Assembly (NCBI GenBank): GCA_033584155.1
Contig: CP138355.1
Coordinates: forward strand, 930,001-994,000
Origin: Candidatus Electrothrix scaldis
Lineage (GTDB): Bacteria > Desulfobacterota > Desulfobulbia > Desulfobulbales > Desulfobulbaceae
DNA length: 64,000 bases
Direction: 5' to 3'
In this document: one piece after another, positions 1 through 64,000 of the stretch
Numbering within the stretch: position 1 is the stretch's first letter
Layout: each line of letters begins with the position of its first letter
Notes under the pieces: generated by a model
What the model was told of the DNA's origin: nothing
What the model saw: only the letters and a program-made list of their open reading frames with translations
The model's database searches: none
Position numbers and translations under genes: made by a program

Positions 1-752
1 AATTTCTCCTGCTTAATATCCATGACCTTAACGAGATCCTGGAAATCTTCGATAAACGGTGATGAGGTGTCTTTGTCAGGGCCGAAAAGTTCTTCTTCGG
101 TGAATTGCTCGTCAAGACGAATTTCCGGGAAGAGGTGCCAGCGGATACGGTCGATTTCCGGCATGGTCAGGGTATGGGGAAACCGATAGTGGAACATACC
201 CCAAAGCTGTTCCTGGAATTTTTCCACATCGGCACCCTCGTACATCTCATCCTTATAGATCATCAGGTGATCCGGCAGGAGGTTTTCGCGCCTGTCTTCT
301 GGTATCGCCTTTTCAACCTGCGTGCGGGTGATGTTTGTGAATACGCAGCCCCAGCCCCAGGTCATGATCGGCTTACCCTGGTACTTTCCCTCTTTATTGC
401 AGAGCATAGAATCCCGCTTGAGCTTATTTACGACCACGTATGTATAGTCGCGAGCCTGATTTACAGGGTGCTGCACTATCTTCCGACCCGTATCAAGCAA
501 CAAGGTAACTTCTGAAGGTGAAATGTGCTTCACGGTTGACGCTTTCCAGTCCTTTACTTCCAGGCAGAGTATACCACGGGATGGGTGAAGGATGATAAAG
601 TCAGGATAGCGTTGCTGCCTGCCTATGGGGATGTCGTACCATATAGTATAGTCATCCTCAAGAAAGGCCAGTAATCGGCGCGCAAATCGATGTTCTCCGG
701 CAGTCATACGACTGATGGTTTGCGCATTAAGCGGCGGGATCATTTCGGCCAT
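1..752 (-). CDS. NERD-domain protein, 5' part only (runs off left edge)
   Basis: Open reading frame on the minus strand with no stop down to base 1, so about 250 N-terminal residues are visible. The start MAEMIPPL at 752 is followed by a segment with PDFIILHP and GILCLEVKDW. This is the characteristic core of the NERD (nuclease-related) domain, a PD-(D/E)XK-like fold in which the D and the E-x-K are the expected metal-binding residues. In NERD proteins of this size the domain usually sits in front of a UvrD/Rep-type helicase, but that part lies outside the window and cannot be confirmed. The role is probably DNA processing or defence. An internal ATG at 743 is an alternative start; no strong ribosome-binding site decides between them. 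Confidence 0.8.
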   Translation of the reverse strand, partial: MAEMIPPLNAQTISRMTAGEHRFARRLLAFLEDDYTIWYDIPIGRQQRYPDFIILHPSRGILCLEVKDWKASTVKHISPSEVTLLLDTGRKIVQHPVNQARDYTYVVVNKLKRDSMLCNKEGKYQGKPIMTWGWGCVFTNITRTQVEKAIPEDRRENLLPDHLMIYKDEMYEGADVEKFQEQLWGMFHYRFPHTLTMPEIDRIRWHLFPEIRLDEQFTEEELFGPDKDTSSPFIEDFQDLVKVMDIKQEK

Positions 753-1034
753 TATCGGCACCCGTAGGGAGGTATTTTTTTATGCTCGACAATCGTTCAT
801 TAGAAATGCGTTTGAATTCATTTATATAAAAATGATTTACGAAAAAAACAACAGAAAGATGGTGGAAGGAGGGCGTAAGCATCAAGCTCAGCGTGTGCGG
901 GTTTGTTGGGCGGGGTGCGGGTTCAAATCCAAGCGGCAGGAAACAAAAAAAAGGGTCGCTAGCAATTAAGCTGGTGGCCCTTTTTATTTCAAATAACTTT
1001 GGCATGAAGATAACGTAACATAGCATTGTTATGT
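753..1034. other. Intergenic region with a rho-independent hairpin
   Basis: No convincing gene. The stretch between about 850 and 950 carries a GGTTCAAATCC string that looks like a tRNA T-arm, but flanking stems do not form. The region ends in a good terminator-like hairpin (952-985). It could hold a small RNA on the plus strand; nothing in the sequence proves it. Confidence 0.4.
952..985 (+). terminator. Intrinsic terminator-like hairpin
   Basis: A 12-bp stem (952-963 with 970-981, including several G-U pairs) closes an AATTAA loop and is followed by five T. The geometry is that of a rho-independent terminator for plus-strand transcription. No plus-strand gene precedes it, so it may end a small RNA or be shared with the opposite strand. 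Confidence 0.6.
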
Positions 1035-1547
1035 TTAAAGATTATAGGTGTATATTCCATCGTTCCAATCAGGGTGCATGTCCTGATACTTTTTAGGACA
1101 AAGGCCACCAATATCTATCACTCTAATAATGATCTGATAAAGATCTCCATCAATTTCTGCGGTGTTATCTCCTGAAAGAGGGGGAAAGTTCATATCTGAA
1201 ACACCACCTGATTCTGGAGCACCACCAGCCGAACCAATTACAATAGGTGTAACTCCCAATGTGGTATGAATAGGAACCGCAAAATAGTCAGCAAGATCAG
1301 AACCAATAGAACGTGAGTCAGACTCGGCAGCCTTACAAGAGGTTGTGTCCGGCGAGCATACTGGTATATTATCTTTAAAACCTATAACAGATTCTCCCGC
1401 ATCACAGACAAAATCACTGACTCCCGAAGCTTTGCTAACCAGAGGTATAACTACTGCTTTTTCTGCCTTAGCCACAGCAGGCGCTACTATTGACAGGCAC
1501 AACAAAAAAAATCTAGCTGCTTGTCTTCTCTTCGTATCAGCATACAT
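1035..1547 (-). CDS. Small secreted protein of unknown function
   Basis: 170 aa. The N-terminus has a basic stretch (KRRQAAR), a hydrophobic core (FFLLCLSIVAPAVA) and a likely signal-peptidase site after AKA, so the product is expected outside the cytoplasm. The mature part starts with a VVIPLVS motif and has four cysteines that could form disulfides. No enzyme motif is visible. The start at 1547 is supported by a purine-rich GGGAGAAGGG just upstream. It stands alone between non-coding stretches. Family not recognised. Confidence 0.6.
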   Translation of the reverse strand: MYADTKRRQAARFFLLCLSIVAPAVAKAEKAVVIPLVSKASGVSDFVCDAGESVIGFKDNIPVCSPDTTSCKAAESDSRSIGSDLADYFAVPIHTTLGVTPIVIGSAGGAPESGGVSDMNFPPLSGDNTAEIDGDLYQIIIRVIDIGGLCPKKYQDMHPDWNDGIYTYNL

Positions 1548-2236
1548 ACCCTTCTCCCTTTGCGTTTTTGTTACATGATTACATGATACCTGTCATTTAA
1601 ACCTCACAACACAGTAACAGGTGAGGTGCAAATTAATAAATAAAAAAAAATCATAGAGCTATCACTCCTCATTTTAACTTGTGCAGCAATGGAGGAAAAA
1701 ACACTTTGATAATCATTCACAGAGGACAACGGCGTTCATGATGGCCAAAAATGGAAAAATAGGCAAGAATGCTGTTTGGAGGGCCCGTAAGGAGGGCCTT
1801 TTTGTGCGACTGGTGCGACTCAGACCGTTTTAAACTGTCTAAAATGGCCTCTTATTGCCTGGAGTGGTCATTTTTTACGGCTTCTTTCACTGCGTCGACA
1901 CAATGAATAAAATATGGTAAGTTTGCGATGGTCTGTTGGGTCACTTGTTGGGCTTTTTTTCTGCAACTGGTGCAAATTGAGCGTTTTAAACTTGCCCGAT
2001 ACATAAAAAATTAAGTAGATAAGTCATATGTATTCGCCTTGCCTGAGGTATACCTCTGGGTATGGATATCAAGTATGCGGACGAACATACCCTGTCAAGG
2101 GCTGTGGAATCTCGGCAGATTATAAAATGAAACGATCTTCTCTTGCTCCTGATGATTTTAATGGTCCTTCCGGAGCCGTAGTGAGAATAACAATTGCTGA
2201 CCACCATTAACCTTTCTTTTGCAACCAATCCTTCGC
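1548..2236. other. Long non-coding stretch with a terminator-like hairpin and a direct repeat
   Basis: About 690 bases without a convincing gene; the short open frames on both strands lack ribosome-binding sites and family features. It contains a GC-rich imperfect hairpin with T-run near 1775-1804 and an imperfect 43-base repeat (separate entry). Possible remnant of degraded genes. Confidence 0.4.
1795..1994. repeat. Imperfect 43-base direct repeat, two copies
   Basis: Copy one spans 1795-1837 and copy two 1951-1994. Both begin with GGC and a T-run, then carry CTGGTGC and end in CGTTTTAAACT. They lie on the same strand, 156 bases apart from start to start. Each follows or contains the U-tract of a terminator-like sequence, so they may be duplicated 3' ends of small transcripts or remnants of a duplication. 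Function unknown. Confidence 0.5.
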
Positions 2237-3508
2237 ATGAAATTCAAACTGATCTACCCTAGATGGCCCAAGCTGGACAGGCAGACTGAATTCCACCTGC
2301 CACCGCATGGTCCTGTCGTTTTTGCTGCCGCCTTGCCTGATTATGTTGAGGTTGATTTTATCGATGAAAACCTGGAGGAAATTAATTTTGACGATCCAGT
2401 GGATTTTGTCGGTATCTCCATGATGCTCACCGTGCAGGTAAAACGAGGTTGGGAAATCGCAGACCGCTATCGCAAACAGGGGACCAAGGTCATCTTTGGT
2501 GGAATAGCCACCATGCTCCATGCCGAAGAAACCATGCAGCATGCGGACGCTGTTTTTCTTGGCGAGGCCGAAGGTAGGATGGAACAGGTCTTGGCGGATT
2601 TTAGCAAGGGTGACCTTCAGCCTTGCTATGATTTTCTCAATAAGCAACCGGACATTGCCCTGGTAGGGCCAGCCCGGCGGGATATCCTCAATCGGAAGCT
2701 TTATAATCATAAAGGCGTGCAGATGGTTGATCTGGTTCATGCCTCCCGAGGTTGTCGCTTCAATTGCTACCCCTGCGCGGTGTCTTATCTGGGGGGGAGA
2801 AAGTTCCGGCCCCGACCTGTGGATAAGGTAGTAGAGGAACTCAGCGGCATAGAGAATAATCGCCTCTTTCTTGTGGATAATTCCCTGGCCCAAGATACGG
2901 AATGGGAGATGAATCTGTTTCGGGAAATGATACCCTTGAAAAAGAACTGGTGCTGCCATCCCATTGAAGATAAACCTGAGGTTTTGGATTTAGCAGCCCA
3001 GGCCGGGGCTTGGTATGTATACCAGGCTGTTTTTGATACCTCGAGTTATATTAAGGAGCGGATCAAGCGCTACCATGATCATGGTATAGGGGTGGAAGGA
3101 ACTATCCTGCTGGGGTTGGATAATCACACAGAGGATTTCATAAAACGTCTCATTGATTTTCTCCTGGAAATCGAACTGGATCTGGCCGAATTTACTGTCC
3201 TTACCCCCTTTCCGCACACCAAGGCCTATACCGAGCTTCATGAGCAAAGGCGAATCCTCTCCTATGATTGGGATGAATACTCTGCCGATAAGGTAGTGTA
3301 TCAACCCAAGCATATGTCACCGGAACGGCTGCAAGAGCTGCTTGATTATGCCTGGAATACTTTTTATCAGGAAGAAAGTCAATCCATCAAGATGGCCCGG
3401 CTCTTTAAAGAGGTCGTTAAACGGGAGATGGCTGGCAATACTTTTGTCCCCAGGGATCGGAGCCTGAGTGGACAATCCTTTGGCAGAACCTTGCAGGAAA
3501 CTTCATGA
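2237..3508 (+). CDS. B12-binding-type radical SAM enzyme
   Basis: About 423 aa. The N-terminal third resembles a cobalamin-binding Rossmann domain (VDFVGISMML, VIFGGIATMLH, VFLGEAEG), followed by a radical SAM core whose cluster-binding motif is C-x3-C-x2-C (CRFNCYPC, about residues 173-180). The family carries out methylations and other radical chemistry; the substrate cannot be read from sequence. The ATG at 2237 is preferred over an upstream TTG at 2219, but no clear Shine-Dalgarno is seen. The stop overlaps the next start (ATGA, 3505-3508), so the enzyme is probably co-translated with an adenylating enzyme and may act on the same substrate, for example a lipid. That pathway link is inference. 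Confidence 0.8.
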   Translation: MKFKLIYPRWPKLDRQTEFHLPPHGPVVFAAALPDYVEVDFIDENLEEINFDDPVDFVGISMMLTVQVKRGWEIADRYRKQGTKVIFGGIATMLHAEETMQHADAVFLGEAEGRMEQVLADFSKGDLQPCYDFLNKQPDIALVGPARRDILNRKLYNHKGVQMVDLVHASRGCRFNCYPCAVSYLGGRKFRPRPVDKVVEELSGIENNRLFLVDNSLAQDTEWEMNLFREMIPLKKNWCCHPIEDKPEVLDLAAQAGAWYVYQAVFDTSSYIKERIKRYHDHGIGVEGTILLGLDNHTEDFIKRLIDFLLEIELDLAEFTVLTPFPHTKAYTELHEQRRILSYDWDEYSADKVVYQPKHMSPERLQELLDYAWNTFYQEESQSIKMARLFKEVVKREMAGNTFVPRDRSLSGQSFGRTLQETS

Positions 3509-4875
3509 AGGGGCAGGGCATTGAACAAATTTTTCGGGACTTGCTGACAGGCCCCAAACATCCTGACAGAGAGTACACTCGTGGCGGCCGTACCTTTGGT
3601 CAAGTCTATGCTCTGGCAGCAGAACTGCAAGATCTCTTTGCTCAGCTTGATCATCAGAACATGCCTGTTTGTTTGGCGGCGGATGATAAGGCTGTTATAG
3701 CAGCAGCATTGTTGGCCTCTCTGGCGGGAGGGCCGCCCTTGCTCCTGCCCTATGCCCTTTCTGTAGGCAGCCTAGCTCGGATGCAGGAGGTCACAGGTTT
3801 CCATCTTGCCCTCACGGACACGGAGCGAGAGCTTCCCTCTGGAGTGCATGATGTGCGTCCGCAGATATCCACGCAACCTGGGAAAATCAGGCCACTCATT
3901 TCTCCCCAGACTCCTGTGTTGCTCCATGCTGAATTGCTGAAGATCTTTACTGGTGGCTCCACCGGGGCTCCTAAGGTTTGGTCCAAGACCGGAGAAAATA
4001 TTTTTGGCGAGAGTCTCTTCCATGCACAGCAATATGGGGTTTCCGAGCAGGATTGTATCATGGCAACAGTCCCTCCCTGGCATATTTATGGGCTCTTGTT
4101 TTCTGTGGTGTTGCCTTTCGTTGCCTCGGCAACCGTAGTCAATGAAACGCCTTCCTTTCCCAACGAAATCGTGGCGACCGTAGAGCAACAGCAGGTCACT
4201 ATCTTTGCCAGTGTTCCTGCCCATTATCGAGTATTGCGAGAAAGGGATATGAATCTGCGTCTGGCCTTTTCTTCTGCTGGCATGCTGGAAGAAAAAGATA
4301 ATGCGGCCTTCTGTCGTTCTCATCCTGCGGGAGTGATAGAGGTCTATGGATCTACAGAAACTGGAGGCATTGCCACACGCAATAGGCATCAGGGCGAAGA
4401 GTTTTTTACGCCATTCTCAACTATTGACTGGAAGGTCGTTCAGGAGCGTCTGGCTGTACGATCACCCTATATCTCACCTGATCTAGCTGTTGATGAGCAG
4501 GGGTTCTTTCTCGCCAATGACCGAGTCAAGGCGGAGGATGCTCAAGGATTTTTCCTCAAAGGAAGAAGCGATGCTGTGGTCAAGGTTGGTGGGAAACGGG
4601 TGGATCTTGATGAAATTACAACACTTATTAAAAAAGAAGCCTGTGTGACCGACTGCATAACTACTGCTCTGCCTGAGCCTGGTGGACGTGGTCAACGCAT
4701 TGCCACCTTGATTCAAGGAGAGGGAATTAATAAGGAGCAGATCAAAAAGATACTTGAAAATTCGCTGGAGTCCTATGCTCTTCCCCGTCTGATCAAAATC
4801 GTGGCTTCCCTTCCTGTGAAGCAGAACGGAAAATACGACTGGCCTGCTATCCTTCGAGTGCTTGAAGGGGAATGA
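3505..4875 (+). CDS. AMP-dependent acyl-CoA/acyl-ACP synthetase-like enzyme
   Basis: 456 aa, adenylate-forming (ANL) superfamily. The phosphate-binding loop is FTGGSTGAPK (about residues 148-157), the adenine/aromatic motif is YGSTETGG and the C-terminal hinge region holds KVGGKRVDLDEI with a late K in KQNGKYDW, the usual catalytic lysine position. It should activate a carboxylic acid as an acyl-AMP and pass it to a thiol (CoA or ACP). It is shorter than typical long-chain acyl-CoA synthetases (over 550 aa). It overlaps the radical SAM gene by 4 bases, which suggests one pathway. The FakA/FakB-like gene follows after 97 bases. Exact substrate unknown. Confidence 0.8.
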   Translation: MKGQGIEQIFRDLLTGPKHPDREYTRGGRTFGQVYALAAELQDLFAQLDHQNMPVCLAADDKAVIAAALLASLAGGPPLLLPYALSVGSLARMQEVTGFHLALTDTERELPSGVHDVRPQISTQPGKIRPLISPQTPVLLHAELLKIFTGGSTGAPKVWSKTGENIFGESLFHAQQYGVSEQDCIMATVPPWHIYGLLFSVVLPFVASATVVNETPSFPNEIVATVEQQQVTIFASVPAHYRVLRERDMNLRLAFSSAGMLEEKDNAAFCRSHPAGVIEVYGSTETGGIATRNRHQGEEFFTPFSTIDWKVVQERLAVRSPYISPDLAVDEQGFFLANDRVKAEDAQGFFLKGRSDAVVKVGGKRVDLDEITTLIKKEACVTDCITTALPEPGGRGQRIATLIQGEGINKEQIKKILENSLESYALPRLIKIVASLPVKQNGKYDWPAILRVLEGE

Positions 4876-4972
4876 ATCGTAGGTGCTGCTCATCCCCTCT
4901 TTCTTTGCAACATAGCAAGCCCAGAGAGTTGGTGTATCAACAGAATCCGTTATAAACAGGATTTTCTCGGTA

Positions 4973-6757
4973 ATGGAAAAACTTCGCTCCTCGTTTGCCG
5001 CTGGTTATGCCTGCCTTGCAGCCTGGGCCGATCTCCTGGATCGGATTAATGTCTTTCCGGTAGCAGATGGCGATACCGGCACCAACCTCCGCATAAGCTT
5101 AGCCCCGTTGCGCGACTCCGAGCAGGATGGGCACAATATCTGCACTCTGCTGACCCGCCGGGCCATAGGGAACTCCGGGAATATTGCCGTCGCCTTTTTT
5201 CGGGAGTTGTGCCTGGCCGAGCAGATGAGGGAACTGGCCGAACGAGTGGCTATCGGCAGAGAAAGGGCCTGGCAGGCCGTGGCGACTCCCCGCAAGGGAA
5301 CCATGCTTTCCGTCTTTGACAGCCTTGCTGGCAGCTTCACCTCCTCTGATCTCTCTGATCTCCCCTCTCTTTACTCTCTGATTTTACCCGAGCTACAAAA
5401 CGCGGTTCGTTCTACACCAGAACATATTCCAGACCTGAAAAGAGCTGGAGTGGTCGATGCCGGAGCCCTCGGGATGTACATCTATTTTGAGGGCTTTCTC
5501 CGATCCCTGACTGATCAAGCAGGTAAAGCAGATTCGGTTCTTTCTGTTTTTAATGGTCAGCTGGATATTCAGCGTTCTTTTTTGCACTCAAAGAGTACAG
5601 AGCCTACTGATAGCCTTCAGGGAAAACAATACTGTGTGGATGTGATCCTTCGTAAAAAAGAGCAACGCTCTGAATGTCAAGAGAAGAGTATCAGCGATAC
5701 TCTTCGTGACATGGGAGAAAGCGTGGTTGTGCTTGAAGACGAGTCACAGCTTAAAGTGCATATCCACACGGATGAACCAGAACAGCTTTATCAGAAAGTT
5801 TCATCCCTTGGTACAGTGGTTCATTGGGATGCTGAGGAAATGAGAGAGCCTCTGGGCGTTTACAGTAAAGATGGGCCAGGGGCATGGATTTCTCCCGCAA
5901 ATGATTTATCCTACCATATTTTGACCGATGCAGCAGGCTCAATAACCAGGGAGGCAGCTGAACAGCACGGCATCAGCCTGCTGGATACCTATATTATTGC
6001 AGGCAATGATGCCCGCCCGGAAAGCCTCTGTGACCCGGCGGAAATCTATGCCCGGCAACGTGAGGGCGGCAGAGTCACCACTGCCCAGGCCTCCTCTTTT
6101 GAGCGCTATCAACACTACGCAAGCCTTATTCAGCAATTCGGCCCCTGCCTGTATCTTTGTGTCGGCTCTGCCTTTACCGGCAATTATGCCGCAGCAATGG
6201 CTTGGAAAAAAGAGCATGACCGGAACAACCTGCTTACGGTAGTAGATACCGGTACTGCCTCTGGGCGTCTTGCTCTGATCGCGCTCCTGACATCTCGGTA
6301 TATGCAACAAGGGAGTAAATCAGGTGAGGTGCTTTCTTATCTCCGTATCCTTATGAAAGAATGCCGAGAATATGTCTTTATTGATGAATTGAAATATTTA
6401 GTTGCCGGAGGAAGGATCTCCAAGGCTGGAGGATTTTTCGGTGATCTGTTTGGCGTCAAGCCTGTCGTCAGTCCGATTAATAATATCGTGCAGAAGATGG
6501 GGATTGCTCGTAGCAGAAAGGGGCAGCTCGCCTTTGCCTTGGAAAAATTAAAGAAGCAGGTTGGGCCTGCTGCTCATCCGTTGATCCTACTACTTCAGTA
6601 CTCGGATAATGAGGACTGGCTACGAGAATTCGTGCTTCAAGCAATTCAGGAGTTATTGCCAGCGGCGGAAATTATACTCACGCCCCTCTCGTTAAGCTCA
6701 GGGGTACACATGGGGCCTGGAACTTGGGCAATGGCCTTTGCCCCGAAATCGCTGTAA
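4973..6757 (+). CDS. Fatty-acid-kinase-like fusion protein (DAK2/FakA + DegV/FakB)
   Basis: 594 aa. Residues 1-190 form a DAK2 kinase domain: NVFPVADGDTGTNL (26-39), GNSGNIAVAFF, KGTMLSVFDSLA and VVDAGALGMY are the ATP/metal-binding signatures. Residues about 200-300 match the FakA middle domain (VDVILRKK, KVHIHTDEP). From about 310 to the end is a DegV fold, which binds a fatty acid (VTTAQASS, SAFTGNY, VVDTGTASGRLALIA, YLVAGGRISKAGGF). In Firmicutes kinase FakA and fatty-acid carrier FakB are separate proteins making acyl-phosphate; here they are one chain. With the neighbouring adenylating enzyme this suggests handling of free fatty acids (inference). Confidence 0.85.
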   Translation: MEKLRSSFAAGYACLAAWADLLDRINVFPVADGDTGTNLRISLAPLRDSEQDGHNICTLLTRRAIGNSGNIAVAFFRELCLAEQMRELAERVAIGRERAWQAVATPRKGTMLSVFDSLAGSFTSSDLSDLPSLYSLILPELQNAVRSTPEHIPDLKRAGVVDAGALGMYIYFEGFLRSLTDQAGKADSVLSVFNGQLDIQRSFLHSKSTEPTDSLQGKQYCVDVILRKKEQRSECQEKSISDTLRDMGESVVVLEDESQLKVHIHTDEPEQLYQKVSSLGTVVHWDAEEMREPLGVYSKDGPGAWISPANDLSYHILTDAAGSITREAAEQHGISLLDTYIIAGNDARPESLCDPAEIYARQREGGRVTTAQASSFERYQHYASLIQQFGPCLYLCVGSAFTGNYAAAMAWKKEHDRNNLLTVVDTGTASGRLALIALLTSRYMQQGSKSGEVLSYLRILMKECREYVFIDELKYLVAGGRISKAGGFFGDLFGVKPVVSPINNIVQKMGIARSRKGQLAFALEKLKKQVGPAAHPLILLLQYSDNEDWLREFVLQAIQELLPAAEIILTPLSLSSGVHMGPGTWAMAFAPKSL

Positions 6758-6782
6758 CAAAAGAACTGAAGGGCTTGAGCAA

Positions 6783-6816
6783 AAAAAATGAAACGGGGCA
6801 GGAACTCCTGCCCCGT
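6783..6816 (-). terminator. Terminator downstream of the SQR-DUF1641 pair
   Basis: A perfect 11-bp GC-rich stem (ACGGGGCAGGA at 6793-6803 with its complement at 6806-6816) lies next to an A-run (6781-6788), which reads as a U-tract on the minus strand. This is a strong rho-independent terminator for the minus-strand genes; it may also stop plus-strand transcripts weakly. Confidence 0.75.
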
Positions 6817-6840
6817 ATGGAGAAAAATAGATGAAAACTA

Positions 6841-6861
6841 GGCTGAGCTTAAGGCTCAGCC
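6841..6861 (-). terminator. Hairpin overlapping the DUF1641 stop codon
   Basis: GGCTGAGC pairs with GCTCAGCC over a 5-base loop. The TGA stop of the DUF1641 gene lies in the stem. Read on the minus strand it is followed by TAGTTTTC, so it may act as a first, weaker terminator ahead of the stronger one. Confidence 0.5.
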
Positions 6862-7593
6862 CTGTTTATGAAGTTGAGAAGGTTGTTTCAGGACCGACAT
6901 AACAGCGGCCATTTCCAGCATTACACCAAGCCCTTCCTGTACTTCGGGACGTTTCATAGCAGACATCATGCCCCAAATATTTTTTACTGGCTTAATTTCT
7001 TCAAAGTTAATTGCCTTTACCCTGGAGCAGGCCCGTTCTCCGATCTCCATTAATTGTTCAATGTCGTCAAACAGACCGCGTTGTTTGAGACTCTCCAGCC
7101 GCTCAATGACATCGTCAATGACTGGTCCGCTTAACTCGGTGACATCGCGTTTCATATCCATAACGGAGCCGAGTAGCTTCATCATTTCGGCCATATTCGC
7201 CATATTAAGGATAAACTGCCTGAGCAACTCCTGCAGATTTTCTCCCTCAAAGCCCTGGAGAGCTGTGTGCAGGCGACGGGTCAGCTCATGAAACATATCA
7301 TGGCTGTACGGCTCAAAATCCCTTTTAAAGTCCATAACCTTATTCAGGGTTTTAACGGCCTCGGCAATATTGGCACTGGATGCCAGAGACTGGCCGACCA
7401 TCTCCCCGACATCTTCCAGGTCTACATTTTTATCCAGACCACTCAGACGTGCTGTGGCCTCATGGACCATAGAGTGGACTAAGGGCTCCAACTCCTGCTT
7501 CAGTTCCACATAGGGCCTGACAGCGCGTTTGGCTTCCCGCACTTCCTCGGTGAGTTCATCGAGGCGGGCGAGAATTTTTTCTTCATTGGTCAT
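6856..7593 (-). CDS. DUF1641 protein, partner of SQR
   Basis: 245 aa, mostly alpha-helical, no membrane segment or signal peptide. It holds repeated LxKVMDFKRD / LGSVMDMKRD-type segments and a C-terminal IKPVKNIWGMMSAMKRPEVQEGLG motif typical of DUF1641. Genes of this family are known to sit beside type II NADH dehydrogenases (Bacillus yjlC-ndh) and sulfide:quinone oxidoreductases, as here, with 11 bases between the genes and a GGGAG ribosome-binding site. A role as a peripheral partner or regulator of the flavoenzyme is likely but unproved. Confidence 0.85.
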   Translation of the reverse strand: MTNEEKILARLDELTEEVREAKRAVRPYVELKQELEPLVHSMVHEATARLSGLDKNVDLEDVGEMVGQSLASSANIAEAVKTLNKVMDFKRDFEPYSHDMFHELTRRLHTALQGFEGENLQELLRQFILNMANMAEMMKLLGSVMDMKRDVTELSGPVIDDVIERLESLKQRGLFDDIEQLMEIGERACSRVKAINFEEIKPVKNIWGMMSAMKRPEVQEGLGVMLEMAAVMSVLKQPSQLHKQG

Positions 7594-7604
7594 GATGCTC
7601 TCCC

Positions 7605-8834
7605 TTATTCCTGAACTTTACCCGCAAGAGACATCTGGGCCTCAAGCGGCAACTCCTCGCCGGTCAGCAGTTTGTTCCAGTATATCCATTTAAACATCAT
7701 CTTACCCCAATGGTTAGCTTTGGTATCACCAAGAAGGGTAAATGGTCCGAGGCCAGGAAGGGGGAACTTACCAGGCAGGGGCTCGTATTCATAGTTGAAG
7801 TCGATAAGAGAGGCCTTGCCAAAGCCAGTCTCGATAAAGCAGTTGGAGTGACCATCGTAATCTGGTCGAACAGGCTCACCGTCGATCTCGCGCATGAAAT
7901 TCTCGACCATGATCTCAGCAGAGAAATGGGCAACGGAACCTGCCTTGGAAGTAGGAATGGTGGTGGTGTCACCGAGCACATACATGTTCTCGTGCGCTTC
8001 TGCCTGCAAGGTGTGATTATTTGTTTTAACGTAACCTACTTCATCCATAGCGATTTCAGAATTGACTAGATAACGCGCTCCTACATTAGGTGGGATGGAA
8101 ACCAGCAGATCCCACTCAATTTCATCGCCAGAAGCAGAAATTAATTTATTATTTTCGCAGTCAACCTCAGCAAGGATAAAGTCTGCTGTAACCTTGATGT
8201 TTTTATCCTGCATCATTTTGGTAAAGTAGGCAGAGGCCTTGGGCTTCGTAAAGGCTCCGGTCATTGGGGTAACAAATTGGATTTCTATATCATCACGTAC
8301 CCCACGCTCGGTAAAATACCAGTCGGCAAGATAGACGAACTCCAATGGAGCAACTGGGCATTTATACGGGAATTCAGCAATGTCCAGAACCATCTTGCCG
8401 CTCTTGAAGCTACGTAGCTTCTTTTCCAGGTTTATGGCTCCTTCCAGGGTATAAAAGTCAAAGATTTTGGTCTGCCAGCCGTCCATCATGCCTGGAATTT
8501 CTTCCGGGGCCAAGCCCACACCTGTACAAACGATGATTTTGTCATATTCGTATTTGCCAGCTGTCGTTTCAACTACTTGTGCCTCTTTGTCGACAGCGAT
8601 AATTTCATCCACGACAAAATTAACACCCTTGCTAATAAACTCGCTACGAGTACGGACAATTTCTTCCGGCTTATACATGCCAAAGGGGATAAAGATCAGG
8701 CCGGGCTGATAAATATGTTTGTCATCTTTATCAATGATCGTGATTGACCATTCGTCACGATTCAGTTTTTTGCGCAAATTGTTTGCAACCATTGTTCCTG
8801 CACAACCCGCTCCAAGAATAACCAACTTTTTCAT
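7605..8834 (-). CDS. sqr: Sulfide:quinone oxidoreductase (FAD)
   Basis: 409 aa. N-terminal FAD-binding motif VILGAGCAGT (residues 5-14), second dinucleotide region KIIVCTGVG (about 99-107) and the late VLGDTTTIPTSKAGSVAHF segment that closes the flavin site. Cys159 (FPYKCPVAP) and Cys332 (SNCFIETG) sit where SQRs carry the redox-active cysteine pair. The C-terminus has aromatic and amphipathic helices (HWGKMMFKWIYWNKLL) for membrane attachment. It should oxidise sulfide to polysulfide or sulfur and reduce the quinone pool. A GGAG ribosome-binding site supports the start at 8834. A related flavoprotein such as flavocytochrome c subunit is less likely given the pair of cysteines and the DUF1641 neighbour. 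Confidence 0.85.
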   Translation of the reverse strand: MKKLVILGAGCAGTMVANNLRKKLNRDEWSITIIDKDDKHIYQPGLIFIPFGMYKPEEIVRTRSEFISKGVNFVVDEIIAVDKEAQVVETTAGKYEYDKIIVCTGVGLAPEEIPGMMDGWQTKIFDFYTLEGAINLEKKLRSFKSGKMVLDIAEFPYKCPVAPLEFVYLADWYFTERGVRDDIEIQFVTPMTGAFTKPKASAYFTKMMQDKNIKVTADFILAEVDCENNKLISASGDEIEWDLLVSIPPNVGARYLVNSEIAMDEVGYVKTNNHTLQAEAHENMYVLGDTTTIPTSKAGSVAHFSAEIMVENFMREIDGEPVRPDYDGHSNCFIETGFGKASLIDFNYEYEPLPGKFPLPGLGPFTLLGDTKANHWGKMMFKWIYWNKLLTGEELPLEAQMSLAGKVQE

Positions 8835-9015
8835 CGTTCATCTCTCCTTTGAGACTTCTGTTCGTAGACCGGTCAATACTATCAACCTGATTTGACTGCA
8901 TTTGGATGCAGGTGCCGAGAATATCTTTACCTCAAGCCCTGAATCCGCTTCACAGAATTTTTTGAAGCTAAAAAATGAAGTACCACAAAGATTAATATTG
9001 GTCAATAAAGAAATT

Positions 9016-9036
9016 TACCACTTAGTGGTATTTTTT
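9016..9036 (+). terminator. Small hairpin with six T
   Basis: TACCAC (9016-9021) pairs with GTGGTA (9025-9030) around TTA and is followed by TTTTTT. Terminator-like for plus-strand transcription, but the stem is only six pairs and no plus-strand gene precedes it. Confidence 0.35.
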
Positions 9037-9210
9037 GTTGATTACAGGTTTGGCATAGCCTTCTGTCTGGCCTTGGTAATACAGATTATCCTTTGTGCGG
9101 TAAGGAAATTTCTCGGAATAGAAAGAGTCTGTATTTGAAAAATGCAGACGTTGAAGTGATAGAGGACGAAAAGAGGAGGAGGTCTGCTAAATCTCTGCCT
9201 AATGTGTGAA

Positions 9211-9272
9211 GGCAATTAATAAAACTCAGGAGCCCTGCTGTGAAACTCGACCTGCTGGCCCTATTAATTGCC
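9211..9272. repeat. Perfect 11-bp inverted repeat with 40-base interior
   Basis: GGCAATTAATA (9211-9221) and TATTAATTGCC (9262-9272) are exact complements. The interior carries a short direct repeat CCTGCTG (9234-9240 and 9251-9257). It could be a structured RNA, an operator or a tiny mobile-element remnant. Confidence 0.5.
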
Positions 9273-9888
9273 CTCTTAAATATTTGATACCATATTTTAG
9301 CATTCTTTTAAAGAGATTTTTTTCGAAAATACAATATGTTGCAAGGTGTACACAAGGCGTTTTTTGTGTAAAAAATATACAGAGCCTACGCTAAGGTTTG
9401 TTTTGCTCATGTAGTTCATAGAGGCCGGGCAGGAGTATCTCTTCTCGATACGTTGAGCGCTGATTTTATTTTGTCATAGCCTCTGCTCAGGGGCTGCATT
9501 AATTTATTGACAAGAATATAGCCTCGTTTTACGGTGCCGAAAAGCATGGATAAACGTTTGTTTATGTTCTCTTGATTGTTATAGAGTGTTATGTGCCCTT
9601 GCTCGTTGCGTATTTTTTCAATACCGCTGCTCCACGAGTGTTTGACGCCTATATGAAATTGAAATCAGCAACAGGGCTGGTTGGTTGTTTTGTCAATTTT
9701 GATGATTTGTGAGTGATTTTAGAAAAAATATGGGCATTAAGGTGATTTCTTGTACACATGCCTATTAAAAAGGTGCCTGATCGTCTAAGATAAGAATATA
9801 GCTCACCAGGAAGATAGAGGCAGAGCTAGCTTTCCTTCCAGTTTTTGTCTGCAAGCATTTTTATTCGATCAGCGAGAAAAGATATATT

Positions 9889-11160
9889 ATGGAGAACAAG
9901 AAGTACTTCGTACCCGCCTATATTTTGGGCGCTATAATAATAGCCATTATTTTTGCTCTTGCTTTTCCACGTATAGCAGTGCGCTTTCATATTGGCGGTG
10001 AAGTTTTTCTTAAGCTGCTGAAAATGCTTGTTGTCCCGCTTGTGATGTCGAGCGTGATGAGTGCTATTCTCGAGTTAGGAGATATCCGTAAACTTGGTCG
10101 TTCAGGGGGTGCCACGGTTTGCTATTATGTTTTAACAAGTGCTGTGGCGGCTTTTGTTGGGCTTGTCTTGGTAAATATTATTCAGCCAGGCTCTGGGGCT
10201 ATTGATCAACAGACCTTGGATAATATTGCCGCGCAGGGAGCAAGCAATCAGTATAATGATGCAGGTATTGGAGCGATATTAAAGAATCTCGTTCTGATGT
10301 TCCTTACAGATAATCTTTTCTCCTCAGCTGCCAATACGGATCTCCTGCCACTTATTGTTTTTTCTGTAATATTTGCCGGAATCTTAACGACTATGAACAG
10401 TCGTGTTGAAACTGTTAAAAGCAGTATTCGGGAGATAAATAATGCTCTGATATCTTTTGTGCTCCTTCTGATGAAAATAGCCCCTCTTGGTATCTTTTGT
10501 CTGGTTGCCTCTCGATTTGGTGAGGCCCAAGCAGAGGGAGAACTTTTTCAGGTAATACATCAGGTAGGTAAGTATACCTTAACTGTTGTGATAGGTTTAG
10601 GAGTTCATGCCTTTGTTACTCTCTCTGCAGTTCTCTATGCCTTTACCAGAAGGAATCCGATCCAGTTTATGTGCCAAATGGCACCAGCTTTGTTAACAGC
10701 TTTTTCCACCGCAAGTTCTTCAGCAACGTTGCCCGTGACAATGGAAGCGGCAAGAGACAGAGCAGGGCTCTCAAGACGATCTGTGGACTTTGTCTTGCCG
10801 CTTGGCGCAACTATTAATATGGATGGAACAGCACTTTATGAAGCTGTTGCTGCTATTTTTATCGCTCAGGCCATAGGTGTTGAATTAACTCTCAGTGCCC
10901 AGTTGACGGTAGCAATTACAGCAACGCTCGCTGCAATCGGAGCCGCCGGAATCCCCGAAGCAGGGCTGGTTACTATGCTTATAGTTCTTAATGCAGTTGG
11001 CTTGCCACCTGAATATATCGGTCTGATTTTATCCGTAGATTGGCTGCTTGATCGCTTCCGTACAACAGTCAATGTCTTTGGCGATACCGTTGGCGCAGCT
11101 ATTCTCGAAAGAACATTTCCAGAGGAAAAAACGGAAGAAATTGTTTCCCCCCAGCCCTGA
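9889..11160 (+). CDS. Dicarboxylate/amino acid:cation symporter (SDF family)
   Basis: 423 aa polytopic membrane protein. The family signatures are the serine-rich re-entrant loop AFSTASSSATLPVT and the motif GATINMDGTALYE, which bind Na+/H+ and the acidic substrate in GltPh-type transporters. It should take up C4-dicarboxylates or glutamate/aspartate across the inner membrane. A GAGAAAAG ribosome-binding site precedes the ATG. Both neighbours are separated from it, so it is probably transcribed alone from the long upstream region. Whether the substrate is glutamate (GltP) or malate/fumarate (DctA) cannot be told. Confidence 0.9.
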   Translation: MENKKYFVPAYILGAIIIAIIFALAFPRIAVRFHIGGEVFLKLLKMLVVPLVMSSVMSAILELGDIRKLGRSGGATVCYYVLTSAVAAFVGLVLVNIIQPGSGAIDQQTLDNIAAQGASNQYNDAGIGAILKNLVLMFLTDNLFSSAANTDLLPLIVFSVIFAGILTTMNSRVETVKSSIREINNALISFVLLLMKIAPLGIFCLVASRFGEAQAEGELFQVIHQVGKYTLTVVIGLGVHAFVTLSAVLYAFTRRNPIQFMCQMAPALLTAFSTASSSATLPVTMEAARDRAGLSRRSVDFVLPLGATINMDGTALYEAVAAIFIAQAIGVELTLSAQLTVAITATLAAIGAAGIPEAGLVTMLIVLNAVGLPPEYIGLILSVDWLLDRFRTTVNVFGDTVGAAILERTFPEEKTEEIVSPQP

Positions 11161-11301
11161 TTTCCTGTCCAAGAGTCCGTTTCTACGTTTATCACTTGCC
11201 ACATTCCCATTAATGCCTATAATGTAGCAAATTACATTTTTATCAGATTATAGTATAGGTATCAGTTTTTTAACCTTTTGGAATATATTAAGGAATACAC
11301 A

Positions 11302-11937
11302 ATGTCAGAAGAGCAGAAACAAGTCTCTCTGGACACCGTTATTGGTGAGCTGGAGAAAATATGTGCAGAAAATCCTGAGAATATCATCGCTCACCATAAG
11401 CTCGGTTTGATTTATCGTCAGGCTGGTCGTATTGATGACGCTGTTCGTGAGTTGGAAAAGGCCATTGAGCTGGATGATCATTCCGTGGAAAGTTATATTA
11501 ATCTTGGTGCTATCTATTTTGATAAAGGTAATATTCCTAAGGCGCTAGAGCTGAACGAAAAGGCTCTTAAGATTACCCCGAAGATGGCGGAAGCCCATGT
11601 CAATATTGGCTTGATTCGTCAGGGCGAGGGAAAGCCTGAGGAAGCCTTGGAGTGCTATGAGAAGGCTCTGCAAATTGACCCTCATCTGTTGACGGCATGG
11701 ATTAATATGACGTCGGTTTGTACTATGCTGGAACAGGATGATAAGGCGGTAGAATCTGCTCGTCAGGCTGTAACACTGGAACCGGATAACGGGATGGCCC
11801 GGAATAATCTGGCTGTGGCCCTGTATTTCTTGGGATCCTATGAGGAAGCGAAGCGGAACATGGATAAGGCCAAGGAACTGGGATATGCGGTTGATCCGCG
11901 TTTTGTTCAGGGGCTGGAAGCAAAATTGGCGGCATAA
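11302..11937 (+). CDS. TPR-repeat protein
   Basis: 211 aa built from about five tetratricopeptide repeats (for example LGLIYRQAGRIDDAVRELEKAIEL and repeats after it). No signal peptide, so a cytoplasmic scaffold is likely. The ATG at 11302 is preferred to the TTG at 11278 because AAGGAA lies at good spacing. Its TAA overlaps the next ATG by one base, so it is translationally coupled to the DVU0298-type gene. Confidence 0.8.
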   Translation: MSEEQKQVSLDTVIGELEKICAENPENIIAHHKLGLIYRQAGRIDDAVRELEKAIELDDHSVESYINLGAIYFDKGNIPKALELNEKALKITPKMAEAHVNIGLIRQGEGKPEEALECYEKALQIDPHLLTAWINMTSVCTMLEQDDKAVESARQAVTLEPDNGMARNNLAVALYFLGSYEEAKRNMDKAKELGYAVDPRFVQGLEAKLAA

Positions 11938-13079
11938 TGGCAGCAAAAAAACAAGCGAATACTCGTCCTTGGTGTCCGTTTTGCGGTATGGATGTAGGGC
12001 GTCCGGTGGATGCCCCGCAACGCAAGATGACCGAATTTCCTGTGGGTAGATGTGAGTGCGGAGCAGTGTATGTCTGCGATGCCACGGGGCATAATGTGGG
12101 CTCCGCAATGGTGGAATGTCTGGTCTACGCCTGCGGAGAGGAATGGGATCTGGCCTGGGAGCTCATCCCGGAGGATGACTACCTCACCGGTCGGGTGGAA
12201 GACTATGACGATGTCACCCACCAGATTTGTCCTAAGAGGAACCTGGACGGTCGGGGAGTGCGGGGAGTGCTTTATTTTGTTCGCCTGCATAAGGATGTGG
12301 CAGAAATTGCTGATCGTTTTGCCAAAAAAAAGGAGCAGGAGGCCCAAGAGGTATTCTCAGAAAGTGAGGGAGGTTCTCAAAACTCGATAATCCCTGAAGT
12401 GGAGCCTGCCCGTGATCCCAAACGGAAAAAGAAACGGGCATCGAAGACAATCGTCAAGCAATTAGCTGATGCCCAGGATGTTGATGGGCTGCTGGATCTT
12501 TGTTTTGACGATAAGCGTACCTTGCGCTTTATGCAGCGCCTCCTCTATGAGCCAGACCCGGTGAAACGCTATAAAACGGCTTGGCTGATCGGACAGGTCT
12601 GTGCCCGGCTTTCTACCCGTGAACCTGCTCCGGTAGCAGATATGTTGCACAGGCTCTTTGAGGCCTGCTCGGACTCGGCTTCTATGCCTTGGGGCATGGT
12701 GGAGGCCATCGGGGCTATCATTTCCGCCCGGACAGATATCTACGGGGCCTTTACCCGACATCTGCTCAATTTTATGGATGATCAGGGAACCCAGGAGGCT
12801 GCCCTCTGGGGCCTGAGTGAAATTGCTGCCTCTCGGCCTGACCTCATTCGTAATACACCTTTTTACTCAACCTTTCATTTCTTGGAACACCATAACCCGG
12901 TGGTGCGCGGTTTGATGGCGCGTTTGCTGGGTCGCATTAAGGCCAAAGAGGCTATGTTTCAGATTATGGGCCTGCAAAAGGATGAGGCAGAGATTATCCT
13001 CTATGAGCAGGGTGATCCTGTCAAGATGACTGTGGCTGCTTTGGTGAAAGAAGCTGTAGCTGGGATGCAGGAGGCGTAG
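11937..13079 (+). CDS. Zinc-ribbon / HEAT-like protein of DVU0298 type
   Basis: 380 aa. Residues 13-46 hold a zinc ribbon with CPFCG and CECG pairs. A central acidic then lysine-rich linker (KRKKKRASK, about 160-170) leads to a helical C-terminal half that resembles HEAT-like repeats (ALWGLSEIAASRPDLI, VVRGLMARLLGRI). It resembles conserved proteins of sulfate reducers annotated as the DVU0298 family; function unknown. Coupled to the upstream TPR gene and followed by a strong terminator, so the two form a short operon. Confidence 0.7.
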   Translation: MAAKKQANTRPWCPFCGMDVGRPVDAPQRKMTEFPVGRCECGAVYVCDATGHNVGSAMVECLVYACGEEWDLAWELIPEDDYLTGRVEDYDDVTHQICPKRNLDGRGVRGVLYFVRLHKDVAEIADRFAKKKEQEAQEVFSESEGGSQNSIIPEVEPARDPKRKKKRASKTIVKQLADAQDVDGLLDLCFDDKRTLRFMQRLLYEPDPVKRYKTAWLIGQVCARLSTREPAPVADMLHRLFEACSDSASMPWGMVEAIGAIISARTDIYGAFTRHLLNFMDDQGTQEAALWGLSEIAASRPDLIRNTPFYSTFHFLEHHNPVVRGLMARLLGRIKAKEAMFQIMGLQKDEAEIILYEQGDPVKMTVAALVKEAVAGMQEA

Positions 13080-13104
13080 AAACTGCCCTCATAACGCATG
13101 ATGT

Positions 13105-13145
13105 AAAAGGATAGAGGGTAAGTTCTGGCCTCTATCCTTTTGCTG
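13105..13145 (+). terminator. Intrinsic terminator of the TPR-DVU0298 operon
   Basis: A perfect 13-bp stem (AAAAGGATAGAGG at 13105-13117 with CCTCTATCCTTTT at 13129-13141) with an 11-base loop, the A/T flanks providing the U-tract. Confidence 0.85.
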
Positions 13146-13256
13146 TGTTATCAGATAATTTATTTCAAAAAGGATAAATATACCTGATTTCTTTAGAAAA
13201 CCTGCCGTGCGCTCAGTTCGTGGCGTGATTTTAAATAATTTGATCTCATTTAACCC

Positions 13257-15005
13257 ATGTTGTTACACGCCCTCTTGTTTCCATTATTCCTCATATTTTT
13301 CTACTGCCTGGGCGTCTCTTTTGTTTTCTTTCTATCAAAAATTAATAACGTAAAAAACAGAGAAAACACCCTGGTGACGGGCATCGGTGTCCGGGGATTT
13401 CTCGGTTTGCTCTTATTCGGCATGTTTGGTGTCGCCTTCCATTTTTTTCAGCCTCTCACATCAACAGCATTTCGATTAAGCATTTTTTTACTCGCACTTT
13501 TTGGTGGTATAATCTTTATAAAAAACAGAAGGCAATTGAGCAAAATAGAGCTTTGCAGTTTTGTTGCCATATCTTGCATCCTTGCCATGTTGGCAGCTTC
13601 CATGAGATCTGGATATGATGGCGGACTCTACCACTTACCGCATCAAGTCTGGCTACGAACCGAACCTATAGTCGTTGGGCTTGCAAATCTCCATGGTCGT
13701 TTTGGTTTCAGTTCGCTGTACGAATATATGGGTGCGGCGTTATGGGTGAAGGATAATTTTATATTGCTTTCATACTTACAGGCATCCTTCATTTTGTTTT
13801 TTCTCTTATTTCTTATTGAACAATCACGAAATGCTGAGGGGGCTCATCAAGTCCTTCTGCTGGGGGTAGTTGCAAATTTTATAGTCTTTCATGATTATAT
13901 ATATGAAGAAAAAATAGACAAAGACTTAGCTCTTGAGCTTTGGTATACATATACTGACCTGCCTGCTGGAATTTTATTTACTGTAACCTTTCTTTATGGT
14001 CATTGGATCATCAGTCAAAAGTCCTCTGTGCAAGGTAACGAGTGGAGTATTTTTTCCCTCCTCCTTCTTGCTGCTCTCTTGCTAAAAATTTCTTCTGTTC
14101 CGCTTGTCTTGTGGTTTCTTTTTGTCGTATTGTACCGAATCGTATCGAAAAGGGATAACCCTTTCCCGGTTCTTATCAGTTTAGTGCTGCCAACGGGCTT
14201 TATGCTTGTGTGGTTTTTAAAAAATATAATTTCAACAGGGTGTCTGCTCTATCCCCTGTCATCTTCTTGCATTGATGTTCCTTGGTCAGCGAAGATAAAC
14301 GCTCTTAAGGACGCTCAGTGGATTACCGCTTGGGCCCGACATCCAGGATCAGGACTCTATTCATTACAAGATAACGGTTGGTTTTTATCTTGGTGGTATC
14401 CTCACTATTATCCTTTTTTAATCAAACTTCTACTTTCTGGAGGAGTTGTTGGGATATTATACGTTGGGATTGCGTTGCGAAGTAAGTTTGCCAGTGTTAA
14501 AGTGCTTGATATTCGTTTTTGGGGAGCCGTAGGGGTGATGGCTCTTTCGTTGCTCTTCTGGTTTTGGAAAGCGCCAACTCCTCGATTTGGAATAGGAGTA
14601 TTTTTTCTCTTTTTTCCAGTCGTATTTCTCTTCTTCTCTGGTTATGATTTTGACCTCTCTGTGAAAATTAGTAAACCTATACAGGTAGCAGTTATTGTAG
14701 GACTGCTTTTTTTCTCTTTGTATATTGGAACTCCTTGGAAGAAAATATCTCAGCAAAACTTATTCTCCTTCAAAGCTATAACAGTGCCGACTCCGAAAAC
14801 ACAAGCTGATGTAACGTACGGAGTACGTGTTATAGGCGGAGATCAATGTTGGTTAAGCCCGCAATGTTCTCCTTATGATCGTCCTCCCTTGTCATCGTGG
14901 CATGGGGTTAAAACATTCTGTAATTTTAATTATTATAAGAGTTCTCAATGGGGTTACAAGATACCTTGGAAAATAAAAACGATACATTCAGGATACTCTC
15001 CATAG
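13257..15005 (+). CDS. Polytopic membrane protein, GT-C glycosyltransferase-like
   Basis: 582 aa with about 11-13 hydrophobic segments. An early non-cytoplasmic loop carries [13 protein letters not shown], where the acidic residue and histidines recall the catalytic loop of GT-C lipid-linked glycosyltransferases and of the LIC_10190 family of membrane proteins. The soluble C-terminal tail has several cysteines. The gene overlaps the next one (a GT2 glycosyltransferase) by 58 bases, which supports a joint role in building or transferring a lipid-linked sugar. The exact activity is not known. Confidence 0.65.
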
Positions 15006-15700
15006 TGGTCCCTGTTTTTAACGAACAGGAGACCCTAAAAGAAGTAATAGAAAGAATCCAGGCTGTTCAGCTTCCTCTTGAAAAGGAAATAATCATCATT
15101 GATGATTGTTCGAGCGATGCCACGAAAGAGGTTATGGAGCAGGAGCTAAAGCATATCAATGCGGTAAAGCTCTACCATCCGCAGAACTTAGGCAAGGGAG
15201 CTGCGTTGCGTACCGGCTTAAGTGCCGCAACCGGTGATATTGTATTAATACAAGATGCAGATTTGGAATACGATCCTATTGATTATCCAAAACTCTTGCA
15301 GCCTATCCTTGCTGGGAAAGCTGATGTTGTGTACGGGTCTCGTTTTGTGGGCTCAGAGGCCCATCGAGTGCTTTATTTTTGGCATATGCTTGGGAATAAG
15401 ATGTTGACCTTATTGTCCAATATGGTGACAAATCTTAATTTAACCGACATGGAAACCTGCTATAAGGTTTTTCGTAAAGAAGTTATCGACAAACTGAGTT
15501 TGCAAGAAAATAGATTTGGTTTTGAGCCAGAGGTTACAGCAAAAATTTCACGGCTTGGTTGTAGAATATATGAGGTTGGTATTTCGTATAGCGGGAGAAC
15601 CTATAATGAAGGAAAAAAGATTGGTTGGCGAGACGGGTTGAGTGCTCTTCGCTGTATTATCAAATATTCATTACTCGAAAGAAAGAGCAAGGCTGAGTAA
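14948..15700 (+). CDS. GT2 glycosyltransferase, dolichol-phosphate-mannose-synthase-like
   Basis: 250 aa, GT-A fold. [12 protein letters not shown] at the start, [10 protein letters not shown], the DADLEYDP metal-binding motif and YGSRFVG are typical of polyprenyl-phosphate sugar transferases. No membrane anchor, so a peripheral cytoplasmic enzyme that loads a sugar onto a polyprenyl phosphate for the GT-C-like protein encoded just upstream. The ATG lies inside the upstream gene; coupling is likely. Sugar unknown. Confidence 0.85.
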
Positions 15701-15775
15701 AAATTGAGCATAGGCCCTCTCTTACCTTATTTTGAAACGAAGTGAGCGTATTTTTTCCAAATCAGGAGTATCAGA

Positions 15776-16618
15776 GTGAGAGTACAATTCATAAAGCATA
15801 AACGCGACAAACAAGGTCGGACCGCCATATACCTCCTTTTCTGTCTCATAGCCTGTTCTTTCTTAAGCGGCTGCGGAGCCACTGAAGGCATGTTCGATAG
15901 TTGGTCTGTCTTTGGCTTTGGTGGAGAAAAAGAAGAGAAAATTGATTCAGCAGGGACATTGGTTACTCAGGGAATGAATGCCTATAAGGTCGGCAAGTAC
16001 AGTGCCGCGATAGAGCATTTTCAGGAAATCAAGGACCGTTACCCTTTTAGCCCGGAGGCCCTGCTGGCTGAATTAAAATTGGCTGACTGCAAGTATTACA
16101 GCGAGAACTACGAGGAAGCCAAGGAATTGTATAAGGACTTTGAGGAACAGCATCCTACCAATGAGGCGGTCCCCTATGTTATGTTTCAGATAGGCATGTG
16201 CGATTATTCCCGCACAGACAGTATTGATCGGGATTCCTCCGGTGCCCAGGATGCCATTAAGTCCTTTTCCCGTTTGCTCCGTACCTACCCGGATTCTCCG
16301 TATACACGGGAAGCCAAGGCAAGGATTCGGGCTGCTCGGGAATTTATAGTAAATCATGAGTACTACGTGGCGGTCTTTTATGTTCGGACGAAAAAATACG
16401 ATCAGGCCAAACATCGCCTTAAATACATCCTTACTATGTATCCGGATGCCGCTATTATCCCCAAGGCAAAAGTTTTGCAAGAACGGCTTGCAGCCGGTGA
16501 CCCGCCTAAATGGGGCCTGGACAGATGGCTACCAGATCTGAACCTGCCGAATTGGGATTTGTCTGGCGTGGGGATCGGTACCCAAGATGATGATATAGAA
16601 AGCCAGATCGGCCAATAA
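15776..16618 (+). CDS. bamD: BamD outer-membrane assembly lipoprotein
   Basis: 280 aa, GTG start with AGGAG upstream. A hydrophobic signal ends in the lipobox LSGC (Cys33), predicting a lipoprotein. The mature part is a series of TPR-like repeats (YKVGKYSAAIEHFQEIKDRYPF, YSENYEEAKELYKDF) with the typical BamD spacing DYSRTDSIDRDSSGAQDAI. It should be part of the BAM complex that inserts beta-barrels. The C-terminal tail WLPDLNLPNWDLSG is an extension beyond the E. coli length. Confidence 0.85.
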   Translation: MRVQFIKHKRDKQGRTAIYLLFCLIACSFLSGCGATEGMFDSWSVFGFGGEKEEKIDSAGTLVTQGMNAYKVGKYSAAIEHFQEIKDRYPFSPEALLAELKLADCKYYSENYEEAKELYKDFEEQHPTNEAVPYVMFQIGMCDYSRTDSIDRDSSGAQDAIKSFSRLLRTYPDSPYTREAKARIRAAREFIVNHEYYVAVFYVRTKKYDQAKHRLKYILTMYPDAAIIPKAKVLQERLAAGDPPKWGLDRWLPDLNLPNWDLSGVGIGTQDDDIESQIGQ

Positions 16619-16633
16619 AGAGACTCGTACACT

Positions 16634-18439
16634 ATGGGCTTGCTGAAGAGCGACAAACTCCTGGACCTGCTTATTTCTCAAAGGTTATTGACGGTAAAAC
16701 AGAAACAGTTTGTCCTCCGTCATAAAGAACGGCAGAGTCAGCAGCTGATTAAGCTTCAGGGGGGACAGAAAGAGGCGGGGCGTGGATATCCTGATATGGT
16801 CGATATTCTTGCCTCATTAAAGCTGGAGATTCCAGGGAATAAGCAGCGAATTCTCTCGGAAGAGCTGATCATGCGGGCGGTGGGCCGTAAATTGGGCATT
16901 CCCTTTAAAAAGCTTGATCCTCTTGAGCTGGACATCGAGATTGTCACCAAGACCATTCCTCGTTCCTTTGCCATCAATCATCTGATCCTCCCCTTTGAGG
17001 TACGCAACGGTGTGCTTCAGGTCGTGACCTACGACCCGGATAATAAGGCACCCTTGCAGGATATTGAGCAGGTCAACCAGACAGAGCTGAAGCCTTATCT
17101 GAGCACACGCTCGGACATCAAGAAGATTCTGTCTGAGTTTTTTGGTTTTCAGCGCTCTATTACTGCGGCAGAAAGTCAGTTCTCCTCAGGAGGGGGGAGC
17201 TCAACCGTAGATATCGGTAACCTGGAGCAGTATGTTAAGCTCTCGAGCGCCCAGGAACTCAGTTCCACGGATCAGCATATCAAGGCGGCGGTCAATCATC
17301 TCTTCAACTACGCGCTGGAGCAGCGAGCCAGTGATATTCACGTAGAACCAAAACGTGAGAGCTGCCTGATTCGTTACCGGATTGACGGTGTCCTGCATAC
17401 CATCTATAAGTTGCCCAAGGCGGTGCATTCCGCTATTACTTCCCGTATTAAGGCCTTGGCTCGTTTGGATATCGCTGAAAAACGCAGGCCCCAGGACGGT
17501 AGAATCAAGATAGGGCAAAAAGATGGTAAGGAGGCGGAGCTCCGTGTATCAACTATTCCGGTCTCCTTTGGTGAGAAAACCGTTATGCGTATCCTGGATA
17601 CCAATGTCATCTTTCAGGATCTTGATGAACTGGGGTTCTCCCAGCGGGATAAGGCGGTATATAATTCCTTCATCACTGCCCCGCACGGCATAGTCCTGGT
17701 CACCGGTCCTACAGGAAGCGGTAAGTCCACCACCTTGTATTCCACCCTAAAGAAAATCGCCTCGCCGGAGATCAATATCATCACGGTGGAAGATCCGGTG
17801 GAGATGGTGCATGAGGATTTTAATCAGATTTCCGTGCAGCCGCTGATTGACGTGACCTTTTCCACTATCCTGCGCAATATCCTGCGTCAGGACCCGGATG
17901 TGATCATGATCGGTGAGATCAGGGACTATGATACCGCCATCCATGCGGTGCAGGCAGCCCTGACCGGTCATCTGGTTTTTTCTACTTTGCATACCAATGA
18001 TGCGGTTTCCACGATTGTCCGTTTGCAGGACCTTGGTTTAGAGCCCTTCCTGATCGGTTCCACCATGCTCGGGGCCTTGGCTCAGCGCCTTGTTCGTAAA
18101 ATCTGCCCTCACTGTATTGAAGCCTATCAGGCGGATACAGAGGAATTGCAAAAAATGGGTTTCCCGGTGCAATCCGGGCATGGAGCCATAGAGCTGAAGC
18201 GGGGGAAAGGGTGTAAGGAGTGTCGCAAGACAGGGTATGCTGGCAGGATGGGTGTGTTTGAGGTCTTTCCCTTGACGGATAAGATCAAAAAGATGGTGGC
18301 AGACAAGGCCACTGATGCCGAGCTTCGTCAGGTAGCTATTCGGGAGGGTATGACTACCCTGAACGAGGATGCCTGGCAGAAGGTACGGAATGGCCTGACC
18401 ACTGTTGAGGAGGCCCTGCGAATTAGTGGGGATATGTAA
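16634..18439 (+). CDS. GspE/PilB-type secretion or pilus ATPase
   Basis: 601 aa. An N-terminal GSPII_E_N domain precedes the ATPase core: Walker A GPTGSGKST (about 357-365), an Asp box, Walker B DPDVIMIGEIRD and His box STLHTNDA. Two cysteine pairs (CPHC near 493 and CKEC near 528) form the zinc knuckle typical of PilB/GspE. It should power assembly of a type IV pilus or type II pseudopilus. It follows bamD by 15 bases. The rest of the pilus or secretion genes are not in this window, so the system cannot be decided. Confidence 0.9.
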   Translation: MGLLKSDKLLDLLISQRLLTVKQKQFVLRHKERQSQQLIKLQGGQKEAGRGYPDMVDILASLKLEIPGNKQRILSEELIMRAVGRKLGIPFKKLDPLELDIEIVTKTIPRSFAINHLILPFEVRNGVLQVVTYDPDNKAPLQDIEQVNQTELKPYLSTRSDIKKILSEFFGFQRSITAAESQFSSGGGSSTVDIGNLEQYVKLSSAQELSSTDQHIKAAVNHLFNYALEQRASDIHVEPKRESCLIRYRIDGVLHTIYKLPKAVHSAITSRIKALARLDIAEKRRPQDGRIKIGQKDGKEAELRVSTIPVSFGEKTVMRILDTNVIFQDLDELGFSQRDKAVYNSFITAPHGIVLVTGPTGSGKSTTLYSTLKKIASPEINIITVEDPVEMVHEDFNQISVQPLIDVTFSTILRNILRQDPDVIMIGEIRDYDTAIHAVQAALTGHLVFSTLHTNDAVSTIVRLQDLGLEPFLIGSTMLGALAQRLVRKICPHCIEAYQADTEELQKMGFPVQSGHGAIELKRGKGCKECRKTGYAGRMGVFEVFPLTDKIKKMVADKATDAELRQVAIREGMTTLNEDAWQKVRNGLTTVEEALRISGDM

Positions 18440-18488
18440 CGTTTCCTGAGCCTCTGCTTACGACCTGAGTTTCCTGCTCTCATTGTTA

Positions 18489-19589
18489 TTAACGATCAAA
18501 ATACATAATAAGTCCGATCACGGTGACAACCACTAGGATTGCGCACCCTATTTTGATCCAGCTCCAAGGACGTTCGCCCTGCACTTCACCGGTACGGGCG
18601 TTAATCAGAAAACGATAGACCTTCCCTTTATAACGGTATGCACTGGTCCAGATGGGCAGGAGAATATGTTTGAAGGTAATATCCGAATATGTAGAGTCCT
18701 TACTATTAATTCTCTGCTCATCGCCCCCGATATCTCTGCGGATGGTATTATCAATTTCGTCAGCCATGATAACTTTGGCAAATTCAAAACCTTTTTTTAA
18801 ACCGACTGAGTAACTTTCAGAAAGGAATCCGCTCAAATACCGGTCGTCATACGGTTCCAGAGCATGTAAATCCCACGGTTCAAGCTCCTGCACATATTTT
18901 CGCTCCAGGGAATTACTGGCGGCAACAAGTACATCGTCAAAGATATTATGTACACGTCCGCCTGTTGGATACCAGTTTGTCATTTGAACTTCTCTGGTTT
19001 TTGTGACAGTTTCTCCATCTTCCTCCTCAGTATACGTCTCCGTGACATAATAATGTTCGCCGCGTTCACCTGTGTAGCTGGTATCTGTCTTGCAGTCATA
19101 GGTCCAATGGGGGAGATAGACCCCCTTTATCCCTCCTTCCAGCCTGGCATACTTTTTCAAGGAGTTCGGGGCAAACCATAATCCTTTAATCCATGTCCCG
19201 AACAATTCCCGAGCTTTTTTCAAGGTGATCCGAAAAGGCAGCAGGGCCGCTGGTTTTATTTTCTTTTTCGATGTCAGGGTAACGACCATACTGGTGCCGC
19301 AAAAAGGGCACTCCGTCGCTGTGATGTTAGGATCCAATGTCGTTTCCGCACCGCAGGCATCACATTTGACAGTACGGATCTCCTCAAGATTCTGCTGTGC
19401 TGCCTGATTAAGATACGCCTTGTAATTCAGTTCGGCTAAATGTGAGCTACTCTTGTGTTCTCTGGTGCTGCGTGAGCGAACGACCTTATGTTTCGCTCCG
19501 CAATACGGACATTTGAGAAAACGCGTGCCCGGTTCAAATTTCAGATCAGCACCGCACTGCTTACAGGGGAATTGCCTTTTCCTTGCCAT
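18489..19589 (-). CDS. Double zinc-ribbon protein with C-terminal membrane anchor
   Basis: 366 aa. Two zinc ribbons: CKQCG/CPYCG (residues 9-33) and CDACG/CPFCG (about 75-100). The middle part (YLPHWTYDCKTDTSYTGERG) and PIWTSAYRYKGKVYRFLINA near the end belong to a family often mislabelled as primosomal helicase; no helicase motif exists here. One hydrophobic helix (IGCAILVVVTVIGLIMYF) at the very end anchors it. It lies 21 bases behind the SPFH gene, a recurrent pairing, so the two probably work together at the membrane. Function unproved. Confidence 0.75.
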   Translation of the reverse strand: MARKRQFPCKQCGADLKFEPGTRFLKCPYCGAKHKVVRSRSTREHKSSSHLAELNYKAYLNQAAQQNLEEIRTVKCDACGAETTLDPNITATECPFCGTSMVVTLTSKKKIKPAALLPFRITLKKARELFGTWIKGLWFAPNSLKKYARLEGGIKGVYLPHWTYDCKTDTSYTGERGEHYYVTETYTEEEDGETVTKTREVQMTNWYPTGGRVHNIFDDVLVAASNSLERKYVQELEPWDLHALEPYDDRYLSGFLSESYSVGLKKGFEFAKVIMADEIDNTIRRDIGGDEQRINSKDSTYSDITFKHILLPIWTSAYRYKGKVYRFLINARTGEVQGERPWSWIKIGCAILVVVTVIGLIMYFDR

Positions 19590-19610
19590 AATACCGTATT
19601 CCCGGAATTA

Positions 19611-20723
19611 TCATGAACGAGGCGGCAACGGCGGTGGTACCGACGCAAAAAGATTCTTTAACTCAGCAACCTGTCCCGCAGCCGTCCAGTTATCCATGCC
19701 TTCCTGCCACACCAGGGTTTCCCGGACCAGCTTGCCGGACTGCACAAGTTGCTTCAACCCAGCCATGTCGAACGGCCCTGCAGCCTGTCCGTCAATCGCC
19801 ACATGAAATGCGACCTGATTGGGTAGCGCCGGGGCAACCACCGGTCCGGTCTGTTGCCGAGTCTGCCGGTTCATCGAACCGGCCATCTGGTTCGCCATCG
19901 CAAAGCCCATGCCCATACCGATACCGGCAGAGGCTTCTCCGCCCGGATTCTTGGCAGCCGCTTCCATTGATTCAGCTGCCTGATACTGGGTGTATGCCGA
20001 TAAATCGCCGAGAATTCCCATATTGGTGCGTTTATCAAGGGTCTCCTCCACCTTGGGCGGTAAGGAGATATTCTCCACCATCATATTGGTTACTTCCAGT
20101 CCGAAGTCCAACATTTCAGGCTGAATCTGCTTGAGGATAAAATCGCCCAATTCATTATAATTGGCAGCAAGATCCAACACCGGGATTTTACTTTCTCCGA
20201 GAATGTCGGCGAAACGCGAAACGATTATATTGCGGATTTGATCTTTGATATTGTCGACCGAAAAGGTCGGGTTGGTGGAAACTAGCTGTGTCAGCAGCCT
20301 GCCGGGATCAGCAACCCGCAACCCGTATGTTCCGAATGACCGAAGTCGCACCACCCCGAACTCAGGGTCGCGCATCATCAATGGGTTTTTCAGTCCCCAT
20401 TTTAAATTGGTAAACCTGCGCGTATTGACAAAATAGACTTCAGCTTTAAACGGGCTGTTAAAGCCGTACTTCCAGCCTTTCAGGGTTGAGAGAACAGGCA
20501 GGTTTCGCGTATTCAGTGTAAATGTACCCGTCTTTGTAAACACGTCGGCAAGCTGTCCCTCATTCACGAATAATGCGGCCTGTCCTTCCCGGACAATGAG
20601 CTTGGCTTCGTTTTTGATTTCATTGCCATGACGTTCAAACCGATACACCAGCGTATCCTGGGTATCGTCAAGCCATTCGACAATATCTATAAATTCCCCT
20701 CTGATAGTATCCCAAAGAGACAT
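19611..20723 (-). CDS. SPFH-domain protein with C-terminal GYF-2 domain (YdjI-like)
   Basis: 370 aa from the ATG at 20723, which has AGGAA at good spacing. The first 270 residues are an SPFH/band-7-like domain (KYGFNSPFKAEVYFVNTR, LRSFGTYGLRVADP, LDFGLEVTNMMVENISLP). A glycine/methionine-rich linker (ASAGIGMGMGFAMANQMAGS) leads to a GYF-2 domain (HVAIDGQAAGPFDMAGLKQL, GMDNWTAAGQVAEL) and a proline tail PPPLPPR. Such proteins form membrane-associated oligomers; the GYF-2 part should bind a peptide. In operon with the zinc-ribbon protein. Confidence 0.8.
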   Translation of the reverse strand: MSLWDTIRGEFIDIVEWLDDTQDTLVYRFERHGNEIKNEAKLIVREGQAALFVNEGQLADVFTKTGTFTLNTRNLPVLSTLKGWKYGFNSPFKAEVYFVNTRRFTNLKWGLKNPLMMRDPEFGVVRLRSFGTYGLRVADPGRLLTQLVSTNPTFSVDNIKDQIRNIIVSRFADILGESKIPVLDLAANYNELGDFILKQIQPEMLDFGLEVTNMMVENISLPPKVEETLDKRTNMGILGDLSAYTQYQAAESMEAAAKNPGGEASAGIGMGMGFAMANQMAGSMNRQTRQQTGPVVAPALPNQVAFHVAIDGQAAGPFDMAGLKQLVQSGKLVRETLVWQEGMDNWTAAGQVAELKNLFASVPPPLPPRS

Positions 20724-20789
20724 AGTATTCCTCGCTGTTATGTGCTGTGATTTGCGGGGGAAATGCGATTGAGTCTGCACAGTTTACTC

Positions 20790-20930
20790 TTACGCATAAT
20801 TCTTTGATAGTGTTATTGCCTCTTTCACCCCAGATAAGAGAACGCCGTCTATGGCTAAGGTACCGTTGTAGTCACAGACAATGGTGGCAACAGTGAGGAC
20901 TCCGAAGTCAGGGATGATGATTGCTTGCAT
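20790..20930 (-). pseudogene. Truncated HAD-family gene (soluble P-type-ATPase-like)
   Basis: A 46-codon frame from ATG 20930 to TAA 20790. It starts like the HAD phosphatases that resemble the P domain of P-type ATPases: IPDFGVLTV, then VCDYNGTLAIDGVLLSGVKE, where D20 of DYNGT would be the nucleophile. Full members are around 150 aa; this one stops right after the first helix. Remaining HAD motifs are absent, so it is a broken remnant. It sits in a run of gene fragments between 20.7 and 21.6 kb. Confidence 0.6.
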
Positions 20931-20970
20931 AAGGTTTCTTTAGATGCTGAACAGTCGTGCAGGGTGCATT

Positions 20971-21165
20971 TCATACATCTTTTTCATGGGTGTGGACAGC
21001 TTGCTTTGATTGCATCGGTTTCGGGCCGAAATGAACAAACTCCTTTTGTGATCTTTTTTCCTGCTTTCTCAGTGCTTCGCAAATTCTCTTCAAATCGTTA
21101 TCGTATCGCGCTGCGTGCTCTGCGCGATACTTCCTGATTTCTTCGACAATAGGATCTTTAATCAT
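20971..21165 (-). CDS. Small protein linked to PIN-type toxin genes
   Basis: 64 aa, starting MIKDPIVEEIRKYR and continuing HAARYDNDLKRICEALRKQE. This charged helical family commonly follows PIN-domain toxin genes and may be a partner or antitoxin; that role is inference. Its ATG overlaps the stop of the upstream frame (ATGA), which looks like the tail of such a PIN gene. The start has GGGG upstream. The C-terminus (HFGPKPMQSKQAVHTHEKDV) is less typical and may be altered. Confidence 0.6.
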   Translation of the reverse strand: MIKDPIVEEIRKYRAEHAARYDNDLKRICEALRKQEKRSQKEFVHFGPKPMQSKQAVHTHEKDV

Positions 21166-21293
21166 AATATATACCCCAATTCTTCAGGTGAACAAAGTTC
21201 CGGGCATTGATAGCCCAGTTCTTCAATGACGCGGCGAACATCTGCTTTCGTACTGGCGTTATTGTTATGTGTTATTACTTGAAGGCCAATCAA
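21162..21293 (-). pseudogene. C-terminal tail of a lost PIN-toxin-like gene
   Basis: A 43-codon open frame ending in TGA that overlaps the next gene by four bases. It reads ASTKADVRRVIEELGYQC then PELCSPEELGYI, like the final segment of VapC-like PIN proteins that precede this kind of small gene. The N-terminal catalytic part (acidic residues) is absent upstream, where a different 81-aa frame lies. Best explained as a truncated remnant; a very short real gene with a TTG start cannot be excluded. Confidence 0.45.
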
Positions 21294-21510
21294 TAACGTA
21301 TGCCGCCTCAATGAAGTACTGTTGCAGTTGGGCATTATTTTCTACCCAGTCATCAAACCCTTCTTTTTGGGAAGTATTATTAGGGTTGGTTATTAAAATA
21401 AAGTAACCACCTGAGTCTTTTGTGTCATCTTGGATTTCAATTTTCCAATTAGTATATTTACCACTCTTTATAGTTCCACCTACACCAATAGGAAGCATTG
21501 TCTTTTCCAT
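21265..21510 (-). CDS. Small hypothetical protein
   Basis: 81 aa, no cysteines, no signal. Composition is that of a compact beta-rich protein (GVGGTIKSGKYTNWKIEI, then SGGYFILITNP, EGFDDWVEN and a final helix). Small acidic proteins of this kind are often found as immunity proteins near polymorphic toxins, but no toxin is next to it. It overlaps the PIN-tail remnant in another frame. Weak ribosome-binding site. Function unknown. Confidence 0.5.
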   Translation of the reverse strand: MEKTMLPIGVGGTIKSGKYTNWKIEIQDDTKDSGGYFILITNPNNTSQKEGFDDWVENNAQLQQYFIEAAYVIDWPSSNNT

Positions 21511-21531
21511 TTCATTTCACATAACAGTGTC

Positions 21532-21568
21532 AATAAGCGGAAAATTTCCATGCTATTAGCAGTAATAG
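21532..21568. repeat. Dispersed 37-base repeat, copy B
   Basis: 30 of 37 bases match copy A at 33749-33785 on the same strand. On the minus strand the shared parts are CTATTACTG, TGGAA, TTTTCC and CTTATT. Lies just behind the 3' end of a minus-strand gene, as copy A does. It lacks the long outer inverted arms of copy A. Confidence 0.6.
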
Positions 21569-21590
21569 ATTTTGAAAAACCTCTCCTCCC

Positions 21591-22166
21591 TTACGCCCCC
21601 ACCCTCACATTCAGCACGTCCGCCAACCGCCCGTAATACTGATCCCGCACCAGGTTCAGCAGGGCGGCATAGTCGTTGACCCGGACGTTCAGGCTGGTGA
21701 CAGCTGATCCGGCAAAGCCCGGCAGGGTGTATTCGCCATCCTCCGTGACGGTCACCGCCGCACCCGCATCCCCGTCCTCGGTCATGCCGAGCAGGCTGAG
21801 GAGCAGCACGCTGTTTCTGATATCAAAGACCGCCTGGATGCGCAGCATTTCGTCCGCCGTGACTGTGCCGCCGATCGCACTGACAAGGGGACTGGTGGTA
21901 TTGCTGGTCAGGATGCCGACTTCCGGCGGGTTGGGATGGCCAAAATCAGTCAGCAGCAGGAGCGAGCGCAGCTTGCGGCGGTAGATGCCGATACGCGGAC
22001 TGCCGTGGCCGGTGGGCCGGGTCGAGACAGTGAGCGTGTATTCGTTATTGAACGGCTCATCCTGAGCAGGGATATCCGGGACCAAGACAATGCTGGAATC
22101 CGAGATCGGGCCGAACTGGTCCTGCACGGCCTCGCCGCTACGGGTACCCTCAATCACGCATTGCAC
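21591..22166 (-). CDS. Hypothetical partner of the HU-like DNA-binding protein
   Basis: 191 aa. No signal peptide. Beta-rich with Ig-like character (SSIVLVPDIPAQ, YTLTVSTRPTG, GEYTLPGFAGSAVTSLNVRV). GTG start at 22166, overlapping the end of the upstream gene by 13 bases; a second GTG at 22157 is better spaced from GGAGG. The upstream gene encodes a HU-like DNA-binding domain, and in related genomes the DNA-binding part is followed by an Ig-like second part in the same chain, so this may be a split version. Function unknown. Confidence 0.55.
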   Translation of the reverse strand: MQCVIEGTRSGEAVQDQFGPISDSSIVLVPDIPAQDEPFNNEYTLTVSTRPTGHGSPRIGIYRRKLRSLLLLTDFGHPNPPEVGILTSNTTSPLVSAIGGTVTADEMLRIQAVFDIRNSVLLLSLLGMTEDGDAGAAVTVTEDGEYTLPGFAGSAVTSLNVRVNDYAALLNLVRDQYYGRLADVLNVRVGA

Positions 22167-22669
22167 CCCTCCGCATCCGGGTCAAAGGCCAGGCGGGTGC
22201 CGCTGAGATGGAGCACACCCTTGCTGTAGAGCACATCAGCCAGATGGAGGCGGGTATCCTCAATACTGTCGATTACCGGCCCTTTCTCGCTCATGGGCAG
22301 CTTTTCGAAGCGAGCCTGCTGACTTATTTCCTTGAGGAAGGGTTGCAGCACCCGCACACTGACATGTAGGGTCTCGTCTGCCGGTGGGAGAGGATCATCC
22401 GGCGACTCCAATCTGCCGGTAAAGGAAAGGCCAAAGGAGAGCATGCCATCTATGGTCGCCTGATCGCCACTGAGCAGCTTCTTCTGAATGACCCGCTCCA
22501 GGAGGGCCAGCGCGGTCTTGGCATCTTCGATGCTGTAGTTCGGATTCTCTTCATGCATTGCGACCGTCAGGTCATCTGTTCCGGATGAACCGCGAGGCAC
22601 GAAGCGAATTTTGTAGGAAGGGGGAACGGTGAGGACGTTAGGTTCGGGCCGCCATTGGATCGTAGGCAT
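22154..22669 (-). CDS. HU-like DNA-binding-domain protein
   Basis: 171 aa from the ATG at 22669, which has GGAG six bases upstream; the TTG at 22681 is less likely. The N-terminus (MPTIQWRPEPNVLTVPPSYK) and the pattern GTDDLTVAMHEENPNYSIEDAKTAL plus SFTGRLESPDDP recall the HU-DNA-binding (PF14848-like) domain: helix pair then beta arm region. The tail IEDTRLHLADVLYSKGVLHLSG continues into a following Ig-like protein encoded in an overlapping frame. It lies directly beside a regular array of 23-bp quasi-palindromes in its upstream region, a natural candidate binding site (inference). Confidence 0.6.
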   Translation of the reverse strand: MPTIQWRPEPNVLTVPPSYKIRFVPRGSSGTDDLTVAMHEENPNYSIEDAKTALALLERVIQKKLLSGDQATIDGMLSFGLSFTGRLESPDDPLPPADETLHVSVRVLQPFLKEISQQARFEKLPMSEKGPVIDSIEDTRLHLADVLYSKGVLHLSGTRLAFDPDAEGCNA

Positions 22670-22810
22670 GATATACTCCAATATTGAGGTGGAATGCTGC
22701 GCCGATAGGTAAGTGTTGATTTTTCACAGATTAATTCTGCATTCTTGTCTTGTCAAGATGTATTTCAAGGCGGCGGGCTGCTGATCAGACAGGAAAGAGG
22801 ATGGTCAATA

Positions 22811-23017
22811 CGAATTTTTCTTGTGACGCAATGCGAATTCGTCGTGATACCCGATGCGATTTTTTTATGATACTCGATACGAATCCGTCGTTATAGGTAT
22901 AACGAATTTGCCGTGATACTCGATGCGAATCTGTCGTGATACATATAACGAACTTGCCGTTATATGTATCACGATTTTTTCATCATACCTATGACGGAAG
23001 CGGTGGGATACGAATAA
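22811..23017. repeat. Tandem array of nine 23-bp units with quasi-palindromic cores
   Basis: Nine consecutive 23-base units start at 22811, 22834, 22857, 22880, 22903, 22926, 22949, 22972 and 22995. Each begins with CG(A)A and a pyrimidine-rich spacer, then a 16-base core like CGTGATACTCGATGCG. Units 2 and 4-7 are best kept; the outer units decay. Several cores are dyads: unit 4 holds CGTTATA-GG-TATAACG, and the core of unit 7 is the exact reverse complement of that of unit 6. The length is not a multiple of three and short frames crossing it are not credible genes. It is not a CRISPR array since there are no unique spacers. Confidence 0.85.
22934..22980 (+). terminator. 17-bp perfect hairpin with T-run inside the array
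   Basis: Bases 22934-22950 pair perfectly with 22958-22974 around AACTTGC and are followed by six T (22975-22980). It is shaped like a strong rho-independent terminator for plus-strand transcription, yet no plus-strand gene lies nearby. It arises from two neighbouring array units in inverted relation. Confidence 0.5.
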
Positions 23018-23105
23018 TGATGGAAAGAGGGTGAGTATCCGCTTGGCAAGGGAACAAGGAGGCGGGTGAGCTCTTCCTGGGAGGAAATACCCTGGCGTGA
23101 GCCTT

Positions 23106-23993
23106 TCATGCAAAGGTAGAAAAAAAGGTGTCGAAAAAAAGCTCCTTGTCTGCTGAGGTGGCTATCTGATGCTGGCCTGGGTATGCAAAGGGTTCTGGCA
23201 GCCAATGCGTATATCCCAATAGACGGCTGCTTTGCAGTTCCACTTCCACGCTTCCCTGTTCCAGCCCGCAGATACGTTCATCAAAGATGGTTGCTGCCGC
23301 CAGGGGGTCATGAAAAATAACTTCGTCACGATCTTCAAACCATATCCGGGCAAAATCCAATACAGGGAGGAGGAGATCATGTTGGGCAAAACGTTCCATG
23401 ACCTCCTGCTTGCCTATGCGGATATCATGGGTGACATCGGCCCCGATGGAACGATGAACAGCCACCTGATGATTATAGACTATCGCCGTTGCGTACGGGT
23501 CCTGGCGGGCGTTCCATTCCAAGGGATCAAGCCGTCCCAGGCGTCGCTGAAAAAGGCCGCACATCAGGACCAGCCCTTTGAGCAGAGATGGAATTTCAGG
23601 GTCAAGGGTGAAGAGGGTGGCGATGTTGGTCATAGCGCCTATGCCGAGCAAGGTGATTTCTCCGGGATGCTTATGGATGGTCTCCATGAGAAAGGGAATC
23701 GCCTTGTTCCTGGGGAATGTTTGTTCATGCGGCCAATGTGCTAAGGCCTCTGCCTGCTGCGCTTCATCCTGCATAATCGGGCTGAGCATCGGATGCGCCA
23801 GGCCGGGGAAGATCGGTATATCCTGGCCCGTGATCTTGCATAAGGCGCTTGCGATCATGGCGCGTTTTTCAGGCTCTCCTGATACCGTGCTTATCCCCAT
23901 CAGTTCACAGGCAGGATGTGCCAGAAGATAGGCCAGACAGATGGCGTCATCTATATCCGTACCGATATCTGTATCTAATAATATTTTTTCCAT
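23106..23993 (-). CDS. Inosine-uridine-type nucleoside hydrolase
   Basis: 295 aa from the ATG at 23993. The N-terminal ILLDTDIGTDIDDAICLAYLL is the family's calcium-binding aspartate cluster. GIGAMTNIATLFT, LMCGLF and EWNARQDPYATAIVY follow in the expected order, with a C-terminal acidic/His region VIFHDPLAAATI. It should cleave nucleosides into base and ribose in the cytoplasm. GGAG lies 13 bases upstream of the start. Substrate preference cannot be told. Confidence 0.85.
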   Translation of the reverse strand: MEKILLDTDIGTDIDDAICLAYLLAHPACELMGISTVSGEPEKRAMIASALCKITGQDIPIFPGLAHPMLSPIMQDEAQQAEALAHWPHEQTFPRNKAIPFLMETIHKHPGEITLLGIGAMTNIATLFTLDPEIPSLLKGLVLMCGLFQRRLGRLDPLEWNARQDPYATAIVYNHQVAVHRSIGADVTHDIRIGKQEVMERFAQHDLLLPVLDFARIWFEDRDEVIFHDPLAAATIFDERICGLEQGSVEVELQSSRLLGYTHWLPEPFAYPGQHQIATSADKELFFDTFFSTFA

Positions 23994-24021
23994 GCGGCTT
24001 GTTACTCCTTCATTGCTTGCA

Positions 24022-24060
24022 TAAAAAAAACGGCATCTCAACCCGAAGGCTGAGATGCCG
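24022..24060 (-). terminator. Intrinsic terminator of the symporter operon
   Basis: CGGCATCTCA (24031-24040) pairs with TGAGATGCCG (24051-24060); the eight A at 24023-24030 read as a U-tract on the minus strand. It lies behind the symporter gene stop (24097). Confidence 0.85.
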
Positions 24061-24096
24061 CTCATAATAGTAATGATACTGTATTAACTCAGTTCA

Positions 24097-25842
24097 TTAT
24101 GGTTGCATAACACCAGGAACGCGAATGTCTTCAACCAGATGCTGGATGTGCTCCGGCGGTTCCGGGGTGATGCGGGATACCAGATAGGCAACCGCAAAGT
24201 TCACCAAGGCACCAACGGTACCAAAGGCCTCCGGGGCAATTCCGAGAAACCAGTTTTCAGGAGTATTGGCAGCCATTGCTGTATCTGCCACAAAGAACCA
24301 ACCCTTGAACCAGAAGATGTAGACCAGGGTGATACTCAAACCGGACAGCATACCGCAAACTGCACCGATATTATTCACCCGCTTGACAAAAACACCCATC
24401 ATCAGGGCTGGGAAGATGGAAGAAGCAGCCAGTCCAAAAGCCAAGGCAACAACCTGGGCTGCAAATCCCGGAGGATGGAGACCAAACCAACCCGCCACAG
24501 CAATTGCAGCAGCCATAGCGATACGACCAGCCATCAGCTCTTTCTTGTCGCTCATATCTTTCATGATAATACCTTTCAGCAGGTCATGAGAGATAGAGGA
24601 AGAGATCGCCAGCAGAAGACCAGCAGCAGTGGACAGCGCCGCAGCAATACCACCGGCAGCAACTAAGGCGATAACCCAGTTCGGCAGTTTCGCGATCTCA
24701 GGATTGGCAAGCACCATGATGTCACGGTCAACCTTGACCATTTCATTCTCAAGCCCTTTATAATTGGGGCCAACATACTGAATCCTGCCGTCGCCGTTCT
24801 TATCCTCAAACTGTAGGAGACCGGTTTTTTCCCAGTTTTTGAACCATTGCGGACGTTCATCATATTTAAGCCACTCGCCAGCGCCCTCTGCTGCTTGGGC
24901 AGTGGTGGGGCGAATGGTCTCCATCAGATTCAAACGTGCCATAGCACCAACCGCAGGAGCAGTGGTGTAGAGAATAGCGATAAAAATCAGGGACCAGCCC
25001 ACGGAAGAACGAGCATCTTTTACCTTAGGAACGGTGAAAAAGCGGGTGATAACATGGGGAAGACCAGCTGTACCGATCATCAAGGACATCGTGTACAGAA
25101 ATATGTTCAGGGTTGAACCATTCTGAGTCGTGTACTGATTAAAGCCAAGATCCAACAAGGTCTTATCAAGTTTTTCCAGCAGGAACATACCAGAACCGTT
25201 TAACTCTCCACCAAGACCAAGCTGTGGCAAAGGATTGCCAGTAAGGTGCAGGGAAATGAAAACCGCAGGAACGGTGTAAGCAAAAATCAGAACGCAGTAC
25301 TGAGCAATCTGTGTGTAGGTAACACCTTTCATTCCACCGAGAACAGCGTAGATGAAGACGATAACCATACCGACACCTAAGCCGACTTCATAGGGGAGTT
25401 CAAGAAAGCGGGAAAAGGCAACACCAATACCCTTCATCTGCCCGATAACATAGGTCAAGGAGGCAACGATGAGGCAGATAACCGCAACAACCCGGGCTGT
25501 ATTGGAGTAATAACGATCCCCAATAAATTCCGGCACGGTAAATTTACCGTATTTCCGCAGATACGGAGCCAAAAGCATGGCCAGCAGACAGTAACCGCCA
25601 GTCCAGCCCATCAGGAACACAGAGGCATCATACCCCTTAAAGGCGATAAGGCCTGCCATCGAGATAAACGAGGCCGCAGACATCCAGTCCGCACCAGTTG
25701 CCATACCGTTGAGTACTGGATGTACGCCCTTGCCAGCAACATAAAACTCACCCGTTGTACCAGCACGGGCCTTGATGGCAATAAAGATATACAGTCCAAA
25801 GGTAGCGCCAACCACCAAGTATGTCAGTAATTGTAAACTCAT
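24097..25842 (-). CDS. Sodium:solute symporter large subunit (ActP/VC_2705-like)
   Basis: 581 aa with about 13-14 membrane helices, SSS family. GKGVHPVLNGMATGADWMSAASFI is the sodium-site helix and ATAISS-like AAALSTAAGLLLAISSSISHDL the later sodium-site helix. An insertion around residues 320-380 (WLKYDERPQWFKNWEKTG, then LENEMVKVDRDIMVLANP) marks the VC_2705 subfamily. It likely transports acetate or another short carboxylate with Na+. The gene 11 bases upstream encodes the DUF4212 small subunit. Confidence 0.85.
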   Translation of the reverse strand: MSLQLLTYLVVGATFGLYIFIAIKARAGTTGEFYVAGKGVHPVLNGMATGADWMSAASFISMAGLIAFKGYDASVFLMGWTGGYCLLAMLLAPYLRKYGKFTVPEFIGDRYYSNTARVVAVICLIVASLTYVIGQMKGIGVAFSRFLELPYEVGLGVGMVIVFIYAVLGGMKGVTYTQIAQYCVLIFAYTVPAVFISLHLTGNPLPQLGLGGELNGSGMFLLEKLDKTLLDLGFNQYTTQNGSTLNIFLYTMSLMIGTAGLPHVITRFFTVPKVKDARSSVGWSLIFIAILYTTAPAVGAMARLNLMETIRPTTAQAAEGAGEWLKYDERPQWFKNWEKTGLLQFEDKNGDGRIQYVGPNYKGLENEMVKVDRDIMVLANPEIAKLPNWVIALVAAGGIAAALSTAAGLLLAISSSISHDLLKGIIMKDMSDKKELMAGRIAMAAAIAVAGWFGLHPPGFAAQVVALAFGLAASSIFPALMMGVFVKRVNNIGAVCGMLSGLSITLVYIFWFKGWFFVADTAMAANTPENWFLGIAPEAFGTVGALVNFAVAYLVSRITPEPPEHIQHLVEDIRVPGVMQP

Positions 25843-25853
25843 TCTTTTTCTCC

Positions 25854-26111
25854 TTAATCTTCCTGAACACCGAATTTACGATCAAGCTGATTCATACGCC
25901 AGGCATAAAAAAAGACGAGTATGACAAAGCTATAGATAGACCCTTGCTGGGCAAACCAGAAACCAAGCGGGTAGCCGCCCAAAATATGAATACTATTCAA
26001 TGCCGGGGCAAAGAGTATTCCGCAACCGTAGGACACGACGAACCAGATAGCCAGACATACCGCAACTAATCGGATGTTGGCTTTCCAGTATGCTTGCGAA
26101 TCACTGCTCAT
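25854..26111 (-). CDS. DUF4212 small subunit of Na+/solute symporter
   Basis: 85 aa with two membrane helices (LVAVCLAIWFVVSYGCGILF and GSIYSFVILVFFYAWRM) joined by LGGYPLGFWFAQQG, the DUF4212 signature. Always paired with ActP-like symporters and here directly in front of one. A GGAGG ribosome-binding site is present upstream of 26111. Confidence 0.9.
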   Translation of the reverse strand: MSSDSQAYWKANIRLVAVCLAIWFVVSYGCGILFAPALNSIHILGGYPLGFWFAQQGSIYSFVILVFFYAWRMNQLDRKFGVQED

Positions 26112-26579
26112 ATAACCTCCTTGTGTTTAAAGTTAACAGACAAGATCTTTTTGTCTGCCTCTTGGGAGTGATTCCCTTGTGTTACACATATATTATGAAG
26201 CTCCAGAGTCCTTCCCTGGGAGCCTTGTAATCAAAGTGTTGCTTTTTACAGCGCTCTATTTTCTCATCTGATCTTCCGATAATCAGATGAGAGCTACAAA
26301 AGACGGTGTCGATGTGTTTCAGAGTGTTTTTTTCGCTCGGCGTCATTCTTCCATAGATGTATTCCAATCTTGTGAAAAAGAGAAATGGCTCTTTCTTACA
26401 ATAAAGAACACATCGTGGGAGTGTTCTTCATTCAGGAAACTCATGTGGTTACACTGGAGATGTTTCATTTTTGACGACAAGTTGTTACAATAACGTAGGT
26501 TATCGAAAAGCATGAATAACCACTTTTATACTTTTCTCTAACAATGATGTCAAGATCGAAGAGTAGAAAAGAGAATGTC
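26112..26579. other. Intergenic region upstream of the symporter operon
   Basis: About 470 bases. A 61-codon frame on the minus strand (26182-26367) has no family match that I recognise and is left out. The region should hold the promoter for the DUF4212-symporter operon. An 8-bp inverted repeat at 26404-26428 is a possible operator. Confidence 0.4.
26404..26428. promoter_or_regulatory. Inverted repeat, possible operator
   Basis: AAGAACAC (26404-26411) and GTGTTCTT (26421-26428) are exact complements with nine bases between. No T-run follows on either strand, so a protein-binding site fits better than a terminator. Confidence 0.3.
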
Positions 26580-27293
26580 TCAGTGCAGAATTCTTCCGGC
26601 CCTATAAAGTTCCTTTAGAGAATTAATGCCGCCGTCTTTGAATTTTTTTATAAGATATAAAAAGAGATAGGCTGTTTGGAGGGCATCTTCTAATGCATCA
26701 TGGGGCTTAAAGGCAGGCAGGCCAAATTCTTTGGCGAGCGCATCCAAATTGTAGGCTGAGGCGTGGTCGTGATGTCCGTAGTGATCAGTCTGTCCACTGT
26801 CTTTATATCTGCGGGCAAGCCGCATGGTGTCAACTCCTGGATTAGACAGGGTTCCACCCAAGACCTGACGGGCTGTCTTGTTGAGGAAATACATGTCCAA
26901 TCCCACGAAATGACCAACGATCAGACTGTTGTCGCAGAACTCTATGAATTGAGGGAGCACCTCTTCAGCAGGATCTGCTTTTTTGAGTTCCTCTGGTGTA
27001 ATTCTGTGAATGAGAGTAGCTTTATTCGGATTGATATTAACAGGACGGATAAAGCGATGGAAGGTCTGATCAAGTTGAATCTGGAGATTGACGATACGAA
27101 CAGCACCTATGGAGATGATCTCGTCTTTGCGTTTATTCAGACCGGTTAACTCGGTGTCGCAGACGACAAAGCTGTATTCTGCCAGAGGCGCCCCCTGATG
27201 AAAGTCAAGGAACTGCACCCTGTTTTTTTGCAAGACAGGATGCGGAGGATCCAGAGAAAGCATCCTCCGAAGGGCTTGAAAAAAGGAAGACAT
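26580..27293 (-). CDS. DnaQ-like 3'-5' exonuclease
   Basis: 237 aa, DEDDh superfamily. CDTELTGLNKRKDEIISIG gives the first D and E, GHFVGLDMYFLNK the second D region and HDALEDALQTAYLF the final H and D. An extra cluster AYNLDALAKEFGL is typical of Pol III epsilon-like proteins. The gene follows the DUF294 gene by 14 bases; this exonuclease/DUF294 pair near ActP symporters is a recurrent arrangement. A role in signalling-nucleotide or RNA turnover is possible; not replication in particular. Confidence 0.8.
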   Translation of the reverse strand: MSSFFQALRRMLSLDPPHPVLQKNRVQFLDFHQGAPLAEYSFVVCDTELTGLNKRKDEIISIGAVRIVNLQIQLDQTFHRFIRPVNINPNKATLIHRITPEELKKADPAEEVLPQFIEFCDNSLIVGHFVGLDMYFLNKTARQVLGGTLSNPGVDTMRLARRYKDSGQTDHYGHHDHASAYNLDALAKEFGLPAFKPHDALEDALQTAYLFLYLIKKFKDGGINSLKELYRAGRILH

Positions 27294-27307
27294 GATTGAA
27301 TGTATGT

Positions 27308-29233
27308 TTACGGAGTAGGAAACATTGTTTTTAACACACTGTGCAGGCGATCAATAACCTCAAAGGCATCCCGAAGCATGCGTTTCTCGAGTTCCGAAAG
27401 TTCGTCCGGTGCAACGTGATTATCCGGTTCTGCATCAATTTCCAGCTGGTTCAGCTGGTGAATAATACGGAGTTGCATCTGCATCTCATAGGCATCTACC
27501 GCTTTGACCCAAAGGGATTCGTCGATGATGTTTTCCTTGGCAAGAACATGTAAGCGGGCCAGGGTATTTGTTTCCTTGATTCCATGTCTGAGGGCCAGGA
27601 GGCGGGCAAAGTTGACAAAAGGCGTCAGGCCCTGATGCTTGATGTCCAACTTGTTCTTATGCTCGCCATTTTTTTCCACAATGAAGTTTCTAAAAAAGGA
27701 GAGCGGGGCTTTTCCGGCCAAGCATTGATTGGCAAGGTGGAGCAGATACAGCTCATGACGTTCGGTAAGGTCGCTCAGGTACTGGCGGAGTTCATCGGCA
27801 AAAGATGCTTTGCCGAATCCAGAGCGGAAATCAAAGAAAATGGTGGCATGTAAAATTTCCTGGGGATCAGGCGAGGAGACCCAATCTTTAAAATAGCCTT
27901 TCCAGACCGAAAGCGGCTGACACCATTTAGGATTGACCGCCATGATCTCGCCAGGACAGAGGGGGTAACCGCATTCAACCAAGTGATCTATGGCCTTGCG
28001 GGTGAAGCGGGAAAAGTACTCTTCCGCCTCCTTGGCTTGCTGTTCGTTTTTGGGATCAGCATAGATAATGGCGTTATCCTGATCGGTTTTAAAGGTCTGT
28101 TCCCGTCGTCCTTCCGAGCCCATAAGGAGCCAGCAATACGGGACTGGAGGAGGCCCTATCTCCTCCTCAAGGAGGGTCAGGAGTCGTTCCAGAATGTGAT
28201 CATTGAGAATGGAGATCATTCGGGAGATATTCCCTGATTTGGCACCTTCTTTAATCAGATTTCGGATCATCTCCGGGATCTTTTTAGAAAGGGGATAGAG
28301 GTCGGGAATTTTTTGTTGCTTTCCAACCTCTTTAAACAGCGAATAGGGGGAGACCCCCTGGATCAGGGTGATATCATGGGAGGTGATGACACCGATGATT
28401 TTTCCTCGTCGCTCCACCGCAAGGTGATGGATTGAGCAGGACATCATCTTGAGCAGGGCATCAAAGCAGGTGGATTGAGAAAGGACAGAGGCAACAGGTG
28501 AGGACATGATGCACCGAACCTGCTCTGTATACGCAAGCCCAGGCGCTAAGACCTTCGAGCTCAAGTCCCGGTCCGTGATGATTCCGATAATTTCATCAGG
28601 ACGGCCAGGTTGATGAATGAGCAGGGAGGCCACGCGATGGGTGGCCATTTGTTGCGCTGCCTGCTGGATGGTGCTGTCGGCTGAGGCTTTGCGAAGAGGC
28701 TTTTTCACGAGATCCCCTACCTGCATGGAAAAGAGGTACAGGTTTTCATCGCCCCGGCGGGTCATCTTATGACGACGCAGTTCAGCATAGGCTGTGCCAA
28801 CAAATTTTTCAGAAAAGCTTTTGAGATAGTATTGGGAGAAACCGGGCTGGGTATTGATGAGATCAAGAAAGATCGCTTGGGGAAGAAGGAAACAGAAGGT
28901 GTCTTCAACGGTTTCCACGTCGAGGCTGGCCTTAGTTCCCCGGATGATGCCGAGTGCCCCGATATAATCTCCCTCGCCCCGGTAATCCTTCAGGGTGACC
29001 TCTCCTTCATCGTCAGTGATAAAAGATTTGACCCCTCCCTGTTGGATAAATAAGAGATGGGAAATGGTTGTTTCGCCAGCATGGAACAAACGGGTTCCTT
29101 TAGGGAAAAAGTCAACCTTAACATGCCGGGCCATGCCATGCAGTGTTTCATGGTCAAGCTCTTTAAAGGGCATAATTTTGGCGAAAAACTCAACCACGAC
29201 TTCAGGGGCTAAGGAGTGTACATCTGCTGCCAT
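27308..29233 (-). CDS. cNMP/CBS/DUF294 nucleotidyltransferase-like regulator
   Basis: 641 aa. Order: cyclic-nucleotide-binding domain (about 15-135, HAGETTISHLLFIQQGGVK), a pair of CBS domains (about 160-300, IGIITDRDLSSKVL, IIGVITSHDITLI), a DUF294 nucleotidyltransferase-like domain (about 340-480, WLLMGSEGRREQTFKTDQDNAI with G-S-x-G-R-x-E and D-x-D) and the helical DUF294_C. It likely senses nucleotides and modifies a target protein, like GlnD-related enzymes. Linked to a DnaQ-like exonuclease and a Na+/acetate-type symporter, so control of carbon uptake is a fair guess. Confidence 0.85.
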   Translation of the reverse strand: MAADVHSLAPEVVVEFFAKIMPFKELDHETLHGMARHVKVDFFPKGTRLFHAGETTISHLLFIQQGGVKSFITDDEGEVTLKDYRGEGDYIGALGIIRGTKASLDVETVEDTFCFLLPQAIFLDLINTQPGFSQYYLKSFSEKFVGTAYAELRRHKMTRRGDENLYLFSMQVGDLVKKPLRKASADSTIQQAAQQMATHRVASLLIHQPGRPDEIIGIITDRDLSSKVLAPGLAYTEQVRCIMSSPVASVLSQSTCFDALLKMMSCSIHHLAVERRGKIIGVITSHDITLIQGVSPYSLFKEVGKQQKIPDLYPLSKKIPEMIRNLIKEGAKSGNISRMISILNDHILERLLTLLEEEIGPPPVPYCWLLMGSEGRREQTFKTDQDNAIIYADPKNEQQAKEAEEYFSRFTRKAIDHLVECGYPLCPGEIMAVNPKWCQPLSVWKGYFKDWVSSPDPQEILHATIFFDFRSGFGKASFADELRQYLSDLTERHELYLLHLANQCLAGKAPLSFFRNFIVEKNGEHKNKLDIKHQGLTPFVNFARLLALRHGIKETNTLARLHVLAKENIIDESLWVKAVDAYEMQMQLRIIHQLNQLEIDAEPDNHVAPDELSELEKRMLRDAFEVIDRLHSVLKTMFPTP

Positions 29234-29272
29234 TGCTCTCTCTGCTTTGTGTACTCGTTCAGGGAAGAAGGA

Positions 29273-30244
29273 TTACTCGGAGTTTTCGTCCTGCTTTCCT
29301 TTTTTACGTTGACCAGGTTTCCTTGTGGGCTTGTTTTTTGTTTTTTTCTGTCCCGGACGCTGTACTATTGTTGCCGCTCTCCACTGTTCTTCGTTCATCA
29401 GGAGTTCCCCGTTTTCCCGAGATACGGCTAGTACCGTGCCTTGCAGAGCAAAAATTCGCACGACCCGATAAACATTCCCCTCATACTCCAGCAGGCGACC
29501 GACCTTTGGCATTTCCCGTTTGATAGCTTTGTAGGTATCGAACTCATAGGTCAGACAGCAAAGCAGCCGATTACAAACCCCGGAAATTTTCGATGGATTC
29601 AGAGGAAGATCCTGGGTCTTAGCCATTTTGATGGAGACGGAATCAAACTTCTGAAGAAAAGAGGTGCAGCAGAGTTCCCGACCACAGGCACCGATGCCTC
29701 CGGTCATTTTGGTCTCATGTCGAACACCTATCTGGCGCATTTCCACCCGAGTGCGGAATTCCTGCACCAAATCCTTGACCAGTTCCCGGAAATCTACCCG
29801 ATTTTCTGCGGTGAAGTAAAAAATTACCTTGGATCCGTTAAAAAAACGTTCAGCTCGGACCAGGTGCATGGATAGGGAATGTTTTTTTATGCATTCCCGA
29901 CAAAAGGAAGCCGCCTTTTTTTCCAGGCCAGGCAGGCACTCATACTTTTTCTTTTCATCGTCGTTTACTCGTCGTTGAATCTTGTAGGAGTACCCCCTTT
30001 TGATGTCTGGCTCTGTTGCTCCTGCGGTTTTACAGATCACTGTCATCGGCTCAGGACAATTCTCTGTGTCCACCAGCACCACGTCTCCTCTGCACAGGTC
30101 AGGTTCGCTACTCCGTGCGGTGTATTCCTGGCCCTGCTCACGAAAACGAACGCGGTAATAGAATGCTTGCTCTCCAGGGTAATCGCTCTTTGCCATATCT
30201 TTGTGAAATGGTTCAACAGGCTGTGGTTCTTGCGTTTCTGTCAT
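29273..30244 (-). CDS. ricT: RicT/YaaT-like PSP1-domain protein
   Basis: 323 aa. The core has IFYFTAENRVDFRELVKDL, the cysteine motif GRELCCTSFL and SGVCNRLLCCLTYE, all diagnostic of PSP1/RicT, which in Bacillus forms an Fe-S complex that aids RNA processing. The C-terminus is a lysine-rich tail (KKTKNKPTRKPGQRKKGK). It lies 72 bases behind holB, the usual order. Confidence 0.85.
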   Translation of the reverse strand: MTETQEPQPVEPFHKDMAKSDYPGEQAFYYRVRFREQGQEYTARSSEPDLCRGDVVLVDTENCPEPMTVICKTAGATEPDIKRGYSYKIQRRVNDDEKKKYECLPGLEKKAASFCRECIKKHSLSMHLVRAERFFNGSKVIFYFTAENRVDFRELVKDLVQEFRTRVEMRQIGVRHETKMTGGIGACGRELCCTSFLQKFDSVSIKMAKTQDLPLNPSKISGVCNRLLCCLTYEFDTYKAIKREMPKVGRLLEYEGNVYRVVRIFALQGTVLAVSRENGELLMNEEQWRAATIVQRPGQKKTKNKPTRKPGQRKKGKQDENSE

Positions 30245-30316
30245 ATATATGCACCGGGATCTTCCGGCAGATTGTACGGGTCATGAATTTCCCTGCTGTC
30301 CAGAGCTTGCAAATTT

Positions 30317-31291
30317 TTATGCAAAAAGTTCCAGCAGCAGGACCTCGCACACCAAGGCCCGATTACAGTTCCTTGCCAGTTGGCGGCGAGCAGTATCAAC
30401 AGCGTCCACCATAGCAGAAAGACGTTGTAAATTCCAGCCTTCTCTTGGCGTTGAGGCGAGAGTGGGCTCTGTCCCTTGCGCTCCGCTGATCTGAGTCATC
30501 ATGTTTTCCTTGAAAAAGAGTGCCAGGAGGTCAAAAAGCTGGTCCAGTCCATCTTTAAGTTCTGCAAGGCGTCCGGCAAGATACAGGGCCTGCTCCAGAG
30601 CTTCAGCTTGGCTTCTGTTTTTGCTGAGCAGGGCCTGAGTGCATTCTTTATGTAAGGAAAGCACTTCGTCGTTATAAAGGGTTCCGGCTTGGCCTGGGCA
30701 TCCACTGGTCAGTTTGGCCATCGCCTCAGTTTCTTCAGGAGAAAATTCGGGATGATTTCGCTGGATAATTTCTACGGCCTGCGCTACTGGCAGGGGTATG
30801 AAGGGAATAACCTGGCATCGGGAGACAATAGTCTCCAGAAGAGGCTCAGAGTCTGCTGCCACCAGGAGGAGGAGATTGTTCGGAGGTGGTTCTTCCAGGA
30901 TTTTAAGCAGGCTATTTCCTGCCTCCCGTCCCATAGTTTGTGCATCTTCAATGATGACGATCCGCATCTCTGCTTCAAAAGGAGGGAAGGTGAGGCTTTT
31001 TTTTAGCTCACGGATCTGCTGAATTTTAATTCCCGCTCCTTCGGGCCTGAGGACTTGGAAATCAGGGTGGTTGCTGGAGGCGAATTTTATGCAACCTCCG
31101 CAACGGCCACAGGGCATGCCCGCCTGCGGAGCCTGACAAAAAAGGCAGGCTGCCAGGGCGCGGGCTGTTGTTGCCTTGCCGATGCCTTCCGGGCCGACAA
31201 AGAGGTAGCCGTGGGCCAGGCGATTACCGTTCAGGGCACGGGTGAGTAAGTTGACCGCCTTGGGCTGGCCGATAATCGATGAAAAGGGCAT
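30317..31291 (-). CDS. holB: DNA polymerase III delta' subunit
   Basis: 324 aa from ATG 31291. AAA+ clamp-loader subunit: IIGQPKAVNLLTRAL, Walker-like GPEGIGKATTARAL, a zinc module (CLFCQAPQAGMPCGRCGGC), VIIEDAQTMGREAGNSLLKILEEPP and a SRC motif (VSRCQVIPF). It belongs to the clamp loader that puts the sliding clamp on DNA. An in-frame start further upstream (31333) would overlap moeA's upstream region and lacks conservation. Confidence 0.9.
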   Translation of the reverse strand: MPFSSIIGQPKAVNLLTRALNGNRLAHGYLFVGPEGIGKATTARALAACLFCQAPQAGMPCGRCGGCIKFASSNHPDFQVLRPEGAGIKIQQIRELKKSLTFPPFEAEMRIVIIEDAQTMGREAGNSLLKILEEPPPNNLLLLVAADSEPLLETIVSRCQVIPFIPLPVAQAVEIIQRNHPEFSPEETEAMAKLTSGCPGQAGTLYNDEVLSLHKECTQALLSKNRSQAEALEQALYLAGRLAELKDGLDQLFDLLALFFKENMMTQISGAQGTEPTLASTPREGWNLQRLSAMVDAVDTARRQLARNCNRALVCEVLLLELFA

Positions 31292-31500
31292 GGACGTTCT
31301 GGTGTTATTTGCGGCACGGAGTCTCTTGCTCAAAAAAATGGATAGCCGCAGTCTACCTGACCCGTGCGGATAATGTTAGTTTTTTTTCCGGTACTGCCTG
31401 CCCGATTTCTTCTGCCGAGTCTTTACATTTACGGTGTGAACGAATATCTTTTGGGAAATCAATTCTCTCATCCATCCTCTACAGCATCTTTCCCTCAATC

Positions 31501-32781
31501 ATGAAGAAACAGTCTGTTATCAGGGAGTGTTCTTTTCAGGAAGCGCATCGGGCCATTACCACTGCACTACAGCCTTTAGAGCAGGAACCGATTCTCCTTT
31601 TCCAGTCCTTGGGGCGCATTAATGGAAGAACAATTTGTGCTGAACGTCCCAAACCTTTTTATGATCAATCGACACGGGACGGTTTTGCCCTTGCTGAACA
31701 GCCTTCTGCCTTTGATGCTTCATGGGCTGAATTTCAGGTACGGGGAGAGCTGGCTGCGGGCTGTACAGAACAGCAACAGGTTGTAGCGGGCGAGGCCTAT
31801 CGGATTATGACCGGGGCTCTACCCCCCGGCGGGACCGCACGAGTTGTCCCCTTTGAGATATGTCGAGAGGAAGGGACAAAACTCTTCGTGCCTCAAGAAG
31901 CATTGCTGGAAAAAGAATTACATATCCGTTCCCAAGGGCAGGATGTCAAGCAAGGACAGGTTTTAATTTCTGCTGGGGCTCGCCTCTGTCCTGAACACCT
32001 GCTTCTTTTAGCAGAGGAGGGAGTGGAGCAGGTGGCTGTCTATCGCCGTCCCCGGGTGGCAGTTGTTTGTACAGGGAGTGAGCTGATCAAGAACGGAGAA
32101 AATCCGCTGCCTGGTCAGAAGGTTTCCAGCAACGGGATGCTCCTTGCCTCGCTTTTGCAGGCAGAACAGTGCCAGGTTGCGGGGACCGAGACCGTAGGAG
32201 ATGATGCGGATAAGATTATAGCTCGTATTCAAGAGGTGATCAATCAGGAGCAACCAGATCTGGTCATCACGACCGGAGGAATGGGGCCGGGAAAATTTGA
32301 TCTGTTGGAACAGGTAGTGTCCCGTCTTGGAGGCAAGCCAATCTATAATCGATTGCAAATCCGGCCAGGAAAATCAACCCTGTTCGCCATAATAGGGAGC
32401 ACCCCACTCTTTGCCCTCCCAGGTCCCCCACCGGCGGTCCGCCTTCTTTTTCATGAGCTTATTGTTCCGGGACTTCATCGTTTGCAAGGGCTCCCAAGCC
32501 GAGATGAGCCTGCCTCTGATTTGGTGGATGCTGTTGTAAAAGGGCCAGTGCGTTTTCGCCGTTCCGGTCATCTTGTTTTGAAAAGTGCGGTGGCATCTGT
32601 AGGTAACGGGCAAGTGCAGGTGCGGCCAACAAAACGGCTTGAACCCATGAATGCAATTATGCATCTTGCTGGCCCAAAGGAGGAAAAAGAGCACTGGGAA
32701 ATAGCAAAAGGCCAACAGGTTCAGGTTCGCCTGCTCGGCTCCTTGGCAACGGTGAACGAGATCGATGAGATCAATGAATAA
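31501..32781 (+). CDS. moeA: MoeA molybdopterin molybdenumtransferase
   Basis: 426 aa. PKPFYDQSTRDGFALA, RIMTGALPPGGTARVVPFE, VVCTGSELI and a GPHD-like region are in order. It should insert molybdate into adenylylated molybdopterin. The usual TTGGVSxGxxD loop reads TTGGMGPGKFD (about 257-267) and the usual LPGNPVS reads LPGPPPA, so this is a divergent subtype. The ATG at 31501 is taken as start since upstream codons show no conservation; no good Shine-Dalgarno. Overlaps the convergent acyltransferase end by 11 bases. Confidence 0.85.
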   Translation: MKKQSVIRECSFQEAHRAITTALQPLEQEPILLFQSLGRINGRTICAERPKPFYDQSTRDGFALAEQPSAFDASWAEFQVRGELAAGCTEQQQVVAGEAYRIMTGALPPGGTARVVPFEICREEGTKLFVPQEALLEKELHIRSQGQDVKQGQVLISAGARLCPEHLLLLAEEGVEQVAVYRRPRVAVVCTGSELIKNGENPLPGQKVSSNGMLLASLLQAEQCQVAGTETVGDDADKIIARIQEVINQEQPDLVITTGGMGPGKFDLLEQVVSRLGGKPIYNRLQIRPGKSTLFAIIGSTPLFALPGPPPAVRLLFHELIVPGLHRLQGLPSRDEPASDLVDAVVKGPVRFRRSGHLVLKSAVASVGNGQVQVRPTKRLEPMNAIMHLAGPKEEKEHWEIAKGQQVQVRLLGSLATVNEIDEINE

Positions 32782-33637
32782 AGCGCTCGAAATGATACCA
32801 CTCAAAGGGGTGCTCACGTAAGGCCTGTTCCAGCAGATTAGCATATTGCTGGGCCGCCTGACTGACGGCGGCAGCCCTGTCTTGCCTGGATTGGGCCTCA
32901 ACGGCAATGGGCTCAGAAAGACTGAAGGTGTATCCCTGATTAGTGCGGAAGGTAAAAAAGGCAAATAGAGGCGAACCGGAAACCAGGGCAAAGATAAAAG
33001 GGGCTTCTGGGATAGAGGCATCATGCCCGAGAAAGCTCACTTGTACCCTGCGCTGATCATGCCGCCACAGCCTGTCACCGGTAAGGGAAACCAGCCCGCC
33101 GGATTGGAGAAAGCGAATTCCCTCCACAGCGGAAAAAGCTGCATTCTCATCCTGATCCACCCCGATAATGGTCACGCCGGAGCGCCGCAGGTCCTCTTTC
33201 TGGATGCGCTCCACTCCTTCCTTTTCCTTGACTCCCATATAGAGCAGCAGACGGAGATCCGCCTTTTGCTGCTTGAGCAGGGTGGCAGCCATCTCCCAAT
33301 TGCCCAGATGAGACATGAGAAGGATGCCGCCTTGTTTGCCGATCACCGCTTCCAGATTTTCCCAGCCCTGGGAGGTATAGTTGATGGATTGGGTGTTATC
33401 CAGCAGCAGGCGATCAAGGTGAATGGTGGTGAAGTGCTGATATTGCTGAAAGGTACACCAGAGATGGTAATATTTACTTCGCTTTGGATAGAGGGCTGCG
33501 TAAAAACGGCGGCTTTCCGGGACGTTCCGGGAAAAGAGGAAATAGCCTGCCGCGATTATTCGGGCAATAAGGGCAAAGAACCAGGAGCCGAAGATCCGGG
33601 AGCTTCCTACCAGGAGTTTGTACCAAAAGTCGTTCAT
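32771..33637 (-). CDS. LpxL/HtrB-like lysophospholipid acyltransferase
   Basis: 288 aa. A hydrophobic N-terminal anchor (WFFALIARIIAAGYFLF) is followed by the acyltransferase signature GILLMSHLGNWEMAA (H and E of the HX4D/E site) and LTGDRLWRHDQRRVQVSFLG. It probably adds a secondary acyl chain to lipid A or another lipid at the inner membrane. Last gene of the arg/lys minus-strand run, 182 bases behind lysA. Confidence 0.8.
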   Translation of the reverse strand: MNDFWYKLLVGSSRIFGSWFFALIARIIAAGYFLFSRNVPESRRFYAALYPKRSKYYHLWCTFQQYQHFTTIHLDRLLLDNTQSINYTSQGWENLEAVIGKQGGILLMSHLGNWEMAATLLKQQKADLRLLLYMGVKEKEGVERIQKEDLRRSGVTIIGVDQDENAAFSAVEGIRFLQSGGLVSLTGDRLWRHDQRRVQVSFLGHDASIPEAPFIFALVSGSPLFAFFTFRTNQGYTFSLSEPIAVEAQSRQDRAAAVSQAAQQYANLLEQALREHPFEWYHFERFIH

Positions 33638-33740
33638 TGTTTAATTCTACTTTGGCACTCACAAAGGCTGTGGTAACAAATCGCTATTCTGTTGTTTATC
33701 GTATGCGAAATCTATTGAGGCTCGCCTCTTTCTATCCTGA

Positions 33741-33813
33741 ATTCGTATAATAAGTGGAAAACTTCCAACCTGTTGACAGTAATAGGTTCCGTTAATTTCC
33801 ACTTATTACGAAT
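33741..33813. repeat. Dispersed repeat copy A inside a 73-base inverted repeat
   Basis: Arms 33741-33760 and 33796-33813 are complementary over 18 bases with a two-base bulge (TAATAAGTGGAAA against TTTCCACTTATTA). Inside, 33749-33785 matches copy B at 21532-21568 in 30 of 37 bases. It lies seven bases behind the lysA stop. It may be a non-autonomous mobile or processing element that also acts as a hairpin terminator. Confidence 0.7.
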
Positions 33814-33819
33814 TGTATC

Positions 33820-35091
33820 TCAGGGCAACGCAGGCAAAGCCTCCCCCCGCACCAAATCCTCATAACTCTCCCTCTGTCGAATAACCCGGAACTGATCGCC
33901 ATCGACCAGCACCTCAGCCACCTTGGGCCGGGAATTATAGGTGGAGGACATGGAGAATCCATAAGCCCCGCAGCTCATCACGGCCAGGAACTCGCCAGGT
34001 TGCACCTCCGGCATAACCCGATCTTTGGCCATGAAGTCGCCGGTCTCACAGATGGGGCCGACCACATCAACTTCATGTTTTGCCGCATCCTCACCAGGCT
34101 CCTGCACCGGGAGAATTTCGTGATAGGCGCTGTACAGGGAAGGACGAGAAAGATCGTTCATGGCCGCATCCACAATCACAAATCGTTTTTCTTTTTCTCC
34201 ACCGGTGTTGACCTTGGTGTATTGCACCTCAGTGATCAGAACGCCTGCATTACCGGTGATGACGCGACCAGGCTCAAGGATCAGGGTGCAGTCCATATCC
34301 TTCAGCTCAGCCTTGATAGCTGCGGCATAATCCACCGGGTGGGGAGGCTGCTCATCATCATAGGTAATACCAACACCGCCGCCCAGATCAAGATACTGAA
34401 TGTGGATTCCTTCTCCATTCAGCCGCCCAACAAAATTCTTCACCTTGTGCAGGGCCTCGATAAAGGGATCAATCTGGGTCAACTGAGAACCGATGTGACA
34501 GCTCACGCCGACAATCTCGATATTTTCCATGTCCCTGGCGCGCAGATATTCTGCCAAGGCCTCGTCCACAGGAATACCAAATTTGTTTTTCGCCAGACCG
34601 GTGGAGATGTAGGCATGGGTTTTGGGATCAACATCCGGGTTGATGCGGAAGGCGATCCGGGCCTTGATGCTCATCTCCGATGCGACATCCTGGATGCGAT
34701 CCAGTTCCTGGGGAGATTCCACATTGAACATCAGGATATCCGCTTCCAGGGCTTCGCGGATCTCTGTTCGGGTCTTGCCCACACCGGAGTAGATGATTTT
34801 TTGGGGATCAATACCAGCCTTCATGGCCCGGAAAAGCTCACCGCCGGAGACGATGTCGGCCCCGCCGCCCATTTGGGCAAAAAGATTGAGGATGGAGAGG
34901 TTGGAGCAGGCCTTGACCGCAAAACAGGTCTGATGTTTCATCCCGTCAAAACCGGAATCAAAGGCATCAAAATGACGCTGGAGGGTAGCGGTACTGTAAA
35001 GATAAAAGGGAGTGCCAACTTCCTTGGCAATATCCTGTACAGATTTGTCCTCGCAGAGGAGGACGCCGTTTTTATAGGTAAAATGATTCAT
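33820..35091 (-). CDS. lysA: Diaminopimelate decarboxylase
   Basis: 423 aa from ATG 35091. PLP-dependent fold III enzyme: CFAVKACSN carries the PLP lysine, HIGSQLTQIDPF and LDLGGGVGITY bind phosphate, GPICETGDFMA holds the catalytic cysteine and SCGAYGFSMSSTYN the C-terminal contact. It makes L-lysine from meso-diaminopimelate. The upstream in-frame extension to 35199 is the translation of a dispersed palindrome and is not coding. Sits after argH and the LptM-like lipoprotein, the common proteobacterial order. Confidence 0.95.
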   Translation of the reverse strand: MNHFTYKNGVLLCEDKSVQDIAKEVGTPFYLYSTATLQRHFDAFDSGFDGMKHQTCFAVKACSNLSILNLFAQMGGGADIVSGGELFRAMKAGIDPQKIIYSGVGKTRTEIREALEADILMFNVESPQELDRIQDVASEMSIKARIAFRINPDVDPKTHAYISTGLAKNKFGIPVDEALAEYLRARDMENIEIVGVSCHIGSQLTQIDPFIEALHKVKNFVGRLNGEGIHIQYLDLGGGVGITYDDEQPPHPVDYAAAIKAELKDMDCTLILEPGRVITGNAGVLITEVQYTKVNTGGEKEKRFVIVDAAMNDLSRPSLYSAYHEILPVQEPGEDAAKHEVDVVGPICETGDFMAKDRVMPEVQPGEFLAVMSCGAYGFSMSSTYNSRPKVAEVLVDGDQFRVIRQRESYEDLVRGEALPALP

Positions 35092-35149
35092 GATAGATGT
35101 TTTTTGCTGATTAGATATTTGTGTTGTTGTCCCGCCAAATTCGTACCCT

Positions 35150-35177
35150 GTAGGGGCACGGCGTGCCGTGCCTCTAC
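35150..35177. repeat. Dispersed 28-base palindrome, copy 1
   Basis: GTAGGGGCACGGC pairs with its near-complement around a GT centre (13-bp stem, one mismatch). It lies in the leader of lysA. A second copy is at 44554-44581 in the leader of argG. The same kind of palindrome is widespread in bacterial intergenic DNA. Confidence 0.8.
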
Positions 35178-35258
35178 GGAAAAACCGGTTAATGATCAAT
35201 GCATCTGATCAATAACCGGTCGAAAAATTATCTGTGCTTGCGGTAAGAACCTGAGCTT

Positions 35259-36329
35259 TTACTCCGCCTCTACCTCAGCTGAGCGTTCGCTCTCATTGGT
35301 AGGATCGCTCTTGTCAAAGCTGCTGACTGAGTAATACACGTACATGTTCTCGTCTGGGGCCTCAGTATCCTCATAGATATTATACGGCACCTTGACTTCG
35401 CCGATCATGGTGGGGTCGTCCTCATTCCCCAGACGGCGGTAAATTCGATAGCCAGCCAAGTCAGGCTCTTCGCCCTGATCCCAAAAAACCTTGACCGTAC
35501 TGGCTGTGCGGACAGTGGTGACGTTTTCCGGTGTTGCCGGAGCAATCAGATCCACTATTTCAACCTCAACAGGTTTGCTGAAATCTCCGGCGACCATATC
35601 CCCATCGTAGGAGCTCAGGGCCTGGACGCGGTAGGTGTATTCATGGCCTCCGGTGACCTCGCTGTCCACAAATTCCGACTCGGTCTGGAGCTGGCCTATA
35701 TTTTGGAAGGAGCCCTTGCCTTCACGGCGGGAGACCTGGTATTTAACGGCTTCATCTGTTATCTGACTACCGTCGCGATAGCTATAAACCGGCTGCCAGT
35801 GGAGGGAGACCATGCTGTCACCGCTCTCAGCGACCAGATTTTGAGGAACAGCAGGCGGTGTCTCCCAGGTGAAACTGACCTCATTCGAATCAGCAGACGG
35901 GGTGAGCCAACCGGTCCGACTTAGTACCTTAAAGAAGTACTTATGACCGGGGCGCAGAAAACCAATGTCATAGCTGGCCTCCCTTTTACCCTCCCGTTCA
36001 GGGATGAGACCACCATCTACCTTGATCGGAGTACCAAAGGGAATGGGACAGGTATCGCAGTAGGAAGCTACCGGAACCTCTGCCCGATAGAGCATAAAGG
36101 AATCAATTTCTGTCAGATCCTCGCCACCTACGGTCCGGGTGGGATAGCTCCAATGCAGGACAGCTCCCTTATCGGTCAGCTCATAGCGCAGATCATGGAT
36201 AGGGACAGGAACCAAGGCCTGCGGTGCCACTGGATCGTTTTTGTAGCCGCAGCCGCTCAGACCGCTCAGCAACAGGCCGCTCAGTAAGCCGCATACAAGA
36301 GTACTTCGCTTCATAACACGCATCTTCAT
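35259..36329 (-). CDS. LptM-like lipoprotein extended by fibronectin type III domains
   Basis: 356 aa. Signal peptide with lipobox LSGC, then CGYKNDPVAP, which resembles the start of the short LptM lipoprotein usually coded between argH and lysA. Here the chain goes on with three fibronectin type III-like domains (for example PAVPQNLVAESGDSMVSLHW and PATPENVTTVRTASTVKVFW) and an acidic tail. Its ATG overlaps the argH stop by one base. LptM helps the LptD/LptE assembly; whether this long form does so is open. Periplasmic, lipid-anchored. Confidence 0.75.
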   Translation of the reverse strand: MKMRVMKRSTLVCGLLSGLLLSGLSGCGYKNDPVAPQALVPVPIHDLRYELTDKGAVLHWSYPTRTVGGEDLTEIDSFMLYRAEVPVASYCDTCPIPFGTPIKVDGGLIPEREGKREASYDIGFLRPGHKYFFKVLSRTGWLTPSADSNEVSFTWETPPAVPQNLVAESGDSMVSLHWQPVYSYRDGSQITDEAVKYQVSRREGKGSFQNIGQLQTESEFVDSEVTGGHEYTYRVQALSSYDGDMVAGDFSKPVEVEIVDLIAPATPENVTTVRTASTVKVFWDQGEEPDLAGYRIYRRLGNEDDPTMIGEVKVPYNIYEDTEAPDENMYVYYSVSSFDKSDPTNESERSAEVEAE

Positions 36330-37738
36330 TATACTATCCCCAGTTGTTGTTCCGCACGTTCCAAGGCCTCGGCAACCCGTAATTGCGAGGTGCCGCCTAT
36401 GGAAACCCGGCTATTTACCGAGCCTTCCACGGAAAGGACATCAAAAATATCTTCCTCTATCAAATCTGAAAACTCTTGCAGCTCATCCAGGCGGAGTTCA
36501 ATCAGCTCAATGTCACGTTCCTGGCATAGGGCGACAATGCGTCCCACCACACCATGCGCCTGGCGAAAGGGCATGTTCTTCTTGACCAGATAATCGGCGA
36601 TATCCGTGGCCGTCATAAAACCGCCATAGGTGGCTGCTTGCATTCGATCTGTGGCAAAGGAGCTGTTTGCCAGCAGCTCAGCGGTAATGGACAGACTAGC
36701 TTTGACCGTATCCAGGGCGTCAAAGAGTGGCTCCTTATCTTCCTGCAAATCCCGATTGTAGGTGAGCGGCAGGCCCTTGACCGTCATGAGCAGCGACACC
36801 AGCGATCCGGTCACCCGCCCGGCTTTGCCCCGAATCAGTTCCGGGATATCCGGATTCTTTTTTTGCGGCATGATGGAAGAGCCGGTGCAGTATTTATCCC
36901 CGATGCGGATAAAATCAAACTCTTTGGAGGACCAGAGGACAAATTCTTCGGCCATTCTGCTCAGGTGGAGCTGGATGGTTGTCAGGCAGAAAAGCAGTTC
37001 CATTGCAAAATCGCGATCCGCCGTGGTGTCCATAGAGTTGGCCGTAACTGCCGGGAAGCCTAGTTCCTTGGCTACATATTCCCGGTCAATGGGCAGGCCG
37101 GTTCCGGCAAGGGCGGCTGAACCCAGCGGCATGATATTAATTCGCTTCATGCCGTCGGCTATCCGCTCCCGGTCGCGCCCGAACATCTCCACATAGGCCA
37201 AGAGATGATGGGAAAGCAGGACCGGTTGGGCCCGTTGGAGATGAGTGTAGCCGGGCATCACCGCGCCGAGATTGATGCGGGCCAGGCGGGTGAAACCTTT
37301 CTGGACCTCGGTTAAGAGCTGATCTAACGCTCCCCCTTCGTCGCGGAGGTAGAGACGGATATCCAAGGCCACCTGATCGTTGCGGCTGCGGGCGGTGTGC
37401 AGCTTTTCTCCGGCAGCACCGATCTTATCGGTCAAGGCCTTTTCGATATTCATGTGAATATCTTCCAGCTCTTCCCGAAAGGTGAAGCGGCCCTCGCTGA
37501 TTTCCTGCTCAATCTCGCTCAGGCCTGCAATGATGGCATCTCGCTCTTCATCGGTAATCAGGCCCTGCTTGGCCAGCATACGGGCATGGGCTTTGGAACC
37601 CATGATGTCGTGCCGGTACAGCCGCCAGTCGTAGGAGATGGATTCGGTAAAGGCCTCTACTGAGGCAGCGGTCTGCTCGGCGAAGCGTCCACCCCAGAGT
37701 TTGCCGGAGGTTTCTGTTGGTTGTTTGTTATTTGTCAT
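36329..37738 (-). CDS. argH: Argininosuccinate lyase
   Basis: 469 aa. [20 protein letters not shown] at the start and the fumarase-superfamily signature [12 protein letters not shown] with the catalytic serine loop. [16 protein letters not shown] and [12 protein letters not shown] (as [12 protein letters not shown]) are present. It splits argininosuccinate to arginine and fumarate. Only 14 bases separate it from the giant secreted protein gene, which breaks the usual argG-argH junction. Confidence 0.97.
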
Positions 37739-37752
37739 AGAAGGGAAAAATA

Positions 37753-40700
37753 TTAGTCTTTAATGCAGCGGATACTGAACGCGCTTCCATAGTAGGTGCT
37801 TAATCCGCCTGAGTAATTATTGCTGATATATAAACCTTTAGGAGCTCCACCCCCATTGATGGAGGTACTACTCCAATAGATTCCTGTGCTACCTGTCCCA
37901 CTGGAATTCCCGCTGGAGTAATGACGAGAGCCAGCGAGAACAAGTTTTAATGGAGAGGCGAATGCTCCTTCAGGATCATTGGAACTCCATGATAGATGCT
38001 CTGCTTCAAGTTCATCGTATGTTGGCAGTCTGAAACCGTTAGGACATGGGTTGTTTACGCCACTTACCCCTTGCCATAAATTGTAATTTTCCGGGATTCT
38101 CCAGTTTGTCTCTGGATTATTGCAAATAATAAACTGTCCATGACCTGGAACATCGGAAGAGCTGGTTGTTGTTGTCGTGCCGCTCGTCCGTTTTTCATGT
38201 CCGTCTGTAAGCCTTCCCCACTGGTACAGATCTCCATAGGCTGCTTCGTCTGTCATACTGGTTGCAACGCGAGAGGCTCCAAGGTTACGGTCCATCCAGA
38301 TTCGGCCTGTTGTCGAAGTTACGGTTGGTACTTGTTCGCTATTGTCTTGTTGTGCGCCAGCTAAGATAGCCGGGAGGAACATGGTCCACGGATGTTTTTC
38401 AACTGATACCCTGGGAAGGATTTTCAGTGAATCCGTATCGCTGACAGATGAATCGCTTTTCAAGAAGATTTTAAGCGTAATTTCTTCATCTACAATCCCG
38501 TCAACATTCCAGAGAATATAGTTGGTTGATATCGGCACCTCCGCAAGCTGCGTTACAACACTGCCAGCAATCTTTTGGACAATGATCGTCTCGTTGCTGT
38601 CAATATTACTGAATTTCCAGCTGAGTTGTGCTTGACTGCCGAGATTCAGGCCGTCTATATCAAAGACAAAGTTGAGTGACGGCACTGCTGTGGTTGTGAA
38701 ATCGACGACGTGATTTCCGTTATTAATCGTGACGGCTTGAGGAGAGTTATCTATGCTGTAACCGGTTGCGGACGCTTCGACGCTGTAGCTGCCGTTCTCC
38801 AGATTTCCAAAAACATAGCTGCCGTCAGCCCCTGTATAGGTCATGGCGACCGGAAACTGTTCACTGTTACGAATTTCAACTTTTGCGTTGCTGACTCCCG
38901 TGCCGTTATTTGTTACCTCGCCGGTAACAGCAAAGCGGGCGGTATCAACCGCTGCTGTTGCTGATTCGGAATAGCGGCCCTGATTATCCATACTGAAGGC
39001 GGCATAGTAATACAAGGTATTGGTTTGTGCCGTGTTGTCCACGGCATTTTCACCGACGCCGGAATATATTTCTACGCCGTCAGTCGGAGAGGAAAGAAAG
39101 CCGCTCTCGCTACGGACAACCTTAACCAGTGAAAGAGAAGGATGGTCAGGGTTGTTCCAGCTCAACTGTACTTGATTTGCATCAAAAATCCCGGCAAATT
39201 CGGTCGGAGGGGTGATGGCCATATCCAAGGTTATATCGTAATCCGGGGCCTTGTCATCCGCACCTGTCCTGTGCAGTATCCTGTCGCTGTTGCCGCGTCC
39301 GACCAGAAAGTAAAAGCCGGTCGCATCTGTTTCGGAAAGACCTATGTTGTCGTAGTACAATTTGTCGGCTGTGCCGTCTGTATTGGGAATTGTTGCGTAG
39401 ACCTCGGCGTATGGCATGTCTGAAGATTTTGTTGCCTCTACGCGATAGGTGGTATCAGCGGGTAGGTAGATGAGGTGGTAGGTGCCGCCCATTGTTGATT
39501 GAATGGCGGCTTGGCCCGGTTGAAGGGTGTCGGTGAAGACGGGGGATATTTTGTTTCCTGTGGCTTGGTCGTAAATTCCGTTTATTGTGCCTCCGATGAA
39601 CATGACTTCAATGTGGTCGGGTTCATAAGAGTTAATATATGTTGTCGCTTCCTGTAAGGTTTCCTCTTTTGCAGCGTATGTTATATTTTCTTCTGAAAAA
39701 ATAGGGCAAGCTTCACTTTGTAAGTTGTATATGTTTTGTGATTCTATATTGTTATTGAAGCAAGGGTACATTACCCATTGATTTCTGTGTGCTAAGCTGT
39801 ATAAGATATTTCCATGTCGTGTATCTTTATCCAATATCATAATATTATCACAATTTAAATCATAAGTTCCGTCCCTATCAAAGACATGCCATTCAACATA
39901 AGGGCCATTTTTTCGAGAAGCGTCATATGAAACGTTATTATCCCAGAACAGAAATATACTTTTTCCCTTGATACGTATAAGTTGAACCAATACTATAGAG
40001 TGATTGACATCTCCACTAAAGGTAAAAACGGCTGGCCTCCCTTTTTTAAGAATAAAGTTTGCTAGCTGAACTTCATCATCTCTTTTCACGAGTCTTTGGA
40101 AAATATCTTGATTGTCTTTGCCAACCCAGTTTTTTATTTGAAGAGAATTTTTAAACGAAGGGTGTGAAACGAAATAATACATTATTTTCTTTGCGGAATT
40201 GTTCTTGCTCAGATTATGGGTTATTTCGGCAAAAGGCTTAAATGGGTCAGTAGCACGATTTAGATTTTCCTCCCAATGGAGTTTTATTTCAGCTTCCCAT
40301 TCGTTTACTCCTCCTTGCCCCCAAGATTCTGTAGTATTTTTTCTCGTGAAATTTGCGACAGCACTTGTCGAAAATCCATGACATAATCCTGTAGAATTAG
40401 TACCCTGAAAGCCGATGCTTGAATTGAAGGTTTCTCTTGTACTGACGCCACCACCTTCTGATGTAGCCCTTTCAGCCGCTGTATCAATATTGGCTGCGAC
40501 GATTTTTCTATATTTTTCAAGGTCACTGTCTGAGGCTATATTCCAATCTCCATTTTCAAAGCTATAAGCGTCCTCCCTTAAATCAAACATTGTGCCATAA
40601 ATGGAAAAATTATCCATCCCTTTTAGGGACCTCTCATTTCTTGTTATCGGATCTGTAAATTTTATTACACCATTTTCAAAGTATGCAGGAGCAGGGTGTG

Positions 40701-41964
40701 GTACATCCTCTTTGTCAATTTCAAAATCAATTCGGTAACGAACACAATCGCAAGATGGCGTATGTAAGTCATCAGGATTTTTACAGGCAACGCAACCGCA
40801 CCCTTTCATGTCTGCACCTTTGCCGTTATCGCCTTCAACCGAAATGTAATAATCACCGCAAAAATGTTGCCATGTAGGTGTCTCCCCATTAATAGTAACA
40901 TTATCCATCCATACGGAAAATCTGTCTGATCGTGGATCAACATTGCCGAATGAATAGTTTTCCGCTTTTATTTCATTATGATTTTGGCTTGGCAGCCCGT
41001 CACGAACACAGCGGGTGTAATAATTGTCAGTCTTGCTATCAGTATGGTGATCACCACCATTAAAGAAGTCAATTTGCCTTGCCCACTCCGAGGCATGAGT
41101 AGTATTTGGAAAATTCGTATGGGTGGTAGAAGACCAATATTCAGATGGATGGCATGAGAATACGGAGTCAATTGCCGGATTATTAGTTGATAGGTCAGCA
41201 ATTGAGCCTAATTCTTTGATATTGGGCAACCGCCAGTCATTATTTCCACCAAGAGATAAATTTTCACAGTAAGATAAGGCTTGTTCCCAAGTATAGGTTG
41301 TATTATCATCTGCCTGCTGCCACATAAGGCCCGTGTCCGTATCGGTAACGGTGGAATCCCCATTGTTTATATAAGGTCCGACGGAATAAATGGCAGGGGA
41401 GTGAACGCAACGAACATAATAACGGAGGCTTCTTGTTTCTAATCGACTGAAACCATTGTTGAAAATAGAGCCCCAGGAGACAGAGGTGCTTGTGGTGAAG
41501 GCTGTCGACCAGTAGATGTCAGAACGACACGAGAATACAGCGGTGTCAATGGCTGGTTCTATCTTGCTATAATCAATAATTGTTCGGAACTCCATAGGGC
41601 TTGGAAGTCTCCATTCCGTAATACCAGCCAAAGAAAGATTATTGCAGTACTGAACAGCTTCTTCCCAGTTTCTCGTTACTCCATCATCGCTCTGCTGCCA
41701 AACCAACCCTGTATTATCGTCCGTCACAGTTCCATTTTCGTTATCGGTATATGACGGAACGGCACCTTGATAATTAGCATCCTGCCCATACAACGCTTCC
41801 CCCTCAGCCGGACAGGTAATCACATTACCGCTTACGTCATAGCACTGCGTCTGCCCTGTATCCGGCAGCGGATTCCAGTTCGCCGCAAAAAGCGTTGTAG
41901 CAGATAGAAAGGAAAAAAGAGCGGTTGCTGCCAACTTTGATAACGTGGAACGAAATATTTTCAC
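37753..41964 (-). CDS. Giant secreted DUF1566 protein with putative cysteine-protease core
   Basis: About 1,403 aa; the GTG at 41964 has AGGAG seven bases upstream and is preferred to the TTG at 41970. Residue numbers count from that TTG. Signal peptide to about 29. Two DUF1566 domains (about 85-190 and 210-323: GLVWQQSDDGVTRNWEEAV, then GLMWQQADDNTTYTWEQAL). A cysteine cluster (371-409) precedes a region resembling a papain/C39-like peptidase: Cys530 (TGLCHGFS), His657 (VNHSIV) and Asp677/Asn678 (FWDNN). Then beta-domains, a CarboxypepD-reg-like domain (about 1012-1095) and a C-terminal fibrobacter-type/DUF1566-like domain (1219-1405) with TGRIWMDRNLGAS. It is probably extracellular or surface bound. 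Confidence 0.75.
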   Translation of the reverse strand: MKIFRSTLSKLAATALFSFLSATTLFAANWNPLPDTGQTQCYDVSGNVITCPAEGEALYGQDANYQGAVPSYTDNENGTVTDDNTGLVWQQSDDGVTRNWEEAVQYCNNLSLAGITEWRLPSPMEFRTIIDYSKIEPAIDTAVFSCRSDIYWSTAFTTSTSVSWGSIFNNGFSRLETRSLRYYVRCVHSPAIYSVGPYINNGDSTVTDTDTGLMWQQADDNTTYTWEQALSYCENLSLGGNNDWRLPNIKELGSIADLSTNNPAIDSVFSCHPSEYWSSTTHTNFPNTTHASEWARQIDFFNGGDHHTDSKTDNYYTRCVRDGLPSQNHNEIKAENYSFGNVDPRSDRFSVWMDNVTINGETPTWQHFCGDYYISVEGDNGKGADMKGCGCVACKNPDDLHTPSCDCVRYRIDFEIDKEDVPHPAPAYFENGVIKFTDPITRNERSLKGMDNFSIYGTMFDLREDAYSFENGDWNIASDSDLEKYRKIVAANIDTAAERATSEGGGVSTRETFNSSIGFQGTNSTGLCHGFSTSAVANFTRKNTTESWGQGGVNEWEAEIKLHWEENLNRATDPFKPFAEITHNLSKNNSAKKIMYYFVSHPSFKNSLQIKNWVGKDNQDIFQRLVKRDDEVQLANFILKKGRPAVFTFSGDVNHSIVLVQLIRIKGKSIFLFWDNNVSYDASRKNGPYVEWHVFDRDGTYDLNCDNIMILDKDTRHGNILYSLAHRNQWVMYPCFNNNIESQNIYNLQSEACPIFSEENITYAAKEETLQEATTYINSYEPDHIEVMFIGGTINGIYDQATGNKISPVFTDTLQPGQAAIQSTMGGTYHLIYLPADTTYRVEATKSSDMPYAEVYATIPNTDGTADKLYYDNIGLSETDATGFYFLVGRGNSDRILHRTGADDKAPDYDITLDMAITPPTEFAGIFDANQVQLSWNNPDHPSLSLVKVVRSESGFLSSPTDGVEIYSGVGENAVDNTAQTNTLYYYAAFSMDNQGRYSESATAAVDTARFAVTGEVTNNGTGVSNAKVEIRNSEQFPVAMTYTGADGSYVFGNLENGSYSVEASATGYSIDNSPQAVTINNGNHVVDFTTTAVPSLNFVFDIDGLNLGSQAQLSWKFSNIDSNETIIVQKIAGSVVTQLAEVPISTNYILWNVDGIVDEEITLKIFLKSDSSVSDTDSLKILPRVSVEKHPWTMFLPAILAGAQQDNSEQVPTVTSTTGRIWMDRNLGASRVATSMTDEAAYGDLYQWGRLTDGHEKRTSGTTTTTSSSDVPGHGQFIICNNPETNWRIPENYNLWQGVSGVNNPCPNGFRLPTYDELEAEHLSWSSNDPEGAFASPLKLVLAGSRHYSSGNSSGTGSTGIYWSSTSINGGGAPKGLYISNNYSGGLSTYYGSAFSIRCIKD

Positions 41965-42057
41965 TGCCAATCTCCTGTTGGGATTGAAACGCTGAAACGA
42001 ACTAAGATTTTTACAAAATTTAGATTAAACTACCCCAATTCACTACCGCATGACCAA

Positions 42058-43302
42058 CTAAGCCTGCCGCTCAAGCCCCATCCTGAAACAATCAGAATAC
42101 AGTCTCTGAAGCACATAATTGGGCACCTTGTAATGCAACCGATCAAGTATGCTACCACAGATCGTGACCAGTCCCATATGCAGAAGCAGGCTGATAAAAT
42201 CACTCCGTTCAAAGGACTTGTTAACATATAGATCAAGCATCGATTTATGCCGTCCGGTGATTTTGCCGTTAACGATCAAGTCCTTCAGTAAACGAAAATT
42301 TTCATCCCGGTCACCAAGTGAAAACAACGTCCTGATCTGCCCGGAATAAGCCGAAACGGCACGCTCATTCAGCATATGCTCTGGAGCTGCGCATTTTTCC
42401 TGAAAATTCTTGAGAAAATGAAGGACCATTTCCGGGTGAAAGATATTCTCCTTAGCATCGCTGCTAAACTGATAGCCGCTGTACCAGTCACTGATTGTCT
42501 CCAGTAGTTGCTGAGGATCAGAACCGCATGCAGCAGCAACAGGCTGAACTAGCTCTGCTGTCTCTTCAACAGTAAAGCCCATTGCTTGATGAAAGGCTTT
42601 ATTGGAAGAAAGGTGTGAGCAGATATTAAATCCGCTGGTCATGCTGTCCAAACTGACTGACGTCACGCCGGTTATGAAGATTTTCTGGACATTGCCCCAG
42701 CAGGTCGCACTCTTGATTGTTTCGTAAAAGGGGCGGATGCCGTTGATGCTGCCGGAGACTGTTTTTATGAATGCATTCAGCTCTTGGCCGGGCAGGGGAT
42801 CGACAAAATAATCATATCCATCAATGAGGATGTAGAGTTCTGCCTTTCTGGTGACTGTAAAGAAGGTATCCAGTTGGGCAGCCGGGCTGAAGTTTTGTTC
42901 TGCAACAGTCTGGATGTCTTCCTGGCTGTATCCATAGCAGATAAGGAATTTCTGCAATTCTTTCGCAACCCGGTTGCTGAAGCCCTCAAGTATAGCTTCT
43001 TTACTATTGGTTTCAATACCGTTGAAATCAAAGGCAAGCACCTGATAGCTGTTGCGCAACGGGGTAGGATCTTCTCCTGCGGTCAACCCACCAAATAATT
43101 CCTCAAAATCATCTTTGTAGGAGATATCATAGTAGTACCGGAGGGAGGAAAGAAACAGACTCTTCCCAAAACGGCGAGGGCGGAGCAGGATGTTAAAGCT
43201 ACCCTGCTCCTCCAGCTGTTGTATGTAGGCGGTTTTGTCGATATACAGGTAGTTACCTGTTCTGATTTTTTTAAAATCGCTCTCGCCGTAGGGGATTTTC
43301 AC
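42058..43302 (-). CDS. AAA-ATPase-like protein (PF09820) without its usual nuclease domain
   Basis: 414 aa, GTG start. N-terminal AAA-ATPase-like domain: MKIPYGESDFKKIR, YLYIDKTAYI, then the P-loop variant RPRRFGKSLFLSSL and LYILIDGYDYF as Walker B. In this family a PD-(D/E)XK nuclease domain (DUF1703) commonly follows; here the chain stops at LQRLYSDCFRMGLERQA, so that domain is missing. The gene lies 24 bases behind argG. These proteins are often in many copies in sulfur-oxidising filamentous bacteria; function unknown. Confidence 0.8.
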   Translation of the reverse strand: MKIPYGESDFKKIRTGNYLYIDKTAYIQQLEEQGSFNILLRPRRFGKSLFLSSLRYYYDISYKDDFEELFGGLTAGEDPTPLRNSYQVLAFDFNGIETNSKEAILEGFSNRVAKELQKFLICYGYSQEDIQTVAEQNFSPAAQLDTFFTVTRKAELYILIDGYDYFVDPLPGQELNAFIKTVSGSINGIRPFYETIKSATCWGNVQKIFITGVTSVSLDSMTSGFNICSHLSSNKAFHQAMGFTVEETAELVQPVAAACGSDPQQLLETISDWYSGYQFSSDAKENIFHPEMVLHFLKNFQEKCAAPEHMLNERAVSAYSGQIRTLFSLGDRDENFRLLKDLIVNGKITGRHKSMLDLYVNKSFERSDFISLLLHMGLVTICGSILDRLHYKVPNYVLQRLYSDCFRMGLERQA

Positions 43303-43326
43303 GCCTGTATTCTTGTTCGATCAAGT

Positions 43327-44523
43327 CTACTTTCGATTCAAGGCCTGGATTTGCAGGCGCAGGGAGTTGAGGCGGATGAAACCACCGGCATCGGCCTGAT
43401 TATACACCGCATCTTCCTCAAAGGTGGCGTGTGCCTCTGAATACAGGGAGTTGTCTGATTTACGTCCCACCGGAATGCAGTTGCCCTTATAAAGCTTCAG
43501 GCGAACAGTACCGTTCACGGTCTTCTGACTTTCATCCATAGTCTTTTGCAGGATCTCCATTTCCGGGGAAAACCAGAAGCCGTTATAGATCAGCTTGGCG
43601 TACTCCGGTATCAGGCTATCGCGGATGCGCAGGACCTCGCGATCCAGGGTGATGGTCTCCAGATCCCGGTGGGCTTCTCGGAGGATGGTGCCACCAGGTG
43701 TCTCGTAGACACCGCGTGATTTCATGCCCACGAAGCGGTTCTCCACCATATCCAAACGACCGATGCCGTTTTCGCCTCCCATGCGGTTGAGCTCGGTGAA
43801 CAGTTCTACCGGTCCTAAACGCTCACCGTTGATGGCAACAGGATTGCCTTGCTCAAAATCCATCTCAATATAGGTTGGTTTATCCGGGGCATTTTCCGGG
43901 GACACGGAGAGCTTGAACATATCCTCTTCCGGCTCATTCCAGGGATCCTCCAGGATACCGCCCTCAAAGCTGATGTGGAGCAGGTTTTCGTCCGAGCTGT
44001 AGGGGTTCTTCTTGGTGGTGGGAATGGGAATATTATGTTCCTGGGCAAAGGCAACCAGTTTCTTTCGGGAGTTGAGATCCCAGATCCGCCAAGGTGCGAT
44101 AATTTGTAGTTTTGGGTTGAGAGCGAGATATCCTAATTCAAAACGGACTTGATCATTTCCCTTGCCAGTGGCACCATGACTGACAGCGTTTGCACCTTCC
44201 TGTTCCGCGATGCGGACCTGCTCTTTGGCAATGATGGGACGGGCCAGTGAGGTGCCGAGAAGGTAGGAGCCTTCGTAGATGGCATTGGCACGAAAGGCAG
44301 GGAAAATGTAATCGCGCACAAACTCCTCGCGCAGATCAGAAATGATCACCTTTTCTGCACCAGTGGCCATGCCTTTTTCCCGTACAGCATCCCAATCTTC
44401 CTTCTGACCGACATCAGCAGAATAGGCAATAATAGGGCATTCGTATTCTTCAGCAAGCCATTTCAGGATAACTGAGGTGTCTAATCCGCCGGAGTAGGCG
44501 AGTACTATTTTATTTACACTCAT
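43327..44523 (-). CDS. argG: Argininosuccinate synthase
   Basis: 398 aa. The ATP pyrophosphatase P-loop [15 protein letters not shown] (9-23), [14 protein letters not shown] and a conserved [17 protein letters not shown]. It couples citrulline to aspartate. argF precedes it by 86 bases holding the dispersed palindrome; the AAA-ATPase-like gene follows. Confidence 0.97.
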
Positions 44524-44553
44524 GATGTTTTTTATTGTTGTGTATAAAAGCCG

Positions 44554-44581
44554 GTAGGGGCACAGCGCGCCGTGCCCCTAC
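44554..44581. repeat. Dispersed 28-base palindrome, copy 2
   Basis: GTAGGGGCACAGC with its complement around a GC centre; 25 of 28 bases equal to copy 1 at 35150-35177, with a few compensatory or loop changes. It lies between argF and argG and could form an RNA hairpin in the operon transcript. Confidence 0.8.
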
Positions 44582-44609
44582 AAAAATTATCTTCTCGGGG
44601 GAGCCTAGA

Positions 44610-45530
44610 TCACACCATCCCATTGATGATGTACTCCAGGATTGCCTTGTGCATGTGCATCTTGTTTTCTGCCTGATCAAAGGCAACGCATTGCGAGCCC
44701 TCCAGGACGTCCTCGGTAATTTCTTCATCCCGGTGGGCGGGGAGGCAGTGAAGAACAATGGCGTCAGGTGCTGCATGCTGGAGCAGGGCCTTGTTGAGTT
44801 GATAGGGTTGGAAAACTTCAAGTCGTTTTTCCGCCTCGTCTTCCTGCCCCATAGAGGCCCAGACATCAACGTTCACCACATCCGCTCCTTGTATTGCCTC
44901 TACAGGATCCCGCAACAGGGTAATAGGCTTTTCTGCCCGCTGTTGCGCTACCTTCAGGATGGTTGGATCTGGATCATACCCTTCCGGGCAGGCAAGGGTC
45001 AAAGAAAAACCGAGTACTGAGGCTGCCTGAATCCACGAGTTCGCCATATTATTGCCATCACCGAGCCAGACAACTTTTAAGTCGCTGGGATACCCTTTCT
45101 GTTCAATCACTGTCATGATATCGCTGAGAATCTGGCAGGGGTGATGAAGGTCAGTCAGTGCATTGATTACCGGAATCGCTGAGAAATGGGCCAGCTCTTC
45201 CACAACCTCTTGACCATAGGTACGGACCACGATGGCATCGACATAACGGGCCAGGACTCTGGCTGTATCCTTGAGCGGTTCGCCTCGTCCTAACTGGCTT
45301 TCTTTGCTCGACATAAAGATAACTTGACCACCCATTTCGTACATGGCTGCTTCAAAGGATACCCTGGTTCTGGTTGAGGGCTTTTCAAACAGCATGCAAA
45401 TTTTTCTTCCGGCAAGCTGCTGATGCCGCAGACCGTCTTGTCTTTCTTTTTTCAGCACTGCAGCCCGGTCAAGAAAGGACTGTAGCTGGGGTAGGGTGAA
45501 ATCCTGGAGCGAGAGTAAGTGGGTATTCAT
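44610..45530 (-). CDS. argF: Ornithine carbamoyltransferase
   Basis: 306 aa from ATG 45530. FEKPSTRTRVSFEAAM is the carbamoyl-phosphate site (STRTR), HHPCQIL and HCLPAHRDEEI are the ornithine-side motifs. Makes citrulline. First gene of the arg/lys minus-strand run. Confidence 0.97.
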   Translation of the reverse strand: MNTHLLSLQDFTLPQLQSFLDRAAVLKKERQDGLRHQQLAGRKICMLFEKPSTRTRVSFEAAMYEMGGQVIFMSSKESQLGRGEPLKDTARVLARYVDAIVVRTYGQEVVEELAHFSAIPVINALTDLHHPCQILSDIMTVIEQKGYPSDLKVVWLGDGNNMANSWIQAASVLGFSLTLACPEGYDPDPTILKVAQQRAEKPITLLRDPVEAIQGADVVNVDVWASMGQEDEAEKRLEVFQPYQLNKALLQHAAPDAIVLHCLPAHRDEEITEDVLEGSQCVAFDQAENKMHMHKAILEYIINGMV

Positions 45531-46067
45531 AATGATATTTATCTTGATGTTCACAAAAAACAGGCTGACAGGAGGAGTACTCCTTTTCCTGTGCTGAACA
45601 GAACACAGGCTATTATGCCCAAAAATAATTGATATAAAAAAAACATCGCTTTTGCAAAGTAATTCTGTCGGAAACACCATAAATTATTCTGCGGAGACCT
45701 GCACGAAATGGAAAATGTAAAGGATTTTTTCGTGTGCAGGAACAGTCACCTCTGCGTATTTTATCTCTTTGTGAAAATTGTGAACCTGCCCGAATTCTCG
45801 TTCTTGTTAGGATGTGATTAAGGCCTTGACAGGATATACAGGACGTTATAAAGCTTTGATGCCTCACCTTGATTATTATGTTTTGGGAGAGGTAAGAGTT
45901 GTGGACGCAGTCAACAGAGGAGGAACGTTGAAGGTAAAAGGGTTATCTCAAAGCTTATAAACTTCCCTCCCGCCTTGTCGAGGCGGGACAATAAAAGATG
46001 AAAGATGGTCGGGGGACTCAAAGGAATCGCCCTATACTTTCATATAAAAAATGAGTACGTAAATTAT
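45531..46067. other. Divergent promoter region of argF and rimO
   Basis: About 540 bases. It contains a sigma70-like TTGACA at 45826-45831 with TATAAA at 45847-45852 (15-base spacing, short) directed to rimO, and a GC-rich hairpin TCCCGCCT/AGGCGGGA at 45968-45988 just before rimO. No supported gene. Confidence 0.4.
45968..45988. repeat. 8-bp GC hairpin in the rimO leader
   Basis: TCCCGCCT (45968-45975) and AGGCGGGA (45981-45988) pair around TGTCG. No U-tract follows on either strand, so it is a leader hairpin or regulatory site rather than a terminator. Confidence 0.4.
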
Positions 46068-47408
46068 ATGATAGAACAGAAGAAGATGCACCTGACAAGT
46101 CTCGGTTGTGCAAAAAATTTGGTCGATTCCGAGATGATGCTCGGTTCGCTTGAGCTGGAAGGGTATACCACTGTTGAAGATCCGGCTGAGGCGGAGTTGC
46201 TTCTCATTAATACCTGCGGTTTTATTCGTCCGGCTGTAGAAGAGGCGGTGGATGAAATCCTTCGTCTTGCGGAATATAAGGAGGATGACCCAAAGAAAAA
46301 ACTGGTTGTCACCGGCTGCATGGTTCAGCGCTACGGTAAGGACTTGCAGGACGAGCTTCCTGAAGTAGACTTTTTTGTCGGCATTGATGAGGAGAAGGAC
46401 ATCGCCTCGCTGGTGAATGCCTGGTCTCCGGGCAGTGCCTCACTGTATCTTGAGGGGCCTTCCTGTTTTCTTGCTGATAATAAGGTTCCGAGAAGGCTGG
46501 CGACCCCATTTTTTCGCAGCTATCTGAAAGTGACTGAAGGCTGTGATAATCACTGCACCTATTGCATGATTCCGAAAATACGCGGTGATTTGCGGAGCAG
46601 AACTGTACAGGATTTGCTTGTCGAAGCCCAGGCCCTGGAGCAAGGTGGAGTAAAGGAACTTTGTTTGATCGCCCAGGACTTGACGGCCTATGGCTATGAT
46701 CTCGGTACCGGCGATAATCTTGTTGCTCTGTTGAAGCAGCTCCTTGCAGAAACCAATATTCCCTGGTTACGTCTGCTTTATCTCTATCCCTCTTCTGTTT
46801 CAGTTGAGCTGCTTGAGCTGATGGCTGAGCAGCCACGTATTGTGCCCTATCTCGATATTCCCTTTCAGCATGTCAGTGATTCTGTTTTGCAAAAAATGGG
46901 ACGTCGCTACGGGCAGCAGGATTTGGAGCAGCTTGTCAGTATGATCCGTCGGATTGTACCGAACTGTGCCCTGCGTACCACCATGATGGTTGGTTTTCCG
47001 GGAGAAACAGAAGAAGATGTGCAAATAATGTTGGATTGTCTGCAGCGATGGCAGTTGGACCACGTAGGTGTTTTTCCCTATGAGGCTGAGCAGGGATCAC
47101 CTGCGGCTGAATTGCAGGATAAGATAGAAAGGAAGGTCCGGGAAGAACGTTATGTCCGGGTTATGGAGTTGCAGGCAGAAATAAGTACGCAACGTTTGGA
47201 GCAGTATGTGGGCAAGAAAGAGCTTGTTTTGGTTGAGGGGATAAGCCGGGAAACAGATCTACTTCTGGAGGGAAGAACTCGATATCAGGCTCCTGATATT
47301 GATGGCTGTGTTTTTATCAATGACGGAACAGCGAGCCCCGGTGATATCGTAACTGTTGAAATCACCGAGGCCCATACCTACGATTTAGTTGGTGGAATTA
47401 TCAGCTAA
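46068..47408 (+). CDS. rimO: Ribosomal protein S12 methylthiotransferase RimO
   Basis: 446 aa. N-terminal UPF0004 domain with its cluster cysteines (LGCAKNLVDSE, LINTCGFI, VTGCMVQRYG), radical SAM core C-x3-C-x2-C (CDNHCTYC) and C-terminal TRAM domain (LVLVEGISRETDLLLEGR). It adds a methylthio group to the S12 aspartate. Starts at 46068 (MIEQ) and 46086 (MHLT) are both possible; the frame further upstream is not conserved. Confidence 0.92.
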   Translation: MIEQKKMHLTSLGCAKNLVDSEMMLGSLELEGYTTVEDPAEAELLLINTCGFIRPAVEEAVDEILRLAEYKEDDPKKKLVVTGCMVQRYGKDLQDELPEVDFFVGIDEEKDIASLVNAWSPGSASLYLEGPSCFLADNKVPRRLATPFFRSYLKVTEGCDNHCTYCMIPKIRGDLRSRTVQDLLVEAQALEQGGVKELCLIAQDLTAYGYDLGTGDNLVALLKQLLAETNIPWLRLLYLYPSSVSVELLELMAEQPRIVPYLDIPFQHVSDSVLQKMGRRYGQQDLEQLVSMIRRIVPNCALRTTMMVGFPGETEEDVQIMLDCLQRWQLDHVGVFPYEAEQGSPAAELQDKIERKVREERYVRVMELQAEISTQRLEQYVGKKELVLVEGISRETDLLLEGRTRYQAPDIDGCVFINDGTASPGDIVTVEITEAHTYDLVGGIIS

Positions 47409-47430
47409 AAGGCAGTGTGAAAAGAAAGAG

Positions 47431-47733
47431 TTATTTTTCTTCGTCCTGGCTTCTTGCTTCAGAATCCACCCGTTCTCTCAGATCTTTGCCCACCTTGAAG
47501 AAGGGGAGCTTTTTCGGAGCAACGTTAATTTTTTCTCCTGATTTCGGGTTGCGGCCTGTATAGGCACCGTACTGCTTGACTGTAAAACTTCCGAATCCAC
47601 GGATTTCAATAGAATCGCCCTCAACCAAGGCATTGCTCATTGCATCAATGATGGTCTTGGTGATAGCAGCAGTTTCGCGTACGGGCAGCTCGATTTTCTC
47701 GGCTAATGCCTCTATAAGTTCCGATTTATTCAT
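47431..47733 (-). CDS. HU/IHF-family DNA-binding protein (IHF-beta-like)
   Basis: 100 aa. MNKSELIEALAEKI, the GFGSF turn and GRNPKSGEKINV beta-arm tip are the family signature. The length and acidic tail (RVDSEARSQDEEK) fit IHF-beta-like proteins of Deltaproteobacteria. It bends DNA as a homo- or heterodimer. Convergent with rimO. Confidence 0.9.
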   Translation of the reverse strand: MNKSELIEALAEKIELPVRETAAITKTIIDAMSNALVEGDSIEIRGFGSFTVKQYGAYTGRNPKSGEKINVAPKKLPFFKVGKDLRERVDSEARSQDEEK

Positions 47734-47815
47734 ACCTTCTCCCTTTCACAGCAGGGCCTGCAGCCGAAAAGTGCAAGGCCGAGGGGTTAAAATTAGTTTG
47801 GTAGAAACCATTAAA

Positions 47816-47835
47816 TATCATTACTATTAATGATA
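47816..47835. promoter_or_regulatory. Inverted repeat upstream of the HU/IHF gene
   Basis: TATCATT (47816-47822) and AATGATA (47829-47835) around ACTATT, about 80 bases upstream of the HU/IHF start. Possible operator or promoter element; no protein can be named. Confidence 0.3.
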
Positions 47836-47880
47836 GTTAATCAGGTATACTTCTGAATGTAAAGGGGAATTTAATTTTTT

Positions 47881-48585
47881 TTACAAAAAAAGTTTTTTAA
47901 GGTCGTTTTTATCCAAAAAACGGTATCTTCCTTCTGTAAGATTTTCCAGTCGTAAACGGCCGTAGGCGGTTCGTTTTAAACGAATAACCGGATAACCTAT
48001 AGCCTGGAACATCTTTCGCACCTGCCTTTTTTTTCCTTCATGGATTATAATCTCGATGACAGTAACATCTTTCTCTTTTTTTATCACACGAAGCAAAGCG
48101 GGCCAAGTTTTTGTACCGTCGAGTACAATACCTTGTTCAAGCTTTTTTAGCTCTGTCTTTTTGGGGAAACCCTGAACTGTTGCCTGATAGGTTTTTTTGA
48201 CCTCAAAACGGGGATGAAGGACTTGGTGGGTCAGTACACCGTCATTAGTGAGGAGAAGAGCGCCTTCACTGTCCAGGTCCAGGCGACCTACCGGGAAGAG
48301 GCGCTCTTTAATTTCCGGGAGAAGATCTGTAACAATGGGGCGACCTTGGGGGTCAGACATAGTTGTGACATAGCCTCTTGGTTTGTGCAGGAGAACGTAC
48401 ATTTTTTTTTCTTCCTGCAAGGGCTTGCCATCAACCGTGATAACAGCCTGCTTGGGATCAACCTTGAGTCCTGGCTGGGTGACTGCTTTGCCATCAACCT
48501 TAACTCTTCCTTGGGCGATGTATTCTTCTGCCTTGCGCCGGGAGCATATTCCTGCGTGGGCTATAATTTTTTGTATTCTTTCCAT
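47881..48585 (-). CDS. rluB: 23S rRNA pseudouridine synthase RluB-like
   Basis: 234 aa. S4 RNA-binding domain (RIQKIIAHAGICSRRKAEE) then the RsuA-family core with the catalytic aspartate in FPVGRLDLDSEGALLLTND, and KKTYQATVQG and EGKKRQVRKMFQAIGY. It makes pseudouridine in 23S rRNA. Lysine-rich end. Confidence 0.9.
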   Translation of the reverse strand: MERIQKIIAHAGICSRRKAEEYIAQGRVKVDGKAVTQPGLKVDPKQAVITVDGKPLQEEKKMYVLLHKPRGYVTTMSDPQGRPIVTDLLPEIKERLFPVGRLDLDSEGALLLTNDGVLTHQVLHPRFEVKKTYQATVQGFPKKTELKKLEQGIVLDGTKTWPALLRVIKKEKDVTVIEIIIHEGKKRQVRKMFQAIGYPVIRLKRTAYGRLRLENLTEGRYRFLDKNDLKKLFL

Positions 48586-48587
48586 GT

Positions 48588-48611
48588 GAAAAACCGGGAT
48601 ATTTTCCCGGT
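48588..48611 (-). terminator. Terminator-like hairpin upstream of rluB
   Basis: On the minus strand ACCGGGA pairs with TCCCGGT around AAATA and is followed by TTTTT. Second of two hairpins behind the UbiD gene; it overlaps the rluB leader and may attenuate it. Confidence 0.55.
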
Positions 48612-48634
48612 CTCATATATATTTATGGCCTTTT

Positions 48635-48672
48635 AAAAGCAGGAGGGAGCACCACAGAAGGCTCCCGTCTGC
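48635..48672 (-). terminator. Intrinsic terminator of the UbiD gene
   Basis: GCAG-GGGAGC type stem (48639-48650 with 48661-48672, two inner mismatches) followed on the minus strand by TTTT. It lies 10 bases behind the UbiD stop. Confidence 0.6.
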
Positions 48673-48681
48673 AACGGGGTG

Positions 48682-50457
48682 TTACCTGAACTGCGCCGGA
48701 ATCATCGAAGCATACTTGCTATCGACAAGCTCCTTGGTAGCCTGATCGACCTCCAGTACCTCGGTGTACCAGGGTTTCATTCGGCAATCAAAGACTATGG
48801 GCGGGGTCAGGCCAACATGGAAGCGTTTAACCTGTTGCTGTCTGCCATGAATATCCGCCGCAGGCTCAAAACGGGTGAAAAAGGTCCAGACAAATTCCTG
48901 CATACTTTCTGTTGCCTCTGCCGTGGAGTCCACCAAAAGGATGACCGGCCAATCAGTAACACCGTCCCAGCTGGCAAGCTGTGGCCCCAGCTCAGGGCTG
49001 CTTTCATAGCTCTCTCCTTGCACTACCAAAGTACCGGGCAGAAAAGGATTGGGTTGACTGCAACCCGGAGGCAGGCTGCCGCTGAACTCCTTGGGTAAAT
49101 CACGCTGTTTTTCACCTAAACCCATCATCAGGGCCTTAGAACCCTTATTGACAGAGGGGCCGGTGTAGTCCAAGGTGTCTTGGGAAACATTGGCAAAGAC
49201 AAAGAGATCTCTGTCCCATTGGATGCGCTCCAGAACATGAACCCATAATGCGCCAAAATCTGCCACGTCCAGGCTACCGTCGGTGACGATGAGGAATTTG
49301 GTCAGGGAGAGCTGACCCTCTCCGAGGACACGCAAGCCTGCGGCAAAGGCCTCCCGGGGATAACGGTTACTGACCCGTGCCGCAGCCAGGCAATGGAATC
49401 CTGCTTCCCCAAAGGTCTTCAGCTGTTGTACCCCTTTCATGACCAGAGGAAAGAGCGGGGAGAGGAGATCCTGAAGGAAATCACCGATAAAATAATCCTC
49501 CTGCTTGGGGCGACCAACCACAGTGGCAGGATAGATGGCATCTTTGCGGTGATACAAATGGGTGGTCTGGAAGACCGGATAATCGTGGGCCAGAGAGTTA
49601 TACCCATAATGATCACCAAAGGGGCCTTCTGGCTGCCTAATTTTTGGCGGCACAATCCCCTTGATGGCAAATTCTGTTTCCGCAACCAAGCGATGTCCGC
49701 CCAGAGGGTCTTTGACCATGTTGAGTTTTTTTCCCTGAAGCAGAGAGGCCAGCATCAATTCGGGAATATCTTCCGGCAAAGGAGCAATGGCAGAGAGCAT
49801 CAGGGCGGGTGGACCACCAATGAACAGGGTCATAGGTAAGGGCTTATTTTTCTCTTCTGCTGCGCAGTAATGATAGCCTCCACCCTTGTGGATTTGCCAG
49901 TGGATGCCCGTCGTGGTGTCGTCATAGCGGTGGATGCGGTACATCCCTAAGTTATGGCCGTGCCCGTCTGGATGCTCGGTATAAACCAGGGGCAGGGTAA
50001 CAAAAGCCCCCCCATCGGAATGCCAGGAGGTGAGCATGGGCAGCTCGGTCATCCGTGCTGGTTTTTGCAGGCTTTCTAAGATAGGTGCAGACCCTGGTTT
50101 GACATTTTTTAGGCCGAGTTTCAGTGCCTGCAAGGCCAGTGGTGCTGCCTGTTTGACTGTGGCAAAGCTTGGAGGCATAGCCTGTTCTGCTAATCTGACC
50201 AGGTCTGCAACAAAATCCATTGGCCTTGTGCCGAAGGCCAGTTCCAGTCTGCGGTTGGTGCCAAAGAGATTGGTGACCACGGGAAAGGAAGAGCCCTTGA
50301 CCTTGGTGAAAAGCAGGGCTGGTCCGCTACGCGCGATAACTCGGCGGTGAATTTCCGCTATTTCAAGGTACGGATCAACCTCGGTGTCGATAACGAGGAG
50401 TTCATTTTCTCGGCGGAGAATATCAAGGTATTGGCGAAGATTATATATTGATTCCAT
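48682..50457 (-). CDS. UbiD-family decarboxylase, menaquinone (futalosine) type
   Basis: 591 aa. Prenylated-FMN-dependent UbiD fold: TNLFGTNRRLELAFG, YRIHRYDDTTTGIHWQIHKG, PEGPFGDHYGYNS with the catalytic E-x-D region, and IVTDGSLDVADFGALWVHVLERI. The long form of about 590-610 aa is typical of the enzyme that decarboxylates 1,4-dihydroxy-6-naphthoate in the futalosine menaquinone route; that assignment rests on length and taxonomic context. It needs the UbiX flavin prenyltransferase, not seen here. Confidence 0.8.
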   Translation of the reverse strand: MESIYNLRQYLDILRRENELLVIDTEVDPYLEIAEIHRRVIARSGPALLFTKVKGSSFPVVTNLFGTNRRLELAFGTRPMDFVADLVRLAEQAMPPSFATVKQAAPLALQALKLGLKNVKPGSAPILESLQKPARMTELPMLTSWHSDGGAFVTLPLVYTEHPDGHGHNLGMYRIHRYDDTTTGIHWQIHKGGGYHYCAAEEKNKPLPMTLFIGGPPALMLSAIAPLPEDIPELMLASLLQGKKLNMVKDPLGGHRLVAETEFAIKGIVPPKIRQPEGPFGDHYGYNSLAHDYPVFQTTHLYHRKDAIYPATVVGRPKQEDYFIGDFLQDLLSPLFPLVMKGVQQLKTFGEAGFHCLAAARVSNRYPREAFAAGLRVLGEGQLSLTKFLIVTDGSLDVADFGALWVHVLERIQWDRDLFVFANVSQDTLDYTGPSVNKGSKALMMGLGEKQRDLPKEFSGSLPPGCSQPNPFLPGTLVVQGESYESSPELGPQLASWDGVTDWPVILLVDSTAEATESMQEFVWTFFTRFEPAADIHGRQQQVKRFHVGLTPPIVFDCRMKPWYTEVLEVDQATKELVDSKYASMIPAQFR

Positions 50458-51119
50458 AATGTCATGGGGGAAATGGTAGTGGTTCCCCTCCTTTTATTCT
50501 TTTTTTGAGCCAAGGACAATATTTTTTCAAAATATTATACGTTATATGCTGTAAATAAAACGGAGTAATAAGGAGATGTGTTTTGTTGTGCTGCTGCTTT
50601 GGTTGTCTTCGTGCTAAAACTCTGTCGAAAGTTGTTCTGTTTTAATTTCTTGTTTTTTTAAGATTTTTGTTCTGTAAGGAGCTTCGTTCTTGGAGTAGAT
50701 ATGTCTACAGTGTAGGTATTGCTTTTCTTGACAAGCCAGAAAGTGACTATTATCATGAAATATATAATCACATGAAAAATATCATTGATATTGGAGTAAG
50801 TAACATTAGGTTCCTGTGAAGAACCTGACTCGGTGACGAGAAAAAAATCAGGGGTAAAAAAAGTCCCATCTCATCCTCTCGCATTACTCCTGTTTCTCCT
50901 CTTACTCCCGTCTTTCGATTCTTCAGCTGTCTGGTCAGTATGACCTCTGTATTTTTTGAGTATTGGGTATTCGTATGAAGAACTCTTGTTGGCTCAAAGT
51001 ATGGACTGTCTCCCACTTCGTTTGTTAGTTATCTCATTTTGTTAGGACATTCTATGTGTCTTGTTTGGGATATCTTTATTGCTCGCGTCATCTATTGAAA
51101 ATTGCGTCTGGAGGAGAGT
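50458..51119. other. Divergent upstream region of the cox cluster
   Basis: About 660 bases with no supported gene. Holds a good sigma70-like promoter directed to the DOMON gene and a 6-bp hairpin AGGTTC/GAACCT at about 50807-50825 in the long leader. A frame of 82 codons on the minus strand looks like a chance one. Confidence 0.45.
50728..50756 (+). promoter_or_regulatory. Sigma70-like promoter upstream of the cox cluster
   Basis: TTGACA (50728-50733), 17 bases, TATCAT (50751-50756). Consensus -35 and near-consensus -10. Leaves a leader of about 355 bases before the DOMON start. Confidence 0.4.
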
Positions 51120-51659
51120 ATGAAAGGAAGTAAGTTCGGTGGTGTACTTGTTGCTGTGCTGTACGTTTTCATGAGCTGTGGTTTGGTCTTTGCCGAAGGC
51201 TATGATCATGAAACAAAGGTCGACAACATAAGCTTTGCCTGGAAGATTGATGGAGAAAGCTTGCAGGTCAAGCTCTCAGCAAAAACGGAGAGCTGGGTAG
51301 GGATCGGTTTTAACCCCTCCTCCAAAATGAAAGGAGCCGGTTTTGTCCTTGGTTATGTGAAAGGTGATAAGGTCAAGGTATCTGATGAATACGGCGATGG
51401 TGAAAACAGCCATAAGCCGGACACCAAACTCGGTGGGACTGATAACGTGACCGTCATCGGCGGATCTGAAAAGGACGGTATGACCACAATAGAATTCTCC
51501 ATCCCACTGCAATCCGGTGAGGAGACAGATGCTATCATTCAGCCGGACGGTGAAACAACTGTTCTCCTGGCCTATGGCGAGGGGAGGGATAGTTTTAAAA
51601 TGAAACATAAATTTCGTACTGCTATCAAAGTCAATCTCAAAACAGGCGAAGTGAAATAA
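51120..51659 (+). CDS. Secreted DOMON-domain (b-type heme candidate) protein
   Basis: 179 aa; the ATG at 51120 has GGAGGAG upstream. Signal peptide to about FA|EGYD. The mature part is a DOMON/DOH beta-sandwich: ISFAWKIDGESLQVKL, SWVGIGFNPSSKMKGAGFVL, then GGSEKDGMTTIEFSIPL. The Met in SSKMKGA and His in KMKHKFRTAI are where heme-binding DOMON domains keep their axial ligands. It is coded first in the cytochrome oxidase cluster, so an electron-carrier role in the periplasm is a fair inference; sugar or ligand binding is the alternative. Confidence 0.75.
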   Translation: MKGSKFGGVLVAVLYVFMSCGLVFAEGYDHETKVDNISFAWKIDGESLQVKLSAKTESWVGIGFNPSSKMKGAGFVLGYVKGDKVKVSDEYGDGENSHKPDTKLGGTDNVTVIGGSEKDGMTTIEFSIPLQSGEETDAIIQPDGETTVLLAYGEGRDSFKMKHKFRTAIKVNLKTGEVK

Positions 51660-51699
51660 TCTACAGGACGTCAAACTACCCTCTGCCGGGAGAATAGCA

Positions 51700-52575
51700 A
51701 TGAGACAAGGCTGGCTCTTTCCTGCTCTTTTCATTCTGCTGCTTCTTACTTGCCCGTTCCAAGCTTCTGCGGAACCGGGCAAGGGGGCAGAGGGAACGAA
51801 GAAAGAGTATAAGGTCGGCGATCCTGAGCTTGATGTCATTTGGGTGGATGAACAAAATGGCAAATATCTTCCCCTAGACAGGACCTTTCAGGATGAAACC
51901 GGGAACTCAGTTCAACTCAAAGATATTATAGATAAACCAACCCTCCTCCTTCCCGTCTATTTCCACTGTCCCAATAGCTGCACCCTCAACCTTTCCCACC
52001 TGGCCGATGCCGTCAACAGGTCAAACTTCACCCCTGGTAAAGATTTTAACCTGATCGCCCTGAGTTTTAATGATGGGGATACTCCTGCAAAGGCAAAGGC
52101 GGCCAAGGAAAATTATCTGCCGCTCCTGCCCAAGTCTTTTCCGCAGGAGAGCTGGAAGTTTCTTACCGGCAGCAAGGAGGATATCCTGGCCTTGACCAAT
52201 GCCATCGGCTATCGCTTTGAACAACGAAATGACGGGACTTTTATCCATCCCTCTGCCGTAGTTGCGGTTGCCGCTGATGGCATGATTATCAAGTATGTCT
52301 ACGGGAACTTTATCAGCGGTGATGTGGACATGGCTATCTCTGAGGCTCAGCAGGGGATTCCGGCTCTGTCAGTGCGACGTTTTCTTGATTACTGCTTTAA
52401 CTATGCCCCGGAAAAGACCAGGGCGTTTTTCACCAACATAAAGTTGTTCGTCGTCTTAGGTTTTGTATGTGCAGGCGGCCTTTTTTTTCTCTGGCTTCGT
52501 CGAAAGGATAAGAAAAAATGGGAGGAAGAGGAGGCTGTACATGATGAGCATCATCAGACAGGAAACAAGGTATGA
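51700..52575 (+). CDS. SCO1/SenC copper chaperone
   Basis: 291 aa. Signal peptide, thioredoxin-like domain with the copper-binding CPNSC pair (YFHCPNSCTLN) and distal His in GTFIHPSAVV, a C-terminal membrane helix (LFVVLGFVCAGGLFFLWL) and His-rich tail (HDEHHQ). It should load the CuA site of oxidase subunit II. Its stop overlaps the subunit I start (ATGA). Confidence 0.9.
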   Translation: MRQGWLFPALFILLLLTCPFQASAEPGKGAEGTKKEYKVGDPELDVIWVDEQNGKYLPLDRTFQDETGNSVQLKDIIDKPTLLLPVYFHCPNSCTLNLSHLADAVNRSNFTPGKDFNLIALSFNDGDTPAKAKAAKENYLPLLPKSFPQESWKFLTGSKEDILALTNAIGYRFEQRNDGTFIHPSAVVAVAADGMIIKYVYGNFISGDVDMAISEAQQGIPALSVRRFLDYCFNYAPEKTRAFFTNIKLFVVLGFVCAGGLFFLWLRRKDKKKWEEEEAVHDEHHQTGNKV

Positions 52576-54221
52576 CTGCGACTGAATCGTTTTATCACAC
52601 ACCATCGCCACCGGGCCTGAAGGGAATATGGGCTTGGCTTTTAACTCAGGATCATAAACGGATCGGCCTTATGTATCTCTGGGCCGTGGGACTCTGGTTC
52701 TGTATTGCCCTCTGCTGTGGCCTGCTCATGCGGGTTGAGCTGATGAGCGCAGGCAGAACCATTATGGGGCCGGAGGTCTATAACTCTCTGTTCACCCTAC
52801 ACGGGGTGATTATGATCTTTCTTTTTGTGATCCCGGCTGTGCCGTCCATTTTTGGAAATTTTTTCCTGCCCATTCAGATTGGGGCAGATGATGTCTTCTT
52901 TCCCAAACTGAATCTGCTGTCCTGGTATCTCTTTATGCTCGGAGCCTTCCTGGCCGTGGCTTCCCTTTTTCTGGGCGAGGGCTTTCCCGATACCGGCTGG
53001 ACTTTTTATGTGCCCTTCAGCCTGACAACGGATAAGAATGTGTCCTTGACCGTGACCGCCGCCTTTATCCTCGGCATGTCCTCTATGCTGACCGGGCTGA
53101 ATTTTATCACCACGGTCCATAGAATGCGGACCAAGGGGATGGGCTGGATGCAGATGCCGCTGTTCACTTGGTCGCTGTACGCCACCTCATGGGTGCAGAT
53201 TTTGGCAACGCCGGTTCTTTCCATCACCCTGCTCATGGTTATCTTTGAGCGTGTCTTTGCCATTGGCCTGTTTGATCCGGGCAAGGGCGGCGATCCGATT
53301 CTGTATCAGCATCTCTTTTGGATGTACTCGCATCCGGCAGTATACATCATGATCCTGCCTGCAATGGGAGTAATCTCAGAGATCATTCCGGTTTTTTCCC
53401 GGAAGGCTGTCTTTGGGTATAAGGGGATCGTGCTCTCTTCTATGGGAATTGCGGTTGCAGGCTCGCTGGTCTGGGCTCACCATATGTACACCAGCGGCAT
53501 GAGCGATGTTGCGGTTTTTGTCTTTTCTCTGCTTACCTTTCTTGTGGCCATTCCGACAGCGGTTAAGGTCTTTTCCTGGATCGCCACCATGTATAAGGGG
53601 GCCATAGAGATGACCCCTCCGCTCTATCTTGCCCTGATTTTTATCTATCTCTTCTGTGTGGGAGGGTTGACCGGGCTGGTGCTGGGATCAGCAGGAACCG
53701 ACATCCATCTCCATGATACCCATTTTGTGGTGGCACATTTCCACTTCACCATGTTCGGTGGCACCGGCTTTGCTTTCTTTGCCGCTCTCCATTACTGGTG
53801 GCCCAAGATGTTCGGTATTATGTATAATTTTAAAAAAGCTTATATCGGGGCGACCTTGGCGGCTGTGGGCTTTATCTTTCACTATGTCCCCATGTTTATC
53901 CTCGGGATGCAGGGAATGCCGAGGCGCTATTATGATTATCTGCCGAAATTCGAACGGGGGAATTTTCTTGCCGGATTTGGTGGCTTCCTGCTCGTTATCG
54001 GTATCATCTTGATGTTCTATAACCTACTGATGAGTTTTCGGAAAAGGCAAGTAGCGCCTCAGGATCCGTGGGGTGGAACGACCTTGGAATGGTCTGTCCC
54101 GTCCCCGCCACCGCTACATAATTTTGTCGAGGAGCCCAAGGTGAAGGCGTATCCCTACGACTTCAGCGAGGTCATTGCCCAAGCTCAGAACGCTCAGGCT
54201 CATCAGGAAAGCGAGAAATAA
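52572..54221 (+). CDS. ctaD: Cytochrome c oxidase subunit I, type A2
   Basis: 549 aa, 12 membrane helices. Heme and CuB histidines: FTLHGVIMIF, the CuB ligand in YSHPAVYI (Tyr252-Ser253-His254) with Tyr258, WAHHMYTSGM and HDTHFVVAHFHFTMFGG. Glu of the D-channel (HPEV in type A1) is replaced by Ala, with the YS in front, which is the hallmark of type A2 heme-copper oxidases. Site of oxygen reduction. Confidence 0.95.
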   Translation: MTATESFYHTPSPPGLKGIWAWLLTQDHKRIGLMYLWAVGLWFCIALCCGLLMRVELMSAGRTIMGPEVYNSLFTLHGVIMIFLFVIPAVPSIFGNFFLPIQIGADDVFFPKLNLLSWYLFMLGAFLAVASLFLGEGFPDTGWTFYVPFSLTTDKNVSLTVTAAFILGMSSMLTGLNFITTVHRMRTKGMGWMQMPLFTWSLYATSWVQILATPVLSITLLMVIFERVFAIGLFDPGKGGDPILYQHLFWMYSHPAVYIMILPAMGVISEIIPVFSRKAVFGYKGIVLSSMGIAVAGSLVWAHHMYTSGMSDVAVFVFSLLTFLVAIPTAVKVFSWIATMYKGAIEMTPPLYLALIFIYLFCVGGLTGLVLGSAGTDIHLHDTHFVVAHFHFTMFGGTGFAFFAALHYWWPKMFGIMYNFKKAYIGATLAAVGFIFHYVPMFILGMQGMPRRYYDYLPKFERGNFLAGFGGFLLVIGIILMFYNLLMSFRKRQVAPQDPWGGTTLEWSVPSPPPLHNFVEEPKVKAYPYDFSEVIAQAQNAQAHQESEK

Positions 54222-54222
54222 T

Positions 54223-54819
54223 ATGGAGAAAAAGATAGATAAAACCGGTATCCGTATCGGGATGTGGCTGTTTCTCTATACGGAAATTATTTTATTCGGC
54301 GGGCTTTTTGTGCTCTATGCAGCCTACTTTCATAAGTTTCCTGAATTATTCGCGCAGGGAGGTGAAGAGCTCAATACGCTTGTCGGCACGGTGAATACCG
54401 TGGTGCTACTGATCAGTAGTTTCACGGTTGCCGCCTCAATCACTGCCTTGCAACGAGGAAAGAAGGGGCAAACCATAGCTTTTCTCCTCTTTTCGATTTT
54501 TTGCGGGGTGGTCTTTCTGATCAATAAGTATTTTGAATGGTCGACAAAGTTTCATCACGATATTTTTCCGAACTCTGAAACCCTGCAGAATGGCCCTGAT
54601 GGCCTGAATATTTTCTTCGGGCTCTACTACGTCATTACTGGCCTACACGGCCTGCATGTGATTATCGGGATGATATTACTTATGGTCACGCTTACTCTGG
54701 TCATGAAAGAAAGGGTGCATAAAGATCGTTTTCAGCTCCTGGAGAATGCTGGCCTGTATTGGCATTTGGTGGATTTGATCTGGATCTTTGTTTTTCCTCT
54801 GTTTTATCTGGTTATTTAA
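54223..54819 (+). CDS. ctaE: Cytochrome c oxidase subunit III
   Basis: 198 aa from ATG 54223, two bases behind the subunit I stop. MWLFLYTEIILFGGLFVLYAAYFH is the typical first helix and GLYYVITGLHGLHVIIGM plus LYWHLVDLIWIFVFPLFYL the later ones. Five membrane helices, the short form. Confidence 0.92.
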   Translation: MEKKIDKTGIRIGMWLFLYTEIILFGGLFVLYAAYFHKFPELFAQGGEELNTLVGTVNTVVLLISSFTVAASITALQRGKKGQTIAFLLFSIFCGVVFLINKYFEWSTKFHHDIFPNSETLQNGPDGLNIFFGLYYVITGLHGLHVIIGMILLMVTLTLVMKERVHKDRFQLLENAGLYWHLVDLIWIFVFPLFYLVI

Positions 54820-54837
54820 ACTCTGGGGAGAGAAATT

Positions 54838-55134
54838 GTGAACACACAAGAAAGTCCGCATATTATCTCGTATAAACTGCTCGGAACAGTTCTTGCCGCC
54901 TTGTTGGTGTTGACCGGAGTCACTGTGGCTGTTTCTCAGGTTGACCTGGGCGTCTTCAATGTGCCGCTTGCTCTGTTTATCGCCTCGACCAAGGCTACCT
55001 TGGTGTTGCTCTTTTTCATGCATATGAAATATGAGGGTAAGGTGATTGTTGTTTCTTTTGTCAGTGCAGTTATTTTTTTAGGCATCCTGATTAGTTTGAT
55101 GTTCTTTGATGTGTCCTTTAGATATTTCAGTTAG
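54838..55134 (+). CDS. ctaF: Cytochrome c oxidase subunit IV-like
   Basis: 98 aa, GTG start with GGGGAGAG upstream. Three membrane helices and VALFIASTKATLVLLFFMHMKYEGK, the signature of prokaryotic subunit IV. Confidence 0.9.
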   Translation: MNTQESPHIISYKLLGTVLAALLVLTGVTVAVSQVDLGVFNVPLALFIASTKATLVLLFFMHMKYEGKVIVVSFVSAVIFLGILISLMFFDVSFRYFS

Positions 55135-55146
55135 CATGGAGAAACT

Positions 55147-55737
55147 ATGAGTCCGGTAGAAGGGGTAGATCGCGTTTTTTGGTACATCCTGGGGATTTCT
55201 TTTGTTCTCCTGATAGGAATCACCGCAGCAATGATTGTTTTTGCGGTGAAGTACCGACGGAGTAAGCATCCTGTTCCTGCAACATTTCGAGATAACTGGA
55301 AGCTTGAAATTATTTGGACAATCGTTCCCACCATCATTGCCCTGTCCATGTTTGCGGTGGGGTGGAAGGCCTATGTGGGTTTGCGCACTGTACCTGAGGA
55401 TGCCTTGACGGTTGATGTATATGCCCAGCAGTTTTCCTGGATATTTGTTTATCCTAATGATAAGGAAACGGAAGATGAGTTGGTGGTGCCGTTGGGGAAA
55501 TCGGTGAAACTGAATTTGACTTCGGAAGATGTGTTGCATGGCTTTTCTTTGCCAGCGTATCGTATCAAGGTGGATGCGGTGCCGGGGATGCAGACCTATG
55601 CCTGGTTTGAGGCAGACAAGGTTGGAACCTATGATATTCACTGCACCGAGTACTGCGGGGTGAATCATTCCAAGATGGCTGGTACCTTGCGCATTGTTTC
55701 TGAAGAAGAGTATCAGACCTGGCTTGAAGAAGAGTAG
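55147..55737 (+). CDS. ctaC: Cytochrome c oxidase subunit II (CuA)
   Basis: 196 aa with two membrane helices then a cupredoxin domain. CuA ligands: His in VLHGFSLPAY and the loop HCTEYCGVNHSKMAG (C-x3-C, H, M). No fused cytochrome c domain and no signal lipobox. Placed after subunit IV rather than first. It takes electrons from a cytochrome c or another donor. Confidence 0.93.
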   Translation: MSPVEGVDRVFWYILGISFVLLIGITAAMIVFAVKYRRSKHPVPATFRDNWKLEIIWTIVPTIIALSMFAVGWKAYVGLRTVPEDALTVDVYAQQFSWIFVYPNDKETEDELVVPLGKSVKLNLTSEDVLHGFSLPAYRIKVDAVPGMQTYAWFEADKVGTYDIHCTEYCGVNHSKMAGTLRIVSEEEYQTWLEEE

Positions 55738-55750
55738 TCGGGAAGGAGTT

Positions 55751-56638
55751 GTGGGGGAGGCTCCTGTACTCCCCGCTTTTACGAGTCAGCTCTCTGATAG
55801 AGTGCAGCTGGCCAAGCTGGTGCTTTGCCTTCAGGTGGCCTTTTCCACTCTGTTTGGTTTTCTGTACACGGCCCAGGCCTTTTCTTTTCAGGCTGTCTGG
55901 GTTGCCCTTGCTGTCCTTGTCCTTGCCTGCGGCGCTGCCTCTCTCAATTCCTATCAGGAACGGGGGCGTGATGCCCTGATGCAGCGGACTCGCAATCGTC
56001 CCTTAGTGCGCAAGAAACTCTCTCCGCAGCATGCCTTGATTCAGGCGCTTTCCCTGATAGCCCTTGGCCTGTTCCTGCTTTTTCAATTTGCTAACCTAGA
56101 GTCCTTGTTCGCAGGGATTGCTGCTGTTCTGCTCTATAATGTCGTCTACACCAATATGAAGGGAGTGACGCTGTATGCCCTTTTGCCCGGAGCGCTCTGC
56201 GGTGCTCTTCCTCCCTATATAGGCGCTTTAGCAGCCGAGGCTGATGAGGCCTTTCTGCGGACCAGTTTACCCGCCCTGTTGCTCTTCTTTTGGCAGGTGC
56301 CACATTTCTTTCTGGTCCTGCTCAATCATAAGCAGGATTATGTTTCCGGCGCTGTGCCGAATTTGTTGCAACGGCTCTCGGAGCCTGCGCTTCAGCGTGT
56401 TTTTCTCCCTTGGATTGCTGCTCTTGCAATGGTCATGTTGCTCTTTACGGTGATGCCTTCCTCGCTGGATGCCATTGCCCGTCTCCTTATAGCTGCGAAT
56501 GCGGTAGCTTTGCTTGGAGTTTTCGGAGTTCAGCTGATTTATCGAAAAGAACCAACCTATGGGTTCCTTTTTCAGTATCTGAATTTTTCTTTGTTGTTCG
56601 TTATGTTGGTTGGTTGCTGGGGTGGTGTGGGGAGCTGA
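55751..56638 (+). CDS. ctaB: Heme O synthase (protoheme IX farnesyltransferase)
   Basis: About 295 aa, UbiA-family membrane enzyme with about 8-9 helices. SLNSYQERGRDALMQRTRNRPL gives the first Asp-rich motif and a following membrane-spanning set includes VVYTNMKGVTLYALLPGALCG. It makes heme O for the oxidase. The start is uncertain: the frame opens at a TTG at 55694 inside ctaC; GTG 55751 has AAGGAG but only two bases away. No ctaA (heme A synthase) is in the window, so the heme type is open. Confidence 0.85.
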   Translation: MGEAPVLPAFTSQLSDRVQLAKLVLCLQVAFSTLFGFLYTAQAFSFQAVWVALAVLVLACGAASLNSYQERGRDALMQRTRNRPLVRKKLSPQHALIQALSLIALGLFLLFQFANLESLFAGIAAVLLYNVVYTNMKGVTLYALLPGALCGALPPYIGALAAEADEAFLRTSLPALLLFFWQVPHFFLVLLNHKQDYVSGAVPNLLQRLSEPALQRVFLPWIAALAMVMLLFTVMPSSLDAIARLLIAANAVALLGVFGVQLIYRKEPTYGFLFQYLNFSLLFVMLVGCWGGVGS

Positions 56639-56796
56639 GGATGCCAGCATGGGTACTTGTCATGATCGATAAGTACTTATTTAGCTCAAATGGAAAATGT
56701 ACGTGACTATATTCATGTCAATTAGTATGATTTCTTTTTGTAGAATCAATTTGATTTCCTTTAGAATAGTCTAGCTACAATAATTTGGTGAAATAA

Positions 56797-57852
56797 ATGG
56801 ATAGCCGCAAATATTTGATATGGAATAATAAGGGTGGAGTCGGAAAAACTTTTCTAACATACATGCTTTCGGTAGAATACGCTATAAACCATCCAGAAAA
56901 AGAGGTCGTTGTAGTGGATGCCTGTCCTCAATCCAATGTCTCTGAAATGATTCTTGGTGGTAATGGAAGAGGGGAAGAAAATTTAACAAAGTATAGAGAG
57001 AACAACATAACTATAGCTGGTTATATTAAAGATAGGTATGAAAGGTCAAAGTCCGCAAAATTGGGAACAGAAGTAGATTATTTCATCAGTGCGCATAAAG
57101 AAAATAGTAGTATGCCTTCAAATCTCTACCTCTTGCCTGGGGATGTAGATTTAGACATCTGTTCAGCTATTATTAATTACCTTGCAACTGCACCTGAACG
57201 AGGAGCGTGGAGGAAAAGCAGGTTATTATTGAACGATCTTGTTGAATCATTTGAACAGAAAAAAGAAACTCAGGTCAAAGAGAAAGTATTTTTTATAGAT
57301 TGCAATCCAAGCTTTGCAAACTATACAGAAATGGCTGTCCTTGCATCAAACAGAATAATCATTCCTTGTACTGCGGATGCAGCTTCGTTACGAGGTGTTA
57401 TTAATTTATTTAGGCTGATTTACGGTATTTCTCTTTCTGACGTAAATAGATTAGAAGAGAACGTATTTATGATGTTCAATGCAAATGTTTCTGACAATGG
57501 TCTTAGGCTTCCTTATATACATTCATTTGTTTTAAATAGATCAAGAGCTTTTGTAAAAAAGGCTGCTAAAGCGTTTCAAGCTCATGTTGATCAAATTGAA
57601 GACGTGGCAATGTCTGTTGAGCAGGAGCATGCTAATATTTTTCTTCCTTCTCATCAAGCATCTGAACCAAATGGAAAGGTTATCAATGTTAAGGACGGCA
57701 ATACACTGGCATCGATTATTAATCATGAGGGGGTGCCTCTAAGCACCTTGCCTCCCAAGAAATATTCTATTTATGGGCAAGAAACACAGGCTAATCAGTC
57801 TCAAATAGATGCGTTGTTAAAAGATATAAATGTTTTGATTGAAAAACTTTAG
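56797..57852 (+). CDS. Orphan ParA/MinD-like ATPase
   Basis: 351 aa. Deviant Walker A NNKGGVGKT (10-18), VVVDACPQSN as A' motif and FFIDCNPSF as Walker B. No parB gene or plasmid gene follows. The coding sequence is clearly richer in A/T than the neighbours, which suggests acquisition by transfer. The C-terminal half (LPSHQASEPNGKVINVKDGN, STLPPKKYSIYGQE) is not typical of chromosome ParA. Positioning or regulatory ATPase; function unknown. Confidence 0.8.
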   Translation: MDSRKYLIWNNKGGVGKTFLTYMLSVEYAINHPEKEVVVVDACPQSNVSEMILGGNGRGEENLTKYRENNITIAGYIKDRYERSKSAKLGTEVDYFISAHKENSSMPSNLYLLPGDVDLDICSAIINYLATAPERGAWRKSRLLLNDLVESFEQKKETQVKEKVFFIDCNPSFANYTEMAVLASNRIIIPCTADAASLRGVINLFRLIYGISLSDVNRLEENVFMMFNANVSDNGLRLPYIHSFVLNRSRAFVKKAAKAFQAHVDQIEDVAMSVEQEHANIFLPSHQASEPNGKVINVKDGNTLASIINHEGVPLSTLPPKKYSIYGQETQANQSQIDALLKDINVLIEKL

Positions 57853-58270
57853 ATATGGCAAGATAATTAGTCCTAATTAACAAGGGATTACTAAATAGTC
57901 TTTTACTGGGGGCGTGCTTGTCGTCGCCCTTGACTCGTTTTTTCCCCTTCGTCATCCCTTGCCATCAAAAAACGTCAAGCACACTTTGTTGTTAATGTCT
58001 ATCCTTCCCCAAGGAAGAGAGCCTCTTTGACCAAAAGACAACCAGAACCTCTTTGCCCTTCCCGCAGGAACGGAAAAACGGGGGCTGACCCGATTGATTG
58101 CGTATTGGGATATGTAGGCACGAGTTTTTTGTGAGTTTCGTAAGTCTAATTGGGTACAACGAAATCAGACAAACCCAGCTGATCAGTAATTTCACCTTGC
58201 AAATCCAGGGGGATCATGACAGAATACCGTCATTTCTATCACACAGAGTAATTCAACAATCCCCCTGGCC
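57853..58270. other. Intergenic region between parA-like gene and radC
   Basis: About 420 bases. No supported gene; a minus-strand frame at 57992-58195 lacks family features. It ends in an inverted repeat (58205-58268) immediately ahead of radC. Confidence 0.4.
58205..58268. repeat. Perfect 10-bp inverted repeat before radC
   Basis: CCAGGGGGAT (58205-58214) and ATCCCCCTGG (58259-58268) with an inner hairpin ATGAC/GTCAT. It ends two bases before the radC GTG start, which has no Shine-Dalgarno, so it may control translation or mark an insertion boundary. Confidence 0.5.
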
Positions 58271-59008
58271 GTGACCATAAAATCCTCTTCCGGAGATACC
58301 GCAGGCCATCGCCAGCGGCTCCGGGATAAATTCCAGGAAAAGGGCATTGAGGCCCTGACCGACACCGAGGTCATTGAGCTCCTTCTGACCTTCGGCACCC
58401 CCCGCTCTGACTGCAAACAAGCAGCACGGGATGCCCTGGCAAAATTCGGTTCCCTCCCGCAGGTCCTGGATGCCTCGCCTGTCCTCCTGGAAAAAATCAA
58501 AGGGATGGGGCCGAAAAATATTTTTGCCCTTCAGTTTGTTCAGGGCGTTGCCCGCCGTTATCTGCGCCAGCGAATCGAGAAAAAGAACTATATCACCTCA
58601 TCCAGAGAGGTCGCAGATTACCTGATCCATGCCATGCGAAGCCTCCGGCATGAGGTGTTCATGGTGGTTTACCTGGATGCCTCCCACGCAGTCATCGGCA
58701 GCGAGATCCTCTCAGAAGGCACCATTAATGTCAACACGGTCTACCCCCGTGAGCTGATCAAATCGGCCCTGGCCCACCATGCTGCCTCTCTGGTGGTGGC
58801 CCATAATCACCCATCAGGCAGTTTGCAACCCTCTGGGGCGGACGAGCAGTTGACCCGGACCTTGTTTCTGATGTGCTCGTTCATGAATATCACCCTCCTT
58901 GATCATCTCATCATCGGTGCCGGGGAGACCGTGTACAGTTTTGCTGATCATGGCCTGATGGACTCTGTGAAGAAGGATTGCGCCGCGATTCGTTCCCGCC
59001 TTGCCTGA
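58271..59008 (+). CDS. radC: RadC-family JAB/MPN protein
   Basis: 245 aa. A helix-hairpin-helix part (ALTDTEVIELLLTFG, LLEKIKGMGPKN) then the MPN metalloprotease-like core with VVAHNHPSGSLQPSGAD (the H-x-H...D zinc motif). The original DNA-repair role is doubtful for this family. GTG start without Shine-Dalgarno, preceded by an inverted repeat. Confidence 0.88.
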   Translation: MTIKSSSGDTAGHRQRLRDKFQEKGIEALTDTEVIELLLTFGTPRSDCKQAARDALAKFGSLPQVLDASPVLLEKIKGMGPKNIFALQFVQGVARRYLRQRIEKKNYITSSREVADYLIHAMRSLRHEVFMVVYLDASHAVIGSEILSEGTINVNTVYPRELIKSALAHHAASLVVAHNHPSGSLQPSGADEQLTRTLFLMCSFMNITLLDHLIIGAGETVYSFADHGLMDSVKKDCAAIRSRLA

Positions 59009-59037
59009 GCTCTCCGTTTTTTGTTTCCCTGTCGCTC

Positions 59038-60177
59038 ATGAATAATCTCGGCCTGTATTTTCATATCCCCTTTTGTCTCCAAAAATGCCCCTATTGCAGT
59101 TTCTACTCCCTTGCCGGGCGGACAGACCTCCATGCTCGTTATGCCCAGGCACTCATCACTCAGCTGTGTTCTTGTGTTGAAGTCTACCAGGGTCAACTCC
59201 GCCCCTTAACCAGTATTTTTTTCGGAGGAGGGACGCCTACGCTCCTCTCTCCAGAGATTTTGGCAGAGCTGCTCGCCGAATGCCTGACCCGATACCCTTG
59301 TATTGATGAGGCAGAAATTTCCATTGAGGTCAATCCGGCAACGGTTGATGCTGTTGGTCTTGCTCATCTGCGCCGGGCGGGTTTCAATCGTTTGTCCATA
59401 GGGGTGCAGTCACTGAATGACACAGAGCTGTGCCAGCTTGGTCGTCCGCATACTGTAACCGATGCCGTGCAAACGGTTCAATGGGCACGCGAGGCAGGCT
59501 TTGATAATATCAATCTGGATTTGATGTATGGACTTCCTGGGCAAAAGGTTGAGGCTTGGCAGACTACCCTTGAGCAGGCCCTGTCGCTCCGACCGGAGCA
59601 TCTTTCCATTTATGAACTGACCCTTGAAGAGGGGACACCATTTTTCAGGCAATATGCGCAGGGGCTGTTTTCTCTCCCTGAGGAGGAGGCTGTCCTGCTG
59701 ATGCTGGAGGAGACCCAGCAGCTGCTGCATCAGGCAGGTTTACAGCACTATGAGATATCAAATTATGCCAGGCCTGGGCGCCAGTGCCAGCATAATATCA
59801 ATTATTGGCAAAACGGTGAGTACCTTGGGTTTGGGGCAGGGGCGGTTGCCTTTCTTGCCGGAACACGCTATACAGCCCTTGCCGATGTAGAACAATTTTG
59901 CCTTTACATGGAACAAAGTAAAGAGGTGTGGGCAGAGCAAGAGCAGCTTGATCCAGAGGCCTCTTTTCGGGAAACTGTCATTATGGGGCTGCGTATGACT
60001 GCTGGGCTATCGCTGGCTGAGTTGGAGGATCGCTTTGGTTTTGATGCGGAAGATTATTACGGCGAGACCTTGGAGCGTCTTCTTCGCCAAGGGTTGCTGC
60101 GTATTGTCCAGGGGTATTTACAATTCACCGCAGAAGGGCTTCTCCTGGCAAATGCCGTGATGGCGGAGTTAGTTTAG
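59038..60177 (+). CDS. hemW: HemW-like radical SAM heme chaperone
   Basis: 379 aa from ATG 59038 (MNNLGLYFHIPF). Radical SAM C-x3-C-x2-C motif CLQKCPYC, GGGTPTLL and NRLSIGVQSLND, then LMYGLPGQ. It lacks the extra residues needed for HemN activity, so a heme-trafficking function as in HemW is favoured. The upstream 60 bases overlap radC and are unlikely to be coding. Confidence 0.88.
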   Translation: MNNLGLYFHIPFCLQKCPYCSFYSLAGRTDLHARYAQALITQLCSCVEVYQGQLRPLTSIFFGGGTPTLLSPEILAELLAECLTRYPCIDEAEISIEVNPATVDAVGLAHLRRAGFNRLSIGVQSLNDTELCQLGRPHTVTDAVQTVQWAREAGFDNINLDLMYGLPGQKVEAWQTTLEQALSLRPEHLSIYELTLEEGTPFFRQYAQGLFSLPEEEAVLLMLEETQQLLHQAGLQHYEISNYARPGRQCQHNINYWQNGEYLGFGAGAVAFLAGTRYTALADVEQFCLYMEQSKEVWAEQEQLDPEASFRETVIMGLRMTAGLSLAELEDRFGFDAEDYYGETLERLLRQGLLRIVQGYLQFTAEGLLLANAVMAELV

Positions 60178-60403
60178 GGGTGTTTTGCGTTTCTCTTTTT
60201 ACTGCTGGTTGCTTTTTAGTGTGGGTATTTTTTTCTCACACAGCGATAAAAAAATATTGCGTAACCCTATAAACAGTGTTACGTATCTAAAAAAAATAAT
60301 ACCCTTCGTTGTGGGACTGTTCTCTTGTCTCCGTATAAATGCTAGATGAGAACTGCACAAAAAAAAGGCGAGATGCAAGGGACAGAAGAGTAGGTGAAGA
60401 GTT
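60178..60403. other. Intergenic region upstream of the zinc cluster
   Basis: 226 bases. Contains CGTAAC/GTTACG with 12 bases between (about 60260-60285). No gene; likely holds the DUF6162 promoter. Confidence 0.35.
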
Positions 60404-61066
60404 ATGAGTAAGACAAATGCGCAAGGTTATAAAGAAGTGATTGTTGCCCCGCTTGCTGCGGGGCGCGAAGTTTTAGGACTGAGCATTGCTATCTGTTGTA
60501 TCGTCCTGCTTGCAGGTATGCGCTATGTGCAAGTTGCACCTGAAGATGATGTTGCTGCAAAAAAATCCTATCAGATTCAGGATTTTCGCCTGAAAAATCA
60601 AGCTCCGGTCCTGTACCGCTCCCTGCTTGGTGCTGTGGACAGTATTACCTGGACTTATGAGGCTGCGGGAAATTGGCCGGAGATTACCGAGCTGGAAACA
60701 GATTCGCTTCCTCCTTTTGTGGGTGATTTTTTGCCCGCAGGTCTCCGAGGCTTCTCCTGGGAGATGCATCAGGGAGATACCTGGGTTGATTATTATGGTG
60801 CCAATAAAGGTGCTGCCCAGGATGAAAAAAACGGGGCTGATCCCCTGGAAAACAGCTTTATCCTCCGCATTATTGATCTTCAGGCAGGCAAATATCCCTA
60901 CCCATATATTCAGGACAGCCAGGAAAATCGTTTTTCCGCTCAGATTTGGATCAATAATCAGATCGTCGATTACTCGGACGGCTCACTTGCTGAGCGGGGC
61001 TGGAAATGGGTTGTCAATGGTAATCCGGTCAGCAATGCAAAGGTGACAGAAACATCCGGGACCTGA
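60404..61066 (+). CDS. DUF6162-like membrane-anchored protein near zinc transporter
   Basis: 220 aa with one N-terminal membrane helix (VLGLSIAICCIVLLAGMRY) and a periplasmic domain rich in Trp/Asp (ITWTYEAAGNWPEIT, FSWEMHQGDTWVDYYG). It resembles the DUF6162 proteins found beside zinc/metal ABC transporters, which matches its place ahead of znuA. Role in metal handling is inferred from that. Confidence 0.6.
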   Translation: MSKTNAQGYKEVIVAPLAAGREVLGLSIAICCIVLLAGMRYVQVAPEDDVAAKKSYQIQDFRLKNQAPVLYRSLLGAVDSITWTYEAAGNWPEITELETDSLPPFVGDFLPAGLRGFSWEMHQGDTWVDYYGANKGAAQDEKNGADPLENSFILRIIDLQAGKYPYPYIQDSQENRFSAQIWINNQIVDYSDGSLAERGWKWVVNGNPVSNAKVTETSGT

Positions 61067-61102
61067 TTTCTTCCTTCCTTTGTTCTTTTTTTTGTACCTC
61101 CT

Positions 61103-61126
61103 TATCGCTTTCCTTTGGGAGCGATA
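61103..61126. repeat. 7-bp hairpin behind the DUF6162 gene
   Basis: TATCGCT (61103-61109) and AGCGATA (61120-61126). No T-run follows, so a weak terminator at best. Confidence 0.35.
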
Positions 61127-61170
61127 GGAAAATAGGGGGATTTACAAAATGCAACATGAACGTCAGATCA

Positions 61171-61190
61171 GATGACTCCACGGAGTCATC
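61171..61190. promoter_or_regulatory. Perfect 20-bp palindrome upstream of znuA
   Basis: GATGACTCC and GGAGTCATC flank AC (61171-61190). It lies 43 bases ahead of the znuA start with a TATAAT-like sequence (61199-61205) between. Size and place fit a repressor operator, for example of a zinc regulator, although its sequence is not the classical Zur box. Confidence 0.5.
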
Positions 61191-61232
61191 AGGTACTCTT
61201 ATATAATCTCTATCAATGCTACAGGTTTTCAC

Positions 61233-62606
61233 ATGAAGAACGTATTGCGCGCGCAGTTTCTGCTTGTAGTCTGCCTTGTCTTCTCAACAATGCAGGCATC
61301 TGCTCAGGACAAGAAATGTCATTTGAATATAGGTGCTTCCCTGCACCCTTATTATTCCTGGGTAAAAAATATCGTTGGTGATGAGGCCAATGTGACATCT
61401 ATCATCCCGCCGGGCTCTGATCCTCACGCCTATCAGCCCGTACCCTCGGATATGGAACATCTGGAAAACCTGGATGCGATTGTTATTAATGGTATTGGTC
61501 ATGACGAGTTTATTAAGCCGATGCTTAAGGCTATTGAAAATGACAAACTGCTGGTTATTAACACCAGTAAGGGCCTCCCTTTAATTCCTGTTTTTAATAA
61601 ACATGCCTATGGTGGGGAGGCAGGCAAAGTCTCCTATAACAGCCATACCTATATCGCTATAACCGGCGCAATTCAACAGATCCAGATGATCGCCAGGAAG
61701 CTGAGCAGACTCTGTCCGGATCAGGCCTCTCTCTTTATCCGAAATACCCGCGCTTATTCTATGAAACTGCGGAATATGTTGCAGGCTGCCCTGATGCGGA
61801 TTGATATGCTTGATCTCAATAATCTGCGTATAGCCACTGTTCATGACGGATATTCATACCTTTTTCAGGAATTGGGTATAGAAGTCAGTGCAGTAGTACA
61901 ACCGCGACACGGTGTAAAACCCAGTGCCCGCCAGCTCCAGGATACTATTAAAAGGATCAAACGGGCCAAGGTGAATGTGCTGTTCGGTGAACTGGATTAT
62001 GAGAAGAAGTATGTGGATATTATCTTTAAGGAGACCGGTTGTCGGCTCTACGCCCTTTCCCATATCTCGAACGGAGCATATAGCAAAGAGCATTTTGAGC
62101 GGACCATGCAGGGGAACATAAACACCATTATCGCAGCCCTGACCGAGGTTTCAGGAGGTATGCGTCCTGGTGGTGTAGCGCCTGGTTCCATGTCCGGTCA
62201 GATTCAGGATAATATGTCACGCCAGATGCAGGATGCTTCCCAGCAGATGCAGAACTCTGTTCAGGAGCAGATCCAAAATGCTGTGCCAGCTATCCAGCAG
62301 AAGCAGATGTCTGAACGCATGAATCAGCAGCTCCAGGATACCACCAAGCAGATGCAGGAAGGTGTTCAGAAGCAGCTGCAGGATGCTATCCCGGCAATTC
62401 AGCAGAAGCAGATGTCTGAACGCATGGGTCAGCAGGTACAGGATACCACCAAGCAGATGCAGGATTCCATGCAGGAGTCTCTGAAAGAGTCTTTGCCGGA
62501 AATGCAACAGGAGCAGGTTAAGAACCGGATGGGGCAGCAGATGCAGGATATGCAGAAAGGTATGATGGAAAAAATGGCTCCGAAAATACCGCAGGATAAG
62601 GAGTAA
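61233..62606 (+). CDS. znuA: Zinc-type ABC transporter binding protein with Met/Gln-rich repeat tail
   Basis: 457 aa. Signal peptide to about ASA|QDK. Cluster A-I binding protein: ASLHPYYSWV (His38), GSDPHAYQPV (His65), YNSHTYIA (His138) and TVHDGYSYLFQEL (His204), with E/D near 252-255; three conserved His point to Zn. Residues 310-457 form an added tail of about four 35-aa repeats (AIQQKQMSERM and QQ-QDTTKQMQ) rich in Gln and Met, expected to be a coiled coil. The usual His-rich loop of ZnuA is not present. First gene of znuACB. Confidence 0.85.
   Translation: MKNVLRAQFLLVVCLVFSTMQASAQDKKCHLNIGASLHPYYSWVKNIVGDEANVTSIIPPGSDPHAYQPVPSDMEHLENLDAIVINGIGHDEFIKPMLKAIENDKLLVINTSKGLPLIPVFNKHAYGGEAGKVSYNSHTYIAITGAIQQIQMIARKLSRLCPDQASLFIRNTRAYSMKLRNMLQAALMRIDMLDLNNLRIATVHDGYSYLFQELGIEVSAVVQPRHGVKPSARQLQDTIKRIKRAKVNVLFGELDYEKKYVDIIFKETGCRLYALSHISNGAYSKEHFERTMQGNINTIIAALTEVSGGMRPGGVAPGSMSGQIQDNMSRQMQDASQQMQNSVQEQIQNAVPAIQQKQMSERMNQQLQDTTKQMQEGVQKQLQDAIPAIQQKQMSERMGQQVQDTTKQMQDSMQESLKESLPEMQQEQVKNRMGQQMQDMQKGMMEKMAPKIPQDKE
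62289..62498 (+). repeat. Two adjacent 105-bp repeats inside znuA
   Basis: Units 62289-62393 and 62394-62498, each 35 codons, both starting with codons for AIQQKQMSERM. Degenerate copies lie before and after. In-frame repeat expansion of the znuA tail. Confidence 0.8.
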
Positions 62607-62608
62607 GA

Positions 62609-63316
62609 ATGAGCAGCTCTGAAGGACATAATCTGCTTGAAATAGATGACCTTTCGGTTTCCCTGCGGGGAAACCGAATTCTGGATAATATCAGCCTCAG
62701 GGTGAAGAAGGGGCATATCCATGCCCTGACCGGTCCCAATGGGGCAGGGAAAACCACCCTGATGCGCAGTGTCATGGGGGGCATGCCCCATAAGGGGACG
62801 ATCCGTTTTCTCTTTCGGGAAAGCTCTCGGGTGGGTTATGTGCCTCAGTTCCTGGAATTTGATCATTCTGTGCCTATCACAGTCTTTGATTTTCTTTTTC
62901 TGATGATGAAAAAGATGCCTGTCTTTCTCGGAAGCCGCAAAGCCATGCGGGACAAGATCGAGGATTTGCTCAAAGCAACAGACTGTTCCCATCTTATTGA
63001 CCGTTGCGTGGGCCAGCTTTCCGGCGGGGAGTTCCGTCGGGTCCTGCTGGCTCAGGCCCTGAGCCCAAAACCTGAGCTCCTCCTCCTTGATGAACCGGCC
63101 AGCAATATTGACGAGGTCGGTATCCGTCATTTTGAGGAAATGCTTATTACTCTGCGCGATGAACAGGGAATTACCATTCTGATGGTCTGCCATAGTATGG
63201 ATATGATTTCGCGCATTTGTGATGCTGTCACTGCGGTCAATAGAACGATTTTTTATGATGGTCCCACCAAGGGGCTGGACCATTCCGAGCTTCTCCAGCA
63301 ATATACCTTTTTATGA
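62609..63316 (+). CDS. znuC: Zinc ABC transporter ATPase
   Basis: 235 aa. Walker A GPNGAGKTT, Q-loop YVPQFLEF, ABC signature LSGGEFRR, Walker B LLLLDEPASNID and switch His in MVCHSMD. GGAG upstream of the ATG. Energises metal import with the permease behind it. Confidence 0.92.
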   Translation: MSSSEGHNLLEIDDLSVSLRGNRILDNISLRVKKGHIHALTGPNGAGKTTLMRSVMGGMPHKGTIRFLFRESSRVGYVPQFLEFDHSVPITVFDFLFLMMKKMPVFLGSRKAMRDKIEDLLKATDCSHLIDRCVGQLSGGEFRRVLLAQALSPKPELLLLDEPASNIDEVGIRHFEEMLITLRDEQGITILMVCHSMDMISRICDAVTAVNRTIFYDGPTKGLDHSELLQQYTFL

Positions 63317-63361
63317 TAAGCCGCAGTCACGCGTATTGATTCTCAGGCCTCTCTCAATAAT

Positions 63362-64000
63362 ATGGATTTTATTTACGATATTTTTAAAAACTGGGCAGCT
63401 CAAGGGTATTTGCCTGCGATTTTTGAACATACCTTCATGATTCGCGGCCTGCTGGCCGCACTGGTTATCGGACCCTTACTCGGAGCTATCGGTACGGTGG
63501 TCGTCACTAAGAAGCTCTCGTTTTTTACCCAGACTATCGGCAATGCAGCTATGAGCGGTGTTGCCATCGGTCTGTTGCTTGGCGAACCTGTGGATGGCAC
63601 CTATGCGGGCTTGTACGGGTTTTGTCTGATTATCGCTCTGCTGATGACCTTTGTTAAAAACCGGACCCGGCTGGCTAATGATACGATTATTGGTGTGGTC
63701 CTGGCCCAGGTGCTTGGTCTCGGTATTATTCTGATGATTGTGGTGACCAGTCAGTTCAATATTCATCAGGTGGAGGGTATCCTTTTCGGGAGCCTGATTA
63801 CCCTCAATGATAAGGACCTCATCGCCCTGACCGTAGCGTCCGTTGTTGTGGGGATTTTATTCGCCTGCAATTTTAATCAGTTTATGCTGGCCAGCTTTAA
63901 CCGGACCCTAGCCAAGGCCAGAGGCCTGTCACCGGTTTTTCTGGAGTATCTCTTTGTTACCCTGATGACCATCGTGGTGGTGTCCAGCTTAAAATTGATT
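63362..64000 (+). CDS. znuB: Zinc ABC transporter permease, 5' part (runs off right edge)
   Basis: 213 codons visible from ATG 63362, no stop before the window ends. ABC-3 family permease: FMIRGLLAALVIGPLLGAIG, LSFFTQTIGNAAMSGVAIGL, a conserved VEGILFGSLITLNDKDL loop and several membrane helices. Takes the metal from the ZnuA-type protein. Confidence 0.88.
   Translation, partial: MDFIYDIFKNWAAQGYLPAIFEHTFMIRGLLAALVIGPLLGAIGTVVVTKKLSFFTQTIGNAAMSGVAIGLLLGEPVDGTYAGLYGFCLIIALLMTFVKNRTRLANDTIIGVVLAQVLGLGIILMIVVTSQFNIHQVEGILFGSLITLNDKDLIALTVASVVVGILFACNFNQFMLASFNRTLAKARGLSPVFLEYLFVTLMTIVVVSSLKLI

What the first reader, a model, noticed from the sequence alone, without database searches (positions are those of the whole stretch)
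22811..23017. Array of 23-bp units built from quasi-palindromic 16-mers beside a HU-like gene
Seen: nine consecutive 23-base units in perfect register; the best have a CGTkATAnnnATnnCG core plus a seven-base spacer. Unit 4 is a perfect 7-bp dyad and units 6/7 are exact inverted copies. This looks like an array of operator sites rather than satellite DNA or CRISPR. It lies in the upstream region of a gene pair starting with a HU-like DNA-binding domain. Inference: the array is the binding platform of that protein, perhaps a small regulatory, segregation or chromosome-organising system.
Basis: partly seen in the sequence, partly recalled or inferred. Interest (0 to 1): 0.75.

Follow-up and report, generated by a model that had tools for sequence, protein, structure and literature searches.

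The report
Paralogous HU-like genes with private operator arrays
In cable bacteria, many sister genes for a DNA-bending-type protein carry, just in front of their promoter, an array of repeated palindromes with the same 23-base spacing but a sequence of its own, as if one protein family had split into many separate lock-and-key pairs.

Summary
The array is real: nine in-register 23-bp units at 22820-23019. It is one member of a much larger pattern. The window is from the cable bacterium Candidatus Electrothrix scaldis. The neighbouring HU-like gene (one 358-aa gene, broken here by a 1-nt deletion) belongs to an HU + DUF4469 family with 2-34 matches per genome, found only in two cable-bacteria genera (12 of 59 family genomes; 0 of 46 of other genera). 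Of 106 paralogs examined, 85 carry a 23-bp-period array upstream (control genes 4 of 198) and 100 a TTGACA-17-TAnnnT-like promoter at a fixed place before the start. The mostly palindromic core differs between paralogs of one genome (3 of 416 pairs alike) but is kept between close orthologs, in several cases across genera. Best reading: a family of HU-type autoregulators, each with its own array. Against a purely local role: the same cores recur as satellite arrays beside unrelated genes (23 of 29 arrays with the window core), and five genomes keep such arrays without a close ortholog in the listing. Binding, function and the role of satellites are untested. My paper searches showed nothing on this; the HU-DUF4469 architecture itself is known from Bacteroides.

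The parts
22820..23019 (.). array of nine 16-bp (quasi-)palindromes at a strict 23-bp period with 7-bp spacers; core CGTNATANNTATNACG and variant CGTATCGAGTATCACG
22751..22756 (-). -35 element TTGACA of the HU-like gene, 63 bp from the array
   Evidence: a like promoter in 100 of 106 paralogs
22728..22733 (-). -10 element TAATCT, 17-bp spacer
22154..22669 (-). 5' part of the HU-like gene (HU-DNA_bdg domain), start codon at 22669
   Evidence: PF14848 E 5.9e-6, below the curated cut-off; paralogs reach the cut-off
21591..22166 (-). 3' part of the same gene (region of DUF4469 and C-terminal part), out of frame by a 1-nt deletion near 22161
   Evidence: no Pfam hit in this piece itself; DUF4469 above cut-off in two paralogs

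Best explanation
The array is the upstream operator array of the HU-like gene and one of a large set of co-diversified pairs in cable bacteria. Each pair consists of an HU-domain + DUF4469 protein and an array of about 3-10 units, mostly dyads, at a fixed 23-bp pitch with a sequence of its own, placed a median 40 bp upstream of a strong sigma-70-type promoter. Most likely mechanism: a dimer of each protein binds its own dyads side by side on the array, bends or wraps the DNA, and controls its own promoter. Satellite arrays with the same core elsewhere in the genome (one or two for each of five cores examined in the window genome) are further binding sites, either regulatory or architectural. 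Shown: the arrays, their geometry, the promoters, divergence of cores between paralogs, core conservation between close orthologs, satellites, restriction to two genera. Inferred: binding, dimers, cognate specificity, autoregulation, the role of satellites.
For: Upstream arrays at lag 23/46 in 85 of 106 paralogs against 4 of 198 control genes, Fisher p 1.5e-49. TTGACA / 16-18 bp / TAnnnT-like promoter in 100 of 106 (2 of 530 shuffles), array end a median 40 bp upstream of it (81 arrays). Array similarity above 0.75 in 15 of 15 pairs with at least 90% identity in the HU part, and in at most 1.3% of pairs in each identity class below 60%. Within-genome pairs alike in 3 of 416. Same core across genera for several ortholog groups. 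Array similarity follows identity of the HU part more strongly (standardised coefficient 0.25) than of the middle (0.16) or end (0.13). Dyad symmetry above column permutations at p<=0.05 in 60 of 83 arrays. HU-type domain: PF14848 or PF00216 above cut-off in some paralogs; a weak model hits 4fmr, IHF and HU first. Arrays in 11 and proteins in 12 of 59 family genomes, the same two genera only. 8 of 22 window-core satellites have a promoter-like match within 220 bp pointing away from the array (background 91 of 1535 one-strand windows).
Against: 21 of 106 paralogs have no array at the 0.55 level (17 if neighbouring lags are allowed, for which no control was run). Five genomes (G009, G027, G029, G034, G055) hold window-core arrays although no relative above 58% identity is listed for them. 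23 of 29 window-core arrays lie away from HU-like genes, beside genes without evident common function. None of six satellites examined in the window genome has a promoter-like match within 250 bp. Orientation of genes at 19 satellites does not differ clearly from background (16 tandem, 2 convergent, 1 divergent; background 93, 14, 28). 23 of 83 arrays show no dyad symmetry at p<=0.05. The middle and C-terminal parts also predict array similarity, so common descent explains part of the signal. The window copy of the gene is broken, at least in this assembly. No binding data.
Confidence: 0.68

Rival explanations
1. The arrays are architectural: each HU-like protein coats or clusters its own few arrays to fold, anchor or segregate the chromosome, and the array at its own gene is only one of those sites.
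For: Satellite arrays for all five cores examined in the window genome; about 60 arrays per genome extrapolated from an evenly spaced sample; none of six satellites examined there has a promoter-like match within 250 bp.
Against: A promoter at a fixed place in 100 of 106 paralogs, with the array just upstream, points to regulation. Position relative to origin or terminus was not tested.
Confidence: 0.2
2. The pairs serve in conflict with mobile DNA or as regulators of variable immunity-like genes, as I recall was proposed for HU-HIG expansions in Bacteroidetes; arrays mark or silence variable loci.
For: Some arrays lie beside variable or conflict-type genes: Mrr-type endonuclease, PLD-like gene, a MauJ-like gene (below cut-off), two LRR-Roc genes, a TIR-CHAT-TPR gene, a transposase-like gene and a CRISPR-like repeat tract, the last two recognised by eye.
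Against: Others lie beside housekeeping genes (trpS-, leuB-, thiC- and thiH-like; recognised by eye). No enrichment was tested. No relative of the protein in the phage or plasmid collections at E 0.01.
Confidence: 0.15
3. The arrays are bound by an unrelated regulator and the HU-like gene is one of its targets.
For: Window-core arrays occur in genomes without a listed close ortholog of the protein.
Against: It needs a separate regulator for every one of the many cores that follow the HU paralogs.
Confidence: 0.1
4. The palindromes act in RNA as hairpins or attenuators.
For: The window array folds better than its shuffles (z -3.47), and two stretches in it are terminator-like on the + strand (5 found in the region, 3.3 expected).
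Against: At the paralogs the arrays lie upstream of the promoter (5th percentile of the gap 13 bp), outside its transcript; no Rfam match in the window.
Confidence: 0.03

Closest known systems
HU-DNA_bdg / HU-HIG + DUF4469 proteins of Bacteroidota (PDB 4fmr, BVU_2165 of Bacteroides vulgatus)
   Same: an HU-type domain followed by the Ig-like DUF4469; 4fmr is the best, though not significant, sequence match and the best fold match; such proteins are annotated in Parabacteroides
   Different: about 100 residues longer; the four Parabacteroides genes examined have no 23-bp array in the 500 bases upstream, and three of the four lie within about 110 bases of the gene before
IHF and other sequence-specific HU-family proteins
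   Same: HU-type domain
   Different: IHF recognises one degenerate site, not a palindromic array, and does not exist as dozens of paralogs with separate sites (recalled)
Iteron arrays bound by plasmid Rep proteins
   Same: array of repeats of about 20-23 bp upstream of the gene of its own presumed binder (recalled)
   Different: iterons are direct repeats that serve replication (recalled); here the units are mostly palindromic, chromosomal, and beside a gene for a different fold
ParB-parS and other orthogonal site-protein pairs
   Same: separate proteins with separate palindromic sites of about 16 bp (recalled)
   Different: different fold; tightly phased arrays in front of a promoter; many pairs in one chromosome

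Membership tests
HU/IHF superfamily, HU-DNA_bdg (PF14848) / HU-HIG | HU-type domain by profile | tested here: met
   window copy below the cut-off (26.8 of 30 bits); two paralogs above it and a third counted as reaching it with its neighbours; PF00216 above cut-off in L198 and L199; HU-HIG PF18291 below cut-off in four
HU/IHF superfamily, HU-DNA_bdg (PF14848) / HU-HIG | HU fold | tested here: inconclusive
   model weak (mean pLDDT 55); best fold hits are 4fmr, IHF and HU but none with E<=0.001
HU + DUF4469 proteins | DUF4469 after the HU domain | tested here: met
   PF14734 above cut-off in L199 and L200, not reported for the other three proteins of that call
Autoregulator with its own operator array | array at the promoter of its own gene | tested here: met
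   arrays at 85 of 106, promoters at 100 of 106
Autoregulator with its own operator array | protein binds the array and changes transcription | not testable with these tools
   -
CRISPR | near-identical repeats with unrelated long spacers | tested here: not met
   7-bp spacers that themselves recur, degenerate units
Partition site (parS-like) | par gene pair or origin-proximal clustering | not tested
   -

The most novel reading that the evidence does not exclude
HU-type proteins, usually general DNA benders, have become in multicellular cable bacteria a large set of mutually insulated sequence-specific DNA-wrapping proteins: a fixed 23-bp geometry with an evolvable sequence code, some 20-30 separate protein-array pairs per cell and further private arrays across the chromosome, forming a genome-wide identity or silencing system not described before.
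Probability: 0.35. Interest if true: 0.92.

Novelty: new variant of a known kind. Interest (0 to 1): 0.8.

Why it matters
If right, this is a natural series of HU-type proteins with diverging DNA specificity, each with its target written next to it. The recognition code of a fold thought to be largely unspecific could then be read from sequence and tested, and it would give a first handle on gene control in cable bacteria, which are not in pure culture. It also offers many candidate orthogonal protein-operator pairs of fixed geometry.

Tried and rejected
Chance or low complexity: rejected. CRISPR: rejected by anatomy. RNA element: no Rfam match in the window, arrays upstream of the promoter. 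HU-gene remnants beside satellites: none at 26 satellites searched up to 2.5 kb on each side (nine of the 26 had less sequence on a side; four further loci in that search were HU-linked, and the window was not searched); none in the whole of L047, which holds two arrays. Gene orientation at satellites: no clear signal. Residues that might set specificity: weak peaks at residues 19-32, 79-92 and 103-116 of the HU part (best partial correlation 0.117 against a permutation maximum of 0.112 in 100, the permutations using a coarser step), not relied on. Full-length model: poor, pLDDT 45. Phage and plasmid relatives of the protein: none. Viral contigs with a Bacteroides fragment: none. Phylum-wide: P0001 matches only this genome of 395 examined; PF14848 gives single hits below its cut-off in 9 other genomes. 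Literature: the searches returned no paper that, judged from titles and the starts of abstracts, deals with these arrays; apart from passages of three cable-bacteria papers I read none of the papers listed. The HU-superfamily paper that I recall did not come up. My notebook says seven arrays in the 464-kb sample and '0 of 47' other genomes; the outputs give six and 46, and the report uses these.

Full report
Identity. The genome holding the window is one contig of 5,089,909 bases. A passage of PMC10926707 gives exactly that size for cable bacterium strain GW3-3, Candidatus Electrothrix scaldis (passages read). Relatives from genome contigs carry the titles Candidatus Electronema aureum, Candidatus Electronema sp. 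and Desulfobulbaceae bacterium.

The observation. Nine units of 23 bases run from 22820 to 23019. Identity is 0.53 at lag 23 and 0.58 at lag 46; other lags lie between 0.17 and 0.32. The inverted pair 22935/22958 and the 7-bp dyad at 22889 are as described. The best palindromes match CGTNATANNTATNACG; other units carry a variant half (such as CGTATCGA), which recurs in relatives.

The gene. The HU-like gene starts at 22669 on the minus strand, with TTGACA at 22756-22751 and TAATCT at 22733-22728. The two open frames are one gene: its relative in G047 (L044) is intact over 358 aa, the two stretches are 98% identical, and the window lacks one base near 22161. Whether this is a real lesion or an assembly error is open.

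The family. P0001 (the intact copy) finds relatives in 12 of 59 genomes of the taxonomic family: 7 of 8 in genus g1 and 5 of 5 in g10, 0 of 46 elsewhere. There are 2 to 34 matches per genome, some of them pieces of one gene. In a sample of 395 genomes of the phylum only the window genome matches; the rows shown hold no other genome of these two genera. Profiles show an HU-type domain (PF14848, PF00216) and DUF4469. The profile's best PDB match is 4fmr at E 0.29, not significant alone. The weak HU-domain model gives 4fmr, IHF and HU as its best hits, none with E at or below 0.001.

Arrays at the paralogs. In the stretches given to, 110 genes were found. Three lacked the N-terminus and one lacked upstream sequence, leaving 106 from 11 genomes. 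Lag 23 or 46 reaches 0.55 in 85 of 106, and exceeds every other lag from 8 to 60 by 0.05 in 78 of 106. Controls: 28 of 694 blind 500-base windows, which include the known arrays, and 4 of 198 upstream regions of other genes after leaving out 19 that overlap a known window-core array. Of those 4, one is itself a window-core array and three are one thiC-like gene of Electronema with an array of another core (gene recognised by eye). Allowing neighbouring lags raises the count to 89 of 106, without a control. The paralogs were taken from the listing, which did not show every match, with more from some genomes than from others.

The promoter. A TTGACA / 16-18 bp / TAnnnT-like promoter occurs in 100 of 106 (2 of 530 shuffles); exact TTGACA in 103 of 106, mostly 81-91 bases before the aligned start; the spacer is 17 bp in 101 of 103. 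The array ends a median 40 bp upstream of -35 (81 arrays, 5th to 95th percentile 13 to 135).

Different cores, same geometry. Consensus cores include CGTGATACGTATCACG, TTTCCACTATAGTGCAAC, CTCCATGCNAGCATGGAG, GAGCATGCCTGCATACTC, CTCGATCNNANGATCGGG and CCCGATAACGGTATCGGG. Among 83 arrays compared (two of the 85, the window gene and one with an internal stop, were dropped), single linkage at similarity 0.75 gives 44 clusters. Within genomes 3 of 416 pairs exceed 0.75. Similarity rises with protein identity: above 0.75 in 15 of 15 pairs at 90% or more in the HU part, 53% of 19 at 80-90%, 31% of 42 at 70-80%, 5.6% of 142 at 60-70%, at most 1.3% in each class below. The nearest protein in another genome has a similar array (above the 99% point of a column-permuted null) in 55 of 83. 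Several cores are shared between Electrothrix and Electronema. Dyad symmetry beats permutation at p<=0.05 in 60 of 83 and all 60 permutations in 40 of 83. A permutation regression gives coefficients 0.25, 0.16 and 0.13 for the HU, middle and end parts (81 arrays; none of 1000 permutations reached any of the three). The HU part leads but does not stand alone, so shared descent contributes.

Satellites. One search lists the window core at 29 places in 11 genomes. Six lie at a close ortholog (window, L044, L031, L033, L050, and the G018 gene in L090) and 23 do not. In the window genome the extra arrays number one for the window core, two for L084, two for L077, one for L086/L087 and one for L085. 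The L085 core was also sought in 12 genomes: 17 places in 9 of them, 4 directly upstream of a listed HU-like gene. A sample of 20 evenly spaced stretches of 20 kb plus the window (464,000 bases) holds six arrays, two of them at HU-like genes; lag 23 gives six groups against a mean of 0.18 for lags other than 23 and 46. That extrapolates to about 60 arrays per genome. No HU remnant was found near 26 satellites tested. Neighbours are varied. At the 3' end of a thiH-like gene a window-core array recurs in both genera (L032 and L034 in Electronema, L045 and L055 in the window's genus) beside changing genes. In 8 of 22 window-core satellites a promoter-like match points away from the array within 220 bp (background 91 of 1535 one-strand windows), but in none of six in the window genome within 250 bp.

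Genomes without the protein. Six genomes have the close ortholog, and each has the array in front of it. Five others (G009, G027, G029, G034, and G055, 69% complete) hold window-core arrays while the listing shows no relative above 58% identity. Either other paralogs read the core, or arrays outlive their protein, or the gene lies in a gap.

Mechanism. Shown: array geometry, promoter, co-diversification, satellites, taxonomic restriction. Inferred: a dimer on each dyad, neighbouring dimers 23 bp (about 2.2 turns) apart bending or wrapping the DNA upstream of -35, and control of the own gene and of satellite sites. Activation and repression cannot be told apart from sequence.

Comparison and novelty. 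The protein architecture is known in Bacteroidota. Four Parabacteroides genes showed no array, a very small test. Passages of PMC10580974 and PMC10030654 and the search listings named under Tried and rejected show nothing of the kind. A proposal that HU-HIG expansions in Bacteroidetes act in biological conflict is recalled from a 2017 paper that I could not see.

Noticed in passing
L202:1501-1672 and to its right (G000:C1:3483343-3483514): A satellite array of the L084 core lies beside a tract of repeats that looks by eye like a CRISPR array.
   Followed up: no
L203 and L216: Two satellite arrays of different cores lie 5' of LRR-Roc GTPase genes.
   Followed up: partly
L230:6590-6716: A satellite array lies between a transposase-like gene and the 3' end of a TIR-CHAT-TPR gene.
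   Followed up: partly
L032, L034, L037 upstream of the thiC-like gene: A 23-bp array with core GACATAAGNNCTTATGTC lies directly in front of a thiC-like gene in three Electronema genomes, with no HU-like gene directly there.
   Followed up: partly
L045:8099-8164: A second copy of the last 22 codons of the thiH-like gene lies right beside the array, as an insertion next to the gene's 3' end might leave.
   Followed up: no
L048:3141-5024: A stretch of about 1.9 kb with periodicity at lag 23 or 46 that reaches 1.0, longer than the operator-type arrays.
   Followed up: no
L047:12984-13242: A second window-core array of about nine units in the same stretch of G041, up to 95% identity at lag 23 or 46.
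   Followed up: partly
window 62242-62550: Tandem repeat with a 105-base period, about two copies in each of two overlapping rows.
   Followed up: no
window array against L044:7886-7993: Nine in-register units in the window but about five in the close relative, although the gene is 98% identical: units seem to be gained or lost fast.
   Followed up: partly
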